From an uncultured Ruminococcus sp. (GTDB lineage: Bacteria; Bacillota; Clostridia; Oscillospirales; Acutalibacteraceae): a DNA stretch of 62,945 bases. The notes under the pieces were generated by a model. That model saw nothing but the letters and a program-made list of their open reading frames with translations. It had not been told where the DNA came from and did not search any database. Within the stretch, counting starts at the first letter, position 1. Each line of letters opens with the position of its first letter. Location of the stretch: contig CACYPV010000007.1 of assembly GCA_902776375.1 (NCBI GenBank), positions 1 to 62,945 on the forward strand, in the 5' to 3' direction. The translations under genes were made by a program, and so were the position numbers. Shown here in pieces: positions 1 to 62,945 of this stretch.

Positions 1-25
1 GAGCAACTACGCGGTTGCTCTTTTT
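1..25 (+). terminator. Rho-independent terminator of a gene left of the window
   Basis: A 7-bp stem (1-7 pairs with 14-20, loop TACGCG) is followed directly by TTTTT at 21-25. It would end a plus-strand transcript whose gene lies outside the window. Confidence 0.75.
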
Positions 26-100
26 GTCGTGCCTGTTTTCTGATTGTTGATTTTTGTGGAAAACTTTTCGTTTTCCTATTGACTTTTAATAGTTAGTCTC

Positions 101-733
101 TTATTCGTTCAGGTGCACGCTCCAGCCCGTATCGACCTTCTCGTGTACCTTACTCAGTGTTTCCTCGTCCAGCTCAGGCCAGTCGACCACGGTACGGGCT
201 TTATTTTTTACCAGGTGCGCTTTTTCGGCGCACAGGGCGATCGGCGTGTCGGCAAGCGAGTCGGAATAAAAGTTGTCGATCATCGGAAAGCCGTGGTCGA
301 TAATATACTGCGCCTTTTCCTGCGCGTACATCAGATTGTGCAGAAACACCCCGTATTTGCGGTTGAACTCCGTCGCCATAAAGTTTACACCGAGCCTTTT
401 GGCGATAGGTTCGATGATACAGTCGGGCGACGCGCTGATTATCAGATCGTCGGATTTCTTTTGTGCCAGATACCAATGAGCTATTTTTTTCTCGTTTTTA
501 TCCCAATAACGCTCGATCTGTTCATCAAAATCATCTATCAGCGTCAGATAGCAGAAAAACTCACGCTGCATCAGATATTCGGGTATTTTACCCAGCTTGC
601 GCAAAATCAGGTTTTTTACTAATTTCGGAGTGAAAGTGAACCACAGCTTAGGATGCCGTTTCAAACACCAGGTAAAAAAACCTATCGAACAATCAGTAGG
701 GAAGATAGTTCCGTCAAAATCATATACATTCAT
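101..733 (-). CDS. HAD-superfamily (SerB-like, IB) phosphatase
   Basis: A 210-residue cytoplasmic protein of the haloacid dehalogenase family. Motif I is DFDGT at residues 6-10, where the first Asp is the phospho-acceptor nucleophile. Motif II is the Ser in LIISASPD (about 98-105), and the acidic motif IV is in NFYSDSLADTP (about 153-163), including the DxxAD pattern. The layout matches HAD-IB enzymes that hydrolyse small phosphate esters such as phosphoserine; the substrate cannot be read from sequence. It is the last gene of a four-gene minus-strand operon, 15 bp after the MATE-ATPase gene. Its role beside a partner-switching module is unclear; it may simply share the promoter. Confidence 0.85.
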   Translation of the reverse strand: MNVYDFDGTIFPTDCSIGFFTWCLKRHPKLWFTFTPKLVKNLILRKLGKIPEYLMQREFFCYLTLIDDFDEQIERYWDKNEKKIAHWYLAQKKSDDLIISASPDCIIEPIAKRLGVNFMATEFNRKYGVFLHNLMYAQEKAQYIIDHGFPMIDNFYSDSLADTPIALCAEKAHLVKNKARTVVDWPELDEETLSKVHEKVDTGWSVHLNE

Positions 734-748
734 TTAGTTTCCTCTTTT

Positions 749-2461
749 TTATGTGCGCGAAAAGCGTATCACATTTCGATTGTATCCTGTAGTTACGAGA
801 TATGCTTTTTCATCGTGCGCTTCCATCAGTCCGCTGAGCGTAAATCCGCTCAGACCCTTGATTTGATTATCGGGGTCAGTCAGGTCAAACAATTTTCCCG
901 AATCGCGTTCTATGATAACCACTTTATCGGCTTCGTAGAAAATAGAAAGCTCTATTAACAACGGCTTCTTTGCCTGCTTGTTGCTTTCGAGGATCGTCAG
1001 TCCGATCTCCTCTGTAAACAGCGCCGCGCGGTTGACGATCTCTTTAGGATACTGATGCGAAGCCAAGCTGCCTGCGACTTGCCTTGAAAGTTCAGTCGCG
1101 GATTCGGGAGTCAGGGTGTCTTCCATAACGATTATTTCGGAATCCATATCGTTGAGCAAAAACGGGAAATTATCTTTGCCAAACCGCAGATATACAAAGA
1201 GCATGGCGCAAATAAGCGTCAGTATCGGAGCCGCGATAAAGCCTGCCCACATACCGTTTATTCCAAAAATCAGTGAACCCGCTATGGGCAGCAGAATGTA
1301 TAATAAACCGTTCTGAAAACACGCTATGCAGGTCGCCATAGCTATGCGGTCGATCAGCATATAGTAAGAAGTCGTCAGCGACACCGTACTGCAGAATATG
1401 AACCCGAGCGAAACGATACGAATGGCGGGTATCGCTGAGGACAGCGCGGCTTCGTCGGTGACTCCGAACATGCCGCAGAACTGCCTTGCGAAAATCCAGA
1501 TGAGAACGGTCGCGGCGGCGCCTTCTATTACGGCGGCTTTTATACCTGATTTCATAACTCTTTTTATAAGCTTATGATTCTTTTCTCCGAAGTAGGTGCC
1601 TATAAGGGGCTGCATCGCCATTCCGACGCCGTCCATAACAACGCCGAACTCAATAAGACTGACGACCACTGCCAGCGTAACCAAACCCTGATTGCCGTAG
1701 TTGCGCGAAACAAATCCTATCATCACAAAGTCCATCAGTCCCCAGCAGATATATACGGAAGAATCCACTATGCTGTACCTCGACGTCAGCAAAAAGTCCT
1801 TGAACGACAGGTGCCATACAAAGTGCAGCGTGTTTTTCTTTCTGAAAAAGTGCCAGAGGCATGTGAGTATACCAAGGCTGTTACCGATCACAGAACCAAG
1901 TATAATACCGGTCATTCCCAGGTATTTGGTCAGTATGACAGAGCAAATGATGTTTCCGCCGATCTGAAAACCGTAACAGATATTATTGCACAGCTCGTCT
2001 CCGTCGCTGTATACCATCTGTTCAAGATAGAAAATAACAATAGTCAAAAACGCGTTGATCGGAACAAAACGATAGTATTGGAGCGCTTTATCCAGAATAT
2101 CTCCCGTAACGCCGCTCATGCTGAAATACGCGTTTTGCAATAAAATGATCAAAAGCGCGGACAGCAGTCCGATACCGATGCTTATGATAAGCCCCTGTCC
2201 GTAAATCTCGTCAGCCCGGCGCTTCTTCATCGCGCCGACCTCACGCGTAAAAACGATACCGACGCCGGTCGAAACCAGATCACCGAAAAAGGTGATAATA
2301 GCGGTAACAGGGGTGATAGCGTTGATCCCCGCGACTCCCGATTCACCTATGAAAAAACCTGCGATTATGCTGTCGCTGAGCAACATCAAATACATGACCG
2401 CCTTGGTGAACGTGCCGGATATCAACATGGATGTAAATTTCTTTTCGCAAAATCCATTCAT
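749..2461 (-). CDS. MATE-family transporter fused to a C-terminal RsbW-like ATPase domain
   Basis: A 570-residue protein. Residues about 1-440 form a 12-helix MATE exporter (for example SDSIIAGFFIGESGVAGINA near the N-terminus), a family that exports organic cations or drugs using ion gradients. Residues about 450-570 are not part of normal MATE proteins (about 450 residues). They resemble the HATPase_c_2 fold of anti-sigma kinases such as RsbW/SpoIIAB, with TEEIGLTILESN in the N-box position, ERDSG in the G1 position and a closing GFTLSGLM segment. In RsbW-type kinases the N-box is ExxxN; here the Asn position is Thr, so kinase activity may be reduced or lost. It lies 15 bp after a SpoIIE phosphatase, and an STAS gene starts the operon. 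The inference is a membrane-tethered switch partner. The ATPase-fold call is a pattern match by eye. Confidence 0.8.
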   Translation of the reverse strand: MNGFCEKKFTSMLISGTFTKAVMYLMLLSDSIIAGFFIGESGVAGINAITPVTAIITFFGDLVSTGVGIVFTREVGAMKKRRADEIYGQGLIISIGIGLLSALLIILLQNAYFSMSGVTGDILDKALQYYRFVPINAFLTIVIFYLEQMVYSDGDELCNNICYGFQIGGNIICSVILTKYLGMTGIILGSVIGNSLGILTCLWHFFRKKNTLHFVWHLSFKDFLLTSRYSIVDSSVYICWGLMDFVMIGFVSRNYGNQGLVTLAVVVSLIEFGVVMDGVGMAMQPLIGTYFGEKNHKLIKRVMKSGIKAAVIEGAAATVLIWIFARQFCGMFGVTDEAALSSAIPAIRIVSLGFIFCSTVSLTTSYYMLIDRIAMATCIACFQNGLLYILLPIAGSLIFGINGMWAGFIAAPILTLICAMLFVYLRFGKDNFPFLLNDMDSEIIVMEDTLTPESATELSRQVAGSLASHQYPKEIVNRAALFTEEIGLTILESNKQAKKPLLIELSIFYEADKVVIIERDSGKLFDLTDPDNQIKGLSGFTLSGLMEAHDEKAYLVTTGYNRNVIRFSRT

Positions 2462-2476
2462 AATAAGTCTTTCTGT

Positions 2477-3985
2477 TTAGGAAATACCGTTGTATTTCAA
2501 TCCTACCATCGTCAGATCGTCAAACTGAGGCGCTTCTTTTACAAAAGCGTCGACAGCAAAGCGGACGCCATCCAGTATCTCCTTCTGTGAAGCGCCCTCG
2601 GGAATAGCGTTGAGCGCGTCAATAGTGCGGTCTGTACCGAAAAGCTGGTTATTCGCGTCGGTTGCCTCGGCAACGCCGTCGGTATATACGAATATGCTGT
2701 CGCCCTTCTTTAGTTGGAGCTCGGTATCGCTGTACTTAGACATTCCAAACGCGCCGAGAGCCAGACCGTGTTTATCTTTAAGCAACTCATATTTACCGTT
2801 GACATTGATGATCGGGTATTCGTGACCGGCGCTCGCGGTGGTGAGCTTGCCTGTGCTGATCTCGAGGATACCCAACCATACGGTCACAAACATATGAGCT
2901 TCGTTGTTTTTACATATCTGCTTGTTTACTCTTTCAAGTATTTCAGCGGGAGATCCGCCCATTATTGCATGGTCGTTGATAAGGATCTTCGAGGACATCA
3001 TAAACAGCGCCGCGGGAACGCCCTTGCCCGATACGTCGGCAATTACGATAGCGATGTGATCGTTGTCTGTCATGAAGAAGTCGTAGAAATCTCCGCCGAC
3101 CTCCTTTGCCGGATCCATGCAAGCGTAGATGTCAAACTCCGTTCTGTCCGGAAACGCCGGAAAGATAGAGGGCAGCATACCGCTTTGGATCTCGGTAGCC
3201 ATGTTTAGCTCAGTCTCGGTGGACGCCAGCTTTCGGCTCTTGGCGTTAAAGATCACGCAGTACATCACGATCAGCGACATCAATACGACGCCGTACTGAC
3301 TGGCTTCACCGAATTTGCCGCCGATCAGAATGAATTCTATAAGCGGCAAAATTATAAATGTCAAAGCAGCCGCTTTCTGATTGATCGGATTATGGGACAT
3401 AAATATCAATACGGTCGTGACAACGGACGTCAATATAAGGAAAACTTCCTCGATCAAACCGATTTCCGTTCCCTGATACATCCCTTCGGCAGTTACCGTA
3501 AAGGTGATCGGTGTGATAATATTTAACAGCAAAACGAGCGTTTGAGCCGCCATCAGTATGGGGATGATCTTTTCCGCGGCCCTTGCCGGCCGGCCCTCAA
3601 AGCCGAGCGTTTCTCTTACGTACAGGTAGAACAGGAAGATCATCGCAAGATCGATCAGCTTGCTCAAAAGGCAGAAGGCGAAACAAAGCATGCGGCTGTC
3701 GGGTACGCCCACCGTATAGCAGATTATTTCATTGATGACAAAGCAGGCGCACACCAGAATAATAAGTATCCTAAAGGCTCTTATCCCTTCGCCCTTATGC
3801 ATTATGCATCCGTAATACAGCGCGACGCACACAAGCGCTCCCAATGAATTTATGCCGGAATTATACAAATACGGCATCAGCCTTGCTTCGGTAAAAAAGG
3901 GAGTGCTGAATACGATGATAAAAACGGCAGCCGCTATGTTAAAAGTCAATCCGTAAAATCGGATATCTTTCAATTTTTTTATCAT
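2477..3985 (-). CDS. Membrane-anchored SpoIIE-type (PPM/PP2C) serine phosphatase
   Basis: A 502-residue protein. The first ~245 residues hold about eight hydrophobic segments with short loops. A linker (about 250-270, MATEIQSGMLPSIFP, a form common ahead of RsbU/SpoIIE domains) leads into the phosphatase domain (about 280-500). Metal-binding acidic residues are visible in KEVGGDFYDFF, IADVSGKG, YTDGV and DDLTMVGL. Such enzymes dephosphorylate STAS anti-sigma antagonists, and an STAS gene lies just upstream in the operon. The membrane part may sense an envelope or small-molecule signal. The start ATG at 3985 has AAGGAG just upstream. Confidence 0.9.
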   Translation of the reverse strand: MIKKLKDIRFYGLTFNIAAAVFIIVFSTPFFTEARLMPYLYNSGINSLGALVCVALYYGCIMHKGEGIRAFRILIILVCACFVINEIICYTVGVPDSRMLCFAFCLLSKLIDLAMIFLFYLYVRETLGFEGRPARAAEKIIPILMAAQTLVLLLNIITPITFTVTAEGMYQGTEIGLIEEVFLILTSVVTTVLIFMSHNPINQKAAALTFIILPLIEFILIGGKFGEASQYGVVLMSLIVMYCVIFNAKSRKLASTETELNMATEIQSGMLPSIFPAFPDRTEFDIYACMDPAKEVGGDFYDFFMTDNDHIAIVIADVSGKGVPAALFMMSSKILINDHAIMGGSPAEILERVNKQICKNNEAHMFVTVWLGILEISTGKLTTASAGHEYPIINVNGKYELLKDKHGLALGAFGMSKYSDTELQLKKGDSIFVYTDGVAEATDANNQLFGTDRTIDALNAIPEGASQKEILDGVRFAVDAFVKEAPQFDDLTMVGLKYNGIS

Positions 3986-4046
3986 ATATTCTCTCCTTAT
4001 ATCGCTGCCTCACCGTCATGATCAAACGGTAAAGGACACGACGACA

Positions 4047-4403
4047 TTATTCGATGTTGAACAGACGAGCGAATCCGGTCAGCTCAAAGACCTCACGCAC
4101 GGGCGCGGTGAGATTGCGAATGATCATCTCTCCTTTGTTTTCCATGACTTGATATGTGCCGAGCAGAACGCGCAATCCCGCGCTGGAGATGTATTCCAGA
4201 TCGGAAAAATCAAATATCAATGTTTTTGCGTCATCGATCACTTCTTTGATTTTGCTGTCAAGACCGGGGGAGGTCATAGTGTCAAGTCTGCCTCCCAACA
4301 GGAACGTGTATTGAGCTCCGTCCTTTGATACAGAGATTTTCAGTTGGCTGTTGCCGCTTGAACTTGAGGCGGAATCCTTGTTCTTTTTGTTGAATAAACC
4401 CAT
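4047..4403 (-). CDS. STAS-domain anti-sigma factor antagonist (SpoIIAA/RsbV-like)
   Basis: A 118-residue cytoplasmic protein starting at the ATG at 4403, which has a perfect AGGAGGA at 4410-4416; a longer reading from 4475 lacks such a site. After a charged, serine-rich N-terminal tail (MGLFNKKNKD, then about ten Ser-rich residues), residues about 25-118 form an STAS domain. DFSDLEYISSAGLRVLLG carries the Ser-Ser pair that is the usual phosphorylation site in this family. It is the first gene of the operon with the SpoIIE phosphatase and MATE-ATPase fusion, so the substrate, the phosphatase and a kinase-like fold are encoded together. No sigma factor is adjacent. Confidence 0.92.
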   Translation of the reverse strand: MGLFNKKNKDSASSSSGNSQLKISVSKDGAQYTFLLGGRLDTMTSPGLDSKIKEVIDDAKTLIFDFSDLEYISSAGLRVLLGTYQVMENKGEMIIRNLTAPVREVFELTGFARLFNIE

Positions 4404-4600
4404 GTTTTTATCCTCCTGTTGTAATAATTGTTTTCCGTGCCTGTGAGTCGGGCAAAGTTGTTCTAAAAGCATCAATTAAATAGCTTTACTTCTTTATTTT
4501 AACATATTTTAAAGCAAATGTTGTTTGGATTATTTAACAAATTTCAAGCTTGCTATTTGTGCATATGTTATATCACGCGTGTTTTGATTATTAGATATAT

Positions 4601-4636
4601 AAAAAACCTCCGTTCAGGTCGTTTCCCGAACGGAGG
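4601..4636 (-). terminator. Terminator of the PepSY gene
   Basis: The 9-bp stem CCTCCGTTC (4607-4615) pairs with GAACGGAGG (4628-4636). Read on the minus strand it is followed by a run of six T (4601-4606), ten bases after the stop codon of the PepSY gene. Confidence 0.85.
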
Positions 4637-4645
4637 CCGCATTGC

Positions 4646-5110
4646 TTATGCTTTTGTACTTTCGGTTGAGTCGGTTGATTTAGCGCTGTCGCCTTTGCTG
4701 CGTGTTTTCAACGAGGCGTGTTCCTCGGCGCATTGCACCTTCTTTTCGGCAACCGCGCCGGTTAGGGCGTTGATTTTGACTGAATAATACTTGTCGCCGG
4801 AGGTGAAGCTGACCTTGTAAACTACAGTGCCGTCATCGAGCTTTGTGACGCGCGCCTTGACTTTTTCAGCTTTGTCCTCGGTAATGCCCGCTTCCTTCAA
4901 GGCTGCGGCTTTCGCCTTGTCCTTGCCGATGGCGTTCTCGGGTTCGGCAACCTTTTCTTTCTTGCCCTTTTCGCATTTTTTTGTATTGCCTGTTGACGAT
5001 TCAACAGCCGCCTGATCGTTGTTTGTTGTCGCCGCGGAAGCGGATGTCGCAAAAGCGGAGACAGTTAATATTGCCGCAAGCGAGGCGGCGAGAATTAGTT
5101 TGTGTTTCAT
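4646..5110 (-). CDS. Secreted PepSY-domain protein
   Basis: A 154-residue protein starting at the ATG at 5110 (GAAAGGAAGG upstream). It has a classic signal peptide ending near SASA (about residue 26), a lysine-rich linker, a PepSY domain (about 58-125, containing KAAALKEAGI and YYSVKINALTGAV) and a Ser/Thr/Lys-rich tail. PepSY domains occur in peptidase propeptides and wall-associated proteins and often act as inhibitory or chaperone-like modules; no catalytic domain is present here. It is monocistronic with its own terminator. The exact role is unknown. Confidence 0.85.
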   Translation of the reverse strand: MKHKLILAASLAAILTVSAFATSASAATTNNDQAAVESSTGNTKKCEKGKKEKVAEPENAIGKDKAKAAALKEAGITEDKAEKVKARVTKLDDGTVVYKVSFTSGDKYYSVKINALTGAVAEKKVQCAEEHASLKTRSKGDSAKSTDSTESTKA

Positions 5111-5434
5111 TATTACCTTCCTTTCAAGTGCATCAGACGTACATATCAAAAAAACTTACGCCGTCTAATTCAACTTGTGTTTGTGTTTTATAGCAGTGTT
5201 TGTCTGCCGGTTTTGATTTATAACTGAAGCTGAATCATTGGAATCACCCCTTTCGATATTTTGGGTAAATATATCTCTTGTTCTCTGTTTGTTACAGAGA
5301 GAATACCATAGGCAACTTAAACGAACCTTAAACCTGATCAAAAAACAACGCGTTCACCGATATGTTCGATTTGGCTATGATCGGCTGACAAGCCGCGCCG
5401 CTTGTTCTCACAGGAATTTCCAAACAGAAAAGCG
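5111..5434. other. Intergenic region upstream of the PepSY gene
   Basis: No protein gene of normal size is seen. On the minus strand an ATG at 5238 follows GAAAGGGG at 5247-5254 and opens a six-codon frame ending at 5218, which could be a leader peptide or chance. A small hairpin (TCTCTG at 5282-5287 pairing with CAGAGA at 5295-5300) lies upstream of it. Confidence 0.4.
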
Positions 5435-5472
5435 AAAAACCTCCGCACGGATTCTACCTTACGGAGGTTTTT
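5435..5472 (-). terminator. Bidirectional terminator after the hydrolase operon
   Basis: AAAAACCTCCG (5435-5445) is complementary to CGGAGGTTTTT (5462-5472), giving a hairpin with A/T tracts on both sides. It lies about 117 bp after the stop of the minus-strand alpha/beta hydrolase. Confidence 0.75.
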
Positions 5473-5588
5473 ATTTGTATCAAGTATTCTTCGTGTTTTA
5501 TGAAATCGTCTTGCCCATCTCAAAGGCTTCTTTCAGCTTTTCACTACCCTCAATATTATTTGGCGCTGTAAAGCCGCCGGCAAATGCT

Positions 5589-6587
5589 TTATTTCAGATG
5601 TTCGTTGTAGAATCTTTCGAGCTTGTCAAACGGGATCGCGCCTTTACCGCCTCCGTCATAAAGGTCAGTATGTACCGCGTCGGGAATGATCATCAGCTCT
5701 TTGTTGTCGGCGTACTTACTGTCCTTTACCATATCGGCATAAGCGTCTTTACCGAAATAGCAGGAGTGAGCCTTTTCGCCGTGGATTATCAGTACGGCGC
5801 TTCTTATCTCGTTAGAGTATCGCAGGATCGGCTGGTTCATAAAGCTCTCGCAGCCGATGACGTTCCAGCCGCCGTTTGAGTTGAGCGAACGGGAATGATA
5901 ACCGCGCTCTGTCTTGTAGTAGCTGTAGTAGTCTTTTACAAAGAACGGCATATCCTCTGTGACGGTTTCTGTCACACCGCCGCCGAGCTTATATTCTCCG
6001 TTTCTCAAATCATCCAATCTTTGAGCACACATAGCTTCTTTTTTAGCGTAGCGTGCTTCTTCACTGTCCTCGCTGTCAAAATAGCCGTTTGCGTTTACGC
6101 GCGTCATATCATACATAGTAGAGGCGACGGTCGCCTTTACTCTTGTGTCAAGAGCCGCAGCGTTGATTGCCATTCCTCCCCAGCCGCAGATGCCGAGGAT
6201 ACCGATCCTGTTGGGGTCGACCTTTTCGTTCAGCGAAAGGAAATCTACTGCCGCCATAAAATCCTCGGTGTTGATATCGGGTGAAGCCATATATCTCGGC
6301 TCGCCGCCGGATTCACCGGTAAAGGACGGGTCGAAAGCAATTGTCAGAAATCCCCGCTCCGCCATCGTCTGTGCGTATAAGCCGGAGCATTGTTCTTTGA
6401 CTGCGCCAAAGGGACCCGATACTGCTATCGCAGCCAGCTTGCCATCCGTGTTCTTCGGAACATACATATCCGCCGCAAGAGTGATACCGTAGCGGTTGAT
6501 GAATGTCACCTTGCTGTGATTGACTTTGTCGCTTTTGGGGAATGTTTTGTCCCATTCCTGCGTTAAAACTAAATCTGCCTTTTTCAT
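5589..6587 (-). CDS. Alpha/beta hydrolase with a cysteine in the nucleophile elbow
   Basis: A 332-residue cytoplasmic protein. The start is placed at the ATG at 6587 (MKKADLVLTQEW) because it has AGGA at the right distance. The fold is of the COG1073 type: a substrate-facing DPSFTGESGG loop (about 90-99), the nucleophile elbow LGICGWGGMA (about 128-137) with Cys instead of the usual Ser of GxSxG, and a C-terminal PDAVHTDLYD carrying the probable catalytic His. Cys nucleophiles are known in dienelactone hydrolase and some relatives. It is the last gene of the operon acetyltransferase, cyclophilin-like lipoprotein, esterase, hydrolase, 16 bp after the esterase. The substrate is unknown. Confidence 0.8.
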   Translation of the reverse strand: MKKADLVLTQEWDKTFPKSDKVNHSKVTFINRYGITLAADMYVPKNTDGKLAAIAVSGPFGAVKEQCSGLYAQTMAERGFLTIAFDPSFTGESGGEPRYMASPDINTEDFMAAVDFLSLNEKVDPNRIGILGICGWGGMAINAAALDTRVKATVASTMYDMTRVNANGYFDSEDSEEARYAKKEAMCAQRLDDLRNGEYKLGGGVTETVTEDMPFFVKDYYSYYKTERGYHSRSLNSNGGWNVIGCESFMNQPILRYSNEIRSAVLIIHGEKAHSCYFGKDAYADMVKDSKYADNKELMIIPDAVHTDLYDGGGKGAIPFDKLERFYNEHLK

Positions 6588-6603
6588 TATTGTTTTCCTA
6601 CTG

Positions 6604-7581
6604 TTATTTAAATATTTTCGTAAGATAGTTACAGAAGCATTGCCTCCAGAATTTATAGTCGTGTCCGTAGCCGTCAACCAAATCGGTTTGATTTTTAACA
6701 CCCATTTCATTCAGCACATCGCGGTAGTAAAGCGTACCCTCAATGTTCCAAGGATCCTCGCTGCCTACTGTCATATAGAGATAATACGGCGTTGTGTCAG
6801 CGGTCGGCTGAGGGAACCCGTCGGGAAAATACGGTACCGTCCAAAAGCTGTCCATATAGTTCTCTCCGATCGCTATCACGTTGGTATCGGGCGCGAATCC
6901 TGCGATATAGCCGAATTTATCAAGCCATTTGAAGCCCGTGCAGAGCGACTTTGCGCCGCCTTCACTCATTCCGGCAACGGCTGTGTTTTCTCTTCCGGTT
7001 TTAACGGGGTAGTTTTTCTCGATAAACGGCATTAGATCCACCGCAACGTCGTCGATCGCCTTGTCGTAAATATATCGGAGTTCTTCGTCGGTTTTACTCT
7101 CCTTGTCAGCTTGCTTGTCCGTATACATATCGACGTTGACAAGTATCATCGGCACGGTCGATCCGTCGTTCAGCATATTGCCGTAGAGCAGGGTAACGTA
7201 TGAATCCGTGTCGATTTGATTGTTGTGACTGCCGCCAAAGCCGTGAAAAATATACATCACCGGGTAGGTTTGTTTTTCATCATAACCCGCAGGCAAAAGA
7301 ATATTGCACTGTTTGTTGTCGCCCGCCGTGGTCGAGTAATAGGTAACGTCCTTTTGTACAGTGCCGTAATCAACGCCGTCCTTCTTCTCAAAATAGCTGT
7401 CGGGAATATCGTAGTTGTTCTCGACAGCATACGGATCAAGGCCGGCTTCGTCGGCAGTGGCTTTTTGAAATACAGCTTTGCTGTCAGCGGTTAAGTTTTC
7501 AGGTTGACTGTTTTGCGCGTTTGTACAAGCGGAAAGAGCAAACGCACCGATCAATAGTAGCGCAGCGATAATTCTTTTCAT
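6604..7581 (-). CDS. Secreted esterase lipoprotein (esterase D / feruloyl-esterase-like)
   Basis: A 325-residue protein with a lipoprotein signal peptide; the lipobox FALSAC puts the lipidated Cys at about residue 19, so it should sit outside the membrane. The body is a PF00756-type alpha/beta hydrolase: YIFHGFGGSHNN (oxyanion region), AVAGMSEGGAKS with the GxSxG nucleophile, and GYGHDYKFWRQ with the catalytic His. This family includes feruloyl and acetylxylan esterases attached to fibre-degrading enzymes. Removal of ester side chains from plant polysaccharide is a reasonable inference, but no carbohydrate-binding module is attached. The start ATG at 7581 follows GGAGGGG. Confidence 0.85.
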   Translation of the reverse strand: MKRIIAALLLIGAFALSACTNAQNSQPENLTADSKAVFQKATADEAGLDPYAVENNYDIPDSYFEKKDGVDYGTVQKDVTYYSTTAGDNKQCNILLPAGYDEKQTYPVMYIFHGFGGSHNNQIDTDSYVTLLYGNMLNDGSTVPMILVNVDMYTDKQADKESKTDEELRYIYDKAIDDVAVDLMPFIEKNYPVKTGRENTAVAGMSEGGAKSLCTGFKWLDKFGYIAGFAPDTNVIAIGENYMDSFWTVPYFPDGFPQPTADTTPYYLYMTVGSEDPWNIEGTLYYRDVLNEMGVKNQTDLVDGYGHDYKFWRQCFCNYLTKIFK

Positions 7582-7593
7582 AAACCCCTCCGA

Positions 7594-8205
7594 TCAATAA
7601 CCGAGTGTAATGGTAATGTTGCCGTTTGAAAGCAGCTCCTTTAGCTCTGACTGTGTTTTGTCTGTGATGTGTCCGAGGCGTGTGTACGCCCAAGTGTTGG
7701 AGCCGTAGAACACGACTATCTGATCGCCGGAATACAGAACGATATCGCCTGACGAGGTGGTTGTCTGCATATCATTTTGCGGTAAGTCCGCGCCTATGCT
7801 TCCCACCTGCTCAAAACCGCCGTACATCGACATTTGAATGGTCAGCGGCTGGTTGCTGCATAAATCTTTGAGCGCCTCTACTGATTCGTTATCCTCCCAA
7901 TCGACAGAAACAGGCGTATCTCCGATCGTCATTTGCAGGGCAGAGGTTTGCACTGTTTGTTCGGTTTGCTCAACGCTTTGAACTTGGGCTTCCGGTTCAT
8001 TAAAAGCTGTTGATTCCGGTGTTTGTGTTGTTGATTCTGTTGTTATATTTGTGGTTGTCTGAGTTGTAATTGCTGCTGTTGTGCCTTCCGAAGTTGTCGG
8101 CTGTGCGGTTGACGCCGTGGTTTCTGTTTTGCTTCCTTCGCTGCTGCAGGCGCTGAACAAAACACAGCAAACCGCGATCAGCAAAACGGCGACCGTTTTC
8201 TTCAT
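7594..8205 (-). CDS. Cyclophilin-like-fold lipoprotein
   Basis: A 203-residue protein starting at 8205 with GGAGGTG upstream. The signal peptide ends in the lipobox VLFSAC (Cys about residue 20). Residues about 25-85 are a low-complexity Thr/Ser/Gln linker, probably spanning the wall. Residues about 90-203 match the small cyclophilin-like beta-barrel family (PF18050 type), with MTIGDTPVSVDWEDNESVEAL, GDIVLYSGDQIVVFYGSNTW and the closing LLSNGNITITLG. The function of this family is not established; members often lie beside reductases or esterases, as here. It lies 3 bp after the acetyltransferase gene. Confidence 0.75.
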   Translation of the reverse strand: MKKTVAVLLIAVCCVLFSACSSEGSKTETTASTAQPTTSEGTTAAITTQTTTNITTESTTQTPESTAFNEPEAQVQSVEQTEQTVQTSALQMTIGDTPVSVDWEDNESVEALKDLCSNQPLTIQMSMYGGFEQVGSIGADLPQNDMQTTTSSGDIVLYSGDQIVVFYGSNTWAYTRLGHITDKTQSELKELLSNGNITITLGY

Positions 8206-8208
8206 GCT

Positions 8209-8784
8209 TTACACCTCCGTATCAACATCTTTGATATATTTTGCCGGCACGCCTCCGACAATGGTATTTTCCCGAACATCTTTGTTGACGACCGCGCCTG
8301 CGGCTATGATCGCACCGTCGCCGATCGTCACGCCCGGCAGGATAGTAACGTTCGCACCTATCCATACGTTTTTGCCGATAACAACAGGCTTTGGAATTAG
8401 ATTGGCGCGCTTGCTTGGATTTTGATGATGATTTATCGTTGCGATCACTGTTTTTGGCCCCACCAGCGTTCCGTCGCCGATGGTGATCCCACCCTGATCC
8501 TGAAACTGACAACAGGAGTTTATAAATACATTCCTGCCAATTTTCAGGTTCTTTCCGCAGTCGGTGTAAAACGGCGGAAACATATACGCTCCATCGGGGA
8601 ACTCTCTGCCCGTCAGGCTTTCCATCAGCCCTTTGATCTCGCCGGGCGTGTGGTAAGCGCTGTTTAGCTCGGCTGTTATCTTCATTGCTTCATTGGAAAG
8701 CTCAGTCATTTTCAGATGAACGTCTGAGAATGCGATCACTTCCCGTCCGCTGTCCATATAGCTCAAAAAATCCTGTGTAGTCAT
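8209..8784 (-). CDS. Maltose/galactoside-type O-acetyltransferase (left-handed beta-helix)
   Basis: A 191-residue cytoplasmic enzyme of the LacA/Maa family that moves acetyl from acetyl-CoA to a sugar hydroxyl. A short helical N-terminal Maa domain is followed by hexapeptide repeats (about 70-185) such as [28 protein letters not shown] and [17 protein letters not shown]. The catalytic His is in TINHHQNP and the closing [12 protein letters not shown] is typical. The ATG at 8784 is preferred over a TTG one codon upstream because AGAGGTGA is spaced properly. It is the first gene of a four-gene minus-strand operon, divergent from a LysR regulator 125 bp away. Confidence 0.92.
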
Positions 8785-8909
8785 CAAATCACCTCTCTGT
8801 AACTTTATTATACATCAAGGATTTTCAAATTACAAATACTTATATTGAATACTGTATTATGCTTTACAAGCATATCACAAAGTGGTATGATAATAAAGAG
8901 GTGATCATA

Positions 8910-9803
8910 TTGGAACTCAGAGTTTTGAATTATTTTTTGGCAGTTGCAAGAGAAGAAAGCATATCGGGCGCGGCAAACGCTCTGCACCTGAGCCAGCCTA
9001 CGCTGTCACGGCAGTTGAAGGATATGGAAGACGAACTGGGCAAGCAGCTTTTTATACGCGGCAGTAAGCGGATCGAGCTGACCGATGAGGGCAGGATTTT
9101 GAAAAAACGCGCCGAGGAGATCATCGCGCTTGTCGAGAAAACCGAAAACGAGATTTCCGTGTCTGACGAGCATATCTCCGGCGACATTTTTATCGGCGCA
9201 GGCGAGACCGTCGGTGTGCGCCGGTTGACAAAAGCCGCAAAGCGTGTGCGCGACAGCTATCCCGACATTCATTTTCATATCATCAGCGGCGACAGATCGG
9301 ATGTTGTCGAAAGGCTTGACAGCGGTCTTGTGGACTTCGGTTTGGTTTTCGGAAGCGTTGACGAAACAAAGTACGAGTCGATCAATATCCCGAACAGCGA
9401 CGTTTGGGGCGTTTTGATCAGAAAAGACAGTCCGCTTGCAGAAAAGGAGCTGATAGAGCCAAAGGATTTATACGATAAGCCGTTGATCGTGTCCCGTCAG
9501 GCTGAAAAAACAGGGATCGTCAAGCGCTTGCTGCACCGCTCCGCAGACAAGCTGAACATCGTCGCCACCTATAACCTGCTTTTCAACGGCGCGCTGATGG
9601 TGCAGGACGGCTTGGGCTGCGCGCTGTGCTTGGAGAGCGTGCATCAACCCGAGCGCAACAGAGAGCTGGTTTTTAAGCCGCTGACAAACGTGCTCACCGA
9701 AGAAATGCACGTAATCTGGAAAAAAGACAACGTATTCTCCAAAGCGTCACAAAAGTTTTTTGAGGAGATCTCAAAGGGCGGTGTGACGCCGCAATACACC
9801 TGA
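8910..9803 (+). CDS. LysR-family transcriptional regulator
   Basis: A 297-residue DNA-binding protein. The start is set at the TTG at 8910 (protein begins MELRVLNYFLAV), with AAAGAGG at 8896-8902; an upstream ATG at 8859 would add 17 residues not seen in the family. The winged helix-turn-helix is in residues 1-60 (ISGAANALHLSQPTLSRQLK), with the substrate-binding domain at about 90-295. LysR proteins usually control the divergent neighbour, here the acetyltransferase-esterase operon, and respond to a small effector, which is unknown. Confidence 0.92.
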   Translation: MELRVLNYFLAVAREESISGAANALHLSQPTLSRQLKDMEDELGKQLFIRGSKRIELTDEGRILKKRAEEIIALVEKTENEISVSDEHISGDIFIGAGETVGVRRLTKAAKRVRDSYPDIHFHIISGDRSDVVERLDSGLVDFGLVFGSVDETKYESINIPNSDVWGVLIRKDSPLAEKELIEPKDLYDKPLIVSRQAEKTGIVKRLLHRSADKLNIVATYNLLFNGALMVQDGLGCALCLESVHQPERNRELVFKPLTNVLTEEMHVIWKKDNVFSKASQKFFEEISKGGVTPQYT

Positions 9804-9894
9804 TAAATCGCATGGGAATGGGGGAGGATAGGCTTTTAGAGCAGGCGGCTCGACCCTCAGATTTTCCGCGCCCGACCGCGCAAATGCAGCGATC

Positions 9895-9928
9895 AAAAAA
9901 AGAGCCGCCGCTTTATAAGCGACAGCTC
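9895..9928 (-). terminator. Terminator of the CBM21-like gene
   Basis: A hairpin at 9902-9928 (GAGCCGCCGCTT against AAGCGACAGCTC, imperfect) is followed on the minus strand by seven T (9895-9901). It lies 17 bases after the stop of the minus-strand gene. Confidence 0.7.
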
Positions 9929-9944
9929 GTAGAAGTTTATTATA

Positions 9945-10451
9945 TTAGTGACATACGCTGAAGGAAGCGTCGTAGTTTGCGCCGAAGTTATTTGCCCAGT
10001 ACTCTTTGCCGTTTACACGGTAGCAAATAGCGTACTCAAAGCCTTCGCCGAAGCTCTCGTTGTAGTTAACGGTGAGAACTGTGTACCAAAGCTCGGTGCC
10101 GTCATCTCTTGTGTTGTTGTAGCCAAGAGGCTGATCCTTGTAAGTCTGCCAGTTATCTCTGGTGTATCTTACAAACACTTCCTTGTGGTAAGCGTAGTTC
10201 TGCAGAACAGCTTGAATATGGAAGTAGAAGGTATTGTAGAAGCCGGAAGGGTTTCTCTGGGGAGCGATGGGAGCAACACCGATGGTTTCGGAACCGTTGT
10301 AATCCTTGCCGTTGTTGTTATCCCAGTACTCGCGGCCGTCGGCTACAAACTTGATAGCGTATTTTGTCTTTGTGCTGGTGAACTCTGCTCTCCAAATCTT
10401 GGAGCCGTCGCTGAGGGTGAGCGCCATAGAGGCAAACTCCATCGAAATCAC
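9945..10451 (-). CDS. CBM21-like starch-binding protein, probably 5'-truncated
   Basis: A frame of 168 residues from a GTG at 10451 (or the ATG at 10442). It holds parts of two CBM21-like domains. The first is only a C-terminal half (SDGSKIWRAEF, then REYWDNNNGKDY). The second is nearly complete (FYFHIQAVLQNYAYHKEVFV, YTRDNWQTY, then KEYWANNFGANY). The closing (E)YW(D/A)NN..G.(D/N)Y motif is the signature of this family, which binds starch or glycogen. No signal peptide or catalytic domain is present and there is no convincing ribosome binding site. The frame is open upstream only to a TGA near 10472. The most likely reading is the tail of a larger, damaged starch-binding protein. Confidence 0.65.
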   Translation of the reverse strand: MISMEFASMALTLSDGSKIWRAEFTSTKTKYAIKFVADGREYWDNNNGKDYNGSETIGVAPIAPQRNPSGFYNTFYFHIQAVLQNYAYHKEVFVRYTRDNWQTYKDQPLGYNNTRDDGTELWYTVLTVNYNESFGEGFEYAICYRVNGKEYWANNFGANYDASFSVCH

Positions 10452-10494
10452 ACCCGCGCCGATCGAATACTGACGTCAGTATGTTGCTTAAATT

Positions 10495-10620
10495 TCAATA
10501 CTCTGCCTTTGGGGGCTTTTTGTGCTGTCCGTACAATTTGGGGCAGTTCAATATCTCGCCGTATCTTTTTATATGTTCGATATTGCATGGCTGTATTGTC
10601 ATTTTGCTTGTCATAATCAT
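10495..10620 (-). pseudogene. Short frame with a strong start, possibly the lost 5' end of the CBM21-like gene
   Basis: An ATG at 10620 follows a good GGAGGATAC and opens 41 codons (starting MIMTSKMTIQPCNIEHIKRY) ending in TGA at 10495. It reads toward the CBM21-like frame, which begins about 45 bp later in another frame. It may be a small real protein, or the 5' end of a gene broken by frameshift or deletion. No family is recognised. Confidence 0.35.
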
Positions 10621-10730
10621 GTATCCTCCAATCAGCTAATTCTCTTTTACTACTATTTTACCCTTTGCCTTTCCGCTGTCAAGTGCGATACACGCTTTTT
10701 TTATATGATTTAAATCAAAAGTTGTGCCGA

Positions 10731-12026
10731 TTAAATACAAAATGCGGCGTAAAGAGGAACCGTCTTTTTATTATCCTCAAAGCCAAAGTTTTTGGCGGAG
10801 AGCTTGATTGCATAAGCGGGTTGGTAGGCGTCCATATAGACCTTTAAGCTCTTGGCTTTGGTGTTGTCGGCGGATTTAACCTCGATCGGGATGATTTGCC
10901 CGTCGCGCTGAATGACAAAATCAATTTCAGCCGCACGGCCGGACTCCCAATAGTAGGTGCGGTAGCCGTTGCAGGTGAGCTGTACATTGACATAGTTTTC
11001 CGCCATACCGCCCTTGAAATCATTTAGTTCCTCAACCATATACAGAATATCGTTGGGAGCTAAATCCTTTTTAGCGCAAAGCAGTCCCAAATCCGATACA
11101 TAAATTTTAAAAGCGTCAATGTCCCGGAAGTTTTCAAGCGGCTTTTTGACCTGCTCGACCTTATAAACCTGCGACACGATACCGGACAGGCAAAGCCATT
11201 CGATTGCATTTTCAAATTCAGACGCTCGCCCGCCTTTTTTGATCAGCTTATACTGAAAACGGGTATTCTTTTTCGAGAGCTGAACGGTGATATTATCATA
11301 AGCGAGCCGGGTTTTCTTGATCTCGTTAAGATTGTTATACTTGCTCATATCATTGAGATAGCTTGCGAGGATAGTGTCCTGCGTATGGCGGACAAGAATA
11401 TAGTCCTTTGTCTGAGCGAATTGCATTACGCACTCCGGCATACCGCCGACAACAAGATACTGACGATAGAGCTGCATTGCGGTGTCGTGTAAGGCTGACG
11501 GCAGCGGCGTATCAGTTTTGAAACATTTTTTGATCCGTTCCACCAAATCGTCCTCGCCGAGCGCCAGCATAAATTCTTCCATATCCATCGGATAAAGCGT
11601 TTTCATATCGACCTTTCCGACAGGAAAGGAGAATTTTGCTCTGTTGACCGCAACGCCGAGCAGACTGCCTGCGACAATGATATGATAATCCGGCGCGTCC
11701 TCGCAAAAGTATTTGAGAGAAGTCAGCGCTCTTTCGCATAGCTGAACCTCGTCGAATACGATCAGCGTTTTTTCTCTTACGATCGTTTGACCGGCAATAT
11801 GCGACAAAATCGGGATCAGATAATCCGGGCTGATGTTCTCTTTAAAGGTTTCGTTCAACTTGGGATTTGTTTCAAAGTTGAAGTATGCAACATTTTCATA
11901 ATGGGTGCGCCCGAATTCCAGAACGGAATACGTCTTTCCCACCTGCCTTGCACCTTGTAAAATAAGCGGCTTGCGGTGCTCGCTTTCCTTCCACGCCTGC
12001 AAAAAGGCTGTAATCTTTCTATACAT
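10731..12026 (-). CDS. AAA-family ATPase with C-terminal DUF4143
   Basis: A 431-residue protein starting at the ATG at 12026 (AGGAGGGG upstream). The Walker A is GARQVGKTY (about 25-33), the Walker B is LIVFDEVQLCERAL (about 89-102), the arrangement of AAA_14 ATPases. The C-terminal DUF4143 domain (about 210-400) ends in the nuclease-like segment GRAAEIDFVIQRDGQIIPIEVKSA, reminiscent of the E/D-xK core of Holliday-junction-resolvase folds. The family is widespread in gut Firmicutes and Bacteroidetes, often many copies per genome. Its role is unproven. Confidence 0.9.
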   Translation of the reverse strand: MYRKITAFLQAWKESEHRKPLILQGARQVGKTYSVLEFGRTHYENVAYFNFETNPKLNETFKENISPDYLIPILSHIAGQTIVREKTLIVFDEVQLCERALTSLKYFCEDAPDYHIIVAGSLLGVAVNRAKFSFPVGKVDMKTLYPMDMEEFMLALGEDDLVERIKKCFKTDTPLPSALHDTAMQLYRQYLVVGGMPECVMQFAQTKDYILVRHTQDTILASYLNDMSKYNNLNEIKKTRLAYDNITVQLSKKNTRFQYKLIKKGGRASEFENAIEWLCLSGIVSQVYKVEQVKKPLENFRDIDAFKIYVSDLGLLCAKKDLAPNDILYMVEELNDFKGGMAENYVNVQLTCNGYRTYYWESGRAAEIDFVIQRDGQIIPIEVKSADNTKAKSLKVYMDAYQPAYAIKLSAKNFGFEDNKKTVPLYAAFCI

Positions 12027-12055
12027 AGTCACCCCTCCTAAAAGGTTGTGATTAT

Positions 12056-12084
12056 AGTATAGCAGATATTCGTGAAAAAATCAA
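12056..12084 (-). promoter_or_regulatory. Sigma-A-type promoter of the DUF4143 gene
   Basis: On the minus strand TTGATT (12079-12084) and TATACT (12056-12061) are separated by exactly 17 bp, about 30 bp before the start codon at 12026. Confidence 0.7.
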
Positions 12085-12200
12085 TATAAACTTCGAATTA
12101 TATTACACTAAAATACATGAATAATTCGGATAATCTTGCAAAATACAACACCAAACCGGGAATGCAATTCTTTATGTTCTCTAGCGGGATCATCTGCTTC

Positions 12201-14492
12201 CTATTCTGTACCCTTAAGCGCCTCTACCATATCTATCTTTTTATTCTTCCTTGCCACCATCAAGCCGACCAAGAGCGACACGCCGAAGGTCAGCAGGATA
12301 GATACGCAGTAGGTCAAAGGTCCCAACATCAGCTTCATCTCGTATTCTCCGGCGAGGGCGGTTAGCAGCCACTGCAATACGCCCACGCCTGCGGGCAGAC
12401 CTATGATGACGCCGATGACCGTCAGCCAGATATTCTGCGAGATCAAGAGCTTTCCTATGGTTCGGTTTCTAAACCCCAACACCTTTAGCGTGGCGAGCTC
12501 GCGCGAGCGCTCCACATAGCTCATGATGCCTAGGTTATACAATACGACCACGCCGAGTATCACGGCGGCGACGACAAGGATGATGACCATGCTGTCCATG
12601 ATCTTCACAAAGCTGTTGAAGGTCTCCATAAGCTGCGCCTTGTCCTGTTTGCCTGAGATCAGATCGTTGCTTTTTATTTCGCTTGTTTTTTTATCGGTGT
12701 AAATATAGGATATGCTGTAATCAAGCCCCAGCTTGTCGGCGAGCTTGTCGCTTATCGTGACGCTCTCGGTCATCACAGAGCGGTTATAGCCGACTACCTT
12801 AACGGTATATGTCTCTTTGGAGCCGTAGGGCGAAAATTCGATCTCGTCGCCGATATTCGCCTTGTCCTTCAAGCGCAGGCAGAGATATGCGCCCTCGTCG
12901 CCAAGCTCTAGCCTGTTGTTGCCCTCGTCGATGACGTTGAGCATACCGCCCGGATTGTGCACTATATCGAGCGTTACGGTATCGCCGCCCAAGCTTATCC
13001 CACTCAGACTCTCCCAGTCGCCGTCAAGCTCCTCGCAAAGCGCCTTCGAGCCCTTCAAATCGGCGTAGTCGATAAGATTGACCTTTGTGGTGTAGTTGGA
13101 GATATCCTTGTCGAGCAAGTCCAAAAAGCCGGACATCGTGTCGCGCATACCCAAGCCGCCGACCATCAGCACCATGTAGCCGACGATGCCGAACAAGGTC
13201 ATCGCCGAACGGCTTTTGTGGCGGCTGAGGTCGCGGATGTTCCACTTCGTTCCGAAATGCAGCTTCTCCCAAAAGCGGAAACGCTCAAAGAATATTTTTC
13301 GCATCTTTTTAGGCGAGTACGGGCGCAGCGCGTCAGCGGCGGTGCCCTTTAGCTGCTGCCTTACCGATAGAAAACTGATCAGTGTAAGCAGTATGACCGT
13401 TCCTATCAAAACCGGATAGCAAAACGCCGGTATCGCCGCGCTCCAATCGGGCATGTCAAAGTATGTGCCCATCATGCCGTTCTCGCTCATGATCAGCTTG
13501 CAGACAACATAGCCCAGGGCGATACCCAAGCCGGTGCCGACTAAGCCGATGAACAAGCCGTAAGAGGTGTAGTGCCTGAGTATGCGGCGGTTCTTGAAAC
13601 CGAGCGCCTTTAAGGTGCCGATCTGCGTTTTCTCCTTGGTGGCTATGCGGTGCATCGTCGTTACCATTGTGAGAATCGCTATCGCAAGGAAAAGCACGGG
13701 CAGCACCGAGCCCATTGTCTTGCCTTCCTCAGCCTCACCCTGCGATTCCTTATAGACAACATGGTCGTCCTTCGGCGTTACCATGATAGTTCTGCCAAGC
13801 GCGTCCTTTACCTTGTCCTCCAGCGTTTTCTTAGACAAGCCGGACAGTACATTTATCTGCGCATAGGTTTTGCTGAGCGCGTTCGCCCCTACAGTATCTT
13901 TCAGTTTTTTGGGGGAGATATACGCGAAACCATAGGTTTTGTAATCGGGCATCATCTGATTTTTGTCGGCGACGCAGATCATGTGCTCGCCCGCTTTTAT
14001 CAAGCCGACTATTTTTCCGGTTATCTTGCTTCCCTGATATTCAAGCGACAGATTATCACCGAGTTTATAATCATTCGCCGCGGCGAATTTGTCGCTCAGC
14101 CAAAAGCCGCCGCCGTTTTCGCCGTACTCTGCGCCGTCCGTGACAACGAAGGTGGATACGTTGAAATCCTCGCTCACGTCGAGCGCCAGCGACTTGTTCT
14201 TTTCGCCCTTTATGTTTAGGTTGACGGACAGATAGCGAGTTGCCGCGTCAACGCCCTCGATCTTCTTGATAGCATTGATATCGTCCGCGGTGAAGCCCTT
14301 ATCGGAATACAGGCGGTAGTCGGCGTAGTTTGTATCTTTAAAGAATTTGAACGTGTCGACCTCAATGGTTTTCCACTCCATATTGAAGCCGAGGAACATT
14401 CCCATGCCGAGCGTTATCATCAGTATCATCGAGATAAACTGCGCCTTGTAGCCCCATGCGGTGCGGAATAGTTTTCGTGTCAGCATTACCAT
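12201..14492 (-). CDS. FtsX/MacB-like ABC transporter permease
   Basis: A 763-residue membrane protein. An N-terminal helix (MILMITLGMGMFLGF, about 18-32) is followed by a large extracytoplasmic domain (about 40-250). Three helices of a first FtsX domain follow (about 260-375, VLPVLFLAIAILTMVTTMHR onward), then a second extracytoplasmic domain and a second FtsX domain (about 640-755). This double-FtsX architecture is that of Firmicute exporters of peptides or lipids (BceB/YtrF-like); it uses ATP hydrolysis by its partner for mechanical work in the envelope. Its start overlaps the stop of the ATPase gene (ATGGTAA), indicating translational coupling. The operon starts with a metal-binding HMA protein. 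Confidence 0.92.
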   Translation of the reverse strand: MVMLTRKLFRTAWGYKAQFISMILMITLGMGMFLGFNMEWKTIEVDTFKFFKDTNYADYRLYSDKGFTADDINAIKKIEGVDAATRYLSVNLNIKGEKNKSLALDVSEDFNVSTFVVTDGAEYGENGGGFWLSDKFAAANDYKLGDNLSLEYQGSKITGKIVGLIKAGEHMICVADKNQMMPDYKTYGFAYISPKKLKDTVGANALSKTYAQINVLSGLSKKTLEDKVKDALGRTIMVTPKDDHVVYKESQGEAEEGKTMGSVLPVLFLAIAILTMVTTMHRIATKEKTQIGTLKALGFKNRRILRHYTSYGLFIGLVGTGLGIALGYVVCKLIMSENGMMGTYFDMPDWSAAIPAFCYPVLIGTVILLTLISFLSVRQQLKGTAADALRPYSPKKMRKIFFERFRFWEKLHFGTKWNIRDLSRHKSRSAMTLFGIVGYMVLMVGGLGMRDTMSGFLDLLDKDISNYTTKVNLIDYADLKGSKALCEELDGDWESLSGISLGGDTVTLDIVHNPGGMLNVIDEGNNRLELGDEGAYLCLRLKDKANIGDEIEFSPYGSKETYTVKVVGYNRSVMTESVTISDKLADKLGLDYSISYIYTDKKTSEIKSNDLISGKQDKAQLMETFNSFVKIMDSMVIILVVAAVILGVVVLYNLGIMSYVERSRELATLKVLGFRNRTIGKLLISQNIWLTVIGVIIGLPAGVGVLQWLLTALAGEYEMKLMLGPLTYCVSILLTFGVSLLVGLMVARKNKKIDMVEALKGTE

Positions 14493-15187
14493 TCCACCTC
14501 GTCAGCGCTCATCGGGTTCTCCTGTTCGGCGATCGAGCGTATTTTGCCGTTCTTTACGCGGATAACCACGTCTGCCATTTTTGCGATGCTTTGGTTGTGC
14601 GTGACGATAACAATGGTCTTTCCGTAATTCTTCGCCATGCTGAGAAGGAGCTTTAGTACCATTACGCCGGTTTCGGAATCAAGGGCGCCTGTGGGCTCGT
14701 CGCAAAGCAGTATCTTCGGATTCTTTGCCAAGGCTCTGGCGATAGATATCCTTTGCTGTTCGCCGCCCGAAAGCTCTGACGGAAAGTTGTGCAGGTGGTC
14801 GGTAAGTCCCACCTCGGCGATCATCTGCTTGGCGTCGAGAGCGTTGGGCGAGATCGTAGACACTAGCTCAACGTTCTCATAAACGGTCAGGGTAGGGATA
14901 AGGTTGTAAAACTGGAACACAAAGCCGACCGTCGCCGCGCGGTAGTCGGCGAGCTCGTTGTCGGACAGCGTGCTGATGTCCCTGCCGTTCACGGTGATCT
15001 TTCCCTCGGTGGGGCTGTCAAGCCCGCCGAGCAGATTGAGCATCGTGCTTTTGCCGGCTCCCGAGGGACCCAGAATGACGACGAATTTTCCCTCGTCAAG
15101 CGTAAAGCTGACCTTATCCAGCGCCTTCATCTCGTGCTCGCCGCTGGCGTAGGTTTTGGTTACGTTTTCAAATTGTACGATCGACAT
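14486..15187 (-). CDS. ABC transporter ATP-binding protein (LolD/MacB type)
   Basis: A 233-residue cytoplasmic ATPase starting at the ATG at 15187 (GGAGGAAAT upstream). The Walker A is GPSGAGKST (about 38-46), the Q-loop is [17 protein letters not shown], the signature is [15 protein letters not shown], the Walker B is [12 protein letters not shown] and the H-loop is IVIVTHNQ. The family pairs with FtsX-like permeases, and the permease gene overlaps its 3' end. It lies 1 bp after the HMA protein gene, so the three are one transcript controlled by the paired operator at 15480-15532. Confidence 0.95.
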
Positions 15188-15188
15188 A

Positions 15189-15446
15189 TCATTTCCTCCC
15201 AAACAGTGAAAACCGTTTCTTCTCATAAGGCTCGGCTTTGATATCAAGAACCTTATAGCCCGTTTTGTCTATCGCTTCACGCAAAGCGTTTTCGTCAAGC
15301 GGGTTATCGCTGATTATCTCTGTCACTCCCTTTGAATGAGAAGAAGCGACCTTTTTGATTTTGAAATCCCGACGGATCGTGTCGTTGATATGGCTCTCGC
15401 ACATACCGCACATCATGCCGTCGATCTTTAAAGTTGTTTTTATCAT
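15189..15446 (-). CDS. Heavy-metal-associated (HMA) domain protein
   Basis: An 85-residue cytoplasmic protein of the CopZ/HMA fold. The metal motif is GMMCGMCESHI (about 10-20), matching GMxCxxC, in which the two Cys bind a soft metal such as Cu(I). The C-terminal tail (EPYEKKRFSLFGRK) extends slightly beyond a normal ~70-residue chaperone. It is the first gene of an operon with a MacB-like ABC exporter. The operators in front of this operon match those of the DUF3793-flavodoxin unit, so it likely responds to metal status. Confidence 0.9.
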   Translation of the reverse strand: MIKTTLKIDGMMCGMCESHINDTIRRDFKIKKVASSHSKGVTEIISDNPLDENALREAIDKTGYKVLDIKAEPYEKKRFSLFGRK

Positions 15447-15479
15447 AATGACCTCCGATAATGTGATCGCAATAACGCG

Positions 15480-15495
15480 GTTAGACCAAGCTAAC
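15480..15495 (-). promoter_or_regulatory. Operator 1 of the HMA-ABC operon (GTTAG-N6-CTAAC)
   Basis: A perfect 5+6+5 inverted repeat, GTTAG ACCAAG CTAAC. It lies just downstream of the minus-strand -10 TATAAT at 15508-15513 and 33 bp before the HMA start codon, a position suited to repression. Confidence 0.75.
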
Positions 15496-15516
15496 TGCGC
15501 GTGGTAAATTATAGCG

Positions 15517-15532
15517 GTTAGTTACCGCTAAC
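15517..15532 (-). promoter_or_regulatory. Operator 2 of the HMA-ABC operon (GTTAG-N6-CTAAC)
   Basis: A second perfect copy, GTTAG TTACCG CTAAC, 37 bp centre to centre from operator 1. It overlaps the expected -35/spacer of the promoter whose -10 TATAAT is at 15508-15513. The half-site resembles DtxR/IdeR-type boxes, which also contain GTTAG and CTAAC, but with different spacing. Confidence 0.75.
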
Positions 15533-15719
15533 TAAATTGTATTACACTTTTTGTGTTTTGTCAAGCAGAAACGCCCGCAACAAGGCGAGCGTTAATGCAG
15601 AATTATGAAATGGGTCGGCTGAGCCGGCGATCGATCCGCGTTCCATACTATATGATCACTATCAAAGCTTCATTCACGCGTCTTTTCTTGCCGTTCAGCC
15701 AAACAATCAGGGGGACTGT
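15533..15719. other. Intergenic region between the HMA operon and the flavodoxin gene
   Basis: Apart from the upstream edge of the HMA-operon promoter near 15533-15550, no gene, clear terminator or repeat is seen in these 187 bases. Confidence 0.4.
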
Positions 15720-16142
15720 TTAAGCCAGCGCTGTACCCAGCGCTTTACAGGCGGCGACGGCTTCATCGTCGGGAGCTTCGTTGGCTATCACGCTGTCGCA
15801 GGCAAGAGTTACGCCCGCCGCGCTGCAAACATCCTCCCAGTCGCGCATCCACTGACCGTCGCCCCAGCCGTAAGAGCCGAAAAGGGCGATCTTCTTGCCG
15901 GAAAGATGGGGGAGAACCGCGTCAAACATCGGCTGAAATTCATCCTCCTCCAGCACCTCGTCGCCCATTGCGGGGCAGCCGAACGCGAACGCGTCAAAAT
16001 CCGCGACCATATCGGCGGAGAAATCCGAGGCTGAAAATACGCTGACCTCAGCGCCTGCTTCCTGCGCGCCGGCTTTTACGGCGTCTGCCATAGCCTCGGT
16101 GTTGCCCGTCGCGCTCCAAAATACTATTGCTGCTTTACTCAT
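15720..16142 (-). CDS. Flavodoxin
   Basis: A 140-residue electron-transfer protein starting at the ATG at 16142 (GAAAGGAAAG upstream). The FMN phosphate loop is FWSATGNTEAMADA (about 8-21), and LFGSYGWGDGQWM (about 86-98) is the second flavin loop. The length fits short-chain flavodoxins, which replace ferredoxin when iron is scarce. It follows DUF3793 on the same strand with a 106-bp gap, and the DUF3793 promoter region carries two GTTAG-N6-CTAAC operators, consistent with iron control (inference). Confidence 0.93.
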   Translation of the reverse strand: MSKAAIVFWSATGNTEAMADAVKAGAQEAGAEVSVFSASDFSADMVADFDAFAFGCPAMGDEVLEEDEFQPMFDAVLPHLSGKKIALFGSYGWGDGQWMRDWEDVCSAAGVTLACDSVIANEAPDDEAVAACKALGTALA

Positions 16143-16216
16143 GATATATCTTTCCTTTCTGTAGTTGGAATAATGACTAATTAAGATCACGCCGTCGCTG
16201 TCGCTTTTCTGTCAAT

Positions 16217-16234
16217 ACGACTTGTACAAGTCGT
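16217..16234. promoter_or_regulatory. Perfect 18-bp palindrome between DUF3793 and the flavodoxin gene
   Basis: ACGACTTGT ACAAGTCGT reads identically on both strands with no loop. A minus-strand TTGACA follows immediately (16208-16213). It could be an operator for a separate flavodoxin promoter; it lacks a T-run and is not a standard terminator. Confidence 0.5.
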
Positions 16235-16248
16235 GATCGGATGCAGCT

Positions 16249-16803
16249 TTACGCTGCTTTGACGATCAGTTTATTGATAGATGTGCCTTGCAGCCATTTG
16301 GAATAATAGATGTCGGAGCATTTTTTATACTTAGCAAACGCGCACCTGGCTTTTTCTTCATTACCGTAAACCTTCCAACAACCGCAGCATTTACAGCAGT
16401 TTCCCTTATGAAGAATGAAGCCGCGGACGTCCTCGGGAGGGTAGCCGAGGAACAATCCTATTTCGTGCGGAAATTCGGGACACCTTTTTACTCTGCTTTT
16501 CAGCCTGTTCAGGCAGGTCGTATAGTCAAAGCGCGTATATCCCATTGACGCTAAAATGGATCTTGCCAGGGGGTCGGACAGATCCCTTTCAAGCCTTGTC
16601 GGACGAAATACATAAATCAAGGCGCGCTTTTTGCCAAAATCCAATGGCTGCATTTTCACTCCCTTGCAGCTGAAACGCCTGTTGAACTCCTGCGCGTAAC
16701 TCTCAATATCCTGTTTTTGCGAATATACACAGGTAAAGAGGTTGGCGGTTTTCAGCCCCGCGAGAGTGGGAGAACAATGCTTGATTATCAAATCTTCCGA
16801 CAT
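16249..16803 (-). CDS. DUF3793 family protein
   Basis: A 184-residue cytoplasmic protein starting at 16803 with GGAGG upstream. It matches DUF3793: an N-terminal LIIKHCSPTLAGLKTANLF, a central FPHEIGLFLGYPPEDVRGFI (about 111-130) and then a cysteine cluster, NCCKCCGCWKVYG (about 134-146), with further Cys at about 153 and 161. The clustered Cys suggest metal or cluster binding. In Clostridia the family is often found beside flavodoxin and iron-uptake genes; its function is not known. It is first in a unit with flavodoxin and has two GTTAG-N6-CTAAC-type operators upstream. Confidence 0.88.
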   Translation of the reverse strand: MSEDLIIKHCSPTLAGLKTANLFTCVYSQKQDIESYAQEFNRRFSCKGVKMQPLDFGKKRALIYVFRPTRLERDLSDPLARSILASMGYTRFDYTTCLNRLKSRVKRCPEFPHEIGLFLGYPPEDVRGFILHKGNCCKCCGCWKVYGNEEKARCAFAKYKKCSDIYYSKWLQGTSINKLIVKAA

Positions 16804-16831
16804 CTGTTTATTCCTCCGTGGTTTTGTTCTG

Positions 16832-16847
16832 GTTAGCAGCCGCTAAC
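16832..16847 (-). promoter_or_regulatory. Operator 1 of the DUF3793-flavodoxin unit (GTTAG-N6-CTAAC)
   Basis: A perfect inverted repeat, GTTAG CAGCCG CTAAC, 29 bp upstream of the DUF3793 start codon. The two half-sites and the 6-bp spacer are identical in form to the operators at 15480 and 15517. Confidence 0.75.
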
Positions 16848-16895
16848 TGCGGTTCAAAAAATAAACATCCGGGTTATGGATGCTGTATTTTATCG

Positions 16896-16911
16896 GTTAC
16901 CCTATGCTAAC
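16896..16911 (-). promoter_or_regulatory. Operator 2 of the DUF3793-flavodoxin unit (one mismatch)
   Basis: GTTAC CCTATG CTAAC, a 16-bp site with one mismatch in the left half, 64 bp from operator 1. It lies next to a weak minus-strand -10-like TAAAAT (16887-16892). Confidence 0.6.
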
Positions 16912-17118
16912 CGAGCGACTTTAATATATCACATCTTTTTTATTTTGTCAATAGGTTATTTTAAATTATGCTGTCTTCGGTTTTTTGCTGCCTCTTTTGC
17001 AGCTTTTAACTTGTCATGCCTTTATTTGCAGCGGCTTTTATATACAAGAGTCGTTTTTTGTATTGCAAACGCTCTGAATTTATGGTATTATTTTATTAGT
17101 TCAAAGGGGGGTGTTGGG

Positions 17119-18039
17119 ATGAATGTTATCCATATGAAATATGCGGTCGAGGTCGCTAAAGCCGGTTCGATCAACAAGGCAAGCGAAGCATTGCTTGTGG
17201 CACAGCCGAATTTAAGCCGTTCTATAAAGGAGCTTGAAAAGGAGCTGGGGATCACTATCTTCTCGCGCACGTCAAAAGGAATGACGCTAACGCCCAAAGG
17301 CGAAGAATTTATAGCATACGCCCAAAACATCCTTAGGCAGCTTGATGAACTTGAAACGATGTATAAGTCGGAATTGCCGGCAAAACAAACCTTTTCTATT
17401 TCTGTTCCCCGCGCAAGCTACATCGCCGACGCCTTCTCTAAATTTTCAAACTGCATTGACAAAGGCTCGGCAGAGATATATTATCAGGAAACCAACTCCA
17501 ACAACGCTATTAAGAATATACTGGAGCACAATTATCATTTGGGTATCATCCGTTACGCCTCTCATTTTGATAATTATTTTAAAACCCTGCTCGATGAAAA
17601 AAACTTAAAGTATGAATTGGTCGCGGAATTCCAATATGTGCTGGTGATGAACGCAAAGCATCCTCTTGCTAAAAAAGAGGAGATAAGCTATCAGGATTTA
17701 GAACCGTATATACAGATCTCACACGCCGACCCGTATGTTCCTTCTTTGCCTGCGGCAACTGTGCTCAAGGATGAACACACCGTCAACTGCTCCCGCAACA
17801 TTTACGTTTTTGAGCGCGGCGGTCAGTTCCATCTGCTCGCTCAGAATCCGGATACATTTATGTGGGTTTCTCCTTTGCCCGACGATATTATTTCGGGCTT
17901 TGGCTTGGTGCAAAAGCGCTGTCCCGATAATCATAAGCTATACCGGGATATGTTGATATACCGCAAGGATTACCGCCTCAGCAAGCTGGACATGGATTTT
18001 ATGACCGAGCTATACAACTCCAAACAAAAATATCTGTAA
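17119..18039 (+). CDS. LysR-family transcriptional regulator
   Basis: A 306-residue regulator. The start is set at the ATG at 17119 (MNVIHMKYAVEVA) because AAGGGGGG lies at 17104-17111; a longer reading from 16876 adds a non-homologous hydrophobic stretch. The helix-turn-helix is KAGSINKASEALLVAQPNLSRS (reported in part: SINKASEALLVAQPNLS) at about 16-32. The C-terminal effector domain lacks clear specificity clues. It stands alone, divergent from DUF3793 and ahead of the rex operon with its own terminator, so its target is unclear. Confidence 0.88.
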   Translation: MNVIHMKYAVEVAKAGSINKASEALLVAQPNLSRSIKELEKELGITIFSRTSKGMTLTPKGEEFIAYAQNILRQLDELETMYKSELPAKQTFSISVPRASYIADAFSKFSNCIDKGSAEIYYQETNSNNAIKNILEHNYHLGIIRYASHFDNYFKTLLDEKNLKYELVAEFQYVLVMNAKHPLAKKEEISYQDLEPYIQISHADPYVPSLPAATVLKDEHTVNCSRNIYVFERGGQFHLLAQNPDTFMWVSPLPDDIISGFGLVQKRCPDNHKLYRDMLIYRKDYRLSKLDMDFMTELYNSKQKYL

Positions 18040-18041
18040 AA

Positions 18042-18087
18042 AGTAGCAGCCTTTCCCTTTTGGAATCGGCTGCTGCTTATGTTTTTC
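18042..18087 (+). terminator. Terminator of the LysR gene
   Basis: AGCAGCC (18045-18051) pairs with GGCTGCT (18068-18074), followed within a few bases by TTTTT at about 18082-18086. Confidence 0.6.
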
Positions 18088-18183
18088 GGGCGAATCCTAC
18101 TCATTTGTTGCTATTCGAGATATGACATATCGATAAATATATTACCGATATACTTTTTTGGTTATTCACATGCGCCAAAAAAT

Positions 18184-18201
18184 TTGTTAAACTAATAACA
18201 A
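18184..18201 (+). promoter_or_regulatory. Rex operator in front of rex-adhE
   Basis: TTGTTAA ACTA ATAACAA is an 18-bp inverted repeat with one mismatch to the clostridial Rex consensus TTGTTAA-N4-TTAACAA. It lies 20 bp upstream of the proposed rex start. Rex leaves such sites when NADH rises, so this predicts autoregulation and redox induction of the whole operon. Confidence 0.85.
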
Positions 18202-18221
18202 GCAAACAGGAGGTGAAGGTT

Positions 18222-18830
18222 TTGCAGTCCGCAATTTCAAGAGCAACGCTCGGTCGACTTCCGGCGTATCTGCATTTTTTAGAGAGCGTAACAAGCGAGA
18301 ACATCTCGGCGCCGGCAATCGCAAGAGCGCTTGGGCTGGGCGAGGTTTTGGTGCGCAAGGATCTGAGCATTGTGTGCGGAAAAGGAAAGCCCAAAACAGG
18401 CTATGCCACCGACGCGCTGAAGTCTTCGCTTAAAGCTGCGCTGGGCGTCAACAAAGTTACGCCGGCTGTTTTAGTCGGAGCAGGCAAGCTCGGGACCGCT
18501 TTGATGGATTACAGAGGCTTTCGTGACTACGGAATGGAGATAATCGCTGCATTCGACAAAGACGCGGAAAAAAGCCGCAAAGCGTCCGGCAAGCCCGTTT
18601 ATTCCATGGATCAGCTGCGGCGGTTTTGTCAGATGCACGACGTCAAAATCGGTATCATCACCGTTCCTGCCGACGCGGCGCAATCGGTTTGCGATCAACT
18701 TATCGCGAGCGGAATCGAAGCCGTATGGAACTTTTCGCCTGTTATGCTGAAGATCCCGCAGGGAATAGCACTGGAAAACGAAAACTTAGCATTATCATTA
18801 GCACATCTGCACAGTATGCAAATTGATTAA
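18222..18830 (+). CDS. rex: Redox-sensing transcriptional repressor Rex
   Basis: A 202-residue repressor. The TTG at 18222 is preferred as start because AGGAGG (18208-18213) is spaced 8 bp from it; a GTG at 18213 overlaps the site. The N-terminal winged helix (ISRATLGRLPAYLHFLE, then IARALGLGEVLVRKDLS) binds DNA. The Rossmann domain carries GAGKLGTALMDY (about 89-100) for NAD(H). The C-terminal helix NENLALSLAHLHSMQ is the domain-swapped dimer arm. It senses the NADH/NAD ratio and is the first gene of the operon with adhE and hydrogenases, 15 bp ahead of adhE. Confidence 0.96.
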   Translation: MQSAISRATLGRLPAYLHFLESVTSENISAPAIARALGLGEVLVRKDLSIVCGKGKPKTGYATDALKSSLKAALGVNKVTPAVLVGAGKLGTALMDYRGFRDYGMEIIAAFDKDAEKSRKASGKPVYSMDQLRRFCQMHDVKIGIITVPADAAQSVCDQLIASGIEAVWNFSPVMLKIPQGIALENENLALSLAHLHSMQID

Positions 18831-18845
18831 ATCAGGAGGAGAACA

Positions 18846-21569
18846 ATGGAAACAAACAAGAAAAACTATGAGATCGTTGACGGCGTAGAAAAACTGGAAG
18901 CCGCGCTCGCCAGAGCCAGAGCAGCACAGAAGATCTTTGCCACCTACACGCAGGAACAGGTTGACGCTATCTTTTTAGCGGCTGCAACCGCAGCAAACCA
19001 GGCAAGGATACCTCTCGCGCAAATGGCGGTAGAGGAGACCGGCATGGGCATCGTGGAGGATAAGGTCATCAAGAACCACTATGCCAGCGAATACATCTAC
19101 AATCAGTACCGCGACGTCAAAACCTGCGGCGTGATCGATGAGGACAAGGCTTTCGGTACTAAGAAGATCGCCGAGCCCATCGGCGTTGTAGGCGCGGTCA
19201 TTCCCACTACCAACCCCACGTCAACCGCTATTTTTAAAGCGCTTATCTGTCTGAAAACCAGAAACGCTATCATCATCAGCCCGCATCCCCGCGCAAAGAA
19301 AAGCACTATCGCAGCCGCAAAGGTCGTTCTGGAAGCGGCGGTAGCAGCCGGCGCACCGGAAAACATCATCGCTTGGATCGACGTTCCCTCGCTGGAAATG
19401 ACCAATCTGGTCATGCAAGAGGCGGATATCATCCTCGCGACAGGCGGCCCCGGCATGGTAAAGGCGGCGTACTCCAGCGGTAAGCCCGCTCTCGGCGTAG
19501 GTGCCGGCAACACACCTGCCATCATCGACGACAGCGCCGACGTCACCCTGGCCGTCAACTCTATCATTCACTCCAAAACCTTTGACAACGGCATGATCTG
19601 CGCCTCCGAGCAGTCCACTATCGTACTCGACAGCATTTACGACGCTGTAAAACAGGAATTCGCTGCGCGCGGCTGTTACTTCCTGAAGGGCGACGAACTT
19701 GATAAGGTTCGCAAGACCATTATCATCAACGGTGCGCTCAACGCGAAGATCGTAGGACAAAAGGCGGCTAAGATCGCCGAGCTGTCAGGCGTAAAGGTTC
19801 CTGCCGGCACCAAGATCCTGATCGGCGAAGTTGAATCAGTTGAACTCAGCGAGGAATTCGCTCACGAAAAACTGAGCCCTGTTCTCGCCATGTACCGCGC
19901 AAAGGACATTCAGGACGCGTTCGGCAAGGCGGAGCAGCTCGTCGCGGACGGCGGCTACGGTCACACATCTTCCATTTATCTTGACGCTATCAACGAAAAG
20001 GACAAGCTCGATGAATTTGCGGCGCGCATGAAGACCTGCCGTATTTTGGTAAATACTCCGTCATCTCAGGGCGGTATTGGCGACCTCTACAACTTTAAGC
20101 TCGCGCCCTCGCTCACCCTCGGCTGCGGCTCGTGGGGCGGAAACTCCGTCAGCGAAAACGTCGGCGTAAAGCACTTGATCAACATAAAAACGGTTGCCGA
20201 AAGGAGAGAAAATATGCTTTGGTTCAGAGCGCCTGAAAAGATATATATCAAGAAGGGCTGCATGCCTGTTGCCCTTGACGAACTTAAAAATGTTATGAAC
20301 AAGAAGCGCGTGTTCCTTGTGACCGACAGCTTCCTTTATAAGAACGGATACACAAAGCCCATCACTGATAAGCTCAACGAGCTGGGTATCCAGTACACCT
20401 CCTTTGCGGATGTTGAGCCCGATCCCACCCTCGCCTGCGCTATCAAGGGTGCCGAGCAGATGAGATCATTCGAGCCCGATACCATCATCGCTCTCGGCGG
20501 CGGCTCCGCAATGGACGCTGCAAAAATCATGTGGGTACTCTACGAGCATCCCGAAGTAAACTTTATGGATATGGCAATGCGCTTCTCCGATATCCGCAAG
20601 AGGATCTACACCTTCCCGAAGATGGGCGAAAAGGCTTACTTTATCGCAATCCCGACCTCTGCCGGCACCGGTTCCGAAGTAACTCCCTTCGCTGTTATCA
20701 CCGACGAAAAGACCGGCGTCAAGTATCCGCTCGCGGATTACGAGCTGCTGCCGAATATGGCTATCGTCGACACCGATTTCCATATGACCGCTCCCAAGGG
20801 ACTGACCGCCGCTTCCGGTATTGACGCTGTTACCCACGCGCTTGAGGCTTACGCTTCCATGCTGGCTACAGATTATACCGACGGCTTGGCGCTCAGAGCA
20901 TTGAAGATGATATTTGAATACTTGCCCAGAGCTTACGACAACGGTCTTAACGATCCCGAAGCAAGAGAGAAAATGGCTAATGCCGCTACAATGGCGGGTA
21001 TGGCTTTTGCCAACGCCTTCCTCGGCGTATGCCACTCCATGGCGCATAAGCTCGGAGCTTTCCACCACCTGCCTCACGGCGTTGCAAACGCCCTGATGAT
21101 CGACGAGGTGCTCCGCTTCAATGCGGCTGAGGTTCCCGCAAAGATGGGTACATTCCCGCAGTACGACCATCCGCATACTCTTGCGCGCTATGCAGAGGTC
21201 GCAGATTATCTGGGAGTCGGCGGCGAGGATGACAGCGAAAAGCTTGCCAACCTGATCAAGAAAATCGACGAGCTCAAGGCAAAGATCGGCATCAAGTCCA
21301 CTATCAGAGAGTACGTTCCCGACGAGCAGGACTTCCTTGACAGACTGGACGATATGACCGTGCAGGCGTTTGACGACCAGTGCACGGGCGCTAACCCCCG
21401 CTATCCGCTGATGAGCGAGATCAAGCAGATGTATCTTAACGCTTATTACGGCAAGACCTTTGAAGAGACCGAAACACCCGACGAAAAACAGCTCGGCGGA
21501 GAAATCGACAAAAAAGACTTTAAGCAGTCGTTCCGCAGAGCCAAGAACGGTATTCATCAGAATCTGTAA
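18846..21569 (+). CDS. adhE: Bifunctional acetaldehyde/alcohol dehydrogenase AdhE
   Basis: A 907-residue enzyme that reduces acetyl-CoA to acetaldehyde and then ethanol, using two NADH. Residues about 1-440 are the CoA-acylating aldehyde dehydrogenase, with the active Cys in NGMICASEQ (about 248-256) and a nucleotide loop near ATGGPGMV. Residues about 460-880 are the iron-dependent alcohol dehydrogenase: GGGSAMDAAK (NAD loop), PTSAGTGSEVTPF, and the iron-binding His residues of HSMAHKLGAFHHLPHGVANA. AdhE proteins are usually about 870-900 residues; this is full length and likely forms spirosomes. AGGAGG precedes the ATG. Control by Rex fits its NADH use. Confidence 0.97.
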   Translation: METNKKNYEIVDGVEKLEAALARARAAQKIFATYTQEQVDAIFLAAATAANQARIPLAQMAVEETGMGIVEDKVIKNHYASEYIYNQYRDVKTCGVIDEDKAFGTKKIAEPIGVVGAVIPTTNPTSTAIFKALICLKTRNAIIISPHPRAKKSTIAAAKVVLEAAVAAGAPENIIAWIDVPSLEMTNLVMQEADIILATGGPGMVKAAYSSGKPALGVGAGNTPAIIDDSADVTLAVNSIIHSKTFDNGMICASEQSTIVLDSIYDAVKQEFAARGCYFLKGDELDKVRKTIIINGALNAKIVGQKAAKIAELSGVKVPAGTKILIGEVESVELSEEFAHEKLSPVLAMYRAKDIQDAFGKAEQLVADGGYGHTSSIYLDAINEKDKLDEFAARMKTCRILVNTPSSQGGIGDLYNFKLAPSLTLGCGSWGGNSVSENVGVKHLINIKTVAERRENMLWFRAPEKIYIKKGCMPVALDELKNVMNKKRVFLVTDSFLYKNGYTKPITDKLNELGIQYTSFADVEPDPTLACAIKGAEQMRSFEPDTIIALGGGSAMDAAKIMWVLYEHPEVNFMDMAMRFSDIRKRIYTFPKMGEKAYFIAIPTSAGTGSEVTPFAVITDEKTGVKYPLADYELLPNMAIVDTDFHMTAPKGLTAASGIDAVTHALEAYASMLATDYTDGLALRALKMIFEYLPRAYDNGLNDPEAREKMANAATMAGMAFANAFLGVCHSMAHKLGAFHHLPHGVANALMIDEVLRFNAAEVPAKMGTFPQYDHPHTLARYAEVADYLGVGGEDDSEKLANLIKKIDELKAKIGIKSTIREYVPDEQDFLDRLDDMTVQAFDDQCTGANPRYPLMSEIKQMYLNAYYGKTFEETETPDEKQLGGEIDKKDFKQSFRRAKNGIHQNL

Positions 21570-21583
21570 GGGAGGAACAAAAC

Positions 21584-22333
21584 ATGACACTGGATAGAGT
21601 AATCGCGGTCAGAACCGCCAAAACCGTCTATCGTGACGGCGACCTTTGTATAAAGGTATTTAACGAAGAATTTTCAAAAGCCGACGTGCTTAACGAAGCG
21701 CTGAATCAGGCGCGTATCGAGGAAACAGGACTGAACATCCCCAAAATCCACGAGGTGACAAAAATCGACGGGAAATGGGCGATAGTGTCTGATTTTATCG
21801 AAGGAAAAACCTTGCAGCAGCTGATGGATGAGGATCCCGACAAGAAGGATGAATATCTGAACCTGTTTGTCGATCTGCAGCTTACGGTCCTCAGCAAGAC
21901 ATGTCCGCTGCTCAATAAGCTCAAGGATAAAATGAACAGCAAGATCAGCATGGCTGAGCTGGACGCCACCACACGCTACGACCTTCACACCAGACTGAAC
22001 GGTATGCCCAAGCACAACAAGGTGTGCCACGGCGACTTTAACCCGTCCAACATCATCATCGCCGAGGACGGCACGCCCTACATCATCGACTGGTCGCACG
22101 CTACCCAGGGCAACGGCGCTGCCGACGCTGCAAGAACTTATTTGCTGTTCTGGCTCAAGGGCGATATAGAAACAGCAAAGCAGTATCTTGACCTGTTCTG
22201 CAAAAAGAGCGACACCGCCAAGCAGTATGTCCAGAAGTGGATGCCTATCGTAGCGGCTTCACAGTCCGTAAAGGGCAACGAAAAGGAGCGCGAGTTCCTG
22301 CTCAGCTGGGTAAATGTCGTTGAGTACGAATAA
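21584..22333 (+). CDS. APH/choline-kinase-fold phosphotransferase
   Basis: A 249-residue cytoplasmic protein with a kinase fold. The catalytic loop is VCHGDFNPSNIII (about 146-158), and the metal-binding Asp follows in YIIDWSHA (about 165-172). An N-terminal beta-lobe contains YRDGDLCIKVFNEEFSKADVL. It resembles the TIGR02172 (Fb_sc) subset of aminoglycoside-phosphotransferase-like proteins, in which resistance has not been shown. It sits between adhE and the [2Fe-2S] proteins, 15 bp after adhE, so it is part of the redox operon. A role such as phosphorylating a small molecule or protein of this operon is only a guess. Confidence 0.85.
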   Translation: MTLDRVIAVRTAKTVYRDGDLCIKVFNEEFSKADVLNEALNQARIEETGLNIPKIHEVTKIDGKWAIVSDFIEGKTLQQLMDEDPDKKDEYLNLFVDLQLTVLSKTCPLLNKLKDKMNSKISMAELDATTRYDLHTRLNGMPKHNKVCHGDFNPSNIIIAEDGTPYIIDWSHATQGNGAADAARTYLLFWLKGDIETAKQYLDLFCKKSDTAKQYVQKWMPIVAASQSVKGNEKEREFLLSWVNVVEYE

Positions 22334-22346
22334 GGAGTATGGCAAT

Positions 22347-22586
22347 ATGAAAGTAACCGTATGTATCGGCTCTTCCTGCCACGTCAAGGGTTCGCGTCAG
22401 GTGGTAGAGCAGCTGCAGCACCTTGTTGCCGAAAATGACCTCAGCGATAAGGTCGAGCTGGGCGGCACCTTCTGCATGGGACAGTGCCAAAAGGGCGTTT
22501 GCGTCACCGTAGACGATACCTTCTATTCGGTATCTCCCGAAAACGTCGGCGAATTCTTTGAAACGAACATAAAGGCAAAGGTATAA
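22347..22586 (+). CDS. Thioredoxin-like [2Fe-2S] ferredoxin (NuoE/HndA-like), first copy
   Basis: A 79-residue protein starting at the ATG at 22347 (AAGGAG upstream). The four Cys are spaced as in thioredoxin-like [2Fe-2S] domains: CIGSSCHVKG (about 5-10) and FCMGQCQKGV (about 43-50). This is the C-terminal cluster domain of NuoE or of the HndA subunit of NADH-linked [FeFe] hydrogenases, here as a stand-alone unit lacking the N-terminal helical part. It probably passes electrons between NADH oxidation and the downstream hydrogenases. A near-copy follows. Confidence 0.9.
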   Translation: MKVTVCIGSSCHVKGSRQVVEQLQHLVAENDLSDKVELGGTFCMGQCQKGVCVTVDDTFYSVSPENVGEFFETNIKAKV

Positions 22587-22589
22587 AAA

Positions 22590-22835
22590 ATGACAATACA
22601 GATATGCGTTGGCTCGTCGTGCCATCTCAAGGGCTCGGAACAGATAGTCGAATTGTTTCAAAAGGCTATTGAGGAACGCGATCTGGCGGATAAGATCACT
22701 CTTGCGGGCAGCTTCTGTATCGGACGCTGCAACCGCGAGGGTGTTACCGTTCAGGTGGACGACGATATTATTACAGGCGTTAAGCCGGAAACCTTTGACA
22801 GGTTTTTGGAAACCGAAATCTTACCTAAACTCTAG
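22590..22835 (+). CDS. Thioredoxin-like [2Fe-2S] ferredoxin, second copy
   Basis: An 81-residue paralogue of the previous gene, three bases after it. The Cys pattern is CVGSSCHLKG and FCIGRCNREG. Shared features (GSSCH, LKGS-EQIVE versus VKGSRQVVE) point to a tandem duplication followed by divergence. Two separate small clusters next to a sensor-type hydrogenase suggest dedicated electron carriers, perhaps one for each hydrogenase; this is inference. Confidence 0.9.
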   Translation: MTIQICVGSSCHLKGSEQIVELFQKAIEERDLADKITLAGSFCIGRCNREGVTVQVDDDIITGVKPETFDRFLETEILPKL

Positions 22836-22852
22836 TGAAAGTGAGCGTACAG

Positions 22853-24529
22853 ATGTCGAACTGTTTGACATTAAAAAAATCAAATTGCAAAAACTGTTAT
22901 AAATGTATTCGTCACTGCCCGGTAAAGTCCATACGCTTCTCCGGAAATCAGGCGCATATTATCGGCAACGAGTGCATCCTTTGCGGTCACTGCTTTGTGG
23001 TGTGTCCGCAAAACGCCAAGCAAATCGTAGATGACACCGAAAAAGTACGCGTTCTGCTGCAAAGCGGAGCTCCCGTGGTCGTCAGTCTGGCGCCGTCCTT
23101 TATCGCCAATTATGCCGGCGTGGGTATCGAATCAATGCGCGCCGCTCTTAAGAAGCTCGGCTTTTACGACGTTGAAGAAACCGCTGTCGGCGCGACGATC
23201 GTCAAGCGTGAATACGATCGTATTTTACAGGATGAGCACAGGGATATCGTTATTTCCTCCTGCTGCCATTCCGTGAATCTGTTGATCCAAAAGTATTTTC
23301 CAAGCTGTTTGCCGTATCTGGCTGATGTTTTGTCGCCTATGCAGGCGCACTGCACGGACATCAAAAAGCGTATCCCCGATGCAAAAACCGTGTTTATCGG
23401 TCCCTGTGTCGCAAAAAAGGACGAAGCGAATCATTACGAAGGCATTGTTGACGCCACGCTGACCTTTGAGGAGCTGTCCGCGTGGTTGAAGGAGGAAAAC
23501 ATTACCCCCGAACAAAAAACCGACAGCACAGACAAAAGCCTTGCGCGGTTTTTCCCGACTACCGGCGGTATCCTCAAAACGATGTCGCAAGCGGCGCAGG
23601 ATTACACCTACTTTGCGATCGACGGCGTAGAAAACTGCATAGCCGCCCTGAAAGACGTCGAGGACGGCAAGGTGCACAAGTGCTTTATTGAAATGAGCGC
23701 CTGCGCGGGAAGCTGCATCGGCGGCCCCGTTATGGAAAAGCACCGCCTGAACCCCGTCAGCGATTACGCTGCCGTTGCCGGATACGCGGGCAAGAGCGAT
23801 TTTGAGGTAGAGCAGCCCGAAGCGGTCGAGATAAAGAAAATGTTTGAATATATCCCACAGCGCTCGGCAAAGCCTTCCGATTTTGAGATCAACCAGATCT
23901 TGCGGCAAATGGGTAAATTCAAGCCTTCGCAAGAGCTCAACTGCGGCTCCTGCGGCTACGATACCTGCCGCGAAAAGGCGGTCGCCATTTATCAGGGCAA
24001 GGCTGAGATATCCATGTGTCTGCCGTTCTTGAAGGACAAAGCGGAAAGCTTCTCGGATACGATAGTTAAAAACACGCCCAACGGCTTGATCGTCGTGAAC
24101 GATCTGCTGGAGGTGCAGCAAATCAATTCCGCCGCGCTGAAAATATTGAATCTGCGCGCCGCATCGGATGTAATGGGTACACAGGTAGTGCGTATCCTCG
24201 ATCCGCTGCCGTTTTTGAATGTGCAGTCTACCCATCGCGGCATTTACAATGAACGTACATTTTTAGCCGAGTACGACCGCTATGTGGAAATGACGGTCGT
24301 CCCCGACAAAGAGAGCAATATGCTTATCTGCATAATGACAGACGTCACCGAGGAGGAGACCGCACGCCGCCGCAAGGAGGATATCAGCCGCCAGACGGTG
24401 GAGGTCGCCGACAAGGTGGTCGATAAGCAAATGCGTATCGTGCAGGAGATTGCTTCGCTTCTGGGCGAAACTGCCGCCGAAACCAAAATTGCACTGTCAA
24501 AGTTGAAGGAGTCGATCAAGGATGAATGA
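22853..24529 (+). CDS. Sensor-type [FeFe] hydrogenase with PAS domain (HydS-like)
   Basis: A 558-residue protein (ATG at 22853 assumed; a GTG at 22835 overlaps the preceding stop). Order of parts: two [4Fe-4S] motifs (CKNCYKCIRHCP and CILCGHCFVVCP, about 14-60); an H-cluster domain (about 75-350); a further Fe-S domain (CGSCGYDTC, about 368-376); a PAS domain (about 398-500); and a short C-terminal helix. The H-cluster motifs deviate from catalytic enzymes: L1 is SSCCHS instead of TSCCP, L2 is FIGPCVAKKDE, and L3 is EMSACAGSCIGG. This is the pattern of group C putative H2-sensing enzymes, of which one has been described in Ruminococcus albus. The adjacent SpoIIE phosphatase is the probable output. 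Confidence 0.88.
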   Translation: MSNCLTLKKSNCKNCYKCIRHCPVKSIRFSGNQAHIIGNECILCGHCFVVCPQNAKQIVDDTEKVRVLLQSGAPVVVSLAPSFIANYAGVGIESMRAALKKLGFYDVEETAVGATIVKREYDRILQDEHRDIVISSCCHSVNLLIQKYFPSCLPYLADVLSPMQAHCTDIKKRIPDAKTVFIGPCVAKKDEANHYEGIVDATLTFEELSAWLKEENITPEQKTDSTDKSLARFFPTTGGILKTMSQAAQDYTYFAIDGVENCIAALKDVEDGKVHKCFIEMSACAGSCIGGPVMEKHRLNPVSDYAAVAGYAGKSDFEVEQPEAVEIKKMFEYIPQRSAKPSDFEINQILRQMGKFKPSQELNCGSCGYDTCREKAVAIYQGKAEISMCLPFLKDKAESFSDTIVKNTPNGLIVVNDLLEVQQINSAALKILNLRAASDVMGTQVVRILDPLPFLNVQSTHRGIYNERTFLAEYDRYVEMTVVPDKESNMLICIMTDVTEEETARRRKEDISRQTVEVADKVVDKQMRIVQEIASLLGETAAETKIALSKLKESIKDE

Positions 24530-25694
24530 TTTATGCGCTGAAATCGGCTACAAAAGCATCAACCATGACGGCGAGCAGCTTTGCGGAGACCATATCGATA
24601 TCGTAGAGCAGAGCAACGATTCCACCGTTATCGTGCTGGCGGACGGTATGGGCAGCGGCGTAAAGGCGAGTATTTTGTCCACGCTCACCTCTAAGATCAT
24701 TTCAACCATGATGGCGGCAGACTTGCCCTTGGAGGAATGTGTGTCTACCATTGCCGCGACGCTCCCAGTGTGTTCGGTGCGCGGCGTTGCGTACTCCACC
24801 TTTACCATTATGCACCTCATCAACTCCCGCACCATCGAGCTGATCCAGTATGACAATCCTCACATTATTTATATCCGCGGCGGCGCTCTTTACGATTACG
24901 CCAAAACCGAGGTCAATATTGGCGGAAAAAAGATTTACAAGTCCGTTATCCGCTTAAAGGAGGATGACATCATCATCGCCATGAGCGACGGTTGTCCTCA
25001 CGCGGGTATCGGTATCGCGTATAACTTCGGCTGGAAATGGGAGGATATCGCAGAATACATGCTCAGTATGTCGGAAGGCGGTTTCACGGCCAAGGTGCTT
25101 TCCACCATGCTGATCGATGAGGTCGACCGGCTCTACGGCGGCAAACCCGGCGACGACGCGACCGCCTGCGTTATCAAGATCCGCAAGCGCGTACCCATGA
25201 ACATTCTTTTCGGTCCCCCTGCCGACAGGGATGACTGCGACCGCATGATGAGTTTGTTCTTCTCTAAGGAGGGCAAGCATATCATCTGCGGCGGAACAAC
25301 TTCTTCCATTGCCGCAAAGTGGCTGCGTAAGCCGCTCAGACCTAAGCTTGACTTTGAGCGCAGCGATGTGCCGCCGATCGCGGAGCTGGAAGGCGTCGAT
25401 TTGGTGACCGAGGGCGTCATCACCGTCAACAAGGTGGTGGAATACGCCAACGACTATATCAAAAACAACGATTCCTATGAGGAATGGGGCTACAGTAACG
25501 ACGGCGCTTCGCTCATCAGCCGACTTTTGTTTGAGGAAGCGACGGACATAAATTTCTATGTAGGCAAGGCTGTCAACCCGGCACATCAAAATCCCGATCT
25601 GCCGATAAATTTCAACATCAAAATGAATTTGGTGCAGGAGCTTTCAAAGGCGCTCAAGCTTATGGGCAAACGCATCAAGGTCAGTTATTTTTAG
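24522..25694 (+). CDS. Soluble SpoIIE-type (PP2C) serine phosphatase
   Basis: A 390-residue cytoplasmic protein. Residues about 1-230 form the PPM/PP2C domain, with metal-binding Asp in LADGMGSGVKAS (about 40-51), AMSDGCPHAG (about 153-162) and PGDDATACV (about 209-217). Residues about 230-390 are an additional domain with no family recognised by eye (it includes IICGGTTSSIAAKWL). Its start overlaps the stop of the sensor hydrogenase by 8 bp, so the two are translated together. The plausible reading is that H2 or redox sensing changes phosphatase activity on an unknown phosphoprotein. Confidence 0.9.
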   Translation: MNDLCAEIGYKSINHDGEQLCGDHIDIVEQSNDSTVIVLADGMGSGVKASILSTLTSKIISTMMAADLPLEECVSTIAATLPVCSVRGVAYSTFTIMHLINSRTIELIQYDNPHIIYIRGGALYDYAKTEVNIGGKKIYKSVIRLKEDDIIIAMSDGCPHAGIGIAYNFGWKWEDIAEYMLSMSEGGFTAKVLSTMLIDEVDRLYGGKPGDDATACVIKIRKRVPMNILFGPPADRDDCDRMMSLFFSKEGKHIICGGTTSSIAAKWLRKPLRPKLDFERSDVPPIAELEGVDLVTEGVITVNKVVEYANDYIKNNDSYEEWGYSNDGASLISRLLFEEATDINFYVGKAVNPAHQNPDLPINFNIKMNLVQELSKALKLMGKRIKVSYF

Positions 25695-25704
25695 GTGAAT
25701 GCAA

Positions 25705-27138
25705 ATGAATAAGCTAAGAAAATTTGATACCAAGGTGCAGTATCTTAAATACAAGGTGCTGCGCGAGGTGGCGCGTCAGGCGTGGAATGATACGCTGTTG
25801 GAGAACGTACTGGATATCCCAAAGATCATTGTTCCCGGCAAAACTCCGACCATGCGCTGCTGCGTATATAAAGAAAGGGCGATCCTTGCCGAGCGCGTCA
25901 AAATCGCCATGGGCGGCAATTCCGACCGCCAAAATGTTATTGAAGTGATCGACATCGCCTGTGACGAATGTCCAGCTGCCGGTTACGAGGTCACAGATTC
26001 CTGCCGCGGTTGTCTGGCGCACCGCTGCGAGGACGTTTGCAAGCGCGGCGCTATCTACTTTGACCACAACCATGTGGCGCATATCGATAAAAGCAAATGC
26101 GTTGAATGCGGTCAGTGCGCCAAGGTGTGCCCGTATTCCGCTATCGCCAACCGCAAGCGTCCCTGTCAGAACGCCTGCAAAATCAGCGCGATCAGCATCA
26201 ATGAAGATAAGGCGGCACAGATCGACGATTCAAAGTGTATTTCGTGCGGCGCCTGTGTTTATCAGTGCCCGTTCGGCGCTATCAGCGACAAATCCTTCAT
26301 TTTGAATGTCATCGATATGCTGAAAAAATGCGAACAGGGTAAGAATTATAAGATCTACGCTGTTGTTGCGCCGTCTATCTCCAGCCAGTTCACTTACGCA
26401 AAACTCGGTCAGGTGATAACCGGTCTAAAGGAGCTTGGCTTCCATACTGTCGTAGAAGCCGCTCTCGGTGCGGATATGGTGGCGCAGGCAGAATCAAAGG
26501 AGCTTGCGGAAACAGGCTTTTTGACCAGCTCCTGCTGTCCTGCCTTTGTTGAGTACATCAACAAATCCTTCCCTGAGCTTAAACCGAATGTCTCCCACAA
26601 TCTTTCGCCGATGGCTACGATCGCCAAGTATATCAAGGATACAACGCCTAATGCGAAAATCGTTTTCATCGGACCGTGCACGGCTAAAAAGATGGAGGTC
26701 CAGCTTGATACCGTCAAGCCCTATGTCGATTCCGTGCTGACCTTCGAGGAATTACAGGCGCTGTTTGACAGCCGTGATATCGACCTCACATCGCTGGAGG
26801 AAGGCGTGCTTGACAACGCTTCCTACTTTGGCAGAATATTCGCCCGCTGCGGCGGACTTGCCGACGCGGTCGCCGAAGGCCTGAAGGAGCAGGGGCTCGA
26901 TGATTTTGAGCTGAATGCGATTTCCTGCGACGGCATTGAGGAATGTAAAAAAGCGCTGACGCTGAAAAGCAAAAATGTTTTGAAAGCGAACTTCATCGAA
27001 GGTATGGCGTGCGTCGGCGGCTGTATCGGCGGCGCAGGCTGCCTGACCCACGGCGCAAAGGACAAAATGCAGGTCGATAAATACGGACAGGAAGCAATGG
27101 AAAAATCCATCCTCGACGCAATTTCGATCCTGAAATAA
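25705..27138 (+). CDS. [FeFe] hydrogenase, catalytic type (HydA2-like)
   Basis: A 477-residue enzyme (ATG at 25705; another ATG lies two codons upstream). It reversibly makes H2 from protons, using ferredoxin. An N-terminal region with a Cys cluster (CDECPAAG, DSCRGCLAHRCEDVC) and two further [4Fe-4S] motifs (CVECGQCAKVCP, CISCGACVYQCP) lies at about 90-200. The H-cluster domain is about 210-475: L1 is SSCCPAFVEY, L2 is FIGPCTAKKMEV and L3 is EGMACVGGCIGG. L1 and L3 retain all cluster Cys. The type resembles group B monomeric enzymes. It is the last gene of the rex operon. Confidence 0.92.
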   Translation: MNKLRKFDTKVQYLKYKVLREVARQAWNDTLLENVLDIPKIIVPGKTPTMRCCVYKERAILAERVKIAMGGNSDRQNVIEVIDIACDECPAAGYEVTDSCRGCLAHRCEDVCKRGAIYFDHNHVAHIDKSKCVECGQCAKVCPYSAIANRKRPCQNACKISAISINEDKAAQIDDSKCISCGACVYQCPFGAISDKSFILNVIDMLKKCEQGKNYKIYAVVAPSISSQFTYAKLGQVITGLKELGFHTVVEAALGADMVAQAESKELAETGFLTSSCCPAFVEYINKSFPELKPNVSHNLSPMATIAKYIKDTTPNAKIVFIGPCTAKKMEVQLDTVKPYVDSVLTFEELQALFDSRDIDLTSLEEGVLDNASYFGRIFARCGGLADAVAEGLKEQGLDDFELNAISCDGIEECKKALTLKSKNVLKANFIEGMACVGGCIGGAGCLTHGAKDKMQVDKYGQEAMEKSILDAISILK

Positions 27139-27245
27139 ATCAGTCATTTCCCCTCCTTTTAAATTTGCTATATATAATAAAAACCCATCGGCAAAAATGG
27201 CGATGTCCTTACCGGAAAATAGAAACTGAATAGGATACAGAAAAG

Positions 27246-27273
27246 CTGCCTTGGATAATCGAGGCAGTTTTTT
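27246..27273 (+). terminator. Terminator of the rex-adhE-hydrogenase operon
   Basis: CTGCCT (27246-27251) pairs with AGGCAG (27262-27267), followed by TTTTTT (27268-27273), about 105 bp after the last stop. No gene is seen in the intervening 27139-27245. Confidence 0.8.
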
Positions 27274-27347
27274 ACTATATAGCATAATAATGAGCAGTAA
27301 AGGTTTTTATTTTACTGAGCTTTTATAAGCGATACTGTTGCATTAGA

Positions 27348-27827
27348 TTATGGATTTGTGAGAGTGAATAGAATTCTGAGAATAAAGTATCGCTTGCCGT
27401 CATAGACTCCTGCATCCATGATCGTTTGATTATAGTCATCAAGATTGATTTTGTCTTCTGATGTATCGTTTTCGATCGGCCCATTCAGATCACGGAACGC
27501 GCCGTTTTCTATCAGCTTTTCGAACGGTAGATTCATATATTTGGAGAACAGATCGGGGCCGCTGCCGGACATCACCTCGATATTCAATCGTTCGGACATC
27601 GTTTCATAGTCCTCAAACTCGATCAGCTTGATCTTCATATCTTCCGTTGAGTGAGAGCTGCACCAGCGGTTGTAGCGCTTGATAATCTCGACCATCTGAT
27701 CCATGTATTGTTCTGTGTAGTAGTAGGTCAACTGTTCGCTGTCTGCGGAGGTGTTTTCGACTTCACCGCAGGAACAGCACGTCACAGTCATAACCAGTGT
27801 TAAAAATAAACATAATAATCTTTTCAT
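27348..27827 (-). pseudogene. Truncated extracellular solute-binding lipoprotein
   Basis: A 159-residue frame from the ATG at 27827. It starts with a signal peptide and lipobox (about TCCSC, near residue 20). The body looks like the N-terminal third of a sugar-type ABC solute-binding protein: IIKRYNRWC, then MSGSGPDLFS and FEKLIENGAFRDL. The family is usually about 420-450 residues. The similarity runs up to DAGVYDGKRYFI, which in the family continues with substrate-loop residues, but here the frame drifts into LRILFTLTNP and stops. No remaining C-terminal part or ABC partner genes are nearby, so it is probably a deletion remnant. Confidence 0.7.
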
Positions 27828-27887
27828 GATAATCACCCTGTATCATCATAAAATCGTCATCTGTAGAAGGTCTGTAGAAACAAAAAT

Positions 27888-27932
27888 ATTTCGCACAAAA
27901 CTATTGATAATTTCGCACGATTAGTGTATAAT
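27888..27932 (+). promoter_or_regulatory. Promoter and direct-repeat operator of the toxin-antitoxin pair
   Basis: TTGATA (27904-27909) and TATAAT (27927-27932) are 17 bp apart. The 9-base word ATTTCGCAC occurs at 27888-27896 and again at 27910-27918, exactly 22 bp apart (about two helical turns). One copy lies just upstream of the -35, the other inside the promoter spacer, suited to autorepression by antitoxin or toxin-antitoxin complex. Confidence 0.65.
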
Positions 27933-27962
27933 AATAGCACAACCATGAAGGAGGTTATAAAT

Positions 27963-28178
27963 ATGTCAATTACCGCAACCGAACTCAAACAAAACCTCGG
28001 CAAATACCTGATCCTTTCGCTGACAGAGGATATTTTCATCACCAAGAATGGCAAGATCGTCGCCAAATTATCGAATCCGTATCAGACCCGTGTAGAAACT
28101 GCAACTTCGCTTTTCGGCGTGCTCCCGAATGATATGACGCTGGATGAAGCCAGAGCGGAAAGGCTGGGCGCTATATGA
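27963..28178 (+). CDS. Phd/YefM-type antitoxin
   Basis: A 71-residue protein starting at the ATG at 27963 (AAGGAGG at 27949-27955). MSITATELKQNLGKYL is a typical N-terminal DNA-binding start of Phd/YefM antitoxins, followed by DIFITKNGKIVAKLSNP. The C-terminal part (MTLDEARAERL) is the probable toxin-binding tail. It overlaps the PIN toxin start by 4 bp (ATGA), as usual for such pairs, and likely represses its own promoter. Confidence 0.92.
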   Translation: MSITATELKQNLGKYLILSLTEDIFITKNGKIVAKLSNPYQTRVETATSLFGVLPNDMTLDEARAERLGAI

Positions 28179-28591
28179 GAGTGCTGCTTGACACTTGTAT
28201 TGTCATTGACGCTCTGCAGAGCAGAGAACCGTTTTCTGCCGACGCACAAGCAATATTCCTTGCTGTTGCCAACCGTGCGATAGAGGGTTATATCACGGCG
28301 AAGTCCATTACGGATATTTATTATCTGACTCACCGTCTGACCCATTCAGATAAAGCAACAAGAGATATTCTGAATAAGCTGTTCTCGCTTTTCGGCGTGT
28401 TGGATACAACAGCCAACGACTGCCGCGAGGCGGTATTCTCGGATGTATCCGACTACGAGGATGCTGTCATGATCAATACCGCAGAGCGTGAGAAGATGGA
28501 TTATATCGTAACGCGCAATGTTCGCGACTATTCCAAGTCCGATGTTCCTGTTTTGACTCCGGCAGAATTGCTGAACAAAATAGCAGAGTAA
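28175..28591 (+). CDS. PIN-domain ribonuclease toxin (VapC-like)
   Basis: A 138-residue toxin, the nuclease partner of the preceding antitoxin. Acidic active-site residues are visible in MRVLLDTCIVIDAL (Asp at 6 and 12), in the central DATxxDC-like TTANDCREAVFSDVSDYEDAVM and in the C-terminal MDYIVTRNVRDYSKS. PIN toxins cleave RNA such as tRNA or rRNA. The gene is intact and in register with the antitoxin, so the module is probably active. It lies next to several broken genes, where addiction modules can help keep a segment. Confidence 0.92.
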   Translation: MRVLLDTCIVIDALQSREPFSADAQAIFLAVANRAIEGYITAKSITDIYYLTHRLTHSDKATRDILNKLFSLFGVLDTTANDCREAVFSDVSDYEDAVMINTAEREKMDYIVTRNVRDYSKSDVPVLTPAELLNKIAE

Positions 28592-28594
28592 AAG

Positions 28595-28627
28595 AATCCG
28601 AACCTGATTCATGATCGGGTTCGGATT
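28595..28627 (+). terminator. Hairpin after the PIN toxin gene
   Basis: AATCCGAACC (28595-28604) pairs with GGTTCGGATT (28618-28627), with GAT/ATC extending the stem inward. The T-run is weak, so it may be a weak terminator. Confidence 0.5.
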
Positions 28628-28693
28628 TGCTATAACGTCAAGGCTCAATGCATTATACTACAGACTAACTACAGATTGAAGGTGTACAATACC

Positions 28694-29058
28694 ATGGGTG
28701 ATGATATGTACCGCGCTTTACTGGTCGAGGACGACCCGCATATCCGAGAGATGATATGCGATCATTTTTTATGAAAAAAGCAAAAACACCCTCCTTGTCG
28801 ATACCGCTGAAAACGGTCAGGAGGGTGTAGAAAAGGCGTATGAGAACGCCTATGATATTCTGATACTGGACGTTATGCTGCCCGAAATGGACGGCTTTGA
28901 GATCTGCCGTGAGGTCAGAAGGCACAGCGACGTACCGATCATCTTCCTGACGGCGCGTGTTGCCGAGAAGGATATGCTGCGCGGCTACGCTCTCGGCTGC
29001 GATGATTATGTGACAAAGCCGTTTCCTTTGCCGGTGCAGTATGAAAAGGTGAACGCGG
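28694..29058 (+). pseudogene. Response-regulator receiver domain, frameshifted and truncated
   Basis: An OmpR-type receiver begins at the ATG at 28694 (YRALLVEDDPHIREMICDHF). It hits a TGA at 28772-28774 at a TTTTTT run (28765-28770), and continues in another frame: DILILDVMLPEMDGFEIC (phosphoacceptor Asp), LTAR and DDYVTKPFPLP. Similarity ends near VQYEKVNA (about 29055), where a serine recombinase begins in a third frame. The DNA-binding domain and any histidine kinase are missing. Two separate lesions (frameshift and truncation) make this a clear remnant. Confidence 0.85.
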
Positions 29059-30301
29059 CGAACCGGTCGGAACAACAATACCGTTTGGTTATCTGAAAAA
29101 TCCTGAGTATAAAGGAAATCAGAAGGAAGCGCCGTGGCTGATAATCGATCCGCAGACAGCGCCGATTGTGAAGAGAATCTTCGAGATGTACGCTTCCGGT
29201 ATTGGTATCAGAAGGATATGCAATCAGTTTGAAGAGAAGAAAATTCTCTCCCCGAGCGTGTATCTGTTTAGGAAAACCGGGAGCAAAAGCGGTAATCCGG
29301 ATTTGTCAAAACCATATCATTGGGGTCAAACCACTGTTAGAAAAATGCTTAGTAATCAAATTTACTGTGGGGATACGGTGAACTTCAAGACCTACAGTAA
29401 ATCCAATAAGCTGAAGAAAAGGCTGAAGAACGACCCCACAAAGGTTCTGATCTTCAAGGATACACATGAACCGATAGTTGACAGAGCTTTGTTCGAGACA
29501 GTCCAAAAGCATTTTGCCGGTCGCAAGCGTCCGGACAAGATGGGTGAAATGGATAAGTTCGCCGGATACCTCTACTGCGGTGACTGCGGCAAAAGAATGT
29601 ATCTTCATAGAGGTAAGACCATCAGCTCCGAGAAGAATATGTTTCAGTGCGGCGGTTATCAGAAGGGAAAATACAACTGCACCGTTCACAACATAAGGGA
29701 AAGCGTGATCGAACAGATCGTTCTTGAAAACCTGAGAAAGGTCACCTCGTTTGCTAGATCCGAACCCGAAAAGTTTTATGAGATCGCAATGCAGAAAGGT
29801 AAATCGGAATCCGATAAGATTGCAAGGAGAGCTATACAGGAAAAGGCTACCGTTGAAGAACGGATAAAAAAGATCGACGGCAGCATCCGTTGTCTGTATG
29901 AAGATCGAGTGGTCGGAAGAATATCCCCGGAACGCTATGATGAGATGGCAGTTGGTTACGAAGAAGAATTGGCAGAACAAAGGAAAACACTGACCGATTT
30001 TGACAATGACCTCACGCTCTACTCAAAACAGCAGCAGGCAATCAAAGACTTTATCGCTAAAGCAAAGGAATATGTCGAGATGCCGAAGCTGACAGAGGAG
30101 CTGCTCCACGCCTTCATTCACCGTGTTGATGTCTATGAGAAATCAACCAAATACTCCCGAACTGAAGGAAATCCCGTGATGATATACTATAAATATCAGC
30201 TGACTCCACAGGAAAACACTAAAATCCTGTTTGGAGAAGGGTTTCCGACTCCTGAAGAGCTCGAATCATCAAAAGCCGACGATCTCTCGATTTCCGCATA
30301 A
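29045..30301 (+). pseudogene. Large serine recombinase lacking its catalytic domain
   Basis: The frame is open from about 29045 and gives about 418 residues. It begins inside the family, at KGERGEPVGTTIPFGYLK, so the N-terminal resolvase domain with the catalytic Ser is absent. Remaining parts: the recombinase domain (about 20-130, including KRIFEMYASGIGIRRICNQF), a zinc ribbon (YLYCGDCGKRMYL and FQCGGYQKGKYNC, about 175-220) and a long coiled coil (about 250-350). Intact proteins of this family are about 500-550 residues and move mobile elements. It directly abuts a truncated response regulator, so it marks a deletion or abandoned insertion. Confidence 0.85.
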
Positions 30302-30308
30302 CGAAGCC

Positions 30309-30338
30309 AAAAAAACCGGAAGGCTTTTGCCTTCCGGT
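30309..30338 (-). terminator. Terminator of the sirtuin-DUF5131 operon
   Basis: ACCGGAAGGC (30315-30324) pairs perfectly with GCCTTCCGGT (30329-30338). On the minus strand it is followed by seven T (30309-30315). It lies 100 bp after the DUF5131 stop; on the plus strand no T-run follows. Confidence 0.8.
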
Positions 30339-30437
30339 GGCCCCGCATCAGCAATTACTCCGTTAAGAACAACTGCCTAAAATGTCGGTGGGTTTTTATT
30401 GTTAGTATTCACTTTATGCGCAGGTTAAGTACAAAAG

Positions 30438-31313
30438 CTATTTTTCACACTTGCCGCATTTTGTGCAGCCGTTGCAGATGATCTTCATTCCGCAGGTTTG
30501 GCACTTTTCGCCGAAATAAGGCTTGTAGCGCCTTTCCTCGGGGATCGGCATACCCAGCAAGTTAGTGAGCTTGAAGTCAATCGGCTTGCCCTTAAAGCTC
30601 AGCCCCGATTTGTACGCCTGATTTGCCTGCAGCTCGCTGCCCTCGATTTGATACAGCCTGCCGTCCTTGACGAACCTCCTGCCTGTGCCGATAAACGCAA
30701 AGGTTACATCGTACTGCTCGCACTCGTCGCGGAGCTGTTTTACCCATTCGTAATGGCAAGGGCGCGCTCCTGCGTAGTTCTCGCCGTCGCAGATGACCTG
30801 TTCGATCTGACCGCTTGAAAGATACTTCCTAATGCTGATCGCACCTATGAACGGAGCGCACATGATGCCCTTGTGCTTGAACGGAAGTGAAAGCAGAATC
30901 GGTATCCGCTCGTCGGCTCTTTTTTGATTCTCACAGCTCACATTGAAAAACACATTTTCCCAGCCGTCGCCCCAGTCGTGCGGCAGACAGCTTTGCACCC
31001 GTTCGGGGCGCTTTGTCAACAGGAAGAAAACAACGTCGGGGCGTTGGCGGATAATATTCCACGCCTCGTCACGCCAAGCGTCAGCTTCTTCGAGAAAGAA
31101 ATCCGAGGTCATGCACACGCGCAGCTGTTCGCCGCTTTTGATTTTATACCGCCCCTGTCTGTCCTTTGACAGCGGATAGCGGAATCCTGCTTTCGTTTTG
31201 TAAATATCCGCGCCGCTCTTGCCGCGCTGCTCGTCAAGAAAGTACATGTAGCAGTTGCGGCATCCCTCGCTGCACTTCCTGCAGCCGTGCCACGGATTCC
31301 AAATGTCGTGCAT
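30438..31313 (-). CDS. DUF5131 family (radical-SAM-like, phage Gp37/Gp68 type) protein
   Basis: A 291-residue protein starting at the ATG at 31313 with GGAGGTGAGG upstream. The N-terminal motif HGCRKCSEGCRNCYMYFLDE (about 9-28) has four Cys, CxxC-x4-CxxC, of the sort found in DUF5131 and reminiscent of radical SAM clusters, although the typical CxxxCxxC is not exact. VCMTSDFFLEEADAWRDEAW and FFLLTKRPERV follow as in the family. A C-terminal cysteine knot (CQTCGMKIICNGCTKCGKC) is a probable zinc or Fe-S site. The family occurs in phages and beside DNA- or nucleotide-processing genes; its reaction is unknown. It is third in the operon after the sirtuin. Confidence 0.82.
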   Translation of the reverse strand: MHDIWNPWHGCRKCSEGCRNCYMYFLDEQRGKSGADIYKTKAGFRYPLSKDRQGRYKIKSGEQLRVCMTSDFFLEEADAWRDEAWNIIRQRPDVVFFLLTKRPERVQSCLPHDWGDGWENVFFNVSCENQKRADERIPILLSLPFKHKGIMCAPFIGAISIRKYLSSGQIEQVICDGENYAGARPCHYEWVKQLRDECEQYDVTFAFIGTGRRFVKDGRLYQIEGSELQANQAYKSGLSFKGKPIDFKLTNLLGMPIPEERRYKPYFGEKCQTCGMKIICNGCTKCGKCEK

Positions 31314-31344
31314 AACCTCACCTCCTGTTTTGGATTTACCTGTT

Positions 31345-32286
31345 TTATTCAACCAAGTCTTTTATAACCTTGCCGATGTCGGCGTTGATGCAAACGGACT
31401 GATCAGTGATCTCATCGGGGCAGTAGCTTTCGCCGAGATTGACGCAGGCATAAACTGCGTTTTTGTTCTGTGCCGTCAGCTGCCAGAACGGGTACTTGAT
31501 GATAACGGGTGTGTTCGCGCCTACGCCTAATTCCAAGTAAACGATATTTTTGCCCTTGTTTTCCTCAATAAAAGCGTTATACCGCTGAGCAGCCTTGTGC
31601 CAGCCCTCGTCCTCAACAAATTTATCGTCAGAGCGCAGGTTCATCATCATCGGCTTTCCGCATACGGGGCAGTGGGGGATAAGCTCGCGCGGCACCTGCA
31701 TATCCCGCTGATCGCTTACCATCCGCAGAACCACGTCGCGGTTGTCGTAGGTCTTATCGTGACAGGGAACGGAGCATTGGAACAAACCGTAGTCGCCCTG
31801 AGTGTAGAACAAACGCTCTTTGTCAAAGCCTGCAAGCTGGAATTGATGATCGACGTTCGTAGTCAGAACAAAGTAGTTTTTGCCCCGAACAAGCTTTAGT
31901 AAATCATCATACACGGGCTTGGGCGCTTTTTGATAACGGTTTATCAAAATGTACCGGCTCCAATATGCCCAAAGCACTTCCGGAGGACATCTCATCACCA
32001 TAAAGCCGCCCGAGTACATATCGGCGATGCCGTACCTTTCGGCAAAATCGGAAAAATACTTTTCAAAGCGCTCTCCCGAATAAGTGAAGCCCGCCGAGGT
32101 GGACAGCCCTGCACCCGCTCCAATCACGATTGCATCGGCGTTTGTCAATTCATTTTTCAGTCTTTTAAGCTGTTCCTCTCTTGTGCCGATACCGTGGGAA
32201 ACGCGCCTGAATACACGCAGAGCGTTCGGCCCTTTTTCTATTGTTTCCTGATAGCCATTCGGTAAATAATCATATCTATCTTTCAC
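31345..32286 (-). CDS. Sirtuin of class-M type (probable protein ADP-ribosyltransferase)
   Basis: A 313-residue NAD-dependent enzyme. The GTG at 32286 is chosen as start (GAGGTG upstream); it overlaps the preceding gene. Motifs: AIVIGAGAGLSTSAGFTYSG (NAD site), FVLTTNVDHQFQLAGF, and zinc ligands in FQCSVPC and HCPVCGKP. In ordinary sirtuins a catalytic His occupies the position read here as Gln in YTQGDYG; that change is known in class M (SirTM) enzymes, which ADP-ribosylate a lipoylated carrier protein. SirTM genes usually sit beside a zinc-macrodomain, present here 5 kb away at 37331. No GcvH-like carrier or lipoate ligase is in the window. Confidence 0.85.
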   Translation of the reverse strand: MKDRYDYLPNGYQETIEKGPNALRVFRRVSHGIGTREEQLKRLKNELTNADAIVIGAGAGLSTSAGFTYSGERFEKYFSDFAERYGIADMYSGGFMVMRCPPEVLWAYWSRYILINRYQKAPKPVYDDLLKLVRGKNYFVLTTNVDHQFQLAGFDKERLFYTQGDYGLFQCSVPCHDKTYDNRDVVLRMVSDQRDMQVPRELIPHCPVCGKPMMMNLRSDDKFVEDEGWHKAAQRYNAFIEENKGKNIVYLELGVGANTPVIIKYPFWQLTAQNKNAVYACVNLGESYCPDEITDQSVCINADIGKVIKDLVE

Positions 32287-32911
32287 CAATATCACCTCGT
32301 ATAATTGCTCCTGCAGGGCACACGGAATAGCAGTTGCCGCAATGCAGACAATGCTCCTGCTTGATTTCAAAAGGAATCTTATTTGCTTTTATGCAGCTTT
32401 GCGGACAGACATCGACACAACTGCCGCAGCCAATACAATTATCGGTTATCAAATACCCTTCTTGTTGCTTTTGCGCGTTACCGAAGGAGAACAACGCTCT
32501 CTCAATTGGCTTTTTGCTGAGGTCGAACCATTCGCCGTTGCCCTCACAGAGCTTGAACACAGTTAAAGCATGTCTGCTCTGCTCAGTTGGATAGATTTCA
32601 TTCATATAAGGATTCTTTGCAAATAGCTTTGGCAGATGATCTGCGCCTATTTCTTTTACCTTGCCGCGCACGGAAACAGCGACGCAGGACATTGTATCCT
32701 TTCCATTGATACCTGTGAGCGCCATATACTCTTTTGCCTTTAACCGCGTATAAAAGCTCTTGCCCTTTGCGGTCAGAAAATACAAGCCGCTTTCGTCATA
32801 ATCCATCATATCAATGGCTGCGGTCACGGGTAAGCCTTCATCATCTACCGTAGCGACAATAACCGTGTGGATTTCATCAACAATATATCTTAGATAGTCA
32901 ATTGCTTTCAT
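32276..32911 (-). CDS. PPOX-fold flavoprotein with two [4Fe-4S] ferredoxin motifs
   Basis: A 211-residue protein. Residues about 1-130 form the split-barrel pyridoxamine-phosphate-oxidase fold that binds FMN (IHTVIVATVDDEGLPVTAAI, then GKSFYTRLKAKEYMAL). Residues about 155-208 are a bacterial ferredoxin domain: CIGCGSCVDVCPQSC and CLHCGNCYSVCP. This suggests an NAD(P)H- or ferredoxin-linked redox reaction on a small substrate. It is the first gene of the operon, divergent from a LysR gene 127 bp away, and overlaps the sirtuin start, so they are coupled. Confidence 0.92.
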   Translation of the reverse strand: MKAIDYLRYIVDEIHTVIVATVDDEGLPVTAAIDMMDYDESGLYFLTAKGKSFYTRLKAKEYMALTGINGKDTMSCVAVSVRGKVKEIGADHLPKLFAKNPYMNEIYPTEQSRHALTVFKLCEGNGEWFDLSKKPIERALFSFGNAQKQQEGYLITDNCIGCGSCVDVCPQSCIKANKIPFEIKQEHCLHCGNCYSVCPAGAIIRGDIGER

Positions 32912-33038
32912 CGGACTTTCAGCTCCTTAACATCTCATTTCTTATTATCTACTATTTTTCGGTTTTTGTCTACGGATTTATGAATTTCTCTTGTCACAAT
33001 TTGTATTTGTGGTATAATCATACTTGTGAGGTGGTTAT

Positions 33039-33926
33039 ATGGAGTTCAAGCACATTGAATATTTCATCGAAACGGCAAACCACAAAAGCATTTCAAAAGC
33101 TGCCGAAGCCCTGTTTATCTCTCAGCAAGCGCTCAGCCGCTGTATTAAAAATTTAGAAGCGGAACTGAACTGCAAGCTGTTTGAGCGAACCGTCAAGGGC
33201 AGCGTACTGACCAATGACGGCAAGCTGATTTATAATAGATTTCTTCCCATTACGGAGCAATATCGCAACACTGAGGAAGAAGTTTTAACAGCATTGAGCA
33301 GCCGTTCGCAGACTCTCACGTTCGCCTGCGTGCCGTCAATCTTCCGGTTTCTCGATACAGAGCTGTTGTTTGAATTTGAGGATATGTACCCGAACATTAC
33401 AGTTGACCGTATGGAATTGTCCGGTTTTGATGTCGATAATTACATCAAAGAGGACAGCAAACACTTCGGAATTATTGCTATTCCGGAAAATCGCCACGGA
33501 TTGCGCTTTAAGTTTCTTCCAATCAAAACGCTCCCTTTGATGCTTTGCGTGCATAAAGACGATCCGCTTACGCAGAAGGATACCGTCAGCTTTGGAGAAC
33601 TGAAAGACAAGAACTTTTTACTGTTTGAAAAACGTTCTCATTACCATAATGTAATTGCGGATCACGGCAAACAGCACGGCTTTGTACCAAAGGGAAATTT
33701 TATATCCTCGGATGTTAACCAAATATACAATCTCGTCAACAAGGGAAAAGGAATTTTTATTTCGCCGCCGGATGAAGGAGCGAAAATGCTGTTCAAAAAT
33801 ATGCGGATGATTCCTTTTAATGATTCGACGCTGACCTATTGTATCGCCTTTATCTTCAAGGATTATGACAGACTCAGTCCTATGGCAAAAAAGTTTATGG
33901 CATATATAAAAGATAATACTGTCTAA
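33039..33926 (+). CDS. LysR-family transcriptional regulator
   Basis: A 295-residue regulator with GAGGTGG just upstream of the ATG. The helix-turn-helix is in SISKAAEALFISQQALSRCI (about 16-35); the effector domain covers about 90-290 and includes LPLMLCVHKDDPLTQKDTV. Position divergent from the PPOX-ferredoxin, sirtuin and DUF5131 operon makes that operon its probable target; the effector is unknown. Confidence 0.92.
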   Translation: MEFKHIEYFIETANHKSISKAAEALFISQQALSRCIKNLEAELNCKLFERTVKGSVLTNDGKLIYNRFLPITEQYRNTEEEVLTALSSRSQTLTFACVPSIFRFLDTELLFEFEDMYPNITVDRMELSGFDVDNYIKEDSKHFGIIAIPENRHGLRFKFLPIKTLPLMLCVHKDDPLTQKDTVSFGELKDKNFLLFEKRSHYHNVIADHGKQHGFVPKGNFISSDVNQIYNLVNKGKGIFISPPDEGAKMLFKNMRMIPFNDSTLTYCIAFIFKDYDRLSPMAKKFMAYIKDNTV

Positions 33927-33929
33927 AGA

Positions 33930-33958
33930 AAAGCGTGAGGTGTTGAGCCCCACGCTTT
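33930..33958. terminator. Hairpin between convergent LysR and SnoaL genes
   Basis: AAAGCGTG (33930-33937) pairs with CACGCTTT (33951-33958). It lies between two convergent stops and may act in both directions, though T-runs are short. Confidence 0.5.
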
Positions 33959-33975
33959 CGTCATTTCTTTCAAGA

Positions 33976-34746
33976 TCAGAATTTGCCGTTTTCGTTTGCC
34001 CAGGTTTCTTTGTCGGCAATTGTTTCCATTACGTCCCAGTGTTCAGCAATCTTGCCATTCTCAACACGGAACAGATCGTAGTAGGAGGTTGGAGTGCCGC
34101 CAAAGGTTCCTTCGGATACCGCCAGAGCATAATCGCCGTCAGCCAGAACCATATAGGTTTTGTTGTAAACCATAGCGATTCCCTGCTCCGCCATAGCAGC
34201 CAGCGCTTTGCCGAGACCGGAGAGACCGTCGGCGATCGCTGTGTTGTGCTGAATGTATTTATCTCCGTCAAAGTAGTTTGTCAGATTATCAGGATTCTCA
34301 CCGCGGAGAACATCGCCGACGAAATTAGCGACTACCTTGCGTGTTACTTCCTTATCAATGTTCTTTTTCTCCGTTGTTCCGTCAATCTGCGTATGGCGGG
34401 AGGGATTCGGCTCTGCTTTTGCGGCGAGATTATCCCAATGCTCCGCAATCTTGCCATCCTCATCAAAACGGAAGATATCAAACGCAACCTGCTCGCCGGC
34501 GCCGGCAAAGTTGTAAACAGTTTGCAGGAAAACCTTGTCGCCATCCTCGAATGCGCGGATATTCTCTACGGTGGTCTTTACAGGAGCGGCTCCGAGAGCC
34601 TGAACCGCACCAACAAAAGCGTCTCTGCCTGTACCGAATGCGAGGTTATGCTGGATATAACCCTCAGCGAGTAAAGAAGCTGCTTTCTCGGTATCGGTTG
34701 TTGCGAATGTGTTGATTAATGCCAAAGCCTTTTCAATGTTAGTCAT
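33976..34746 (-). CDS. Tandem SnoaL-like (NTF2-fold) protein
   Basis: A 256-residue cytoplasmic protein made of two SnoaL/NTF2-like units, about 1-120 and 125-256. Each contains the same elements: YIQHNLAFGTGRD in the first and YIQHNTAIADGLS in the second, with GKIAEHWDNL and GKIAEHWDVM near their ends. His and Asp/Glu of these elements line the pocket in related polyketide cyclases. The family includes cyclases and many uncharacterised small-molecule enzymes. It stands alone, AGGAGG upstream, with a 17-bp palindrome about 110 bp upstream. Confidence 0.88.
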   Translation of the reverse strand: MTNIEKALALINTFATTDTEKAASLLAEGYIQHNLAFGTGRDAFVGAVQALGAAPVKTTVENIRAFEDGDKVFLQTVYNFAGAGEQVAFDIFRFDEDGKIAEHWDNLAAKAEPNPSRHTQIDGTTEKKNIDKEVTRKVVANFVGDVLRGENPDNLTNYFDGDKYIQHNTAIADGLSGLGKALAAMAEQGIAMVYNKTYMVLADGDYALAVSEGTFGGTPTSYYDLFRVENGKIAEHWDVMETIADKETWANENGKF

Positions 34747-35081
34747 AGTGTATTCCTCCTGAAATTAATTTAGTTTTATACATCGTTTCTCTTGCTGTGA
34801 TTACAGTATAGCTCATATCGCCAGGCTTGAAAATGGCCGAAAACTTGTGGAGGGTACAACTTAAAGTTGTATCATTTAAAAATATTTATTAACTCAGTTT
34901 TTTCATTACTCATTTTTTGTTGCTTGCTCTTGCTTTCCTTCTCTGTTGGCATAATATAAACCTCGTTTCGTATAGTAGAGTGGCTTGTTGGTATTGGGTT
35001 GATTTCCGCTGTCTTTGTAAATTAATACAGGCGAAGATTCCTTCACTCAAGGTAATAAATGCGGGAAATATTTTTTTATGA
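34747..35081. other. Intergenic region between the SnoaL gene and the nitroreductase operon
   Basis: A minus-strand -10-like TATACT (about 34806-34811) probably serves the SnoaL gene. Apart from the palindrome at 34855-34871 no gene or RNA structure is seen. Confidence 0.5.
34855..34871. promoter_or_regulatory. 17-bp perfect palindrome upstream of the SnoaL gene
   Basis: TACAACTT A AAGTTGTA is symmetric about the central A. Its right flank, GTTGTATC (34866-34873), is the reverse complement of GATACAAC at the nitroreductase operator (35123-35130), so the same regulator could bind both. Confidence 0.5.
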
Positions 35082-35129
35082 TTGACAGGAGTCATAAAAC
35101 GTGATAATATGTATTTGTATCAGATACAA
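35082..35129 (+). promoter_or_regulatory. Promoter and operator of the nitroreductase-Rrf2 operon
   Basis: TTGACA (35082-35087) and TAATAT (35105-35110) are 17 bp apart. Just downstream, TTGTATC A GATACAA (35115-35129) is a perfect 15-bp palindrome over the expected transcription start. The second gene of the operon is an Rrf2 repressor, the likely ligand. Confidence 0.75.
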
Positions 35130-35146
35130 CTACATGGAGGTGCGAG

Positions 35147-35956
35147 ATGAGTAATTCCATTAAAGATACGATATGTAAAAGAAAAAGCGTCAGAACCTTT
35201 GACGGCAGACAAATTACCGCGGAGGATAGAAGCAAGCTGGAAGAAATCATCAGGACGGCGGACAATCCCTTTGGAGCGCCTGTTGAATTCAAGCTGCTTG
35301 ACGCAAAAGAAAACGGTCTGTCAAGTCCCGTTATCGTTGGCTGCGAGCTTTATTTTGCGGCTAAGGTCAAGAGGATCAAGCGCTATGAGATCGCGCTTGG
35401 CTACAGCTTTGAAAAGGCGTGTCTGTTAGCCCACGCGCTCGGTTTAGACACGGTAATGCTCGCGGCTTCGCTTAACCGCTCGGCTTTTGAAAAAGCCATG
35501 AACGTGCAGGCGGACGAGGTGATGCCCGTGGCAAGTCCCGTCGGCTATCCCGCAAACAAGAAGTCCATCCGCGAATCGCTTATGAGAAAAAGCTTAAAGG
35601 CAGATGACCGCCTGTCCTTTGACAAGCTGTTTTTTGAAAATGATTTCGGTCACAGCTTATCAAGCGGCAGCACATTTTACGACGCGCTGCAAATGGCGCG
35701 CCTTGCGCCGTCCGCGGCTAACAAGCAGCCGTGGCGTGCGGTAGTTATTGGCAATACTGTTCATTTTTACGAGTACAAAACGATGAAGGATCATCCGCTC
35801 ATCGATATACAGAAGGTGGACATCGGTATCGCTCTTTCGCACTTTGACCTGACCGAAAAGGAAAACGGTCACAGCGGACGGTTTACGGAGCTTGACCCGC
35901 AGCTTGCCTTGCCCGATAAGACGCACTATATAATCTCTTACGAAAGGGCGGAATAA
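35147..35956 (+). CDS. Nitroreductase-family flavoprotein
   Basis: A 269-residue protein with GGAGGTG before the ATG. KDTICKRKSVRTFDG (about 6-20) is the FMN-phosphate-binding start of the nitroreductase fold. GYSFEKACLLAHALGLDTVM (about 84-103) is the dimer helix, and MARLAPSAANKQPWRAVVI (about 181-199) is the second FMN segment. The arrangement with two similar halves matches the TM1586-like NiRdase family. Such enzymes reduce nitro or quinone compounds with NAD(P)H. Its stop overlaps the Rrf2 gene start by one base. Induction by the compound it detoxifies is a plausible model. Confidence 0.92.
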   Translation: MSNSIKDTICKRKSVRTFDGRQITAEDRSKLEEIIRTADNPFGAPVEFKLLDAKENGLSSPVIVGCELYFAAKVKRIKRYEIALGYSFEKACLLAHALGLDTVMLAASLNRSAFEKAMNVQADEVMPVASPVGYPANKKSIRESLMRKSLKADDRLSFDKLFFENDFGHSLSSGSTFYDALQMARLAPSAANKQPWRAVVIGNTVHFYEYKTMKDHPLIDIQKVDIGIALSHFDLTEKENGHSGRFTELDPQLALPDKTHYIISYERAE

Positions 35957-36387
35957 TGGATACTAAGTTTTCGTCGGCGATCCATATGCTGATACTGATA
36001 TCCGAAGCCGAGACGCAGATGTCCTCGGAGAAAATAGCGGAGAGCGTCGGCACAAATCCGAGCTACATCCGCAAAATCGCGGGCTTATTGAAAAAGGCGG
36101 GCATAATAGAAAGCAACCGGGGCAAAAGCGGGTTTTCGCTGTCTTTGAGCGCCGGTGAACTGACGCTGTATCAAATCTTTTGCGCTGTTGAAGAAACGGA
36201 CGGAGTGCATCTTTTTGATATTCACCGCAACCCGAACGATAAGTGCATCGTCGGACAGTATATCCGACCTGCGCTGACCGATATGTTCGGCGAGCTGGAA
36301 GCTAAAGCCGCGGCAGAGTTAAAACAAAAAACGCTAAAGACCTGTATGGATATTATGCGTGACAGAATGAAAAAATCGCGTCCGTAA
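35956..36387 (+). CDS. Rrf2-family transcriptional regulator
   Basis: A 143-residue DNA-binding protein. The winged helix-turn-helix (MSSEKIAESVGTNPSYIRKI, about 21-40) and wing (KAGIIESNRGKSGFSLSL) are typical. IscR-type Rrf2 proteins use three Cys to bind an Fe-S cluster; here only isolated Cys are present (in FCAVEE and DKCIVG), so a cluster of that type is unlikely and a YwnA/HypR-like ligand or thiol sensor is more probable. It probably represses its own operon through the palindrome at 35115. Confidence 0.92.
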   Translation: MDTKFSSAIHMLILISEAETQMSSEKIAESVGTNPSYIRKIAGLLKKAGIIESNRGKSGFSLSLSAGELTLYQIFCAVEETDGVHLFDIHRNPNDKCIVGQYIRPALTDMFGELEAKAAAELKQKTLKTCMDIMRDRMKKSRP

Positions 36388-36414
36388 GATCGAAAGGAAA
36401 GATGATCGGCAAAA

Positions 36415-37305
36415 ATGAAGATTTATAAAGACATTGACAGACTGCCATCGGGCACAGCAAGCGAAAAGCTGACAGAGGGCAACCTAGTGCTTGAAGGCGG
36501 GGGGTGGAAGGGCTTATATACTCTCGGCGTGCTCGACTGTATGATGAAGCACGATGTCAACCTCACCACGGTAACAGGCGTTTCCGCCGGTGCGCTCTCG
36601 GCTATCGGATATGTTTCGGGACAAATCGGTTGGGGCGCGAGGATCGACCTTACCTACCGTCACGATAAAAACTATTGCGGCATCGGCGCGCTCAAACGCG
36701 ACCGCGGGATCACGGGCTTTTCATATCTATTTGACGATATATTAAAAGCCCTTCCTCTTGATGAAGAAAGGCTTTATGATCCTGCCCGAAAACTCGCGGT
36801 CTCCGCTGCCAATATGCTGACCGGCAAGGTCGAATATTTTGAAAAAGGCAGGTGCGATCTGTTCCGTGCCGTACAGGCCTCGGCTTCCGTTCCGTTTGTG
36901 TCAAAGCCGGTTTTGATAGACGGCGTACCGTATCTGGACGGAGGGTGTGCCGAAAAGATCCCTCTTTCGTGGCAGGGACTTGCCAACGGTAAAAAAACCG
37001 TCGTTGTCAGAACGCGCGAGTTGAGTTACCGCAGAAAACCCGGCGCGTCAAAGCTGACAAAGCTGGTATACCGCAGGTATCCGAATTTCGTCAAAAGCCT
37101 CGAAAAAGTCAACGAAGAATTCAACAGAACCGTTGACGAGCTTGAACGCAGCGCACGGGACGGGTCGATTTTTCTGATAGCTCCGTCAAAGCCTGTTGAG
37201 GTCACGCGCTTCGACGGCGATATGAACAAACTCGGCAATTTATATTGGTTGGGCTGGAATGATATGGCAGCTCAAATCGACAGTTTAAAGAAATACTTGG
37301 GCTAA
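36415..37305 (+). CDS. Patatin-like phospholipase
   Basis: A 296-residue cytoplasmic or membrane-associated lipid hydrolase. The oxyanion motif is LEGGGWKGLYTLGVLD (about 27-42; family GGGxxG), the nucleophile is in GVSAGALSA (about 55-63, GxSxG), and the Asp of the Ser-Asp dyad is in YLDGGCAEKIPL (about 173-184, DGG). It matches the YjjU/RssA-like bacterial group. It follows the Rrf2 gene by 27 bp and is probably in the same operon. Confidence 0.92.
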   Translation: MKIYKDIDRLPSGTASEKLTEGNLVLEGGGWKGLYTLGVLDCMMKHDVNLTTVTGVSAGALSAIGYVSGQIGWGARIDLTYRHDKNYCGIGALKRDRGITGFSYLFDDILKALPLDEERLYDPARKLAVSAANMLTGKVEYFEKGRCDLFRAVQASASVPFVSKPVLIDGVPYLDGGCAEKIPLSWQGLANGKKTVVVRTRELSYRRKPGASKLTKLVYRRYPNFVKSLEKVNEEFNRTVDELERSARDGSIFLIAPSKPVEVTRFDGDMNKLGNLYWLGWNDMAAQIDSLKKYLG

Positions 37306-37330
37306 TTCTCAATTAGACGCACTGTTTGCA

Positions 37331-38104
37331 TTATACTATTTTCAGCAGGTCGCGATAGATCATCAGGTCGTCATCCTTGAACACATTGAAGATGACCTTG
37401 ATATCGCTGCCTGTTGTTTTTTTATACTCTTTTACCGTCGATATGGCTATCTGCGCCGCCTCTTTCTGAGGAAATCCGAACACGCCTGTGCTTATACAGC
37501 AGAACGCCATACTCTTGCAGCCGCTTTTCTCGGCGAGCTTCAAGCAGGAGAGGTAACAGCTTTTCAGCAGCTCACAATCTTCATTTGTCAAATATCCGCC
37601 GACGATCGGTCCGACGGTGTGAATAATATATTTGCAAGGCAGATTATAGGCGGGCGTTATCTTCGCCTGTCCGGTTGGTTCGTCAAATCCCTGCTCCGTC
37701 ATTATTTCATTGCATTTGCAGCGCAGTTGTACGCCTGCATATGTGTGGGTAGCGTTGTCGATACAGACGTGACAGGGACTAAAGCAGCCCAGCATTTGCG
37801 CGTTGGCGGCGTTGACGATAGCGTCGCATTTAAGCGTTGTGATATCGCCCTGCCAAAGGTAGATATCCGTCTGAACAGGCTCTAGATCCGCTATATCGGT
37901 AATACCCTTGCTCCGGTTTTCCTCCTGCAAATACTCGTCTTGTATGCTCAAAAACTCCTGCGTGACAGCCTTTGGCATACGAATATTGAACAATGATCTA
38001 AGCAACCGCTTTTGGTTATATTCGTCCGCCGGTATAGCTATCTTTTCTCCTCTTTCGCTAAGCAGGTAATCAATCAAAAACAATCGTTTTTCTGTCTGTG
38101 TCAT
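37331..38104 (-). CDS. Zinc-containing macrodomain protein-ADP-ribose hydrolase
   Basis: A 257-residue enzyme that removes ADP-ribose from proteins. The ATG at 38104 is chosen (GAGGTG upstream). An N-terminal helical part (about 1-75) is followed by the macrodomain: WQGDITTLKCDAIVNAANAQ (about 84-103), a zinc loop with Cys and His in GCFSPCHVCIDNATHTYAG (about 106-124), IHTVGPIVGG, and ISTGVFGFP. The zinc loop is the mark of the SirTM-linked macrodomains. In most genomes it neighbours the sirtuin; here the sirtuin is at 31345-32286. It would reverse that enzyme's modification. Confidence 0.93.
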   Translation of the reverse strand: MTQTEKRLFLIDYLLSERGEKIAIPADEYNQKRLLRSLFNIRMPKAVTQEFLSIQDEYLQEENRSKGITDIADLEPVQTDIYLWQGDITTLKCDAIVNAANAQMLGCFSPCHVCIDNATHTYAGVQLRCKCNEIMTEQGFDEPTGQAKITPAYNLPCKYIIHTVGPIVGGYLTNEDCELLKSCYLSCLKLAEKSGCKSMAFCCISTGVFGFPQKEAAQIAISTVKEYKKTTGSDIKVIFNVFKDDDLMIYRDLLKIV

Positions 38105-38165
38105 CGTTATCACCTCAGCTGTTAGTTGTAATAATTCGTTTATCGAATTTTGCCTTAACTAGCGA

Positions 38166-39323
38166 CTACGGAACTATGCGCCGCAAAACGGGTATCTTTC
38201 TCAGCAGCATGGTTAAGAGAACCGACAGTATCAGCGCGAGTATCGTGGCAAAAACCACATATTCGGCTGAGGCTCTTTCAAAGCCCGTGAAATGAAGATT
38301 TTCTTCAAACACATCGAGAAAATACCTGTGTATTAGGTAGATAGGGAAGGTGTAGCTTTGGAATATCATAAAAAACCTGATGACGTTTTTGTTTTTCAGC
38401 TTCGACGCCGCCTGCTTCAAAAACAGGAATATACCCGTGGAATACAGCACGCACGGCAGGTTGTAATAATCCTTAAAGAACACAACCACGTGTCCGGTGG
38501 GGTTAGCCTTAGTTTCGTAATAGGTGCCGATAATGTGCGTCAGCAAGCCCGCAAGGGCGAAAGCGTAGATTATCAGCCGGAATCTCAGCTTTATTTCCCG
38601 TTTGGTGAATACATATCCCAACAGCACATAATAAAGATACTGAAAGCCTACGTATATATTATAGTTTTTCCAACCGATTTTGATCTCTGCATAGCGGTTG
38701 AGCATGGCAAGAATAAAGGGAATCACGAAGTTGATCGCCAGAGAGATAAAGATTATATATGTAAAAACCTTGACCCGTTTTTCCTTGCGCACCGAAGCAA
38801 ACAAAGGCATCATCAGATAAATGCAAAACAGCGGTATAAAGAACCAGTAAATATCTCGGTATTTCGTGTTGATGATACCGTTGAGCACACCGGAAAACGT
38901 CCAGTCCAAGCCTTTGTTAGGATCACCGACCAGCATTGCCCACAGTGTTTTGCGGTATGCCCACAGAAAGCCCACCAGGCTCCACGCCAAAAACGGGATG
39001 ACTGTTTTTTTGAAGCGCTTGATAAAGAATTCTTTTGTCGAGTATTTGTCCTGATAATCTATCAGCGTTGCACCGGAAAGCATATAAAACACGGGAACGG
39101 CAAAGTAAAAAACACTCTCGATGACATTCGCCACATCCCAAAACGGTTTTCTGTAATCCAGCCAAAAACCGACGTTGGCGTGCATTATTACCACCGCGAT
39201 CGCCGCGACAACATTTATCACGCTTATATACGCCAGCTTGTTGTCGTTCACTTTTCCGTTCTCGATTTTTCTGACCTGCGTATTTGTGCCCTTAGTTTTG
39301 CTTTTTTTCGCTTTTTCTCCCAT
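38166..39323 (-). CDS. Membrane acyltransferase 3 family protein
   Basis: A 385-residue membrane protein with about ten helices after a charged 30-residue N-terminal tail. The His of VVIMHANVGFWLDYRK (about 44-59) fits the conserved active-site region of acyltransferase 3 enzymes, which move acetyl or succinyl groups onto sugars, peptidoglycan or lipids at the cell surface. FYFAVPVFYMLSGATLI (about 73-89) is also typical. It is monocistronic; the target is unknown, possibly the surface polysaccharide encoded 5 kb downstream. Confidence 0.9.
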   Translation of the reverse strand: MGEKAKKSKTKGTNTQVRKIENGKVNDNKLAYISVINVVAAIAVVIMHANVGFWLDYRKPFWDVANVIESVFYFAVPVFYMLSGATLIDYQDKYSTKEFFIKRFKKTVIPFLAWSLVGFLWAYRKTLWAMLVGDPNKGLDWTFSGVLNGIINTKYRDIYWFFIPLFCIYLMMPLFASVRKEKRVKVFTYIIFISLAINFVIPFILAMLNRYAEIKIGWKNYNIYVGFQYLYYVLLGYVFTKREIKLRFRLIIYAFALAGLLTHIIGTYYETKANPTGHVVVFFKDYYNLPCVLYSTGIFLFLKQAASKLKNKNVIRFFMIFQSYTFPIYLIHRYFLDVFEENLHFTGFERASAEYVVFATILALILSVLLTMLLRKIPVLRRIVP

Positions 39324-39487
39324 TGTGATCCCTCCGTAAAACTATTGAGCGTTATATATTATAACAAATAAAATTATATATTTCAACCGTTTTTTGTTTA
39401 TTATTTTAATAAGGTGTCCACTGTGTTTTGAATTTTTGCCTCCGTAATAATTGCGGGATAATTTTTTTGAAAAACCCAAAAAATATA
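39324..39487. other. Intergenic region between acyltransferase and TetR genes
   Basis: AT-rich, with no gene, hairpin or repeat seen. It must hold the minus-strand promoter of the acyltransferase gene. Confidence 0.4.
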
Positions 39488-39537
39488 TTGACATCGTGTC
39501 AGAATAGGCGTATCATATAGATGCTGACACAATGTCA
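39488..39537 (+). promoter_or_regulatory. TetR gene promoter with two operators (TGACA-N3-TGTCA)
   Basis: TTGACA (39488-39493) and TATCAT (39511-39516) are 17 bp apart. Two copies of the inverted repeat TGACA-N3-TGTCA lie at 39489-39501 (on the -35) and 39525-39537 (just past the -10), 36 bp centre to centre. This arrangement predicts tight autorepression. Confidence 0.8.
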
Positions 39538-39562
39538 GAATAAATGATCGCAGGTGATAATT

Positions 39563-40180
39563 ATGCCAAAGGGTTCTCCCGAGCTGACAAACGCTCGTAA
39601 AGAAGAAATAATAAACGCGTGCAAAACGCTCTATCGGGATATTAGCTTCAAGGAAATCACGATCAAGCAGATCGCCGAATACACAAGTTTTTCCCGCGCG
39701 TCGATATACAACTATTTTGAAACGAAGGAAGAGATATTCCTCGCTATTTTACAGGAGGAATACGAGCTTTGGGTGGTAGATTTACAGGATATCACCGAAA
39801 GCCATGACAGCATGACAAAGGAAGATATCGCAAAAGCGCTGGCATCCTCTCTCGAAAAGAGAAAGCTTCTGTTAAAGCTGATGAGCATGAACCACTATGA
39901 TATGGAAGAAAACAGCCGCGAGGAACGGCTTGTCGAGTTCAAGGTCGCTTACGGCGCGTCGCTTAAGGCGGTCGAGCAAATGCTCAAAAAATTCTGTACC
40001 GAAATGAGCGGGGAAGAAAGGCAGAAATTTCTGTACTCATTCTTTCCGTTCGTCTACGGCATCTATCCCTACACGGTCGTGACAGACAAGCAGAGGAAAG
40101 CGATGGAGCAGGCAAAGGTAGGTTTTACCTTTTATTCAATTTATGATATCGCGTACAACTGCGCGGAAAAGCTGTTGTGA
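39563..40180 (+). CDS. TetR-family transcriptional regulator
   Basis: A 205-residue repressor starting at the ATG at 39563 (CAGGTGA upstream). The N-terminal helix-turn-helix is ITIKQIAEYTSFSRASIYNYF (reported in part: IKQIAEYTSFSRASIYNYF, about 30-48), followed by ETKEEIFLAILQEEY. The C-terminal ligand domain contains YSFFPFVYGIYPY. It probably represses its own promoter and perhaps nearby YjbR and CMD-cupin genes. Confidence 0.93.
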   Translation: MPKGSPELTNARKEEIINACKTLYRDISFKEITIKQIAEYTSFSRASIYNYFETKEEIFLAILQEEYELWVVDLQDITESHDSMTKEDIAKALASSLEKRKLLLKLMSMNHYDMEENSREERLVEFKVAYGASLKAVEQMLKKFCTEMSGEERQKFLYSFFPFVYGIYPYTVVTDKQRKAMEQAKVGFTFYSIYDIAYNCAEKLL

Positions 40181-40228
40181 TGAAGCTGATTAGTAAATAA
40201 ACCCACGTAATAACGTTATGGTGAGCAA

Positions 40229-40885
40229 ATGAAAATCGAAGAAGAATTATTTCAAAAACACTCCACAGATGAAAAAAAGCTGGCGTCATACGGGTTTCGC
40301 CCTGACGGAAGCATTATGGTTTTTACAAAGGAGTTACCTGAGGAAAACTTTCGGATAGTCGTAGAATATAACGGCAGCTTCTCGGGCAAGATAATCGACT
40401 TGTCCGCCGAAGAAGAGTATGTCAATTTCCGCCGTGAGGACGCAAGCGGATTCAGTGCGGAGATCAAAAGCAAGTTCGTCGGGCTGTTAACGGATATCCG
40501 CGAGCGCTGCTGCGTCAATCAATACTATGGGTGCAATCAGACAAAAAGGATAATTGCGCATATACACGAGGTATACGGCGATGAGCCGGAATTTCTTTGG
40601 AAGGCTTACCCGACCTTTGCTGCTATACGCAAGAAAAGCAATAAAAAATGGTACGCTTTGTTCGGCGGTGTGCCGAGGAACAAGGTCGACAAAAACGCGA
40701 CCTCAGAGCAAATGGCAGAGGTCGTCAACGTCAAGGTCGCGGATGTAAACGCACTGCTAAAAAAGAACGGCTATTACCCCGCTTATCATATGAATAAAAA
40801 GAACTGGGTCTCCGTTATCCTTGACGATACCATAGCTGACGCAGAGATCCATCAACTGATCGCCGACAGCTTCAACAGCGTGTAA
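40229..40885 (+). CDS. MmcQ/YjbR-family protein
   Basis: A 218-residue cytoplasmic protein. The second half (about 105-215) is a YjbR fold, with YGDEPEFLWKAYPTFAAIRK, then WYALFGGVPRNKVDK and the closing YYPAYHMNKKNWVSVILDD. The fold resembles MotA C-terminal DNA-binding domains, but no regulatory role is established. The first ~100 residues are an additional beta-rich domain also found in longer YjbR members. It follows the TetR gene by 48 bp and may be co-transcribed. Confidence 0.85.
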   Translation: MKIEEELFQKHSTDEKKLASYGFRPDGSIMVFTKELPEENFRIVVEYNGSFSGKIIDLSAEEEYVNFRREDASGFSAEIKSKFVGLLTDIRERCCVNQYYGCNQTKRIIAHIHEVYGDEPEFLWKAYPTFAAIRKKSNKKWYALFGGVPRNKVDKNATSEQMAEVVNVKVADVNALLKKNGYYPAYHMNKKNWVSVILDDTIADAEIHQLIADSFNSV

Positions 40886-40962
40886 AAGGCGGTCATCGCA
40901 GAAGCTCACAATCGGGTTTTCGGCAAGTGAAAGGCAGTCAAAAAACCAGGGAGGAATAATAA

Positions 40963-41715
40963 ATGGCTGAAAAAATCGTACAAACAGCAGGCAGAGAACA
41001 GCTCGGCGAATTCGCGCCCATGTTCGCTCACCTCAACGACGACATATTGTTCGGCGAGGTGTGGAACGAAGCCGCGATCGACGTCAAGACCAAATGCATC
41101 ATAACGGTAGTATCGCTCATGGCGTCGGGTATCACCGATTCCTCGCTGAGCTATCATTTGCAAAACGCAAAGGCTCACGGCGTAACCAAGGAAGAGATCG
41201 CCGCCATCATCACCCACGCCACCATGTATGTCGGCTGGCCGAAGGGCTGGGCGGTATTCCGTTTGGCAAAAGAGGTGTGGAAGGAAGAAACCGGCGCGAC
41301 AGGCGAAAAGGACAAATTCCAAAATGAGATCTTCTTCCTGATAGGCGAGCCGAATCCTTACGGAGCTTTCTTTACCGGTCAAAGCTATCTCGCTCCGCTT
41401 TCAACCGAGCAGGTGCCCGTATACAATGTGACCTTTGAGCCGGGCTGCCGCAACAATTGGCACATCCACCACGCGATAAGCGGCGGCGGTCAAATGCTTA
41501 TCTGCGTCGGCGGCAAAGGCTGGTATCAGGAGGAAGGCAAAAAGCCGGTCGAGCTCAGGGAAGGCTCTGTTGTCAACATTCCCGCAAACGTCAAGCATTG
41601 GCACGGCGCGGCGAAGGACAGCTGGTTCTCTCACTTAGCACTTGAAATCAGCGGCGAGAACGCATCCACCGAATGGTGCGATCCGGTGACCGATGAAGAA
41701 TATAATAAACTGTAA
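40963..41715 (+). CDS. Carboxymuconolactone decarboxylase-cupin fusion
   Basis: A 250-residue cytoplasmic protein with GGGAGG upstream. Residues about 10-105 form a CMD domain of the PcaC type (CIITVVSLMASGITDSSL, then YHLQNAKAHGVTKEEI and MYVGWPKGW); the AhpD CxxC is absent, as in PcaC. Residues about 135-240 are a cupin barrel with metal-binding His and Glu in FEPGCRNNWHIHHAISGGGQ and IPANVKHWHGAAKD. CMD-cupin fusions are common near flavodoxin and reductase genes in Clostridia; their substrate is unknown. It precedes a flavodoxin remnant and a flavodoxin gene. Confidence 0.92.
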   Translation: MAEKIVQTAGREQLGEFAPMFAHLNDDILFGEVWNEAAIDVKTKCIITVVSLMASGITDSSLSYHLQNAKAHGVTKEEIAAIITHATMYVGWPKGWAVFRLAKEVWKEETGATGEKDKFQNEIFFLIGEPNPYGAFFTGQSYLAPLSTEQVPVYNVTFEPGCRNNWHIHHAISGGGQMLICVGGKGWYQEEGKKPVELREGSVVNIPANVKHWHGAAKDSWFSHLALEISGENASTEWCDPVTDEEYNKL

Positions 41716-41731
41716 TGAAAGGCGGATAATC

Positions 41732-42076
41732 ATGAAAAAAATAATCGCGTTATTAACGATGGCAGTATTCATCCTTATGCTTGCGGGCTGCGCGGCAAGT
41801 AACAGCAGCAGCAGTCAGATGGAGAAAAGTCAAGCATCTAATTCAGCGGCTTCAAAAAGCGAAACCGAAGCATCCAAAGCTGCGGACGAAACCAAAGCCG
41901 AAAACAGCGATACCGCTAACGGCGGCAAAACCATGATCCCCTTCTGCACCTCGGGCAGTTCGGGTATAGGCAGCAGCGGAGATAACCTCGAAGAAAACGC
42001 CGGCAGCGGCAACCGGCTCGAGGGCGAACGTCTGAGCAGCTCGTCCGATATCGAAGATTGGATCAATTCATTATAA
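41732..42076 (+). pseudogene. Lipoprotein signal fused to a flavodoxin C-terminal tail (internal deletion)
   Basis: A 114-residue frame from the ATG at 41732 (AAAGGCGG upstream). Residues 1-20 are a lipoprotein signal peptide (lipobox LMLAGC). Residues about 21-64 are a Ser/Ala/Lys/Glu-rich linker. From about 65, GGKTMIPFCTSGSSGIGSSG and the closing DIEDWINSL are the C-terminal strand and loop of lipid-anchored flavodoxin-like reductases. The FMN phosphate loop and about 130 residues of the core are missing, but the frame is kept. Probably a deletion derivative that no longer binds flavin; an intact cytoplasmic flavodoxin follows. Confidence 0.75.
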
Positions 42077-42091
42077 AAAGGAGAGATAGTT

Positions 42092-42565
42092 ATGAGTAAA
42101 AAGTTAGTAGCTTATTTTTCAGCAAGCGGAACAACCGCAAACGTCGCAAAGAACTTAGCAAAAGCGGCAGGCGCTGACCTTTATGAAATCAAGCCCGCCG
42201 TACCTTACAGCAAAGCAGACCTTAACTGGATGGACAAGCAGAGCCGCAGCTCGGTTGAAATGCGCGACAAAAGCTCACGCCCTACGCTTGCAGATACCGA
42301 CGTGAATATAGCAGACTATGATACCATCTTTATCGGCTTCCCGATCTGGTGGTATGTCGCGCCGACTATCATCAACAGCTTTTTAGAGGCGTATGATTTC
42401 AGCGGCAAGAAGATCGTGCTGTTCGCTACCTCCGGCGGCTCAGGCTTCGGCAAGGCTGTAGCGTCCCTGCAGCCAAGCGCCCCTAAAGCGACTATCGTCG
42501 AGGGCGCTATCCTCAACGGCAGACCGAATGAAGCAAAGCTAAAGGCTTTTGCAGATAAATTCTGA
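42092..42565 (+). CDS. Flavodoxin-family protein
   Basis: A 157-residue cytoplasmic protein with AAGGAG upstream. The FMN phosphate loop is AYFSASGTTANVAKNLA (about 7-23), then FIGFPIWWYVAPTIINSFLE (about 83-102) and ATSGGSGFGKAV (about 114-125). It belongs to the flavodoxin_4/NrdI-like reductase group common in gut Firmicutes. Co-occurrence with CMD-cupin suggests a shared reduction pathway. It ends at a strong terminator. Confidence 0.92.
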   Translation: MSKKLVAYFSASGTTANVAKNLAKAAGADLYEIKPAVPYSKADLNWMDKQSRSSVEMRDKSSRPTLADTDVNIADYDTIFIGFPIWWYVAPTIINSFLEAYDFSGKKIVLFATSGGSGFGKAVASLQPSAPKATIVEGAILNGRPNEAKLKAFADKF

Positions 42566-42596
42566 TCCAGCATCCTATTCAAATAGATTTAACTGA

Positions 42597-42635
42597 AAAG
42601 CATTGTCATCTATAGTTAGATGGCAGTGCTTTTTT
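42597..42635 (+). terminator. Terminator of the CMD-cupin-flavodoxin operon
   Basis: A 13-bp stem, GCATTGTCATCTA (42600-42612) with TAGATGGCAGTGC (42617-42629) and two G-U pairs, is followed by TTTTTT at 42630-42635. Confidence 0.85.
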
Positions 42636-42859
42636 GTTGCGGCAGGCTTGAAATTATCTATCAGCTTTTTGGACATTCATTGGACAAATAACATTAAAAT
42701 GCAATATACTAGGGTAAATATGTTTTGAACATAAAATAATTGCAATTATATATGGAAAGAGAGGGAGAGCTAAGCTTCTCTTTGAAAGAAACGGTATCCA
42801 GCTCGGCATGCTCGATATGGATGATGAAGAAGGCGAATGAATAGAGTGGAGGCGACGCC
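42636..42859. other. Intergenic region with a possible gene-end remnant
   Basis: From 42757 to 42840 the plus strand reads KLLFERNGIQLGMLDMDDEEGE followed by TGA in one frame (here quoted as KLLFERNGIQLG and then MLDMDDEEGE), without a start codon. The acidic ending looks like a protein C-terminus. It may be the tail of a deleted gene; the family is not recognised. Confidence 0.3.
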
Positions 42860-43338
42860 ATGAAAGTTAGAGGATTCGGAGCGTGGCCCTCGCGTAATTC
42901 AACTATAGGAGGGCAGCGACGCTCCTATGATGAGATCAACAAGGCAAGCAAAGGTGAAGCGCAGTTTCCAAAAGCAGAGGAATACGCCAGCCGCAATGTT
43001 GAGGAATACCATCATTATCAGGAACAACAGGATCTGACAGTCGAGCCGGACGAAGCTCGCGTACAAAAGGAAAAGCAAAAGAAGCAGGAATCTCAAAAGC
43101 GCCGTAAAAGAATGGTACAGCGTGCCGTGGTGCTTGTGGCGGGCTCGACGAGAACGATATCCGAACGGCTTTCTATGTGCGTTTGGCGCTCAGCCTGCTT
43201 CATGGCGAGTCTGTGAAGTATTGCAAAAAGTCCCTGGACAAAGCGCTGGCTGTTTCAAAGGAAAAAACGCTCAAATACATCGATCAGCTCTACTGCGCGC
43301 CTGAGTATAAGGAGAGCATGCTGGCTTTGGCTCAGTAA
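42860..43338 (+). pseudogene. Two unrelated gene remnants joined out of frame
   Basis: A gene begins at the ATG at 42860 (GGAGG at 42847-42851) and reads about 90 charged residues (KVRGFGAWPSRNSTIGGQR, a Gln/Lys/Arg-rich middle, then RRKRMVQRAVVLVAGST, which looks like the start of a membrane helix). About 43135 another frame takes over with GLDENDIRTAFYVRLALSLL and GESVKYCKKSLDKALAV, ending at a TAA at 43336-43338. The second part looks like a real protein C-terminus of a different gene. Neither family is recognised. A deletion joining two genes is the simplest explanation. Confidence 0.5.
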
Positions 43339-43370
43339 TATCATTAATAATAGTATAATCAAACTCAACA

Positions 43371-43396
43371 GCGGAGACGGCAAAAACCGTCTCCGC
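43371..43396 (+). terminator. GC-rich hairpin after the gene remnants
   Basis: GCGGAGACGG (43371-43380) pairs perfectly with CCGTCTCCGC (43387-43396), loop CAAAAA. There is no T-run directly after, so termination strength is uncertain. Confidence 0.5.
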
Positions 43397-43429
43397 TCGC
43401 TTCATGTTTGGCAAAATGACATAGGTTCA

Positions 43430-43719
43430 GTTCAAAGTTCAAAGTGAAAAGTGCAAAGTTAAGGGTCGCGCTTCGCGCTTCGATTTGTATTGGTGCGGCA
43501 ATATGGAAGAAAGCAATCTCCTCCGACTGTTATTCTGAGCGGTGCCGGAGGCAATTTTGCGTAGCAAAATAGTCGAAGAATCCCCCAGTGTGAGGCAGAA
43601 ACGTTGGGGCATTGCCGAGGTGAATCCTTCGATTTTGTTCCTCTGCACTCTACTTCGCTCAGGATGACGATTCCGCGTCTCGCATTAACTAGCCTCTAGC
43701 ATCTAGCTTCTAGCCTCTA
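43430..43719. repeat. Intergenic repeat element bordered by 7-bp tandem repeats
   Basis: About 290 noncoding bases. The left border is GTTCAAA GTTCAAA GTGAAAA GTGCAAA (43430-43457), four degenerate 7-bp units. The right border is CTAGCCT CTAGCAT CTAGCTT CTAGCCT CTA (43689-43719), again four units. Between them are short palindromes such as TTTTG CGTAG CAAAA (about 43554-43568) and GCGC TTC GCGC (about 43468-43479). Such elements are familiar as dispersed intergenic repeats in Firmicutes and cyanobacteria. No CRISPR-like spacer structure is present. Confidence 0.65.
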
Positions 43720-43840
43720 AACTACAAACCTCTATAAGAATACTTCTCCGACAGAGGCGGTACATATAGTTCCGCTGCCTGAAATCATCACCTTGCCGCT
43801 ATATTGCCATTCGTTACAAGTGAACCACATAAATTTATAT

Positions 43841-43869
43841 TTGACATTTAGGTGGTTTTGTAGTAGAAT
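43841..43869 (+). promoter_or_regulatory. Promoter of the polysaccharide locus
   Basis: TTGACA (43841-43846) and TAGAAT (43864-43869) are 17 bp apart. The transcript would have a leader of about 75 bases before the first gene, containing a small hairpin (TGTGG 43879-43883 with CCACA 43895-43899). Confidence 0.7.
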
Positions 43870-43950
43870 ATAAAGAAATGTGGGTTTATATGTTCCACAA
43901 AAGAATATAAAGTTGTTTTGCACAGTTTTTTGAGATTGTGGGGATAAATT

Positions 43951-45192
43951 ATGCTGAATAATGCTGAAAAAAGAGATATTCCATTTAGTCCTCCGGATAT
44001 CAGTGAGCTTGAAATCAATGAGGTTTGCGACGCTCTGCGCTCGGGATGGATCACTACCGGACCGCGCACAAAGGAATTGGAGAAGCGTTTGGCAGAGTAT
44101 TGCCACACCGAAAAGTGCGTCTGTCTGAACTCTGCTACAGCGGCAGAGGAGCTCATCCTGCGCACGCTCGGCATCGGCGAGGGCGACGAGGTGATCGTGC
44201 CCGCCTACACCTATACCGCATCGGTTTCAGCGGCGATCCACGTCGGCGCGAAGATCGTTTTTATCGATTCACAGCCCGACAGCGTCGAGATGGACTACGA
44301 CAAAATGGAGGCCGCGATAAACGAAAAGACAAAGGCGATCATTGCAGTCGATCTGGGCGGCATTGTTTGCGACTATGACCGCATTTATCAGGCGGTTGAA
44401 AACAAAAAATCTCTTTTTAACCCCTCGGGCAGCACCGAGCTGGGACAAAAAATCCAGAAAAAGCTCGGCAGAATCGCGGTTCTGGCAGACAGCGCTCACG
44501 CGCTCGGAGCGAAATGGCACGGCAAGATGGCAGGAGAAATCGCGGACTTTACCAGCTTTTCCTTCCATGCGGTAAAGAATTTCACGACCGCCGAGGGCGG
44601 CGCCGCGACATGGAGAACGCTTGAAGGCATCGATAACGAGGAAATATACAAGCAATTCCAGCTTTACAGCCTGCACGGTCAAAGCAAGGACGCTCTGGCA
44701 AAGACGGTAAAAGGCTCTTGGGAGTACGATATCGTCGGTCCGTGGTACAAGTGCAACATGACCGATATAATGGCGGCGATCGGCTTGCGCCAGCTCGACC
44801 GATACCCCGGTATCCTCTCAAGGAGAAAAGAGATCATCGGCAAATACGACGCGATGTGCGACTCTTTAGACGTTAAGCGCCTTTGCCATTACGGCGAGGA
44901 TTTCAATTCATCCGGTCATCTATACATCGTCAGAGTGCCGAACGCAAGCGACGATGCGCGCCGCGAGATCATCATCAAAATGGCAGAACGCGGCATCGCC
45001 TGCAACGTTCACTACAAGCCGCTGCCGATGATGACAGCATATAAGAATCTGGGCTGGGACATCAAGGATTTCCCGAACGCCTATAAACTGTACGAAAACG
45101 CCATCACTCTGCCGCTCCACACCAAACTGAGCGACGAGGATGTTGATTATATTATCGCGAATTTCAGCGAAATCGTTAAGGAATACATTTAG
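43951..45192 (+). CDS. DegT/DnrJ/EryC1/StrS-family aminotransferase
   Basis: A 413-residue PLP enzyme that makes amino sugars on nucleotide diphosphates for surface glycans. Motifs: GWITTGPRTKELEKRLAEYC (about 28-47), SATAAEELILRTLGIGEGDE, IAVLADSAHALGAKWHG (PLP-binding Asp region), and SFHAVKNFTTAEGGAA (about 207-222) with the Schiff-base Lys. A normal member of the family is about 370-400 residues; a slightly longer loop (about 150-175, KKSLFNPSGSTELGQKIQKK) is inserted. It is the first gene of the polysaccharide locus, behind a good promoter. Confidence 0.94.
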   Translation: MLNNAEKRDIPFSPPDISELEINEVCDALRSGWITTGPRTKELEKRLAEYCHTEKCVCLNSATAAEELILRTLGIGEGDEVIVPAYTYTASVSAAIHVGAKIVFIDSQPDSVEMDYDKMEAAINEKTKAIIAVDLGGIVCDYDRIYQAVENKKSLFNPSGSTELGQKIQKKLGRIAVLADSAHALGAKWHGKMAGEIADFTSFSFHAVKNFTTAEGGAATWRTLEGIDNEEIYKQFQLYSLHGQSKDALAKTVKGSWEYDIVGPWYKCNMTDIMAAIGLRQLDRYPGILSRRKEIIGKYDAMCDSLDVKRLCHYGEDFNSSGHLYIVRVPNASDDARREIIIKMAERGIACNVHYKPLPMMTAYKNLGWDIKDFPNAYKLYENAITLPLHTKLSDEDVDYIIANFSEIVKEYI

Positions 45193-45204
45193 AGTGGGTT
45201 AATA

Positions 45205-46332
45205 ATGGGAAAAAAACTGGTTGCGATTCTGACGAATAACCATGACGATATCTATTGCTTTCGCAAGGAGCTTATCGAGGCTCTGATCGACAACGATTAC
45301 GATGTCTTGATTTCCTGTCCCTACGGCGAGAAATTTGAGCTCATGGAAGGCATCGATTATCTCTACGATAATCCCGAGATCGACCGCAGAGGCACCAGCG
45401 TCATCAAGGACGGTAAGTTGATGCGCCACTATTACAACCTGTTTAAGAAGTATCGCCCGGATATCGTGCTTACCTACACCGCCAAGCCGAATGTTTACGG
45501 TGGAATGGCAGCGCATCGCCTGAACATCCCTGTCATTAATAATCTGACGGGTGTGGGCAGCGTGAAGAACGAGAAGGGAATGAAGAAGGATTTCATTCTC
45601 CGACTTTTCAAACACGCATATACAAAATCCGCTTGTGTCATGTTCCAAAACGAAACCAATATGAAGGACGCGCTGGAAAGAGGACTTGTTAAGGGAGATT
45701 ATATGCTGTTGCCCGGCTCCGGCGTAAATACGCAGCGCTATCCTTTGCAGGAGTATCCTGCCGGCGGCGACGGTATTCACGGCGACCCTGTGGTATTCAA
45801 CTACATCGGAAGGATCTTGGCAGACAAGGGTGTTGAGGATTATATTGCGGCGGCAAAGAGGATAAAAAAGAAGTATCCCGCCACCGAGTTCAATCTTCTG
45901 GGTTTTATCGAGCCGACAGAACAGCATTATGAGCAGGATCTCGCGAATTTGGCAAAACGCGGCGTGGTGTATTATCTCGGCAGTCAAAAGCACGTTATCC
46001 CGTTCATCACGCGCTCGCACGCGACTATTCATCCGTCAATGTACGGCGAGGGAATGAGCAATGTGCTGCTTGAAACCGCTTCTTCCGGAAGGCCAATCAT
46101 CACCACCAATAACCCCGGATGTCGCGAGACTGTTGTCAAAAACAAGACCGGCTTCATTTACGAGGGCGGCAATGTGGATGAGCTCTGCGCGTATATCGAG
46201 CGTTTCCTGAGAATGGACAACCGCGACAGGCAAAAAATGGGACTGCTCGGCAGAAAGCATGTCAGGAAGAACTTTTCAAGAGATATCGTCATTGACGCGT
46301 ATCTGACAAAGATCAAGGAGATTTTGGGATAG
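45205..46332 (+). CDS. Glycosyltransferase family 4 (CapM/PglA-like)
   Basis: A 375-residue cytoplasmic GT-B enzyme. The N-terminal acceptor half contains VLTYTAKPNVYGGMAAHRLN (about 90-109) and NLTGVGSV; the donor half has NYIGRILADKGVEDYI (about 198-213) and the EX7E-type motif in MYGEGMSNVLLETASSGRPI (about 278-297). Enzymes of this form add hexosamines such as GalNAc to lipid-linked saccharides. It follows the aminotransferase by 12 bp. Confidence 0.92.
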   Translation: MGKKLVAILTNNHDDIYCFRKELIEALIDNDYDVLISCPYGEKFELMEGIDYLYDNPEIDRRGTSVIKDGKLMRHYYNLFKKYRPDIVLTYTAKPNVYGGMAAHRLNIPVINNLTGVGSVKNEKGMKKDFILRLFKHAYTKSACVMFQNETNMKDALERGLVKGDYMLLPGSGVNTQRYPLQEYPAGGDGIHGDPVVFNYIGRILADKGVEDYIAAAKRIKKKYPATEFNLLGFIEPTEQHYEQDLANLAKRGVVYYLGSQKHVIPFITRSHATIHPSMYGEGMSNVLLETASSGRPIITTNNPGCRETVVKNKTGFIYEGGNVDELCAYIERFLRMDNRDRQKMGLLGRKHVRKNFSRDIVIDAYLTKIKEILG

Positions 46333-46344
46333 GAGGATGACCCG

Positions 46345-47487
46345 ATGGGGAAGGGCACGATTTTATACGTCGGCAATTTTGAACTGCCGGACAAGGGCGC
46401 TTCCGCAAACAGAGTCGTTTCTAACGCAAAACTTTTTAACTCTCTCGGTTATCAGACAGCGCTTGTGGGCGTTTCAAAGGATAGCAATTGTACCGAAATC
46501 AGCGCACTGGACAATGATTTCGGCATTGTTATGTACGAGAGACCTTATCCGACTTCTACCAAGAAGTGGCTGAAGCATATGTTTTCAGCCGATTATATTA
46601 AAAAAATGCTCGAGTATCACAAGAATATCGTGCTTGTGATTTTATATAATATGCCTTTTTCCGCGCTTAAAGCGGCTAAGAAGGCTTGCAAAGGAACAAA
46701 TATCAAGGTCGCATACGACTGTACCGAGTGGGCAGATGTGACCGACGGAAACGCGCTTAAACGATTTGTGAAAAAACGCGATGAAAAGCTGATACGCAAT
46801 AAGCTGGCGGATATCGCGGATGGATTGATCGTCATCAGCAGCATGATGGAACGGCAGTATCAGGGCTGTAAAGCTATGATAAAGCTGCCGCCGCTTGTGG
46901 ATATCGAGGATCCGATTTGGCTTCAAAAGCCGGAAAAACACGAAGGCTTTGAGTTTTGCTTTGCCGGAATGCTCGACGGACAAAAGGACAGCTTGGATGT
47001 GATCATCAAGGCGTTTGCAAAGATTTGTGATGAAAAAACCAAGCTGAGAATAATAGGCGTTGAAAAAGATGAGTTCAAGTCTGTTTATCCGGATGCTGTT
47101 AATGAACTGAACCGGTGCAGCGATAACGTTATTTTTATGGGTATGCAAAGCCACTTTGATACAATACGTTATGTGCTCGGCTGTGACTGCTATATTTTTA
47201 TACGTCAGTCCGATACAAGAAACAACGCAGGCTTTCCTACTAAATTCGCCGAAGCGATGACATGCGGCGTGCCGATAATCTCGACAAATGTCAGTGATTT
47301 AAAAGATCATCAAACAGAGAAAGTGGCTGTTATTGATTCACTTGATGAAAATCAGATCGCAAGTGTGATGAATGATATGAGAAATATGGATTTTGAAAAC
47401 AACAAGTTGAACAAAACTTTTGATTATAGAAATCACGAAAAAAAGACAGCCGAATGGCTGAGCAGCGTTATCAGCGGAGGATGTTAA
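46345..47487 (+). CDS. Glycosyltransferase (GT4-like)
   Basis: A 380-residue GT-B-type protein with AGGAGG upstream. The N-terminus ILYVGNFELPDKGASANRV (about 5-23) has the acceptor-side form of GT4 enzymes. The donor side contains FCFAGMLDGQKDSLDVIIKA (about 206-225) and FPTKFAEAMTCGVPIISTNV (about 296-315). The sugar is not predictable. The next gene starts directly after its stop, indicating coupling. Confidence 0.88.
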   Translation: MGKGTILYVGNFELPDKGASANRVVSNAKLFNSLGYQTALVGVSKDSNCTEISALDNDFGIVMYERPYPTSTKKWLKHMFSADYIKKMLEYHKNIVLVILYNMPFSALKAAKKACKGTNIKVAYDCTEWADVTDGNALKRFVKKRDEKLIRNKLADIADGLIVISSMMERQYQGCKAMIKLPPLVDIEDPIWLQKPEKHEGFEFCFAGMLDGQKDSLDVIIKAFAKICDEKTKLRIIGVEKDEFKSVYPDAVNELNRCSDNVIFMGMQSHFDTIRYVLGCDCYIFIRQSDTRNNAGFPTKFAEAMTCGVPIISTNVSDLKDHQTEKVAVIDSLDENQIASVMNDMRNMDFENNKLNKTFDYRNHEKKTAEWLSSVISGGC

Positions 47488-48771
47488 ATGGAAAATAAAG
47501 GTAACGCTTTGGTGAGGGTTCAGCAGATATCTGTACTGTATCTCGTAATTTGGACTATCTCACCGTTTATGGAAATCGATAACATCTGGCGTATAGGCGC
47601 CTTAGCAGCTTTTGGCTTGTGGCTGCTTTGTGCCATGAGCCGCGGGTTGCACCTTGAAAGAATACATATGCTGGCACTGACATTTATGGTGTTAGTTATG
47701 GTTGTCAATATAATACAAAACAGCGGATTCGGCAAAATCTTGAGCCTGATAAGCCTATATATGATGGTATTGTTGTTTATAGTTGGACACTTCTATAAGG
47801 ATAAGTGGAAAGAGCTATATTTTATAGTACCGATCATTCTGCTATTTCTGATCTATTTTAATTTCAAATCCGCTTTTAAGGTTATGGAAGATCCGACAAT
47901 AGCAAGATTAATCGTTAGAAATGACGAAAGTATTTATCAGTATCTAAGAGAAGGAATAGGCGGATATGGATTGCTTTATCCGCAAGTCGTCACATTTCCT
48001 GTCATAGTGATGTGGATTATTAAATCCTATAAACTCAAAAAGTTTTATTTTTTGATCGGTTCAGTATGGATCGTTTCATATGTGCTTTTTGCTCTCAATG
48101 CTAATTATTCTATAGCTATTACCGGAAGCCTTATAAGCCTGATTATACTTTTCTTTTATAAAGGTCACAGCGCCGCTTTGGCTTTTGCGGTATCGGCAGG
48201 TTTGTTTATTGCTTTGATGTTGATGATTCTGAATTGGGAGAGTTTTCGAAATATGCTGCTGGAGTATTTCGATGGTACGGCTGTTGCTAAAAAAATTAAC
48301 GACTTGGTTGCCACCTCTGAAACCGGTGCGGCGGAAGGTTCAATTAACGATAGAATCGTAGCTTATCAAAATAGTATAGATACAATACTTCGTTATCCGT
48401 TTATAGGCGGATTGTGGTGGAGCGGCGGCGGCGGCCATTCTTCCTTGGGTGATATTTTTGCTCAATACGGATTATTTGGCGGATATATCTATTGCAAAAT
48501 AATGTTCGGCGTACCATCCCTATACAAAAAGACCTATGGATATAAAAAAATTCAGCAAATGGCAAATGCAAATCTTGTGGTATTATTGTTTGTCACCTTA
48601 TTGGATTCCACGCCATACGCGTTTATGGGGATGATTCTTATCGTCACACCTATACTATACGAAAACATCATTGAGTGGGAAGGATTAGTCGCAAATAACG
48701 AAAGCGCATTAACAATTGAGAAAGAGGAAGTTGAAAATGTATCAGTCGCTTTACCAAAAACTACTTATTAA
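47488..48771 (+). CDS. Wzy-like polysaccharide polymerase / O-antigen ligase family membrane protein
   Basis: A 427-residue membrane protein with about ten to twelve hydrophobic segments (for example [16 protein letters not shown] near the start, then MALTF-like segments [15 protein letters not shown]). A large outside loop (about 250-310) ends with [20 protein letters not shown] (about 311-330), which matches the Wzy_C-type H-x-x-x-x-D/G region. Such proteins polymerise repeat units at the outer face of the membrane. A Wzx flippase is not seen in the window. The last 35 bases overlap the next gene. Confidence 0.85.
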
Positions 48772-50053
48772 AGAAGAAAAGCTCTCGCTTGTCGGTCTTG
48801 GCTATGTTGGTATGCCAATTGCGGTTGCATTTGCCAAGAAGATCAACGTTGTAGGGTTTGACCTCAACGCAAAGAAGATCGAGCTCTACAAGAGCGGCAT
48901 CGACCCGACGAATGAGGTCGGCAATGAGGCAATCAAGGCGACTACAGTTGATTTCACCGCCGATGAAACCAAGCTCAGAGAAGCAAAGTTTCACATTGTG
49001 GCAGTACCAACTCCAGTCAACGACGATCATACGCCCGACCTCACACCCGTAGAGGGTGCAAGCGAGATCCTCGGCAGAAATCTTACCAAGGGAAGCATTG
49101 TTGTATTTGAATCCACCGTATATCCCGGCGTGACCGAGGATGTCTGCATTCCGATCCTTGAGCGTGAATCAGGCTTGAAATGCGGCGTTGATTTCAAAAT
49201 CGGCTATTCTCCCGAGCGTATCAACCCGGGCGATAAAGTTCACAGACTCGAAACCATCAAGAAGATCGTTTCCGGTATGGATGAGGAAAGCCTTGACGTT
49301 ATCGCGAAGGTATATGAGCTGGTCGTTGAGGCCGGCGTTCACCGCGCGGAATCCATCAAGGTCGCGGAAGCCGCAAAGGTTATCGAGAACAGCCAGCGCG
49401 ATATCAACATCGCGTTCATGAACGAGCTTTCCATCATCTTCAACAAGATGGGCATCGATACCAAGTCCGTCCTCGAAGCGGCAGGAACTAAGTGGAACTT
49501 CCTGAACTTCTATCCCGGTCTTGTCGGCGGTCACTGCATCGGCGTCGATCCCTATTATCTGACCTATAAGGCGGAGATGATGGGCTATCACAGCCAGATC
49601 ATCCTCTCCGGTCGCCGCATCAATGACGATATGGGCAAATACGTTGCCGAAAATGTTGTCAAGAAGCTCATCGCGGCAGACAAGCCTGTCAGAAACGCGA
49701 AGGTTGCTATTCTCGGCTTCACCTTCAAAGAGAACTGCCCTGATACCAGAAATACCAAGATCATTGATATCGTCAACGAGCTTAAGGAATACGGCATCAC
49801 GCCCGTTATCGCCGATCCTGCGGCAGACGCGGATGAAGCCAAGTGGCTTTATGGCATTGAGTTTGTCAATATGAACACAATAAATGATATGGACGCGATC
49901 GTTCTCGCTGTCGCACATGACTGTTTCAAGGAACTGACAATGGACGACATCGACAACCTCTACGGCGAAGGCAAGAAAATCATGATTGACATCAAAGGCC
50001 TGCTTGATAGAAAAGCTTATGAAGCGGCAGGTTATTCATACTGGAGACTGTAA
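48737..50053 (+). CDS. Nucleotide-sugar (UDP-N-acetylhexosamine) dehydrogenase, TviB/WbpO-like
   Basis: A 438-residue cytoplasmic enzyme starting at the ATG at 48737 (GAGGAAG upstream). [20 protein letters not shown] (about 14-33) binds [15 protein letters not shown] and [20 protein letters not shown] (about 212-231) are family helices, and the catalytic Cys is in [17 protein letters not shown] (about 260-276). Closest in form to TviB/WbpO, which oxidise UDP-GlcNAc or UDP-GalNAc to the uronic acid. The adjacent epimerase gene supports UDP-GalNAcA as product (inference). Confidence 0.93.
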
Positions 50054-50055
50054 AC

Positions 50056-51030
50056 ATGGGTTATAGCGAAGTAAAGTTCCCCGAAAACTCAAAATTCCTT
50101 GTCACAGGCGGCGCCGGCTTTATCGGTTCAAACTTGTGCGAGGCGATACTCAACCTCGGCTATCAAGTTCGCTGCCTGGACGATCTCTCAACCGGCAAGC
50201 AGGCAAACGTCGATTTGTTCCTTGATAACCCGAACTACGAGTTTATCAAGGGTGACATCAAAGATTTTAATACCTGCATGAAAGCCTGCGAAGGCGTTGA
50301 TTATGTTTTGAATCAGGCGGCATGGGGCAGCGTTCCCAGAAGTATCGAAATGCCCTTGTTCTACTGCGCTAACAATATTCAAGGCACTCTGAATATGCTT
50401 GAAGCGGCGCGCCAGAACGGTGTTAAGAAGTTTGTTTACGCTTCGTCTTCTTCGGTTTACGGCGACGAGCCGAACCTTCCTAAGAAAGAGGGCAGAGAGG
50501 GCAATCTCCTTTCTCCTTATGCGGTAAGCAAACGTGCTAATGAAGAATGGGCAAAGCAATATACAAAACACTACGGCTTAGATACATACGGCTTGCGTTA
50601 CTTCAACGTGTTCGGTCGCAGACAGGATCCAAACGGCGCATATGCCGCGGTCATCCCGAAATTCATCAAGCAGTTGATCAGCGGTGAAACACCGACCATC
50701 AACGGCGACGGCAAGCAGAGCCGTGACTTTACATACATTGAGAACGTTATTGAAGCCAACTTAAAGGCTTGTCTTGCTCCGGGTGATGCGGCGGGCGAAG
50801 CGTTCAATGTTGCCTACGGCGGCAGAGAGTACCTGCTCGATATTTACTATGGCTTGACCGAAGCTCTCGGACTTGATATCGAGCCGAACTTCGGCCCCGA
50901 CCGTGCCGGCGACATCAAGCACAGCAACGCCGATATCAGCAAGGCAAAACAACTCCTCGGCTATGATCCCGACTGGAGCTTTGAACGCGGTATTCAAGCC
51001 GCGATTGAGTGGTATAAAGAAAACTTGTAA
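50056..51030 (+). CDS. NAD-dependent sugar epimerase (TviC/WbpP-like UDP-GlcNAc(A) 4-epimerase)
   Basis: A 324-residue extended SDR enzyme. VTGGAGFIGSNLCEAILNLG (about 16-35) binds NAD, the catalytic Ser/Tyr/Lys are in YASSSSVYGDEP (about 126-137) and SPYAVSKRANEEW (about 151-163), and RYFNVFGRRQDPNGAYAAVI (about 188-207) is the substrate loop. It interconverts UDP-GlcNAc-type and UDP-GalNAc-type sugars. It starts 2 bp after the dehydrogenase stop, so they are a functional pair as in Vi-antigen-like loci. Confidence 0.93.
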   Translation: MGYSEVKFPENSKFLVTGGAGFIGSNLCEAILNLGYQVRCLDDLSTGKQANVDLFLDNPNYEFIKGDIKDFNTCMKACEGVDYVLNQAAWGSVPRSIEMPLFYCANNIQGTLNMLEAARQNGVKKFVYASSSSVYGDEPNLPKKEGREGNLLSPYAVSKRANEEWAKQYTKHYGLDTYGLRYFNVFGRRQDPNGAYAAVIPKFIKQLISGETPTINGDGKQSRDFTYIENVIEANLKACLAPGDAAGEAFNVAYGGREYLLDIYYGLTEALGLDIEPNFGPDRAGDIKHSNADISKAKQLLGYDPDWSFERGIQAAIEWYKENL

Positions 51031-51047
51031 GTTAAGGAGGGAAGCCA

Positions 51048-52304
51048 ATGAAAATCCTTTGGACAGTTAATCTTGTTCCAAAAGACGCCGCGCGAGGTCT
51101 GGGTATAAAATCCGATGTCCTCGGCGGATGGGTAGAATCCATGGCTTCCCGGTTAAAGAAGATAGACGGCGTTCAGCTCGCGGTAGCCTGCAAAACCGAT
51201 AAGCAGAACAGTTTTGACGAAACTATTGACGGTGTTCGCTATTTCAGCCTTGGCTATGATGGCAAAACTTCTTTGCAAGAGCTTGAAAACGCTTGCGCAA
51301 ATATAATTAAAAAGTTCAAACCCGACATTATCCAGGTTGAAGGCACCGAGTTTTTGCACGCAAAAGCTATGATCAATGTCGGCAACAGCAGGAATATACC
51401 AACGGTCGTTTCTTTGCAAGGCATCCTAAACGGTCAGTATCAGTACCAATGCGGACAACTGCAAATCGACGACATGATGTTCTCACGTTCCATCAAGAAT
51501 ATCTTTACCGCGTGGATCTTGCACCTGCGCAAAACCCGTTGGTTCAAGCCGCGTATGGCGACAGAACGCGAGACAATATCAAAAGCAAAGTATCTCATCG
51601 GCAGAACAACTTGGGACAGAGCACATGCCTATAAGCTGAATCCCGACGCAAAGTATTTCACCTGCAACCGTATTCTGCGCCCGCCCTTTTATGAAAAGAT
51701 GTGGGATATCAATCAAATCGAAAAACATACGATATATGTTGGCAACGGTTACTATGCGCTAAAGGGCTTGCAGTATGTTATCGAAGCCTTGCCGCAGCTT
51801 ATCCGTGAATATCCCGATATCAAGGTTTATGTCGCAGGCGATAAGCCGTTCTCCGAAAACGACAAGCGGCCTTTCTACAAAAAAGGCTTTGGAAGTTATC
51901 TTGAAAAGCGAATCAAGGATTTAGGTGTTGGCGAACATATCGTATTCACCGGTCCGTTGCAAGCTGAAGAAGTAGCCGATAAACTCTCAAAGGTACACGC
52001 CTATGTGCTCTGCTCGGCAATCGAAAACAGCCCGAACACACTCGGTGAAGCAATGTGCATCGGTACGCCATGCGTAGTTTCCTATGTCGGCGGCGTACCG
52101 GATATGGCGACTGACGGCGAGAACGCATTATTTTACCGCAATGACGATCCTGCTCTTTTGGCGTGGAACATCAAGCGCATTTTCGATAACGATGACCTCG
52201 CTCGAAAGCTTTCCGCCAACGGCAAAAAGCAAGCACGCATCACCCACGACGCTGAGAAAAACGCGCAGACATTATACAATATTTATAATCAGATTTTGAA
52301 ATAA
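51048..52304 (+). CDS. Glycosyltransferase family 4
   Basis: A 418-residue cytoplasmic GT-B enzyme with AAGGAGG upstream. The N-terminus KILWTVNLVP and GGWVESMASRLKK (about 27-39) form the acceptor side; HTIYVGNGYYALKGLQYVIE (about 225-244), IVFTGPLQAEEVADKL and CSAIENSPNTLGEAMCIGTP (about 323-342) form the donor side with the EX7E motif. The donor sugar is unknown. Confidence 0.92.
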   Translation: MKILWTVNLVPKDAARGLGIKSDVLGGWVESMASRLKKIDGVQLAVACKTDKQNSFDETIDGVRYFSLGYDGKTSLQELENACANIIKKFKPDIIQVEGTEFLHAKAMINVGNSRNIPTVVSLQGILNGQYQYQCGQLQIDDMMFSRSIKNIFTAWILHLRKTRWFKPRMATERETISKAKYLIGRTTWDRAHAYKLNPDAKYFTCNRILRPPFYEKMWDINQIEKHTIYVGNGYYALKGLQYVIEALPQLIREYPDIKVYVAGDKPFSENDKRPFYKKGFGSYLEKRIKDLGVGEHIVFTGPLQAEEVADKLSKVHAYVLCSAIENSPNTLGEAMCIGTPCVVSYVGGVPDMATDGENALFYRNDDPALLAWNIKRIFDNDDLARKLSANGKKQARITHDAEKNAQTLYNIYNQILK

Positions 52305-52316
52305 AGACGTGAGAAT

Positions 52317-53255
52317 ATGGACTACGCTCCGATCGTGATGTTTGTCTACAACAGGGCAGACCACTTTACACAGACCTACGAGGCGCTTGCCAAGTGTCCC
52401 GAGGCAAAAAATTCATTATTATATATTTTCTCCGACGGAGCGAAGAACGATAAAGCTAAACCGCAGGTTGAGCAGGTTCGGCAGACCGCTAAAGAATTTG
52501 CCAAAAGGCATGATTTTCTGGAATTGATAATCACAGAGAATCAAGAAAACAAAGGGCTTGCTAAATCTGTTATCAACGGCGTATCAAAAGTAATTGACAA
52601 ACATGGCAGCGTGATTGTGGTGGAGGACGATTGTGTTTCGTCACCGTATTTCTTGCTTTTTATGAACATTGCTCTGCGATTCTATAAAGATGATAGCCGC
52701 ATTGGGTCAATTGCCGGCTATGCGCCGCCCATATTATTCCCCAAAACTTATCCATCCGATGTGTTTGCCGCCTATCGCTCGTGTAGCTGGGGCTGGGCAA
52801 CATGGAAAGAGATTTGGGATAGTGTCGATTGGGATTTAACCTATATGCAGGACTTTTATCAAAATCCCGATATGATAAAAAAGCTCAATTCCTTTGGCAG
52901 CGATCGCTTTATGCGTCTTTATCGCAATGTGGTATCCAATGCAAATTCATGGTCAGTAAAGTTCGGTGCTTACCATATCAAAGAGGATTTGCTGACTATA
53001 TATCCGAGATATTCCTATATCAGCAATATCGGTTGCGATGAAACCGGTGTACATAGTAAATCGGCGGACGCTGAAAAAATGCGTGTAGATTTGAGTAAGG
53101 CAATTCCAAATCCGAAGCTTGAAAAGGTAGAGGTAAACCCTGAAATTCAAAAGAATTTCAAAAAGCATTATTCAGGCGGCAAGCTATCTGATATTAAAAG
53201 ATACTTTGCCACAAAATATATCATATTCAAAGAAAAACGAAAGAAAAGTGTGTGA
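52317..53255 (+). CDS. Glycosyltransferase family 2-like (GNT-I-type) protein
   Basis: A 312-residue GT-A protein. PIVMFVYNRADHFTQTYEAL (about 5-24) is the nucleotide-binding start, VIVVEDDCVSSPYFL (about 97-111) holds the DxD-type metal site, and RSCSWGWATWKEIWDSVDWD (about 155-174) is typical of this subfamily. The usual reaction is transfer of a hexose or hexosamine. It overlaps or nearly abuts the next gene. Confidence 0.9.
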   Translation: MDYAPIVMFVYNRADHFTQTYEALAKCPEAKNSLLYIFSDGAKNDKAKPQVEQVRQTAKEFAKRHDFLELIITENQENKGLAKSVINGVSKVIDKHGSVIVVEDDCVSSPYFLLFMNIALRFYKDDSRIGSIAGYAPPILFPKTYPSDVFAAYRSCSWGWATWKEIWDSVDWDLTYMQDFYQNPDMIKKLNSFGSDRFMRLYRNVVSNANSWSVKFGAYHIKEDLLTIYPRYSYISNIGCDETGVHSKSADAEKMRVDLSKAIPNPKLEKVEVNPEIQKNFKKHYSGGKLSDIKRYFATKYIIFKEKRKKSV

Positions 53256-53259
53256 TTCA

Positions 53260-54228
53260 GTGGAAGATTACGGGCTGGTTAGCGTCATCATTCCGGTTTA
53301 TAATGCGGAACAATACTTATCGAAAAGTGTTAGCAGTGTCTTGAACCAGACATACCAACGTTTTGAAATACTGTTAATTGACGACGGTTCAACCGATCAA
53401 TCTTCGCAGATGTGTGATGAATACGCAGCGCAGTATGATAATATCCATGTTTTTCACAAGAAAAACGGCGGCGCTTCAACATCGAGAAATGTTGGATTGG
53501 AAAACGCAAAGGGCGAGTACATATTTTTTCTTGACAGCGATGACTGGCTTGAACCAAACGCACTTGAAATGATGATCACAACTGCCCAAAAAGAGAACGC
53601 TGATTTGGTTTTCTGCGAAGCGCAGGCGATAGATGATAAAGGCAAGATTGAGCTTGACGGGCACTATACCTACAAGGAGCATTACCAAACAGGTAACGCC
53701 TATCAGATAATGCTTAAAATGATGGAACGTAAGGAGTTTCATGTTGCGATTTGGATGTTGTTGCTTGACAGGAGAATTATCACGGATAATCAACTCCGCT
53801 TCAAGAAAGGCATTATTTATGAAGATATGATTATTTCCTATCAGTTCTATTGTTTAGCGAATCAAGCAGCGCATGTAAGGCAGAAGCTGTATAACAGACG
53901 CTACCGTCCAAATTCTGTTATGACCTCTGCTAAAACAGAGAAGAATTATATCAGTGCGGCTGCGGTTTATCGTGAGGTTAGCGCATTTATAAAAACGCTT
54001 CCCAGCGACAAACAATCACCCAAACACGTTATTCGCTGTGCTTATAATGTATTGAATATCTACCGTCAAATGCCGTCGGATGTTCAGAAAAGATATAAAG
54101 AAGATTATAAGGATATCATTCAAGATATTTTAGATAAGGACGCTTACGGAGATAAGGCGTTGAAGCTTGACTGCAAAAGTCATTTTCTCTGGGGAGCATA
54201 CAAGCTTAAGCATAAGATATTAAAGTAA
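53260..54228 (+). CDS. Glycosyltransferase family 2 (first of three related GT2 genes)
   Basis: About 322 residues. The start is uncertain: GTG at 53260 (protein begins MEDYGLVSVIIPVYN), GTG at 53248 or an earlier TTG are possible; none has a strong ribosome site, so expression may depend on coupling to the preceding gene. Motifs: SVIIPVYNAEQYLSKSV, ILLIDDGSTDQS (about 42-53), NGGASTSRNVGLENAKGEY and FFLDSDDWLEPNAL (DxD, about 90-103). The transferred sugar is unknown. Similar genes lie at 57185 and 60413. Confidence 0.88.
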   Translation: MEDYGLVSVIIPVYNAEQYLSKSVSSVLNQTYQRFEILLIDDGSTDQSSQMCDEYAAQYDNIHVFHKKNGGASTSRNVGLENAKGEYIFFLDSDDWLEPNALEMMITTAQKENADLVFCEAQAIDDKGKIELDGHYTYKEHYQTGNAYQIMLKMMERKEFHVAIWMLLLDRRIITDNQLRFKKGIIYEDMIISYQFYCLANQAAHVRQKLYNRRYRPNSVMTSAKTEKNYISAAAVYREVSAFIKTLPSDKQSPKHVIRCAYNVLNIYRQMPSDVQKRYKEDYKDIIQDILDKDAYGDKALKLDCKSHFLWGAYKLKHKILK

Positions 54229-54241
54229 AAGAGGTGCGGAC

Positions 54242-55453
54242 ATGAACAAGAAAAAAGTTGTAATGGTCATGCCGCACATGGTTGGCGGCGGCGCGGAGCG
54301 TGTTGCTGCGCAGATAATGAATAAACTCAACGAGCGAGGATATGACACACGATTTATCTTGACATCAGCCAAGAAAAACGAAGTTGTCCGTTCCGATCTT
54401 AACGAGAACACAGAGTTGATTCTTCTAACCGAAGAAATGAAAGCGGAAACAGCAGGGCAAAAACTCGCTCATTTACCCGCAAGAGCATATTCAACTATCT
54501 TTGGAAAGCTATACGAAAAGCAAGGTAAATATGTTCCCGCTTCAATCGGCAAAGCAACAATCGAGTGGCAGTATCACCGTGAAATTGCGTGGTTAAGAAG
54601 TTACTTAAAGCAGAATCCCGATATGACCGTGATTGTGTTTTTGCAACCGTCTATTCCGGTGGTTTTGCTTGCGGCACAGGGTTTACCCAATAAAGTGATT
54701 ATCTCCGAACGCGCCGACCCGAACCGCTTGATGAAAAAGCGCTACGGCAAGCCTTTCATTGAAAAATATTACACCCGCGCGGATGCTGCAGTGTTCCAGA
54801 CAGTGGACGCTAAATCAGTATACCCCGAAGTAATTTCAAAAAAAGGAACCGTAATTTTCAATCCTCTGAAAGATAATTTGCCGCAGCCGTATCACGGCGA
54901 GCGCAACAAAAACATCACTACTTTCTGTCGTATTTCCAAGCAGAAAAATCTCCCTCTGCTCGTAGAAGCGTTTAGTCAAGTACACAGCAAACATCCTGAA
55001 TATACGCTCCGAATCATCGGTGACGCGCCTAATGAAGAGGGAAAAGCTGTGCTGCACGCGCTTAATGAGCAGATAAATGAACTACAATTAAAAGAATCCG
55101 TTAAGTTCGAACCGTTCATGAAGAATGTGCATGAGGCTATTATCAAGGACGCTATGTATGTTAATTCTTCTGATTACGAAGGAATTTCCAACGCCATGCT
55201 TGAAGCAATGGCAATCGGTATGCCGGTAGTGTGTACCGATTGTCCCATCGGCGGCGCAAAGGCGACCATAACAAACGGCGAAAACGGTTTGCTTGTTCCG
55301 ATTCAAAATGCTGAAGAGTTGGCAAATGCAATGAATCGTGTGATAGAGGAAGCTGGTTTGGCCGATAAGCTATCACAAAACGCAAGTAAGCTTCGAGATG
55401 AGATTTCGCTCGACAGCATTACAGATAAATGGATAAGCCTTTTAGGTGACTGA
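54242..55453 (+). CDS. Glycosyltransferase family 4 (paralogue of the gene at 58353)
   Basis: A 403-residue GT-B enzyme. VMPHMVGGGAERVAAQIMN (about 6-24), SERADPNRLMKKRYGK (about 157-172), FCRISKQKNLPLLVEAF (about 223-239) and the donor motif SSDYEGISNAMLEAMAIGMP (about 303-322). The same motif set, nearly word for word, is found in the gene at 58353, so the two come from a duplication or from similar loci. Confidence 0.93.
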   Translation: MNKKKVVMVMPHMVGGGAERVAAQIMNKLNERGYDTRFILTSAKKNEVVRSDLNENTELILLTEEMKAETAGQKLAHLPARAYSTIFGKLYEKQGKYVPASIGKATIEWQYHREIAWLRSYLKQNPDMTVIVFLQPSIPVVLLAAQGLPNKVIISERADPNRLMKKRYGKPFIEKYYTRADAAVFQTVDAKSVYPEVISKKGTVIFNPLKDNLPQPYHGERNKNITTFCRISKQKNLPLLVEAFSQVHSKHPEYTLRIIGDAPNEEGKAVLHALNEQINELQLKESVKFEPFMKNVHEAIIKDAMYVNSSDYEGISNAMLEAMAIGMPVVCTDCPIGGAKATITNGENGLLVPIQNAEELANAMNRVIEEAGLADKLSQNASKLRDEISLDSITDKWISLLGD

Positions 55454-55454
55454 A

Positions 55455-56021
55455 ATGACAAAACAGGAATTGAATCAACTGATTGCTGAAGAAATGCAAG
55501 TCTACGGCATCACCAAAAAGAATATCAGTGAAAAGCGTTTCAGACATCAAAAGAGCTATCTGATTTGGCAGGCTGTAAAACGCTTGAGAATATATGAGTA
55601 CCGTTGTTCACGGCGTGATGAAAGTAAGAATCCGTTAACTGCTCATTTAAGAGCATTTCGAGTAAAAATTGCTGACAGAAAACTCAACAAAGCTTGTGAA
55701 AAGGTAGATGTTGAACTGACGCCAAACATGATTGGCAAGAATATCCGTATCTGTCATGACAATGTTGTGCTGTTCGGCAAGGTCGGTGAAAACTGCACTT
55801 TCCATGGCAACAATGTTGTTGGTAATAAGCGTACAGGAGCTTCTAACGAGATTCCTAAAATCGGGAAAAATGTAGATATTGGCTTTGGCGCGATGATAAT
55901 CGGCAATGTCGAGATTGCCGACAACTGCGTTATTGGCGCCGGTGCTGTGGTGACAAAGTCATTTAACGAACCAGGTAGTATTCTGGTAGGAGTACCTGCA
56001 AAAGAAATATCAAAAGGATAG
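55455..56021 (+). CDS. Serine-acetyltransferase-like hexapeptide O-acetyltransferase
   Basis: A 188-residue cytoplasmic enzyme with a left-handed beta-helix. The start ATG at 55455 has AGGTGA upstream; a GTG at 55446 overlaps the previous stop. After an N-terminal helical part (about 1-85), repeats such as IGKNIRICHDNVVLFGKVGE (about 92-111) and IGKNVDIGFGAMIIGNVEIA (about 136-155) follow; the His of CTFHGNN is catalytic. It probably acetylates a sugar of the polysaccharide. Confidence 0.88.
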   Translation: MTKQELNQLIAEEMQVYGITKKNISEKRFRHQKSYLIWQAVKRLRIYEYRCSRRDESKNPLTAHLRAFRVKIADRKLNKACEKVDVELTPNMIGKNIRICHDNVVLFGKVGENCTFHGNNVVGNKRTGASNEIPKIGKNVDIGFGAMIIGNVEIADNCVIGAGAVVTKSFNEPGSILVGVPAKEISKG

Positions 56022-56027
56022 TGTAAA

Positions 56028-57182
56028 GTGAAACGTAAGGTTTTATTTGTGGTACATCAATTAAATTTAGGCGGCGTACAGAAGGCGCTGATTTCTGCTT
56101 TAAACGCATTGGATTATTCCAAGAATGAAGTCACGCTGTATGTCAGGAAAAACCGCACAGATTTATTGCCGCAGGTAAACCACAACGTTTCTACAATAAT
56201 CATCAACCAAGATACAACCAAGTATTATAGAAAGCCGTATGCGCTTTGGCTACAGCTTTTCTTAAAGATAAACAACCGTCAAAAAACAAAGCAAAAGCTC
56301 GATGATTACATTGTTTCATCACAGATGAAATACGAAAAAGAGCATTACTTTTCCGATGACGTAGAATATGACCTTGCTATTTCCTACATACAAAGCTATA
56401 CCGCAAAGTTTGTTGATGAAAATGTTAAGGCAAAGCGCAAGGTGATGTTCTATCACGGCAGCACAGATGAATTCCACGACGTGAACGAAAAAGCAATGCA
56501 GCACTTTGAGAGAATCTATTGCGTCAGCAAAGGCGCTCAAAAAGCTGTACAAGGCTTTTATCCGCAGTTTGCCGAAAGGATAGAATATCTTGAAAACTAT
56601 GTTGACGCTGAAAATGTTCGACACAAGGCAGATGAGTTTATTCCTGGTTATCCGAAAGACAAGTTGATTCTATGTTCCTGCGGTCGGATTACATCTGTAA
56701 AGGGATATGATTTGGCAGTTGGAGCAGCAAAGATATTAAGACAAAGTGGATTGGATTTTAAGTGGTATTTTGTCGGTGACGGTGTTGACCGTCAAAAGAT
56801 AGAATCACTTATTTCTGAAAAACAACTAAGTGAATACATCGAAATAACCGGCTTGCAGGATAACCCTTATCCGTACATCAAGAACTGCGATATCTACGTG
56901 CAGCCGTCCTACGAAGAAGCATATGGATTGACTATAATCGAAGCGCAAATACTTGGAAGAATCATTGTATCAACTACAACTGTTGGAGGCTCATATATTA
57001 TTCGAGATGGAATAGATGGGCTGTTGGCAGATATCGATGCTCCATCAATTGCTCAAACCATCTATTTGATTAATCAAAATCATACTCTAAAGAAAGCTAT
57101 TCACAATAATCTTGTAAAGATAGATTATTCAAAGGATTATCAACTCTTTAGAAATGATTGGAAAAAACTATTGGAGGGATAA
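56028..57182 (+). CDS. Glycosyltransferase family 4
   Basis: A 384-residue GT-B enzyme starting at a GTG. VVHQLNLGGVQKALISALNA (about 7-26) is the acceptor-side start. The donor side has CSCGRITSVKGYDLAVGAAK (about 221-240), WYFVGDGVDRQKIESL, and VQPSYEEAYGLTIIEAQILG (about 288-307) with the EX7E motif. It is followed by a GT2 gene with which it overlaps or abuts. Confidence 0.92.
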   Translation: MKRKVLFVVHQLNLGGVQKALISALNALDYSKNEVTLYVRKNRTDLLPQVNHNVSTIIINQDTTKYYRKPYALWLQLFLKINNRQKTKQKLDDYIVSSQMKYEKEHYFSDDVEYDLAISYIQSYTAKFVDENVKAKRKVMFYHGSTDEFHDVNEKAMQHFERIYCVSKGAQKAVQGFYPQFAERIEYLENYVDAENVRHKADEFIPGYPKDKLILCSCGRITSVKGYDLAVGAAKILRQSGLDFKWYFVGDGVDRQKIESLISEKQLSEYIEITGLQDNPYPYIKNCDIYVQPSYEEAYGLTIIEAQILGRIIVSTTTVGGSYIIRDGIDGLLADIDAPSIAQTIYLINQNHTLKKAIHNNLVKIDYSKDYQLFRNDWKKLLEG

Positions 57183-57184
57183 GA

Positions 57185-58237
57185 TTGAAGTTCAGCGTTC
57201 TAATACCTGTATATAACACTGAAAAATATCTTGAAGAATGTCTCCGATCGATCTTGAACCAGACTTATCAGGATTTTGAAATCATTATTGTTGATGATGG
57301 ATCAACGGATAGTAGTGGCGAAATCTGCGATAGTTATCATAAAAAATATCTCAGCAAGATTAAAGTAATACACAAAGAAAATCAAGGACTTATCTCTGCT
57401 CGACGAGTTGGAATTGCGAACGCAACAGGTGATTATTGTATTTTCGTTGATTCAGATGATTATATTGAGAAAGAATTATTAAGTGAGTTGGATAGAATAC
57501 TGACTCAAGACGAAACAATTGATTTATTGCTTTATTCCTTTAAATACGTTCAGGATGGTAAAGTTGTTAAACAGTATTCTCGAATTGCACAAGACGGAAC
57601 CATATGGGAAGATAGTAATAGAAAAGATATTATCGAGAAGCTTTTGTTCTCAAATGATGTGACACCTATTTGGATAAAAGCCGTAAAAACGACTTTACTA
57701 AAATCCGATCCAACTGACTATTCACTATTTTTCAAAAAGAATATGGCTGAGGATTATTTGCAGTCCTTGTACTTAATTACATATGCTAAAAAGATAGTCT
57801 ATTATTATTTGCCCCTTTATTGCTACAGTTACAATTTCACAAGCATTTCAAGGAACTATTCCTATTCAGCAATTGAAAATCAAAACAAAAATCATGTGTA
57901 TTCAGTTCTTATGGAGTATGTAAAGCTCTGGAAGATAGATGATATAGAAACCATAAATAGAATTTATGCACGTTGGTTTGATGATACGATGTATCTGTTT
58001 TTTAAATGCTATGAAAATGCAAAGACTAAATCCGATAAAAAAGAAATATTAAATTATAATTGGAATTCAATGTTGCCAAATACCAATTTATCTTCATTCT
58101 CAAATTATGCAAATATCGATTATTGCAAGATATATAATTGGTGGAGAAAGGGCAGTTATATCCAAATTGATAGTTTTTTTATGAAAAGAAAGGCTTATAA
58201 AAAGTTACGACAGATTAAAAGTGTGGTTTTTAAATGA
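57185..58237 (+). CDS. Glycosyltransferase family 2 (second copy)
   Basis: A 350-residue GT-A protein. The TTG at 57185 is taken as start because GGAGG at 57173-57177 is spaced 7 bp from it, just before the stop of the preceding gene. Motifs: KFSVLIPVYNTEKYLEECLR, IIIVDDGSTDSSGEICDSY, ENQGLISARRVGIANATGDY and IFVDSDDYIEKELL. From this gene on the DNA is distinctly AT-rich compared with the first half of the locus. The C-terminal half is long and Tyr/Lys-rich, as in capsular GT2 enzymes. Confidence 0.9.
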   Translation: MKFSVLIPVYNTEKYLEECLRSILNQTYQDFEIIIVDDGSTDSSGEICDSYHKKYLSKIKVIHKENQGLISARRVGIANATGDYCIFVDSDDYIEKELLSELDRILTQDETIDLLLYSFKYVQDGKVVKQYSRIAQDGTIWEDSNRKDIIEKLLFSNDVTPIWIKAVKTTLLKSDPTDYSLFFKKNMAEDYLQSLYLITYAKKIVYYYLPLYCYSYNFTSISRNYSYSAIENQNKNHVYSVLMEYVKLWKIDDIETINRIYARWFDDTMYLFFKCYENAKTKSDKKEILNYNWNSMLPNTNLSSFSNYANIDYCKIYNWWRKGSYIQIDSFFMKRKAYKKLRQIKSVVFK

Positions 58238-58352
58238 AGCGAATTCTAATATTGTATGAAAAGATAAAGTTCAGTATGACTGATTTTTGACCTGTAGACT
58301 ATACGCAAGTTTATAGAATAAAGAATAATTATTTCACTAAGGAGATCAATAC

Positions 58353-59552
58353 GTGAATGAAATAGTGTTTGTTATTTCACAAATGACTGCATGTGGAGCA
58401 GAACGGATGGCTGCACTTCTTTGTAATGAGTTGTGTATAAGTGATAGAAAAGTAGTTCTTATTGTCACTCATCAAAAAAGCAGCGATTCCTATCTGGAAA
58501 TGGTTCATCCTAAGGTCGAAGTCATTAACCTTGAAGATGAATTGAGAAATGAAAAGAAGCATGTATTTATGCCGAAAGCAATTATGCTTTATGCAAGAAT
58601 TGTGGCAAAAGTAGAACGTTTGCTATTACATAAAGATAAAGATTCATATTCTATTCGAAAATATTACTCGAGAAACTATGACAAAATACGTTGGTTAAAA
58701 AGGTTTTTTAATTTTCATAAAAATGCGGCAGTAATTTCATTTTTATATCAATCGATTTTTCATACACTTTTGTCTGTAAATAAATGTAATAATGTGATTA
58801 TCTCAGAACGGGCTGACCCAGAACAGTGTTTAAATAGTCGGACTAATATTGCATTTTTTAGGGAGATGTTCCCAAAAGCTGATGTGATGGTGTTTCAATC
58901 AGAAGGTGCTAAAGAATGGTATGATAAAATTGCTAAAATAAATGGCAAAGTGATTTATAATCCTGTAAGGGCGGATTTGCCACAACCAATCAAGGGGATT
59001 CGGGATAAATCTGTTGTTAATTTCTGTAGATTGGCAAAACAGAAAAATATACACTTGCTAATTGATGCATTTGCTTTGTTTTGGAAACAGTACAAGGATT
59101 ACAGTTTGCGAATCATCGGTGGATGGTCGACAGATGGAGGACAAGAATATATAGAACAAGTAAAAAAACACGCTAAAGAATCCATATGTCCTGATAGGAT
59201 CGTGTTTCTTCCGCAGTCCTTGCATATTCATGATGATGTTTTGCGTGATGGTATGTTTGTGTCTTCATCCGATTACGAAGGAATGTCAAATTCTATGCTA
59301 GAAGCCATGGCTATCGGATTACCGACTATTTGTACTGACTGTCCTGCCGGTGGCGCTAGAGCGGTAATAAAGGACCACGAAAACGGTATTTTAACCCCTG
59401 TTGGCGATGTGCAAGCTCTAGCTGCTGCAATGGTTGAGGTGGCCGATGATCCAGAATTAGCAAAAAAACTATCAGAAAACGGTGTTAAAGTTCGTGAACA
59501 ACTCTCGACCGAGAAAATAGTAAATCAATGGATAGAATTAATTGACAATTAA
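58353..59552 (+). CDS. Glycosyltransferase family 4 (paralogue of the gene at 54242)
   Basis: A 399-residue GT-B enzyme. FVISQMTACGAERMAALLCN (about 5-24), IISERADPEQCLNSRTN (about 149-165), NFCRLAKQKNIHLLIDAFAL (about 223-242), and SSDYEGMSNSMLEAMAIGLP (about 307-326). The shared ISERADP and TDCP-GGA elements link it to the gene at 54242. It is preceded by a 115-bp gap holding no gene, only a strong AAGGAGATC before its GTG/ATG start. Confidence 0.92.
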   Translation: MNEIVFVISQMTACGAERMAALLCNELCISDRKVVLIVTHQKSSDSYLEMVHPKVEVINLEDELRNEKKHVFMPKAIMLYARIVAKVERLLLHKDKDSYSIRKYYSRNYDKIRWLKRFFNFHKNAAVISFLYQSIFHTLLSVNKCNNVIISERADPEQCLNSRTNIAFFREMFPKADVMVFQSEGAKEWYDKIAKINGKVIYNPVRADLPQPIKGIRDKSVVNFCRLAKQKNIHLLIDAFALFWKQYKDYSLRIIGGWSTDGGQEYIEQVKKHAKESICPDRIVFLPQSLHIHDDVLRDGMFVSSSDYEGMSNSMLEAMAIGLPTICTDCPAGGARAVIKDHENGILTPVGDVQALAAAMVEVADDPELAKKLSENGVKVREQLSTEKIVNQWIELIDN

Positions 59553-59574
59553 GACTTTTGGGAGAAAAGAATCA

Positions 59575-60399
59575 ATGCAGCAAGAGTTTGACTTAAGAAG
59601 ATTGCAATTAACAGAATTACAGATATTGAAAGATGTGGCAGATTTCTGTGATTCAAATGATATTACATACTTTTTGACAGCAGGTACACTTTTAGGGGCA
59701 GCAAGGCATAAAGGATTTATTCCATGGGATGATGACATAGATATTTGTATGGATTTAACAAATTATAAAAGATTCTTGAAACTATCACAAAAGCTGCCCT
59801 CAGTTTATTACGTGCAGAATTATAAAACTGATAAGAAATGCTGTTATTCATGGACCAAAATAATGATAGAAGGAACTACATTAATCCAAAACAATATGGA
59901 GTCTTATGATATTCACCAAGGAATATTTATTGATGTTTTTATGATTAATGGTGTTGCAGATGGAAAGATTAGAGGAGCTATTCAAAGAAAAGCTCTTAAG
60001 ATTAAGAAATGTTTATTAAGAAAGTTTTATTTACTCGAAGCAAAAAACGAAAAACCGCAGTTGTGGACAAGAATTATACCTGAATTAATGCGTCGTCCAA
60101 TGATATCGTTTCTTGAGGTTTTATCAAGTGTTGATATTTCTAAAAGTCGATTTTGTTTTTCAAATGAGTATTCAAATATTTCTATGGCAGATATTTTCCA
60201 AAGCAAAGACTTTTTACCTGATAAGAAAGTAAAGTTGAAATTTGAAGACCAAAAGTTTTTCTGTCCACAGAATTATACGTCAATTCTTGAAACACTGTTT
60301 GGTGAATGGAACACAATTCCTCCGATAGAAAAACGTATAACACATGATATTTGTTTTATAGATTTTGAAAATGATTACAGTAAGTATGTTAAACATTAA
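59575..60399 (+). CDS. LicD-family phosphotransferase
   Basis: A 274-residue cytoplasmic protein starting at the ATG at 59575 (GGGAGAAAAG upstream). The family signature LTAGTLLGAARHKGFIPWDD, DDIDICMDLTNYKRFL is at about 34-66 and holds the conserved Asp residues. LicD enzymes transfer phosphocholine or similar phospho-groups to surface glycans. No choline uptake or activation genes are in the window, so the transferred group may differ. Confidence 0.92.
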   Translation: MQQEFDLRRLQLTELQILKDVADFCDSNDITYFLTAGTLLGAARHKGFIPWDDDIDICMDLTNYKRFLKLSQKLPSVYYVQNYKTDKKCCYSWTKIMIEGTTLIQNNMESYDIHQGIFIDVFMINGVADGKIRGAIQRKALKIKKCLLRKFYLLEAKNEKPQLWTRIIPELMRRPMISFLEVLSSVDISKSRFCFSNEYSNISMADIFQSKDFLPDKKVKLKFEDQKFFCPQNYTSILETLFGEWNTIPPIEKRITHDICFIDFENDYSKYVKH

Positions 60400-60412
60400 A
60401 TGGAGATTATTA

Positions 60413-61528
60413 ATGATTAAAGTTTCGGTTATTGTTCCGATATACAACGCAGAGAAATACCTAAAGCAGTGCCTAGATAGTATCCAGAAACAGACGCTTA
60501 CAGAAATCGAAATTATTATGATAGATGACGGTTCAACCGATGAAAGTGCCGATATTTCTAAGCAGTATCTTTCAGACAGTCGGTTTTTATATTATTACAA
60601 GGACAACGAAGGTCTTGCCGCTGCTCGTGCTGACGGAATCGCAAGAGCATCTGGCGAATATTTGGGATTCATTGATTCAGATGACTGGATAGAACCCGAT
60701 ATGTATGAAAAAATGTACAATGTAGCAAAATCCAATGACTCGGATATTGTATTCTGCAACTGTGTTCAGAACGAAAACGGACATAGGTTTACTCCGGAGA
60801 TGCGGAACGGTTCTTTTAATCGAGAACAAATCAAATCTGAGATTATTCCAAGAACACTTGCGTATATTGGAAAAAATGGTGAAAAACGATCTATTCGTTG
60901 GTCAAACTGTCTTCGTATATATAGAAAGAAAACAATAGAAAAGAACAGTATCAAATTTGATAGAAGATTCAGAAGAAGTCAAGATTTACCATTTACATAC
61001 GAGATGACACTGGCATCACAGAATTACTACTACCTTGGCGACGACTATCTTTATCATAATCGCGTGGTTGGTGATTCACTTTCGCGTGGTTATACAAAAA
61101 ACATGTGGAACTTGTATATCCCTTTAATTGAGCGACTTTATAAAGATACAGAAGAATTCAAAGAAATGGACTTAATGCCGCAAATGCATTTGAGAGCGTT
61201 CTTTTTTGTAACAGATTGCATAGAGAATGAACTGAAAAAGGATTGTCCTAATGATATGCCGACACGTATCAAACTGATTCAAGCGATTATGAATCATCCG
61301 ATTTGTGACAGGTATTATGGAAAGATTCCGATTGAAAAGATGAATCCGCTATATCAGCAATACTATCGGTTGATTCACGAGAAGAATGCAAAAGGAATCT
61401 TTACTGCAACAAGGAAGTTTAATAACAAGCTAAATAGAAGGAAAAAATATATTAATCCTGCAATATACTTCTTAACAGAAAACAAAGTGACAGGAACGAT
61501 ATATAAGAAAGTAAGACAAAAAAGGTAG
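60413..61528 (+). CDS. Glycosyltransferase family 2 (third copy)
   Basis: A 371-residue GT-A enzyme starting at the ATG at 60413 (GGAGAT upstream). Motifs: KVSVIVPIYNAEKYLKQCLD, IMIDDGSTDESADISKQYL, NEGLAAARADGIARASGEYL and GFIDSDDWIEPDMYEKMY. The tail (about 250-370) is helical and Lys-rich. It is related to the GT2 genes at 53260 and 57185. Confidence 0.92.
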   Translation: MIKVSVIVPIYNAEKYLKQCLDSIQKQTLTEIEIIMIDDGSTDESADISKQYLSDSRFLYYYKDNEGLAAARADGIARASGEYLGFIDSDDWIEPDMYEKMYNVAKSNDSDIVFCNCVQNENGHRFTPEMRNGSFNREQIKSEIIPRTLAYIGKNGEKRSIRWSNCLRIYRKKTIEKNSIKFDRRFRRSQDLPFTYEMTLASQNYYYLGDDYLYHNRVVGDSLSRGYTKNMWNLYIPLIERLYKDTEEFKEMDLMPQMHLRAFFFVTDCIENELKKDCPNDMPTRIKLIQAIMNHPICDRYYGKIPIEKMNPLYQQYYRLIHEKNAKGIFTATRKFNNKLNRRKKYINPAIYFLTENKVTGTIYKKVRQKR

Positions 61529-61535
61529 TATTATT

Positions 61536-62687
61536 TTGAAAAAGATATTATTTGTTGCTGCGTCTTTAAGAATTGGCGGCATGGAGAGAGTACTGGTTGA
61601 TATTGCAAATGCTTTGGTCAGAAGGGATTATGATGTAACAGTTATAACGTATGAAGACAATGGAGAGGAGAACTTTATTGGAGAACTGAATAAAAAAATA
61701 AAGTTTTATAACAGAAAACCTCGAGAGTTTAGATTCAGAAAAAGACTTCCATATTTTCATCGATATTATCGTCCAAATAAGTGGGAAACTCGTTGTTCTC
61801 CAAAAGCGTTATATCAATATTATGTTGGGTGTAAAACGAAATATGATGTTGAGATAGCTTTTTGCAGAGGACCGGCTGTTAAGATAATTAGTGGTTCTAC
61901 AAATTCAAAATCAAAAAAGTTGACTTGGGTACATAATGATTATAAATTAATTAATCCCAAAACCATTACTAAGTTTTTTGACAGTATGGAATCTACAATA
62001 AAAGCGTATGAAGCTTTTGATAAAATAGTTGCAGTTTCGGATCAGGCAGGTAGGATTTTTAATGAGGTAATTGGTTACTCGAAAAAAACAATAACAATCT
62101 ATAACATGATTGATTTAAATCAAATATACACAAAAAAAGAATTACCTTGTCCAGTTGAAAAGAAAAGTTTCACATTCATCTCAGTAGCACGCTTAATCCC
62201 CGCAAAAGGGCATGACAAGCTTTTGAGAGTTGTAAAACGATTAAATGATGAGGGATATTACTTTGATTTATGGATCCTTGGTACCGGAGGAAACTGTGAG
62301 CACGAAAAGAATATAAAAAAATATGCTGCAGAAAATGATCTAACAAATGTGTATTTTTTTGGAAGACAGACGAATCCCTATTGCTTCATGAAGCAAGCGG
62401 ATGTATATATTTGTACCTCACACATTGAAGGATTCTCAATTTCAATTGCTGAAGCAATGGCTTGCGGACTTCCCGTAATTAGTACTAGATGCACAGGACC
62501 GACGGAAATATTAGAGGATGGTAAGAACGGAATCCTGATTGACTGCAAAGAAGAGGAAATATATCAGGCAATGAAAAAGGCTATCAATAATCCCGAATTA
62601 CTAAATCCATATAAGGAAAAATCACTAGAGAGAAGCAAGGATTTTTCCGAAGAAAAAATAATCGATAAAATAATATCATTGTTTTAA
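61536..62687 (+). CDS. Glycosyltransferase family 4
   Basis: A 383-residue GT-B enzyme starting at a TTG. VAASLRIGGMERVLVDIANA (about 6-25) is the acceptor-side start; the donor side has FISVARLIPAKGHDKLLRVV (about 213-232), LWILGTGGNCEHEKNI, and CTSHIEGFSISIAEAMACGL (about 294-313). It is the last complete gene of the window and the most AT-rich part of the locus. Confidence 0.92.
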   Translation: MKKILFVAASLRIGGMERVLVDIANALVRRDYDVTVITYEDNGEENFIGELNKKIKFYNRKPREFRFRKRLPYFHRYYRPNKWETRCSPKALYQYYVGCKTKYDVEIAFCRGPAVKIISGSTNSKSKKLTWVHNDYKLINPKTITKFFDSMESTIKAYEAFDKIVAVSDQAGRIFNEVIGYSKKTITIYNMIDLNQIYTKKELPCPVEKKSFTFISVARLIPAKGHDKLLRVVKRLNDEGYYFDLWILGTGGNCEHEKNIKKYAAENDLTNVYFFGRQTNPYCFMKQADVYICTSHIEGFSISIAEAMACGLPVISTRCTGPTEILEDGKNGILIDCKEEEIYQAMKKAINNPELLNPYKEKSLERSKDFSEEKIIDKIISLF

Positions 62688-62945
62688 TTGAGATTAATCA
62701 CGATTAGTAGCAATAGAATGGAGAGAAAAATGGAAAACTATCATATTAATATATCGGCAGAGCATAAATGATATGATCTAAAAGTGAAAGTTGTATGATA
62801 ATATCGAGATTTGATTAAGAAATTATAAACAGAATAATAGAGTTATTTAATGCCAACTGAATAATCTCAATTATCCGATAAACAGTGCAAAACCTGTCAA
62901 AACGTGGTATAATAAATGCAAGGAAAACGGCAGAAAAGCCGCAAA
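62688..62945. other. AT-rich right end of the window
   Basis: No complete gene is present. An ATG at 62730 follows GGAGAGAAAA but opens only about 13 codons (starting MENYHINISAEHK) before TGA, which looks like a truncated gene start. A -10-like TATAAT is at 62908-62913 without a good -35. The next gene probably starts beyond the edge. Confidence 0.45.

What the first reader, a model, noticed from the sequence alone, without database searches (positions are those of the whole stretch)
749..4403. Membrane partner-switching operon with a MATE transporter carrying the kinase-like domain
STAS antagonist, multi-helix SpoIIE phosphatase and a MATE exporter whose extra ~120 C-terminal residues look like an RsbW/SpoIIAB ATPase fold are encoded back to back (gaps 15 and 61 bp). 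Partner switching normally uses a soluble kinase and a sigma factor; here the kinase-like part is tied to a transporter and no sigma factor is adjacent. One idea is that the STAS phospho-state gates the transporter instead of transcription. The N-box Asn position reads Thr, so the domain may only bind the STAS protein. Family identities are established knowledge; the gating model is inference.
Basis: partly seen in the sequence, partly recalled or inferred. Interest (0 to 1): 0.75.

Follow-up and report, generated by a model that had tools for sequence, protein, structure and literature searches.

The report
Transporters wired to a phosphate switch
A gut bacterium's gene set joins a membrane exporter to what looks like an inactive copy of a bacterial switch protein, which suggests that a phosphate switch known mainly for controlling genes may here turn transporters on and off directly.

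Summary
Window 749-4403 (minus strand) encodes STAS, a membrane SpoIIE phosphatase and a MATE transporter whose last ~129 residues are predicted to fold like RsbW/SpoIIAB. Eighty orthologues (74-94% identity) show it is no assembly accident; at the N-box Asn position 74 of 78 aligned sequences have Thr, none Asn, and the domain is under purifying selection. In the genus, 50 of 59 MATE hits taken as fusions have STAS, SpoIIE or a separate kinase within 5 kb, against 0 of 40 plain MATEs; 41 of 59 have NRPS genes. Separate kinases in these loci keep N-box Asn and GG box (42 of 42); MATE-fused domains keep GG in 0 of 61. An SDF symporter carries a similar degenerate domain and in one genome takes the MATE's place before HAD-FGGY. 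Against: 14 of 27 orthologues with full flanks have no linked switch gene, the window has no kinase of its own, and no interaction was tested. Best reading: a partner switch whose output is the transporter, the degenerate domain being the STAS dock. Gating is inference (0.58). New variant of a known kind.

The parts
4047..4403 (-). STAS (anti-sigma-antagonist-like) gene, 118 aa; predicted phospho-acceptor Ser74 in YISSAGLR
   Evidence: Ser at this column in 60 of 60 STAS domains found within 5 kb of fusions
2477..3985 (-). SpoIIE-type PP2C phosphatase with about eight N-terminal membrane segments, 502 aa
   Evidence: hydropathy scan
749..2461 (-). MATE transporter fused to a degenerate RsbW-like domain, 570 aa
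   Evidence: full-length AF2 model pLDDT 86, pTM 0.85; best PDB matches are MATE transporters; 80 orthologues
752..1138 (-). C-terminal RsbW/SpoIIAB-like domain, residues 442-570; proposed STAS dock
   Evidence: AF2 model, PDB fold matches, conservation and dN/dS about 0.12
995..997 (-). codon of Thr489 at the N-box Asn position
   Evidence: alignment with SpoIIAB; 74 T, 3 S, 1 V in 78
101..733 (-). HAD-IB family hydrolase, 210 aa, 15 bp downstream; conserved companion gene
   Evidence: this protein cluster lies near 33 of 77 orthologues; synteny

Best explanation
The operon is a partner switch whose output is transport rather than a sigma factor. The membrane SpoIIE phosphatase senses an unknown signal and dephosphorylates the STAS protein. 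The STAS protein, in one of its two phospho-states (dephospho more likely, by analogy), binds the RsbW-like domain on the cytoplasmic end of the MATE transporter and thereby opens or closes it. That domain no longer works as a kinase: it is a docking copy of the kinase. STAS is re-phosphorylated by a separate intact kinase, which is encoded near by (alone or fused to SpoIIE) in 32 of 59 genus fusion loci (22 of 32 with full flanks) but in this genome would have to act in trans (SpoIIAB or one of two SpoIIE-HATPase proteins). The same STAS/SpoIIE pair may also control an SDF symporter with a similar N-terminal domain. Shown by sequence and model: gene order, folds, motif loss, conservation, linkage. 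Inferred: binding, gating, its direction, loss of kinase activity, the signal, the substrate.
For: Fold. Conserved, not decaying: E484, E485, N494, R519, D520, G522, T557-R562 invariant in 78; median dN/dS 0.12 in the domain. Linkage: 50 of 59 fusion hits of the genus against 0 of 40 plain MATEs (Fisher 2.5e-19); orthologues 31 of 80; about 0.9 STAS and 0.9 SpoIIE genes expected by density against 15 and 17 of 77 loci with the first ORF caller. STAS on the same strand in 22 of 22 linked orthologue loci, upstream in 14 and downstream in 10 (two have both), i.e. reshuffled but kept; SpoIIE 19 of 22. Division of labour: standalone (22) and SpoIIE-fused (20) HATPases of the loci keep N-box Asn and GG in 42 of 42; MATE-fused ones keep GG in 0 of 61 and Asn in 42 of 61. 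Transporter swap: an SDF symporter with a degenerate RsbW-like domain (hhalign against the kinases 93%, E 2.5e-7; N-box Asn absent in 12 of 13) stands before HAD-FGGY where the MATE stands, near orthologous STAS-SpoIIE (L258), and follows FGGY in L249 and in the own genome. The three MATE fusions found in the own genome all have STAS and SpoIIE near by. Precedents for non-sigma outputs: SiaC-SiaD (PMC7647112, PMC8457831, abstracts); a STAS protein bound to a transporter ATPase, MlaB-MlaF (PMC7367683, abstract).
Against: No interaction, phosphorylation or transport was measured and no complex could be modelled. 14 of 27 orthologues with full 5 kb flanks have no linked STAS, SpoIIE or kinase. 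STAS and SpoIIE matches exist elsewhere in 14 of 14 genomes checked (13 of those 14 loci are among the 14), but such genomes carry several anyway, so this is weak comfort. The window lacks a linked intact kinase, and of the ten PF13581 matches in the genome the five over the cut-off include no dedicated one; the five weaker matches were not examined. By sequence alone the window-type domain is barely recognisable: an orthologue-only profile finds no PDB chain, hhalign against kinases 17% (E 0.0014), against the SDF domain 1.6%. 42 of 61 MATE-fused domains and 1 of 13 SDF domains still have the N-box Asn, so not every member need be dead. Three genus mates have lost most of the MATE gene, so the module is dispensable. 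Loci are related and some near-identical, so P values overstate independence.
Confidence: 0.58

Rival explanations
1. The transporter is the input, not the output: substrate binding or flux through MATE (or SDF) changes the docking domain, which captures or frees the STAS protein, so that transporters report to a STAS-controlled target elsewhere (a sigma factor or another STAS partner).
For: The same linkage and degenerate-kinase pattern fits a sequestering sensor; two transporter types share one STAS family; the genome has a SpoIIAA-SpoIIAB-sigma set. Transporter-as-sensor systems such as BceAB-BceS are known (recalled).
Against: No sigma-like ORF was found in the genus, plain and orthologue loci searched except the sporulation locus L011 itself (single-query search); SpoIIE already supplies a membrane sensor; fusions in NRPS clusters suggest controlled export (inference).
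Confidence: 0.22
2. The fused domain still acts as the kinase of the STAS protein, tethered to the membrane, and the transporter is only an anchor or sensor for it.
For: E484/E485, D520 and G522 are invariant; the window has no other linked kinase; 42 of 61 fused domains keep N-box Asn.
Against: N-box Asn is never present in 78 window-type sequences; GG box absent in 61 of 61 by alignment, eight of them by gaps there (a degenerate GLSGF remains in the window); intact separate kinases accompany 32 of 59 genus fusions.
Confidence: 0.12
3. The domain is a structural or dimerisation appendage, and STAS/SpoIIE genes sit near by for another reason, such as control of the NRPS or sugar-kinase genes.
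For: Linkage is absent in 14 of 27 fully flanked orthologues; NRPS or HAD-FGGY genes are common shared neighbours.
Against: Plain MATEs of the genus: 0 of 40 linked; STAS lies near 6 of 12 domain-bearing SDF loci against 0 of the 5 plain SDF loci fetched; linkage persists without NRPS genes, as in L043-L045.
Confidence: 0.08

Closest known systems
SpoIIAA-SpoIIAB-SpoIIE and RsbV-RsbW-RsbU partner switches (Bacillus; roles recalled)
   Same: STAS protein with conserved Ser, SpoIIE phosphatase, RsbW-fold partner
   Different: The RsbW-fold partner is fused to a transporter, has lost catalytic motifs, and no sigma factor was found near by
SiaABCD of Pseudomonas aeruginosa (PMC7647112, PMC8457831; abstracts and section lists seen)
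   Same: PP2C phosphatase plus kinase set the phospho-state of a STAS-like protein that binds a non-sigma target
   Different: Target is the diguanylate cyclase SiaD, bound through its stalk; here the proposed target is a transporter bound through a degenerate kinase domain
MlaB-MlaF (PMC7367683; abstract and section list seen)
   Same: A STAS protein binds a transporter component and is needed for its stability
   Different: MlaB binds an ABC ATPase directly; here the proposed dock is an RsbW-like domain, with a phosphatase encoded beside it
Non-canonical STAS-domain-only proteins with unknown targets (review PMC8256260; passages seen)
   Same: STAS protein thought to act in one phospho-state on a target other than the canonical one
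   Different: Here the gene order points to a concrete target; a word search of the review's main text found no MATE or efflux
ClbM, a MATE protein with a solved structure (4z3n, a match; its role in the colibactin NRPS-PKS cluster is recalled)
   Same: MATE transporter linked to an NRPS product (recalled), as many fusions here sit in NRPS clusters
   Different: No RsbW-like domain is known on ClbM (recalled); no NRPS gene was found within 5 kb in the window's own operon

Membership tests
RsbW/SpoIIAB serine kinase (HATPase_c_2) | RsbW/SpoIIAB fold | tested here: met
   AF2 model of the C-terminal domain; top 17 PDB matches are RsbW/SpoIIAB/UsfX-type
RsbW/SpoIIAB serine kinase (HATPase_c_2) | Score over the Pfam cut-off | tested here: not met
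   14.1 bits against 27.4 for the window domain; the three related MATE fusions scanned pass, L009 47.0, L073 41.8, L101 45.7
RsbW/SpoIIAB serine kinase (HATPase_c_2) | N-box Asn (Mg-ATP ligand, recalled) | tested here: not met
   T 74, S 3, V 1 of 78
RsbW/SpoIIAB serine kinase (HATPase_c_2) | GGxG lid motif | tested here: not met
   GG in 0 of 61 MATE-fused domains against 42 of 42 other HATPases in the loci
RsbW/SpoIIAB serine kinase (HATPase_c_2) | ATP binding and STAS phosphorylation | not testable with these tools
   needs biochemistry
Sigma-factor partner switch | STAS protein with conserved phospho-Ser | tested here: met
   PF01740; Ser in 60 of 60 neighbouring STAS domains
Sigma-factor partner switch | SpoIIE-type phosphatase | tested here: met
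   PF07228 E 1.7e-44
Sigma-factor partner switch | Separate soluble kinase in the locus | tested here: not met
   none near the window genes; a separate HATPase lies near 32 of 59 genus fusions
Sigma-factor partner switch | Sigma factor in the locus | tested here: not met
   phmmer with SigF found only the sporulation locus; not exhaustive for divergent sigma factors
MATE transporter (PF01554) | Family score and fold | tested here: met
   E 3.2e-24; model matches MATE structures, 3wbn E 5.7e-14
MATE transporter (PF01554) | Conserved acidic residue in the first helix (role recalled) | tested here: met
   D30 invariant in the 12 fusions aligned
SiaABCD-type switch | Diguanylate cyclase target | tested here: inconclusive
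   none seen among the operon's identified genes; no search for GGDEF domains was made
SiaABCD-type switch | STAS protein directly controls a non-sigma target | not testable with these tools
   inferred here from gene order only

The most novel reading that the evidence does not exclude
Partner switching is a general post-translational control of membrane transport in gut Clostridia: unrelated transporters (MATE with a C-terminal domain, SDF symporter with an N-terminal domain, and probably ABC ATPases) have each acquired RsbW-like domains, commonly catalytically degenerate, that read the phospho-state of a STAS protein set by a membrane SpoIIE sensor. One STAS/SpoIIE pair could thus command both an exporter and an importer, and in NRPS clusters could gate release of the peptide product.
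Probability: 0.42. Interest if true: 0.87.

Novelty: new variant of a known kind. Interest (0 to 1): 0.75.

Why it matters
Several STAS proteins are said to act on unknown targets (review PMC8256260, passages). A family in which the target appears physically joined to a copy of the STAS partner names a candidate target and makes it testable. If true, a switch studied mainly for transcription also sets transport directly, in rumen and gut bacteria, and may time the export of nonribosomal peptides.

Tried and rejected
Considered and rejected: (1) fusion by misassembly or read-through: rejected, 80 orthologues share it. (2) Decaying C-terminus: rejected, dN/dS about 0.12 and invariant motifs, although three genus mates carry remnants of the MATE gene. 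(3) Fusion unique to this genome: rejected, 49 of the 99 other genus genomes searched have a fetched fusion (more hits were not fetched). (4) NRPS as a necessary partner: rejected for the window type (4 of 80 orthologue loci).

Led nowhere: promoter/terminator scan of the operon gave no excess of promoters (5 found, 7.9 expected; 14 terminator-like sites against 6.0); a MATE-orthologue-only profile found no PDB chain, while a profile that included true kinases did (biased by them); hhalign of the MATE domain against the SDF domain gave 1.6%; the contig-end test found no overlap of 11 bases or more between C7 and C65; of the literature searches with combined terms, four gave no paper and the listings of the others named none on a MATE or SDF transporter under partner switching.

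Corrections made on the way: a script stopped on an error and was rewritten; the first HATPase seed there contained a wrong antisense ORF and was replaced; the first neighbour tally missed STAS genes hidden by antisense ORFs and was redone in six frames; a Fisher test used 16 instead of 40 controls through a coding slip and was recomputed. The density enrichment rests on the older, lower counts.
Full report
OBSERVATION. The minus strand of the window carries STAS (4047-4403), SpoIIE with about eight hydropathy segments (2477-3985), MATE with a long C-terminus (749-2461) and a HAD-IB hydrolase (101-733), with gaps of 61, 15 and 15 bp. The window is the whole contig C7 of a 2.6 Mb, 76-contig genome. 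The C-terminal 140 residues alone hit HATPase_c_2 at E 0.048, below the cut-off. An AlphaFold2 model of residues 435-570 (43 sequences, pLDDT 80, pTM 0.75) shows strand-helix-helix-strand-strand-helix-strand-strand, and its 17 best PDB matches are RsbW, SpoIIAB and UsfX-type proteins, led by the RsbV-RsbW complex 6m37 (E 1.3e-7, TM 0.69/0.80). The full-length model (pLDDT 86, pTM 0.85) matches MATE structures (3wbn, E 5.7e-14). Sequence-only evidence for this branch is weak: no PDB chain with an orthologue-only profile and hhalign 17%, E 0.0014, against the kinases, though in register (a STAS control gave 0.3%). Relatives bridge the gap: fusions in L009, L073 and L101, the three scanned besides the window's, pass the Pfam cut-offs for both MatE and HATPase_c_2.

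ORTHOLOGUES. A scan of genome contigs confirmed 137 relatives and kept 80, 74-94% identical, by record titles largely from ruminant-gut Clostridia (some titles name other groups), including Ruminococcus flavefaciens MC2020 (L214) and [Clostridium] aminophilum (L158, L160). In 78 aligned sequences (77 orthologues and the window; three loci without a called ORF dropped) residue 489, the N-box Asn position, is T 74, S 3, V 1; E484, E485, N494, R519, D520, G522 and T557-R562 are invariant; median pairwise dN/dS is 0.123 for the domain (1113 pairs, 1886 saturated pairs left out) and 0.069 for the MATE part (1506 pairs, 1493 left out). So the altered site is fixed and selected, not decaying.

NEIGHBOURS. 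Two further MATE fusions were found in the own genome: between an NRPS with a terminal reductase and a SpoIIE-HATPase protein (L009), and between an NRPS-reductase, a TIM homologue, STAS and SpoIIE-HATPase (L010). In 100 genomes of the genus (own included) I fetched the first 60 hits of the ranked list taken as fusions (58 by frame length, two short top hits that proved remnants) and, nearly in list order with a few skipped, 40 plain-length hits as controls; the list held more of both. In six-frame scoring within 5 kb, 59 of 60 had a focal MATE frame and 57 of these a HATPase in the same frame; STAS 47, SpoIIE 32, separate kinase 32, any of these 50, NRPS 41 of 59; with both flanks complete, any 29 of 32. 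Plain MATEs: 0 of 40 (16 with complete flanks). Fisher 2.5e-19. For the 80 orthologues: STAS 22, SpoIIE 22, both 17, kinase 13, any 31; with complete flanks 13 of 27, so 14 of 27 have none. Fisher against plain 3.5e-7. Clustering of all neighbours within 6 kb, without picking families, ranks FGGY kinase (34 of 77), HAD (33), STAS (22), SpoIIE (17) first, the next family being in 10. Linked STAS genes are on the same strand in 22 of 22 loci, upstream in 14 and downstream in 10, two having both. Loci are related, so the P values overstate independence.

DIVISION OF LABOUR. In the own-genome and genus loci, 22 standalone and 20 SpoIIE-fused HATPases all keep the N-box Asn and the GG of the lid motif (one SpoIIE-fused domain has lost the Gly of the DxG motif); of 61 MATE-fused domains none keeps GG, eight having gaps there, and 42 keep Asn. 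On a tree of the MATE part, plain MATEs are one side of a branch (support only 61). The Asn is absent in the window-type clade, in a His clade, and in most of a third clade that also holds two Asn rows; how many separate losses this means is not settled (long branches make deep joins unsure). STAS proteins near fusions keep the phospho-Ser column in 60 of 60 (that this is SpoIIAA Ser58 is recalled). The pattern is that of an intact kinase plus a degenerate copy on the transporter.

A SECOND TRANSPORTER. The orthologue of the FGGY kinase that follows HAD in L143 lies at the start of contig C65 of the own genome (88%), followed by an SDF symporter with about 125 extra N-terminal residues. A contig break between C7 and C65 is likely, but the ends do not overlap. 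Near full-length relatives were found in 13 of 100 genomes of the genus, the own included. The N-terminal domain hits the local HATPase profile in all 13 (E 2.8e-5 to 3.3e-10; 4.3e-6 for the own) and ends in a G-Y-N strand like the MATE domain; at the N-box position it has D 11, H 1 and N 1. hhalign against the kinases gives 93%, E 2.5e-7, but against the MATE orthologue domain only 1.6%. In the fetched flanks of about 6 kb, STAS lies near 6 of the 12 other loci (in L251 as the end of two larger, methyltransferase-looking proteins, by eye), SpoIIE near 3, a kinase near 3; 0 of 5 plain SDF loci, five of the nine plain matches having been fetched. In L249 the order is STAS-SpoIIE-HAD-FGGY-SDF, with only a short MATE remnant left between SpoIIE and HAD; in L258 STAS-SpoIIE-kinase stands beside SDF-HAD-FGGY, the SDF taking the MATE's place. 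STAS genes 61-78% identical to the window's lie in four MATE loci (L143, L144, L146, L166) and four SDF loci (L249, L256, L257, L258). Two ABC ATPases with a C-terminal HATPase-like stretch by the local profile also occur near orthologues (L171, L176); in Pfam one is below the cut-off and the other has no hit to that family.

MECHANISM. Shown: order, folds (by model), motif loss, selection, linkage. Inferred: STAS binds the transporter's domain in one phospho-state set by SpoIIE and a separate kinase, and so gates transport. The window has no linked kinase; of ten PF13581 matches in the genome the five over the cut-off include no dedicated one, and the other five were not examined. SpoIIAB or the SpoIIE-HATPases would have to serve. 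Precedents: SiaC acting on SiaD (PMC7647112, PMC8457831, abstracts and section lists) and MlaB on MlaF (PMC7367683, abstract and section list). Rivals are a transporter that reports to STAS, a still active tethered kinase, and incidental linkage.

NOVELTY. Searches of the held open-access library (listings seen) named no paper on a MATE or SDF transporter under partner switching; most subscription papers are missing from it. A word search of PMC8241843 (passages seen), on rumen gene clusters including many NRPS, found neither 'transporter' nor 'SpoIIE' in its main text; PMC9239204 (passages) predicts STAS switches acting on c-di-GMP enzymes and chemoreceptors. I rate it a new variant of a known kind: partner switching with a new sort of output, joined through a degenerate kinase domain. 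Outside the genus such fusions look rare: of 299 genomes searched in the phylum, five besides the own show fusion-length matches reaching past residue 500 in a cut list, a lower bound.

Noticed in passing
L009:113-8326; L010:13-7445: NRPS clusters with terminal reductase next to MATE fusions and SpoIIE-HATPase proteins; the L010 type also carries a triosephosphate isomerase homologue inside the cluster.
   Followed up: partly
L223:1784-3373 (own genome, contig C65) and L248-L259: SDF (sodium:dicarboxylate) symporters with an N-terminal degenerate RsbW-like domain (Pfam-tested for L223).
   Followed up: partly
L171:4955-6049; L176:8820-9908: ABC transporter ATPases with a C-terminal HATPase-like stretch by the local profile, L176 directly upstream of a MATE fusion.
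   Followed up: no
L147:11756-12997; L168:3304-4479; L185:490-1677; L219:4566-5717: STAS domains at the start of ~400-aa proteins whose other part is APH-like (phosphotransferase family; Pfam-tested for L147 only) in loci of MATE fusions.
   Followed up: no
L251:2842-4149 and 4250-5473: STAS domains at the end of two methyltransferase-looking proteins (by eye) beside an SDF fusion.
   Followed up: no
L046:8004-8360; L049:8001-8320; L249:3112-3222: Remnants of the window's MATE gene in genus mates: only the last 119 residues kept, an internal deletion, or a few dozen residues left.
   Followed up: partly
window 22835-27138: A SpoIIE-type phosphatase gene between two iron-only hydrogenase-like genes; resembles sensory hydrogenase loci (recalled).
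   Followed up: no
window 10734-12026: AAA_14/DUF4143 ATPase gene on the minus strand.
   Followed up: no
window 4649-5110: Secreted-looking PepSY-domain protein upstream of the STAS gene, with a terminator-like hairpin between them (4638-4605).
   Followed up: no
L012:4817-5395: HATPase_c_2 protein among iron-sulfur and hydrogenase-like genes, a further RsbW-like context in this genome.
   Followed up: no
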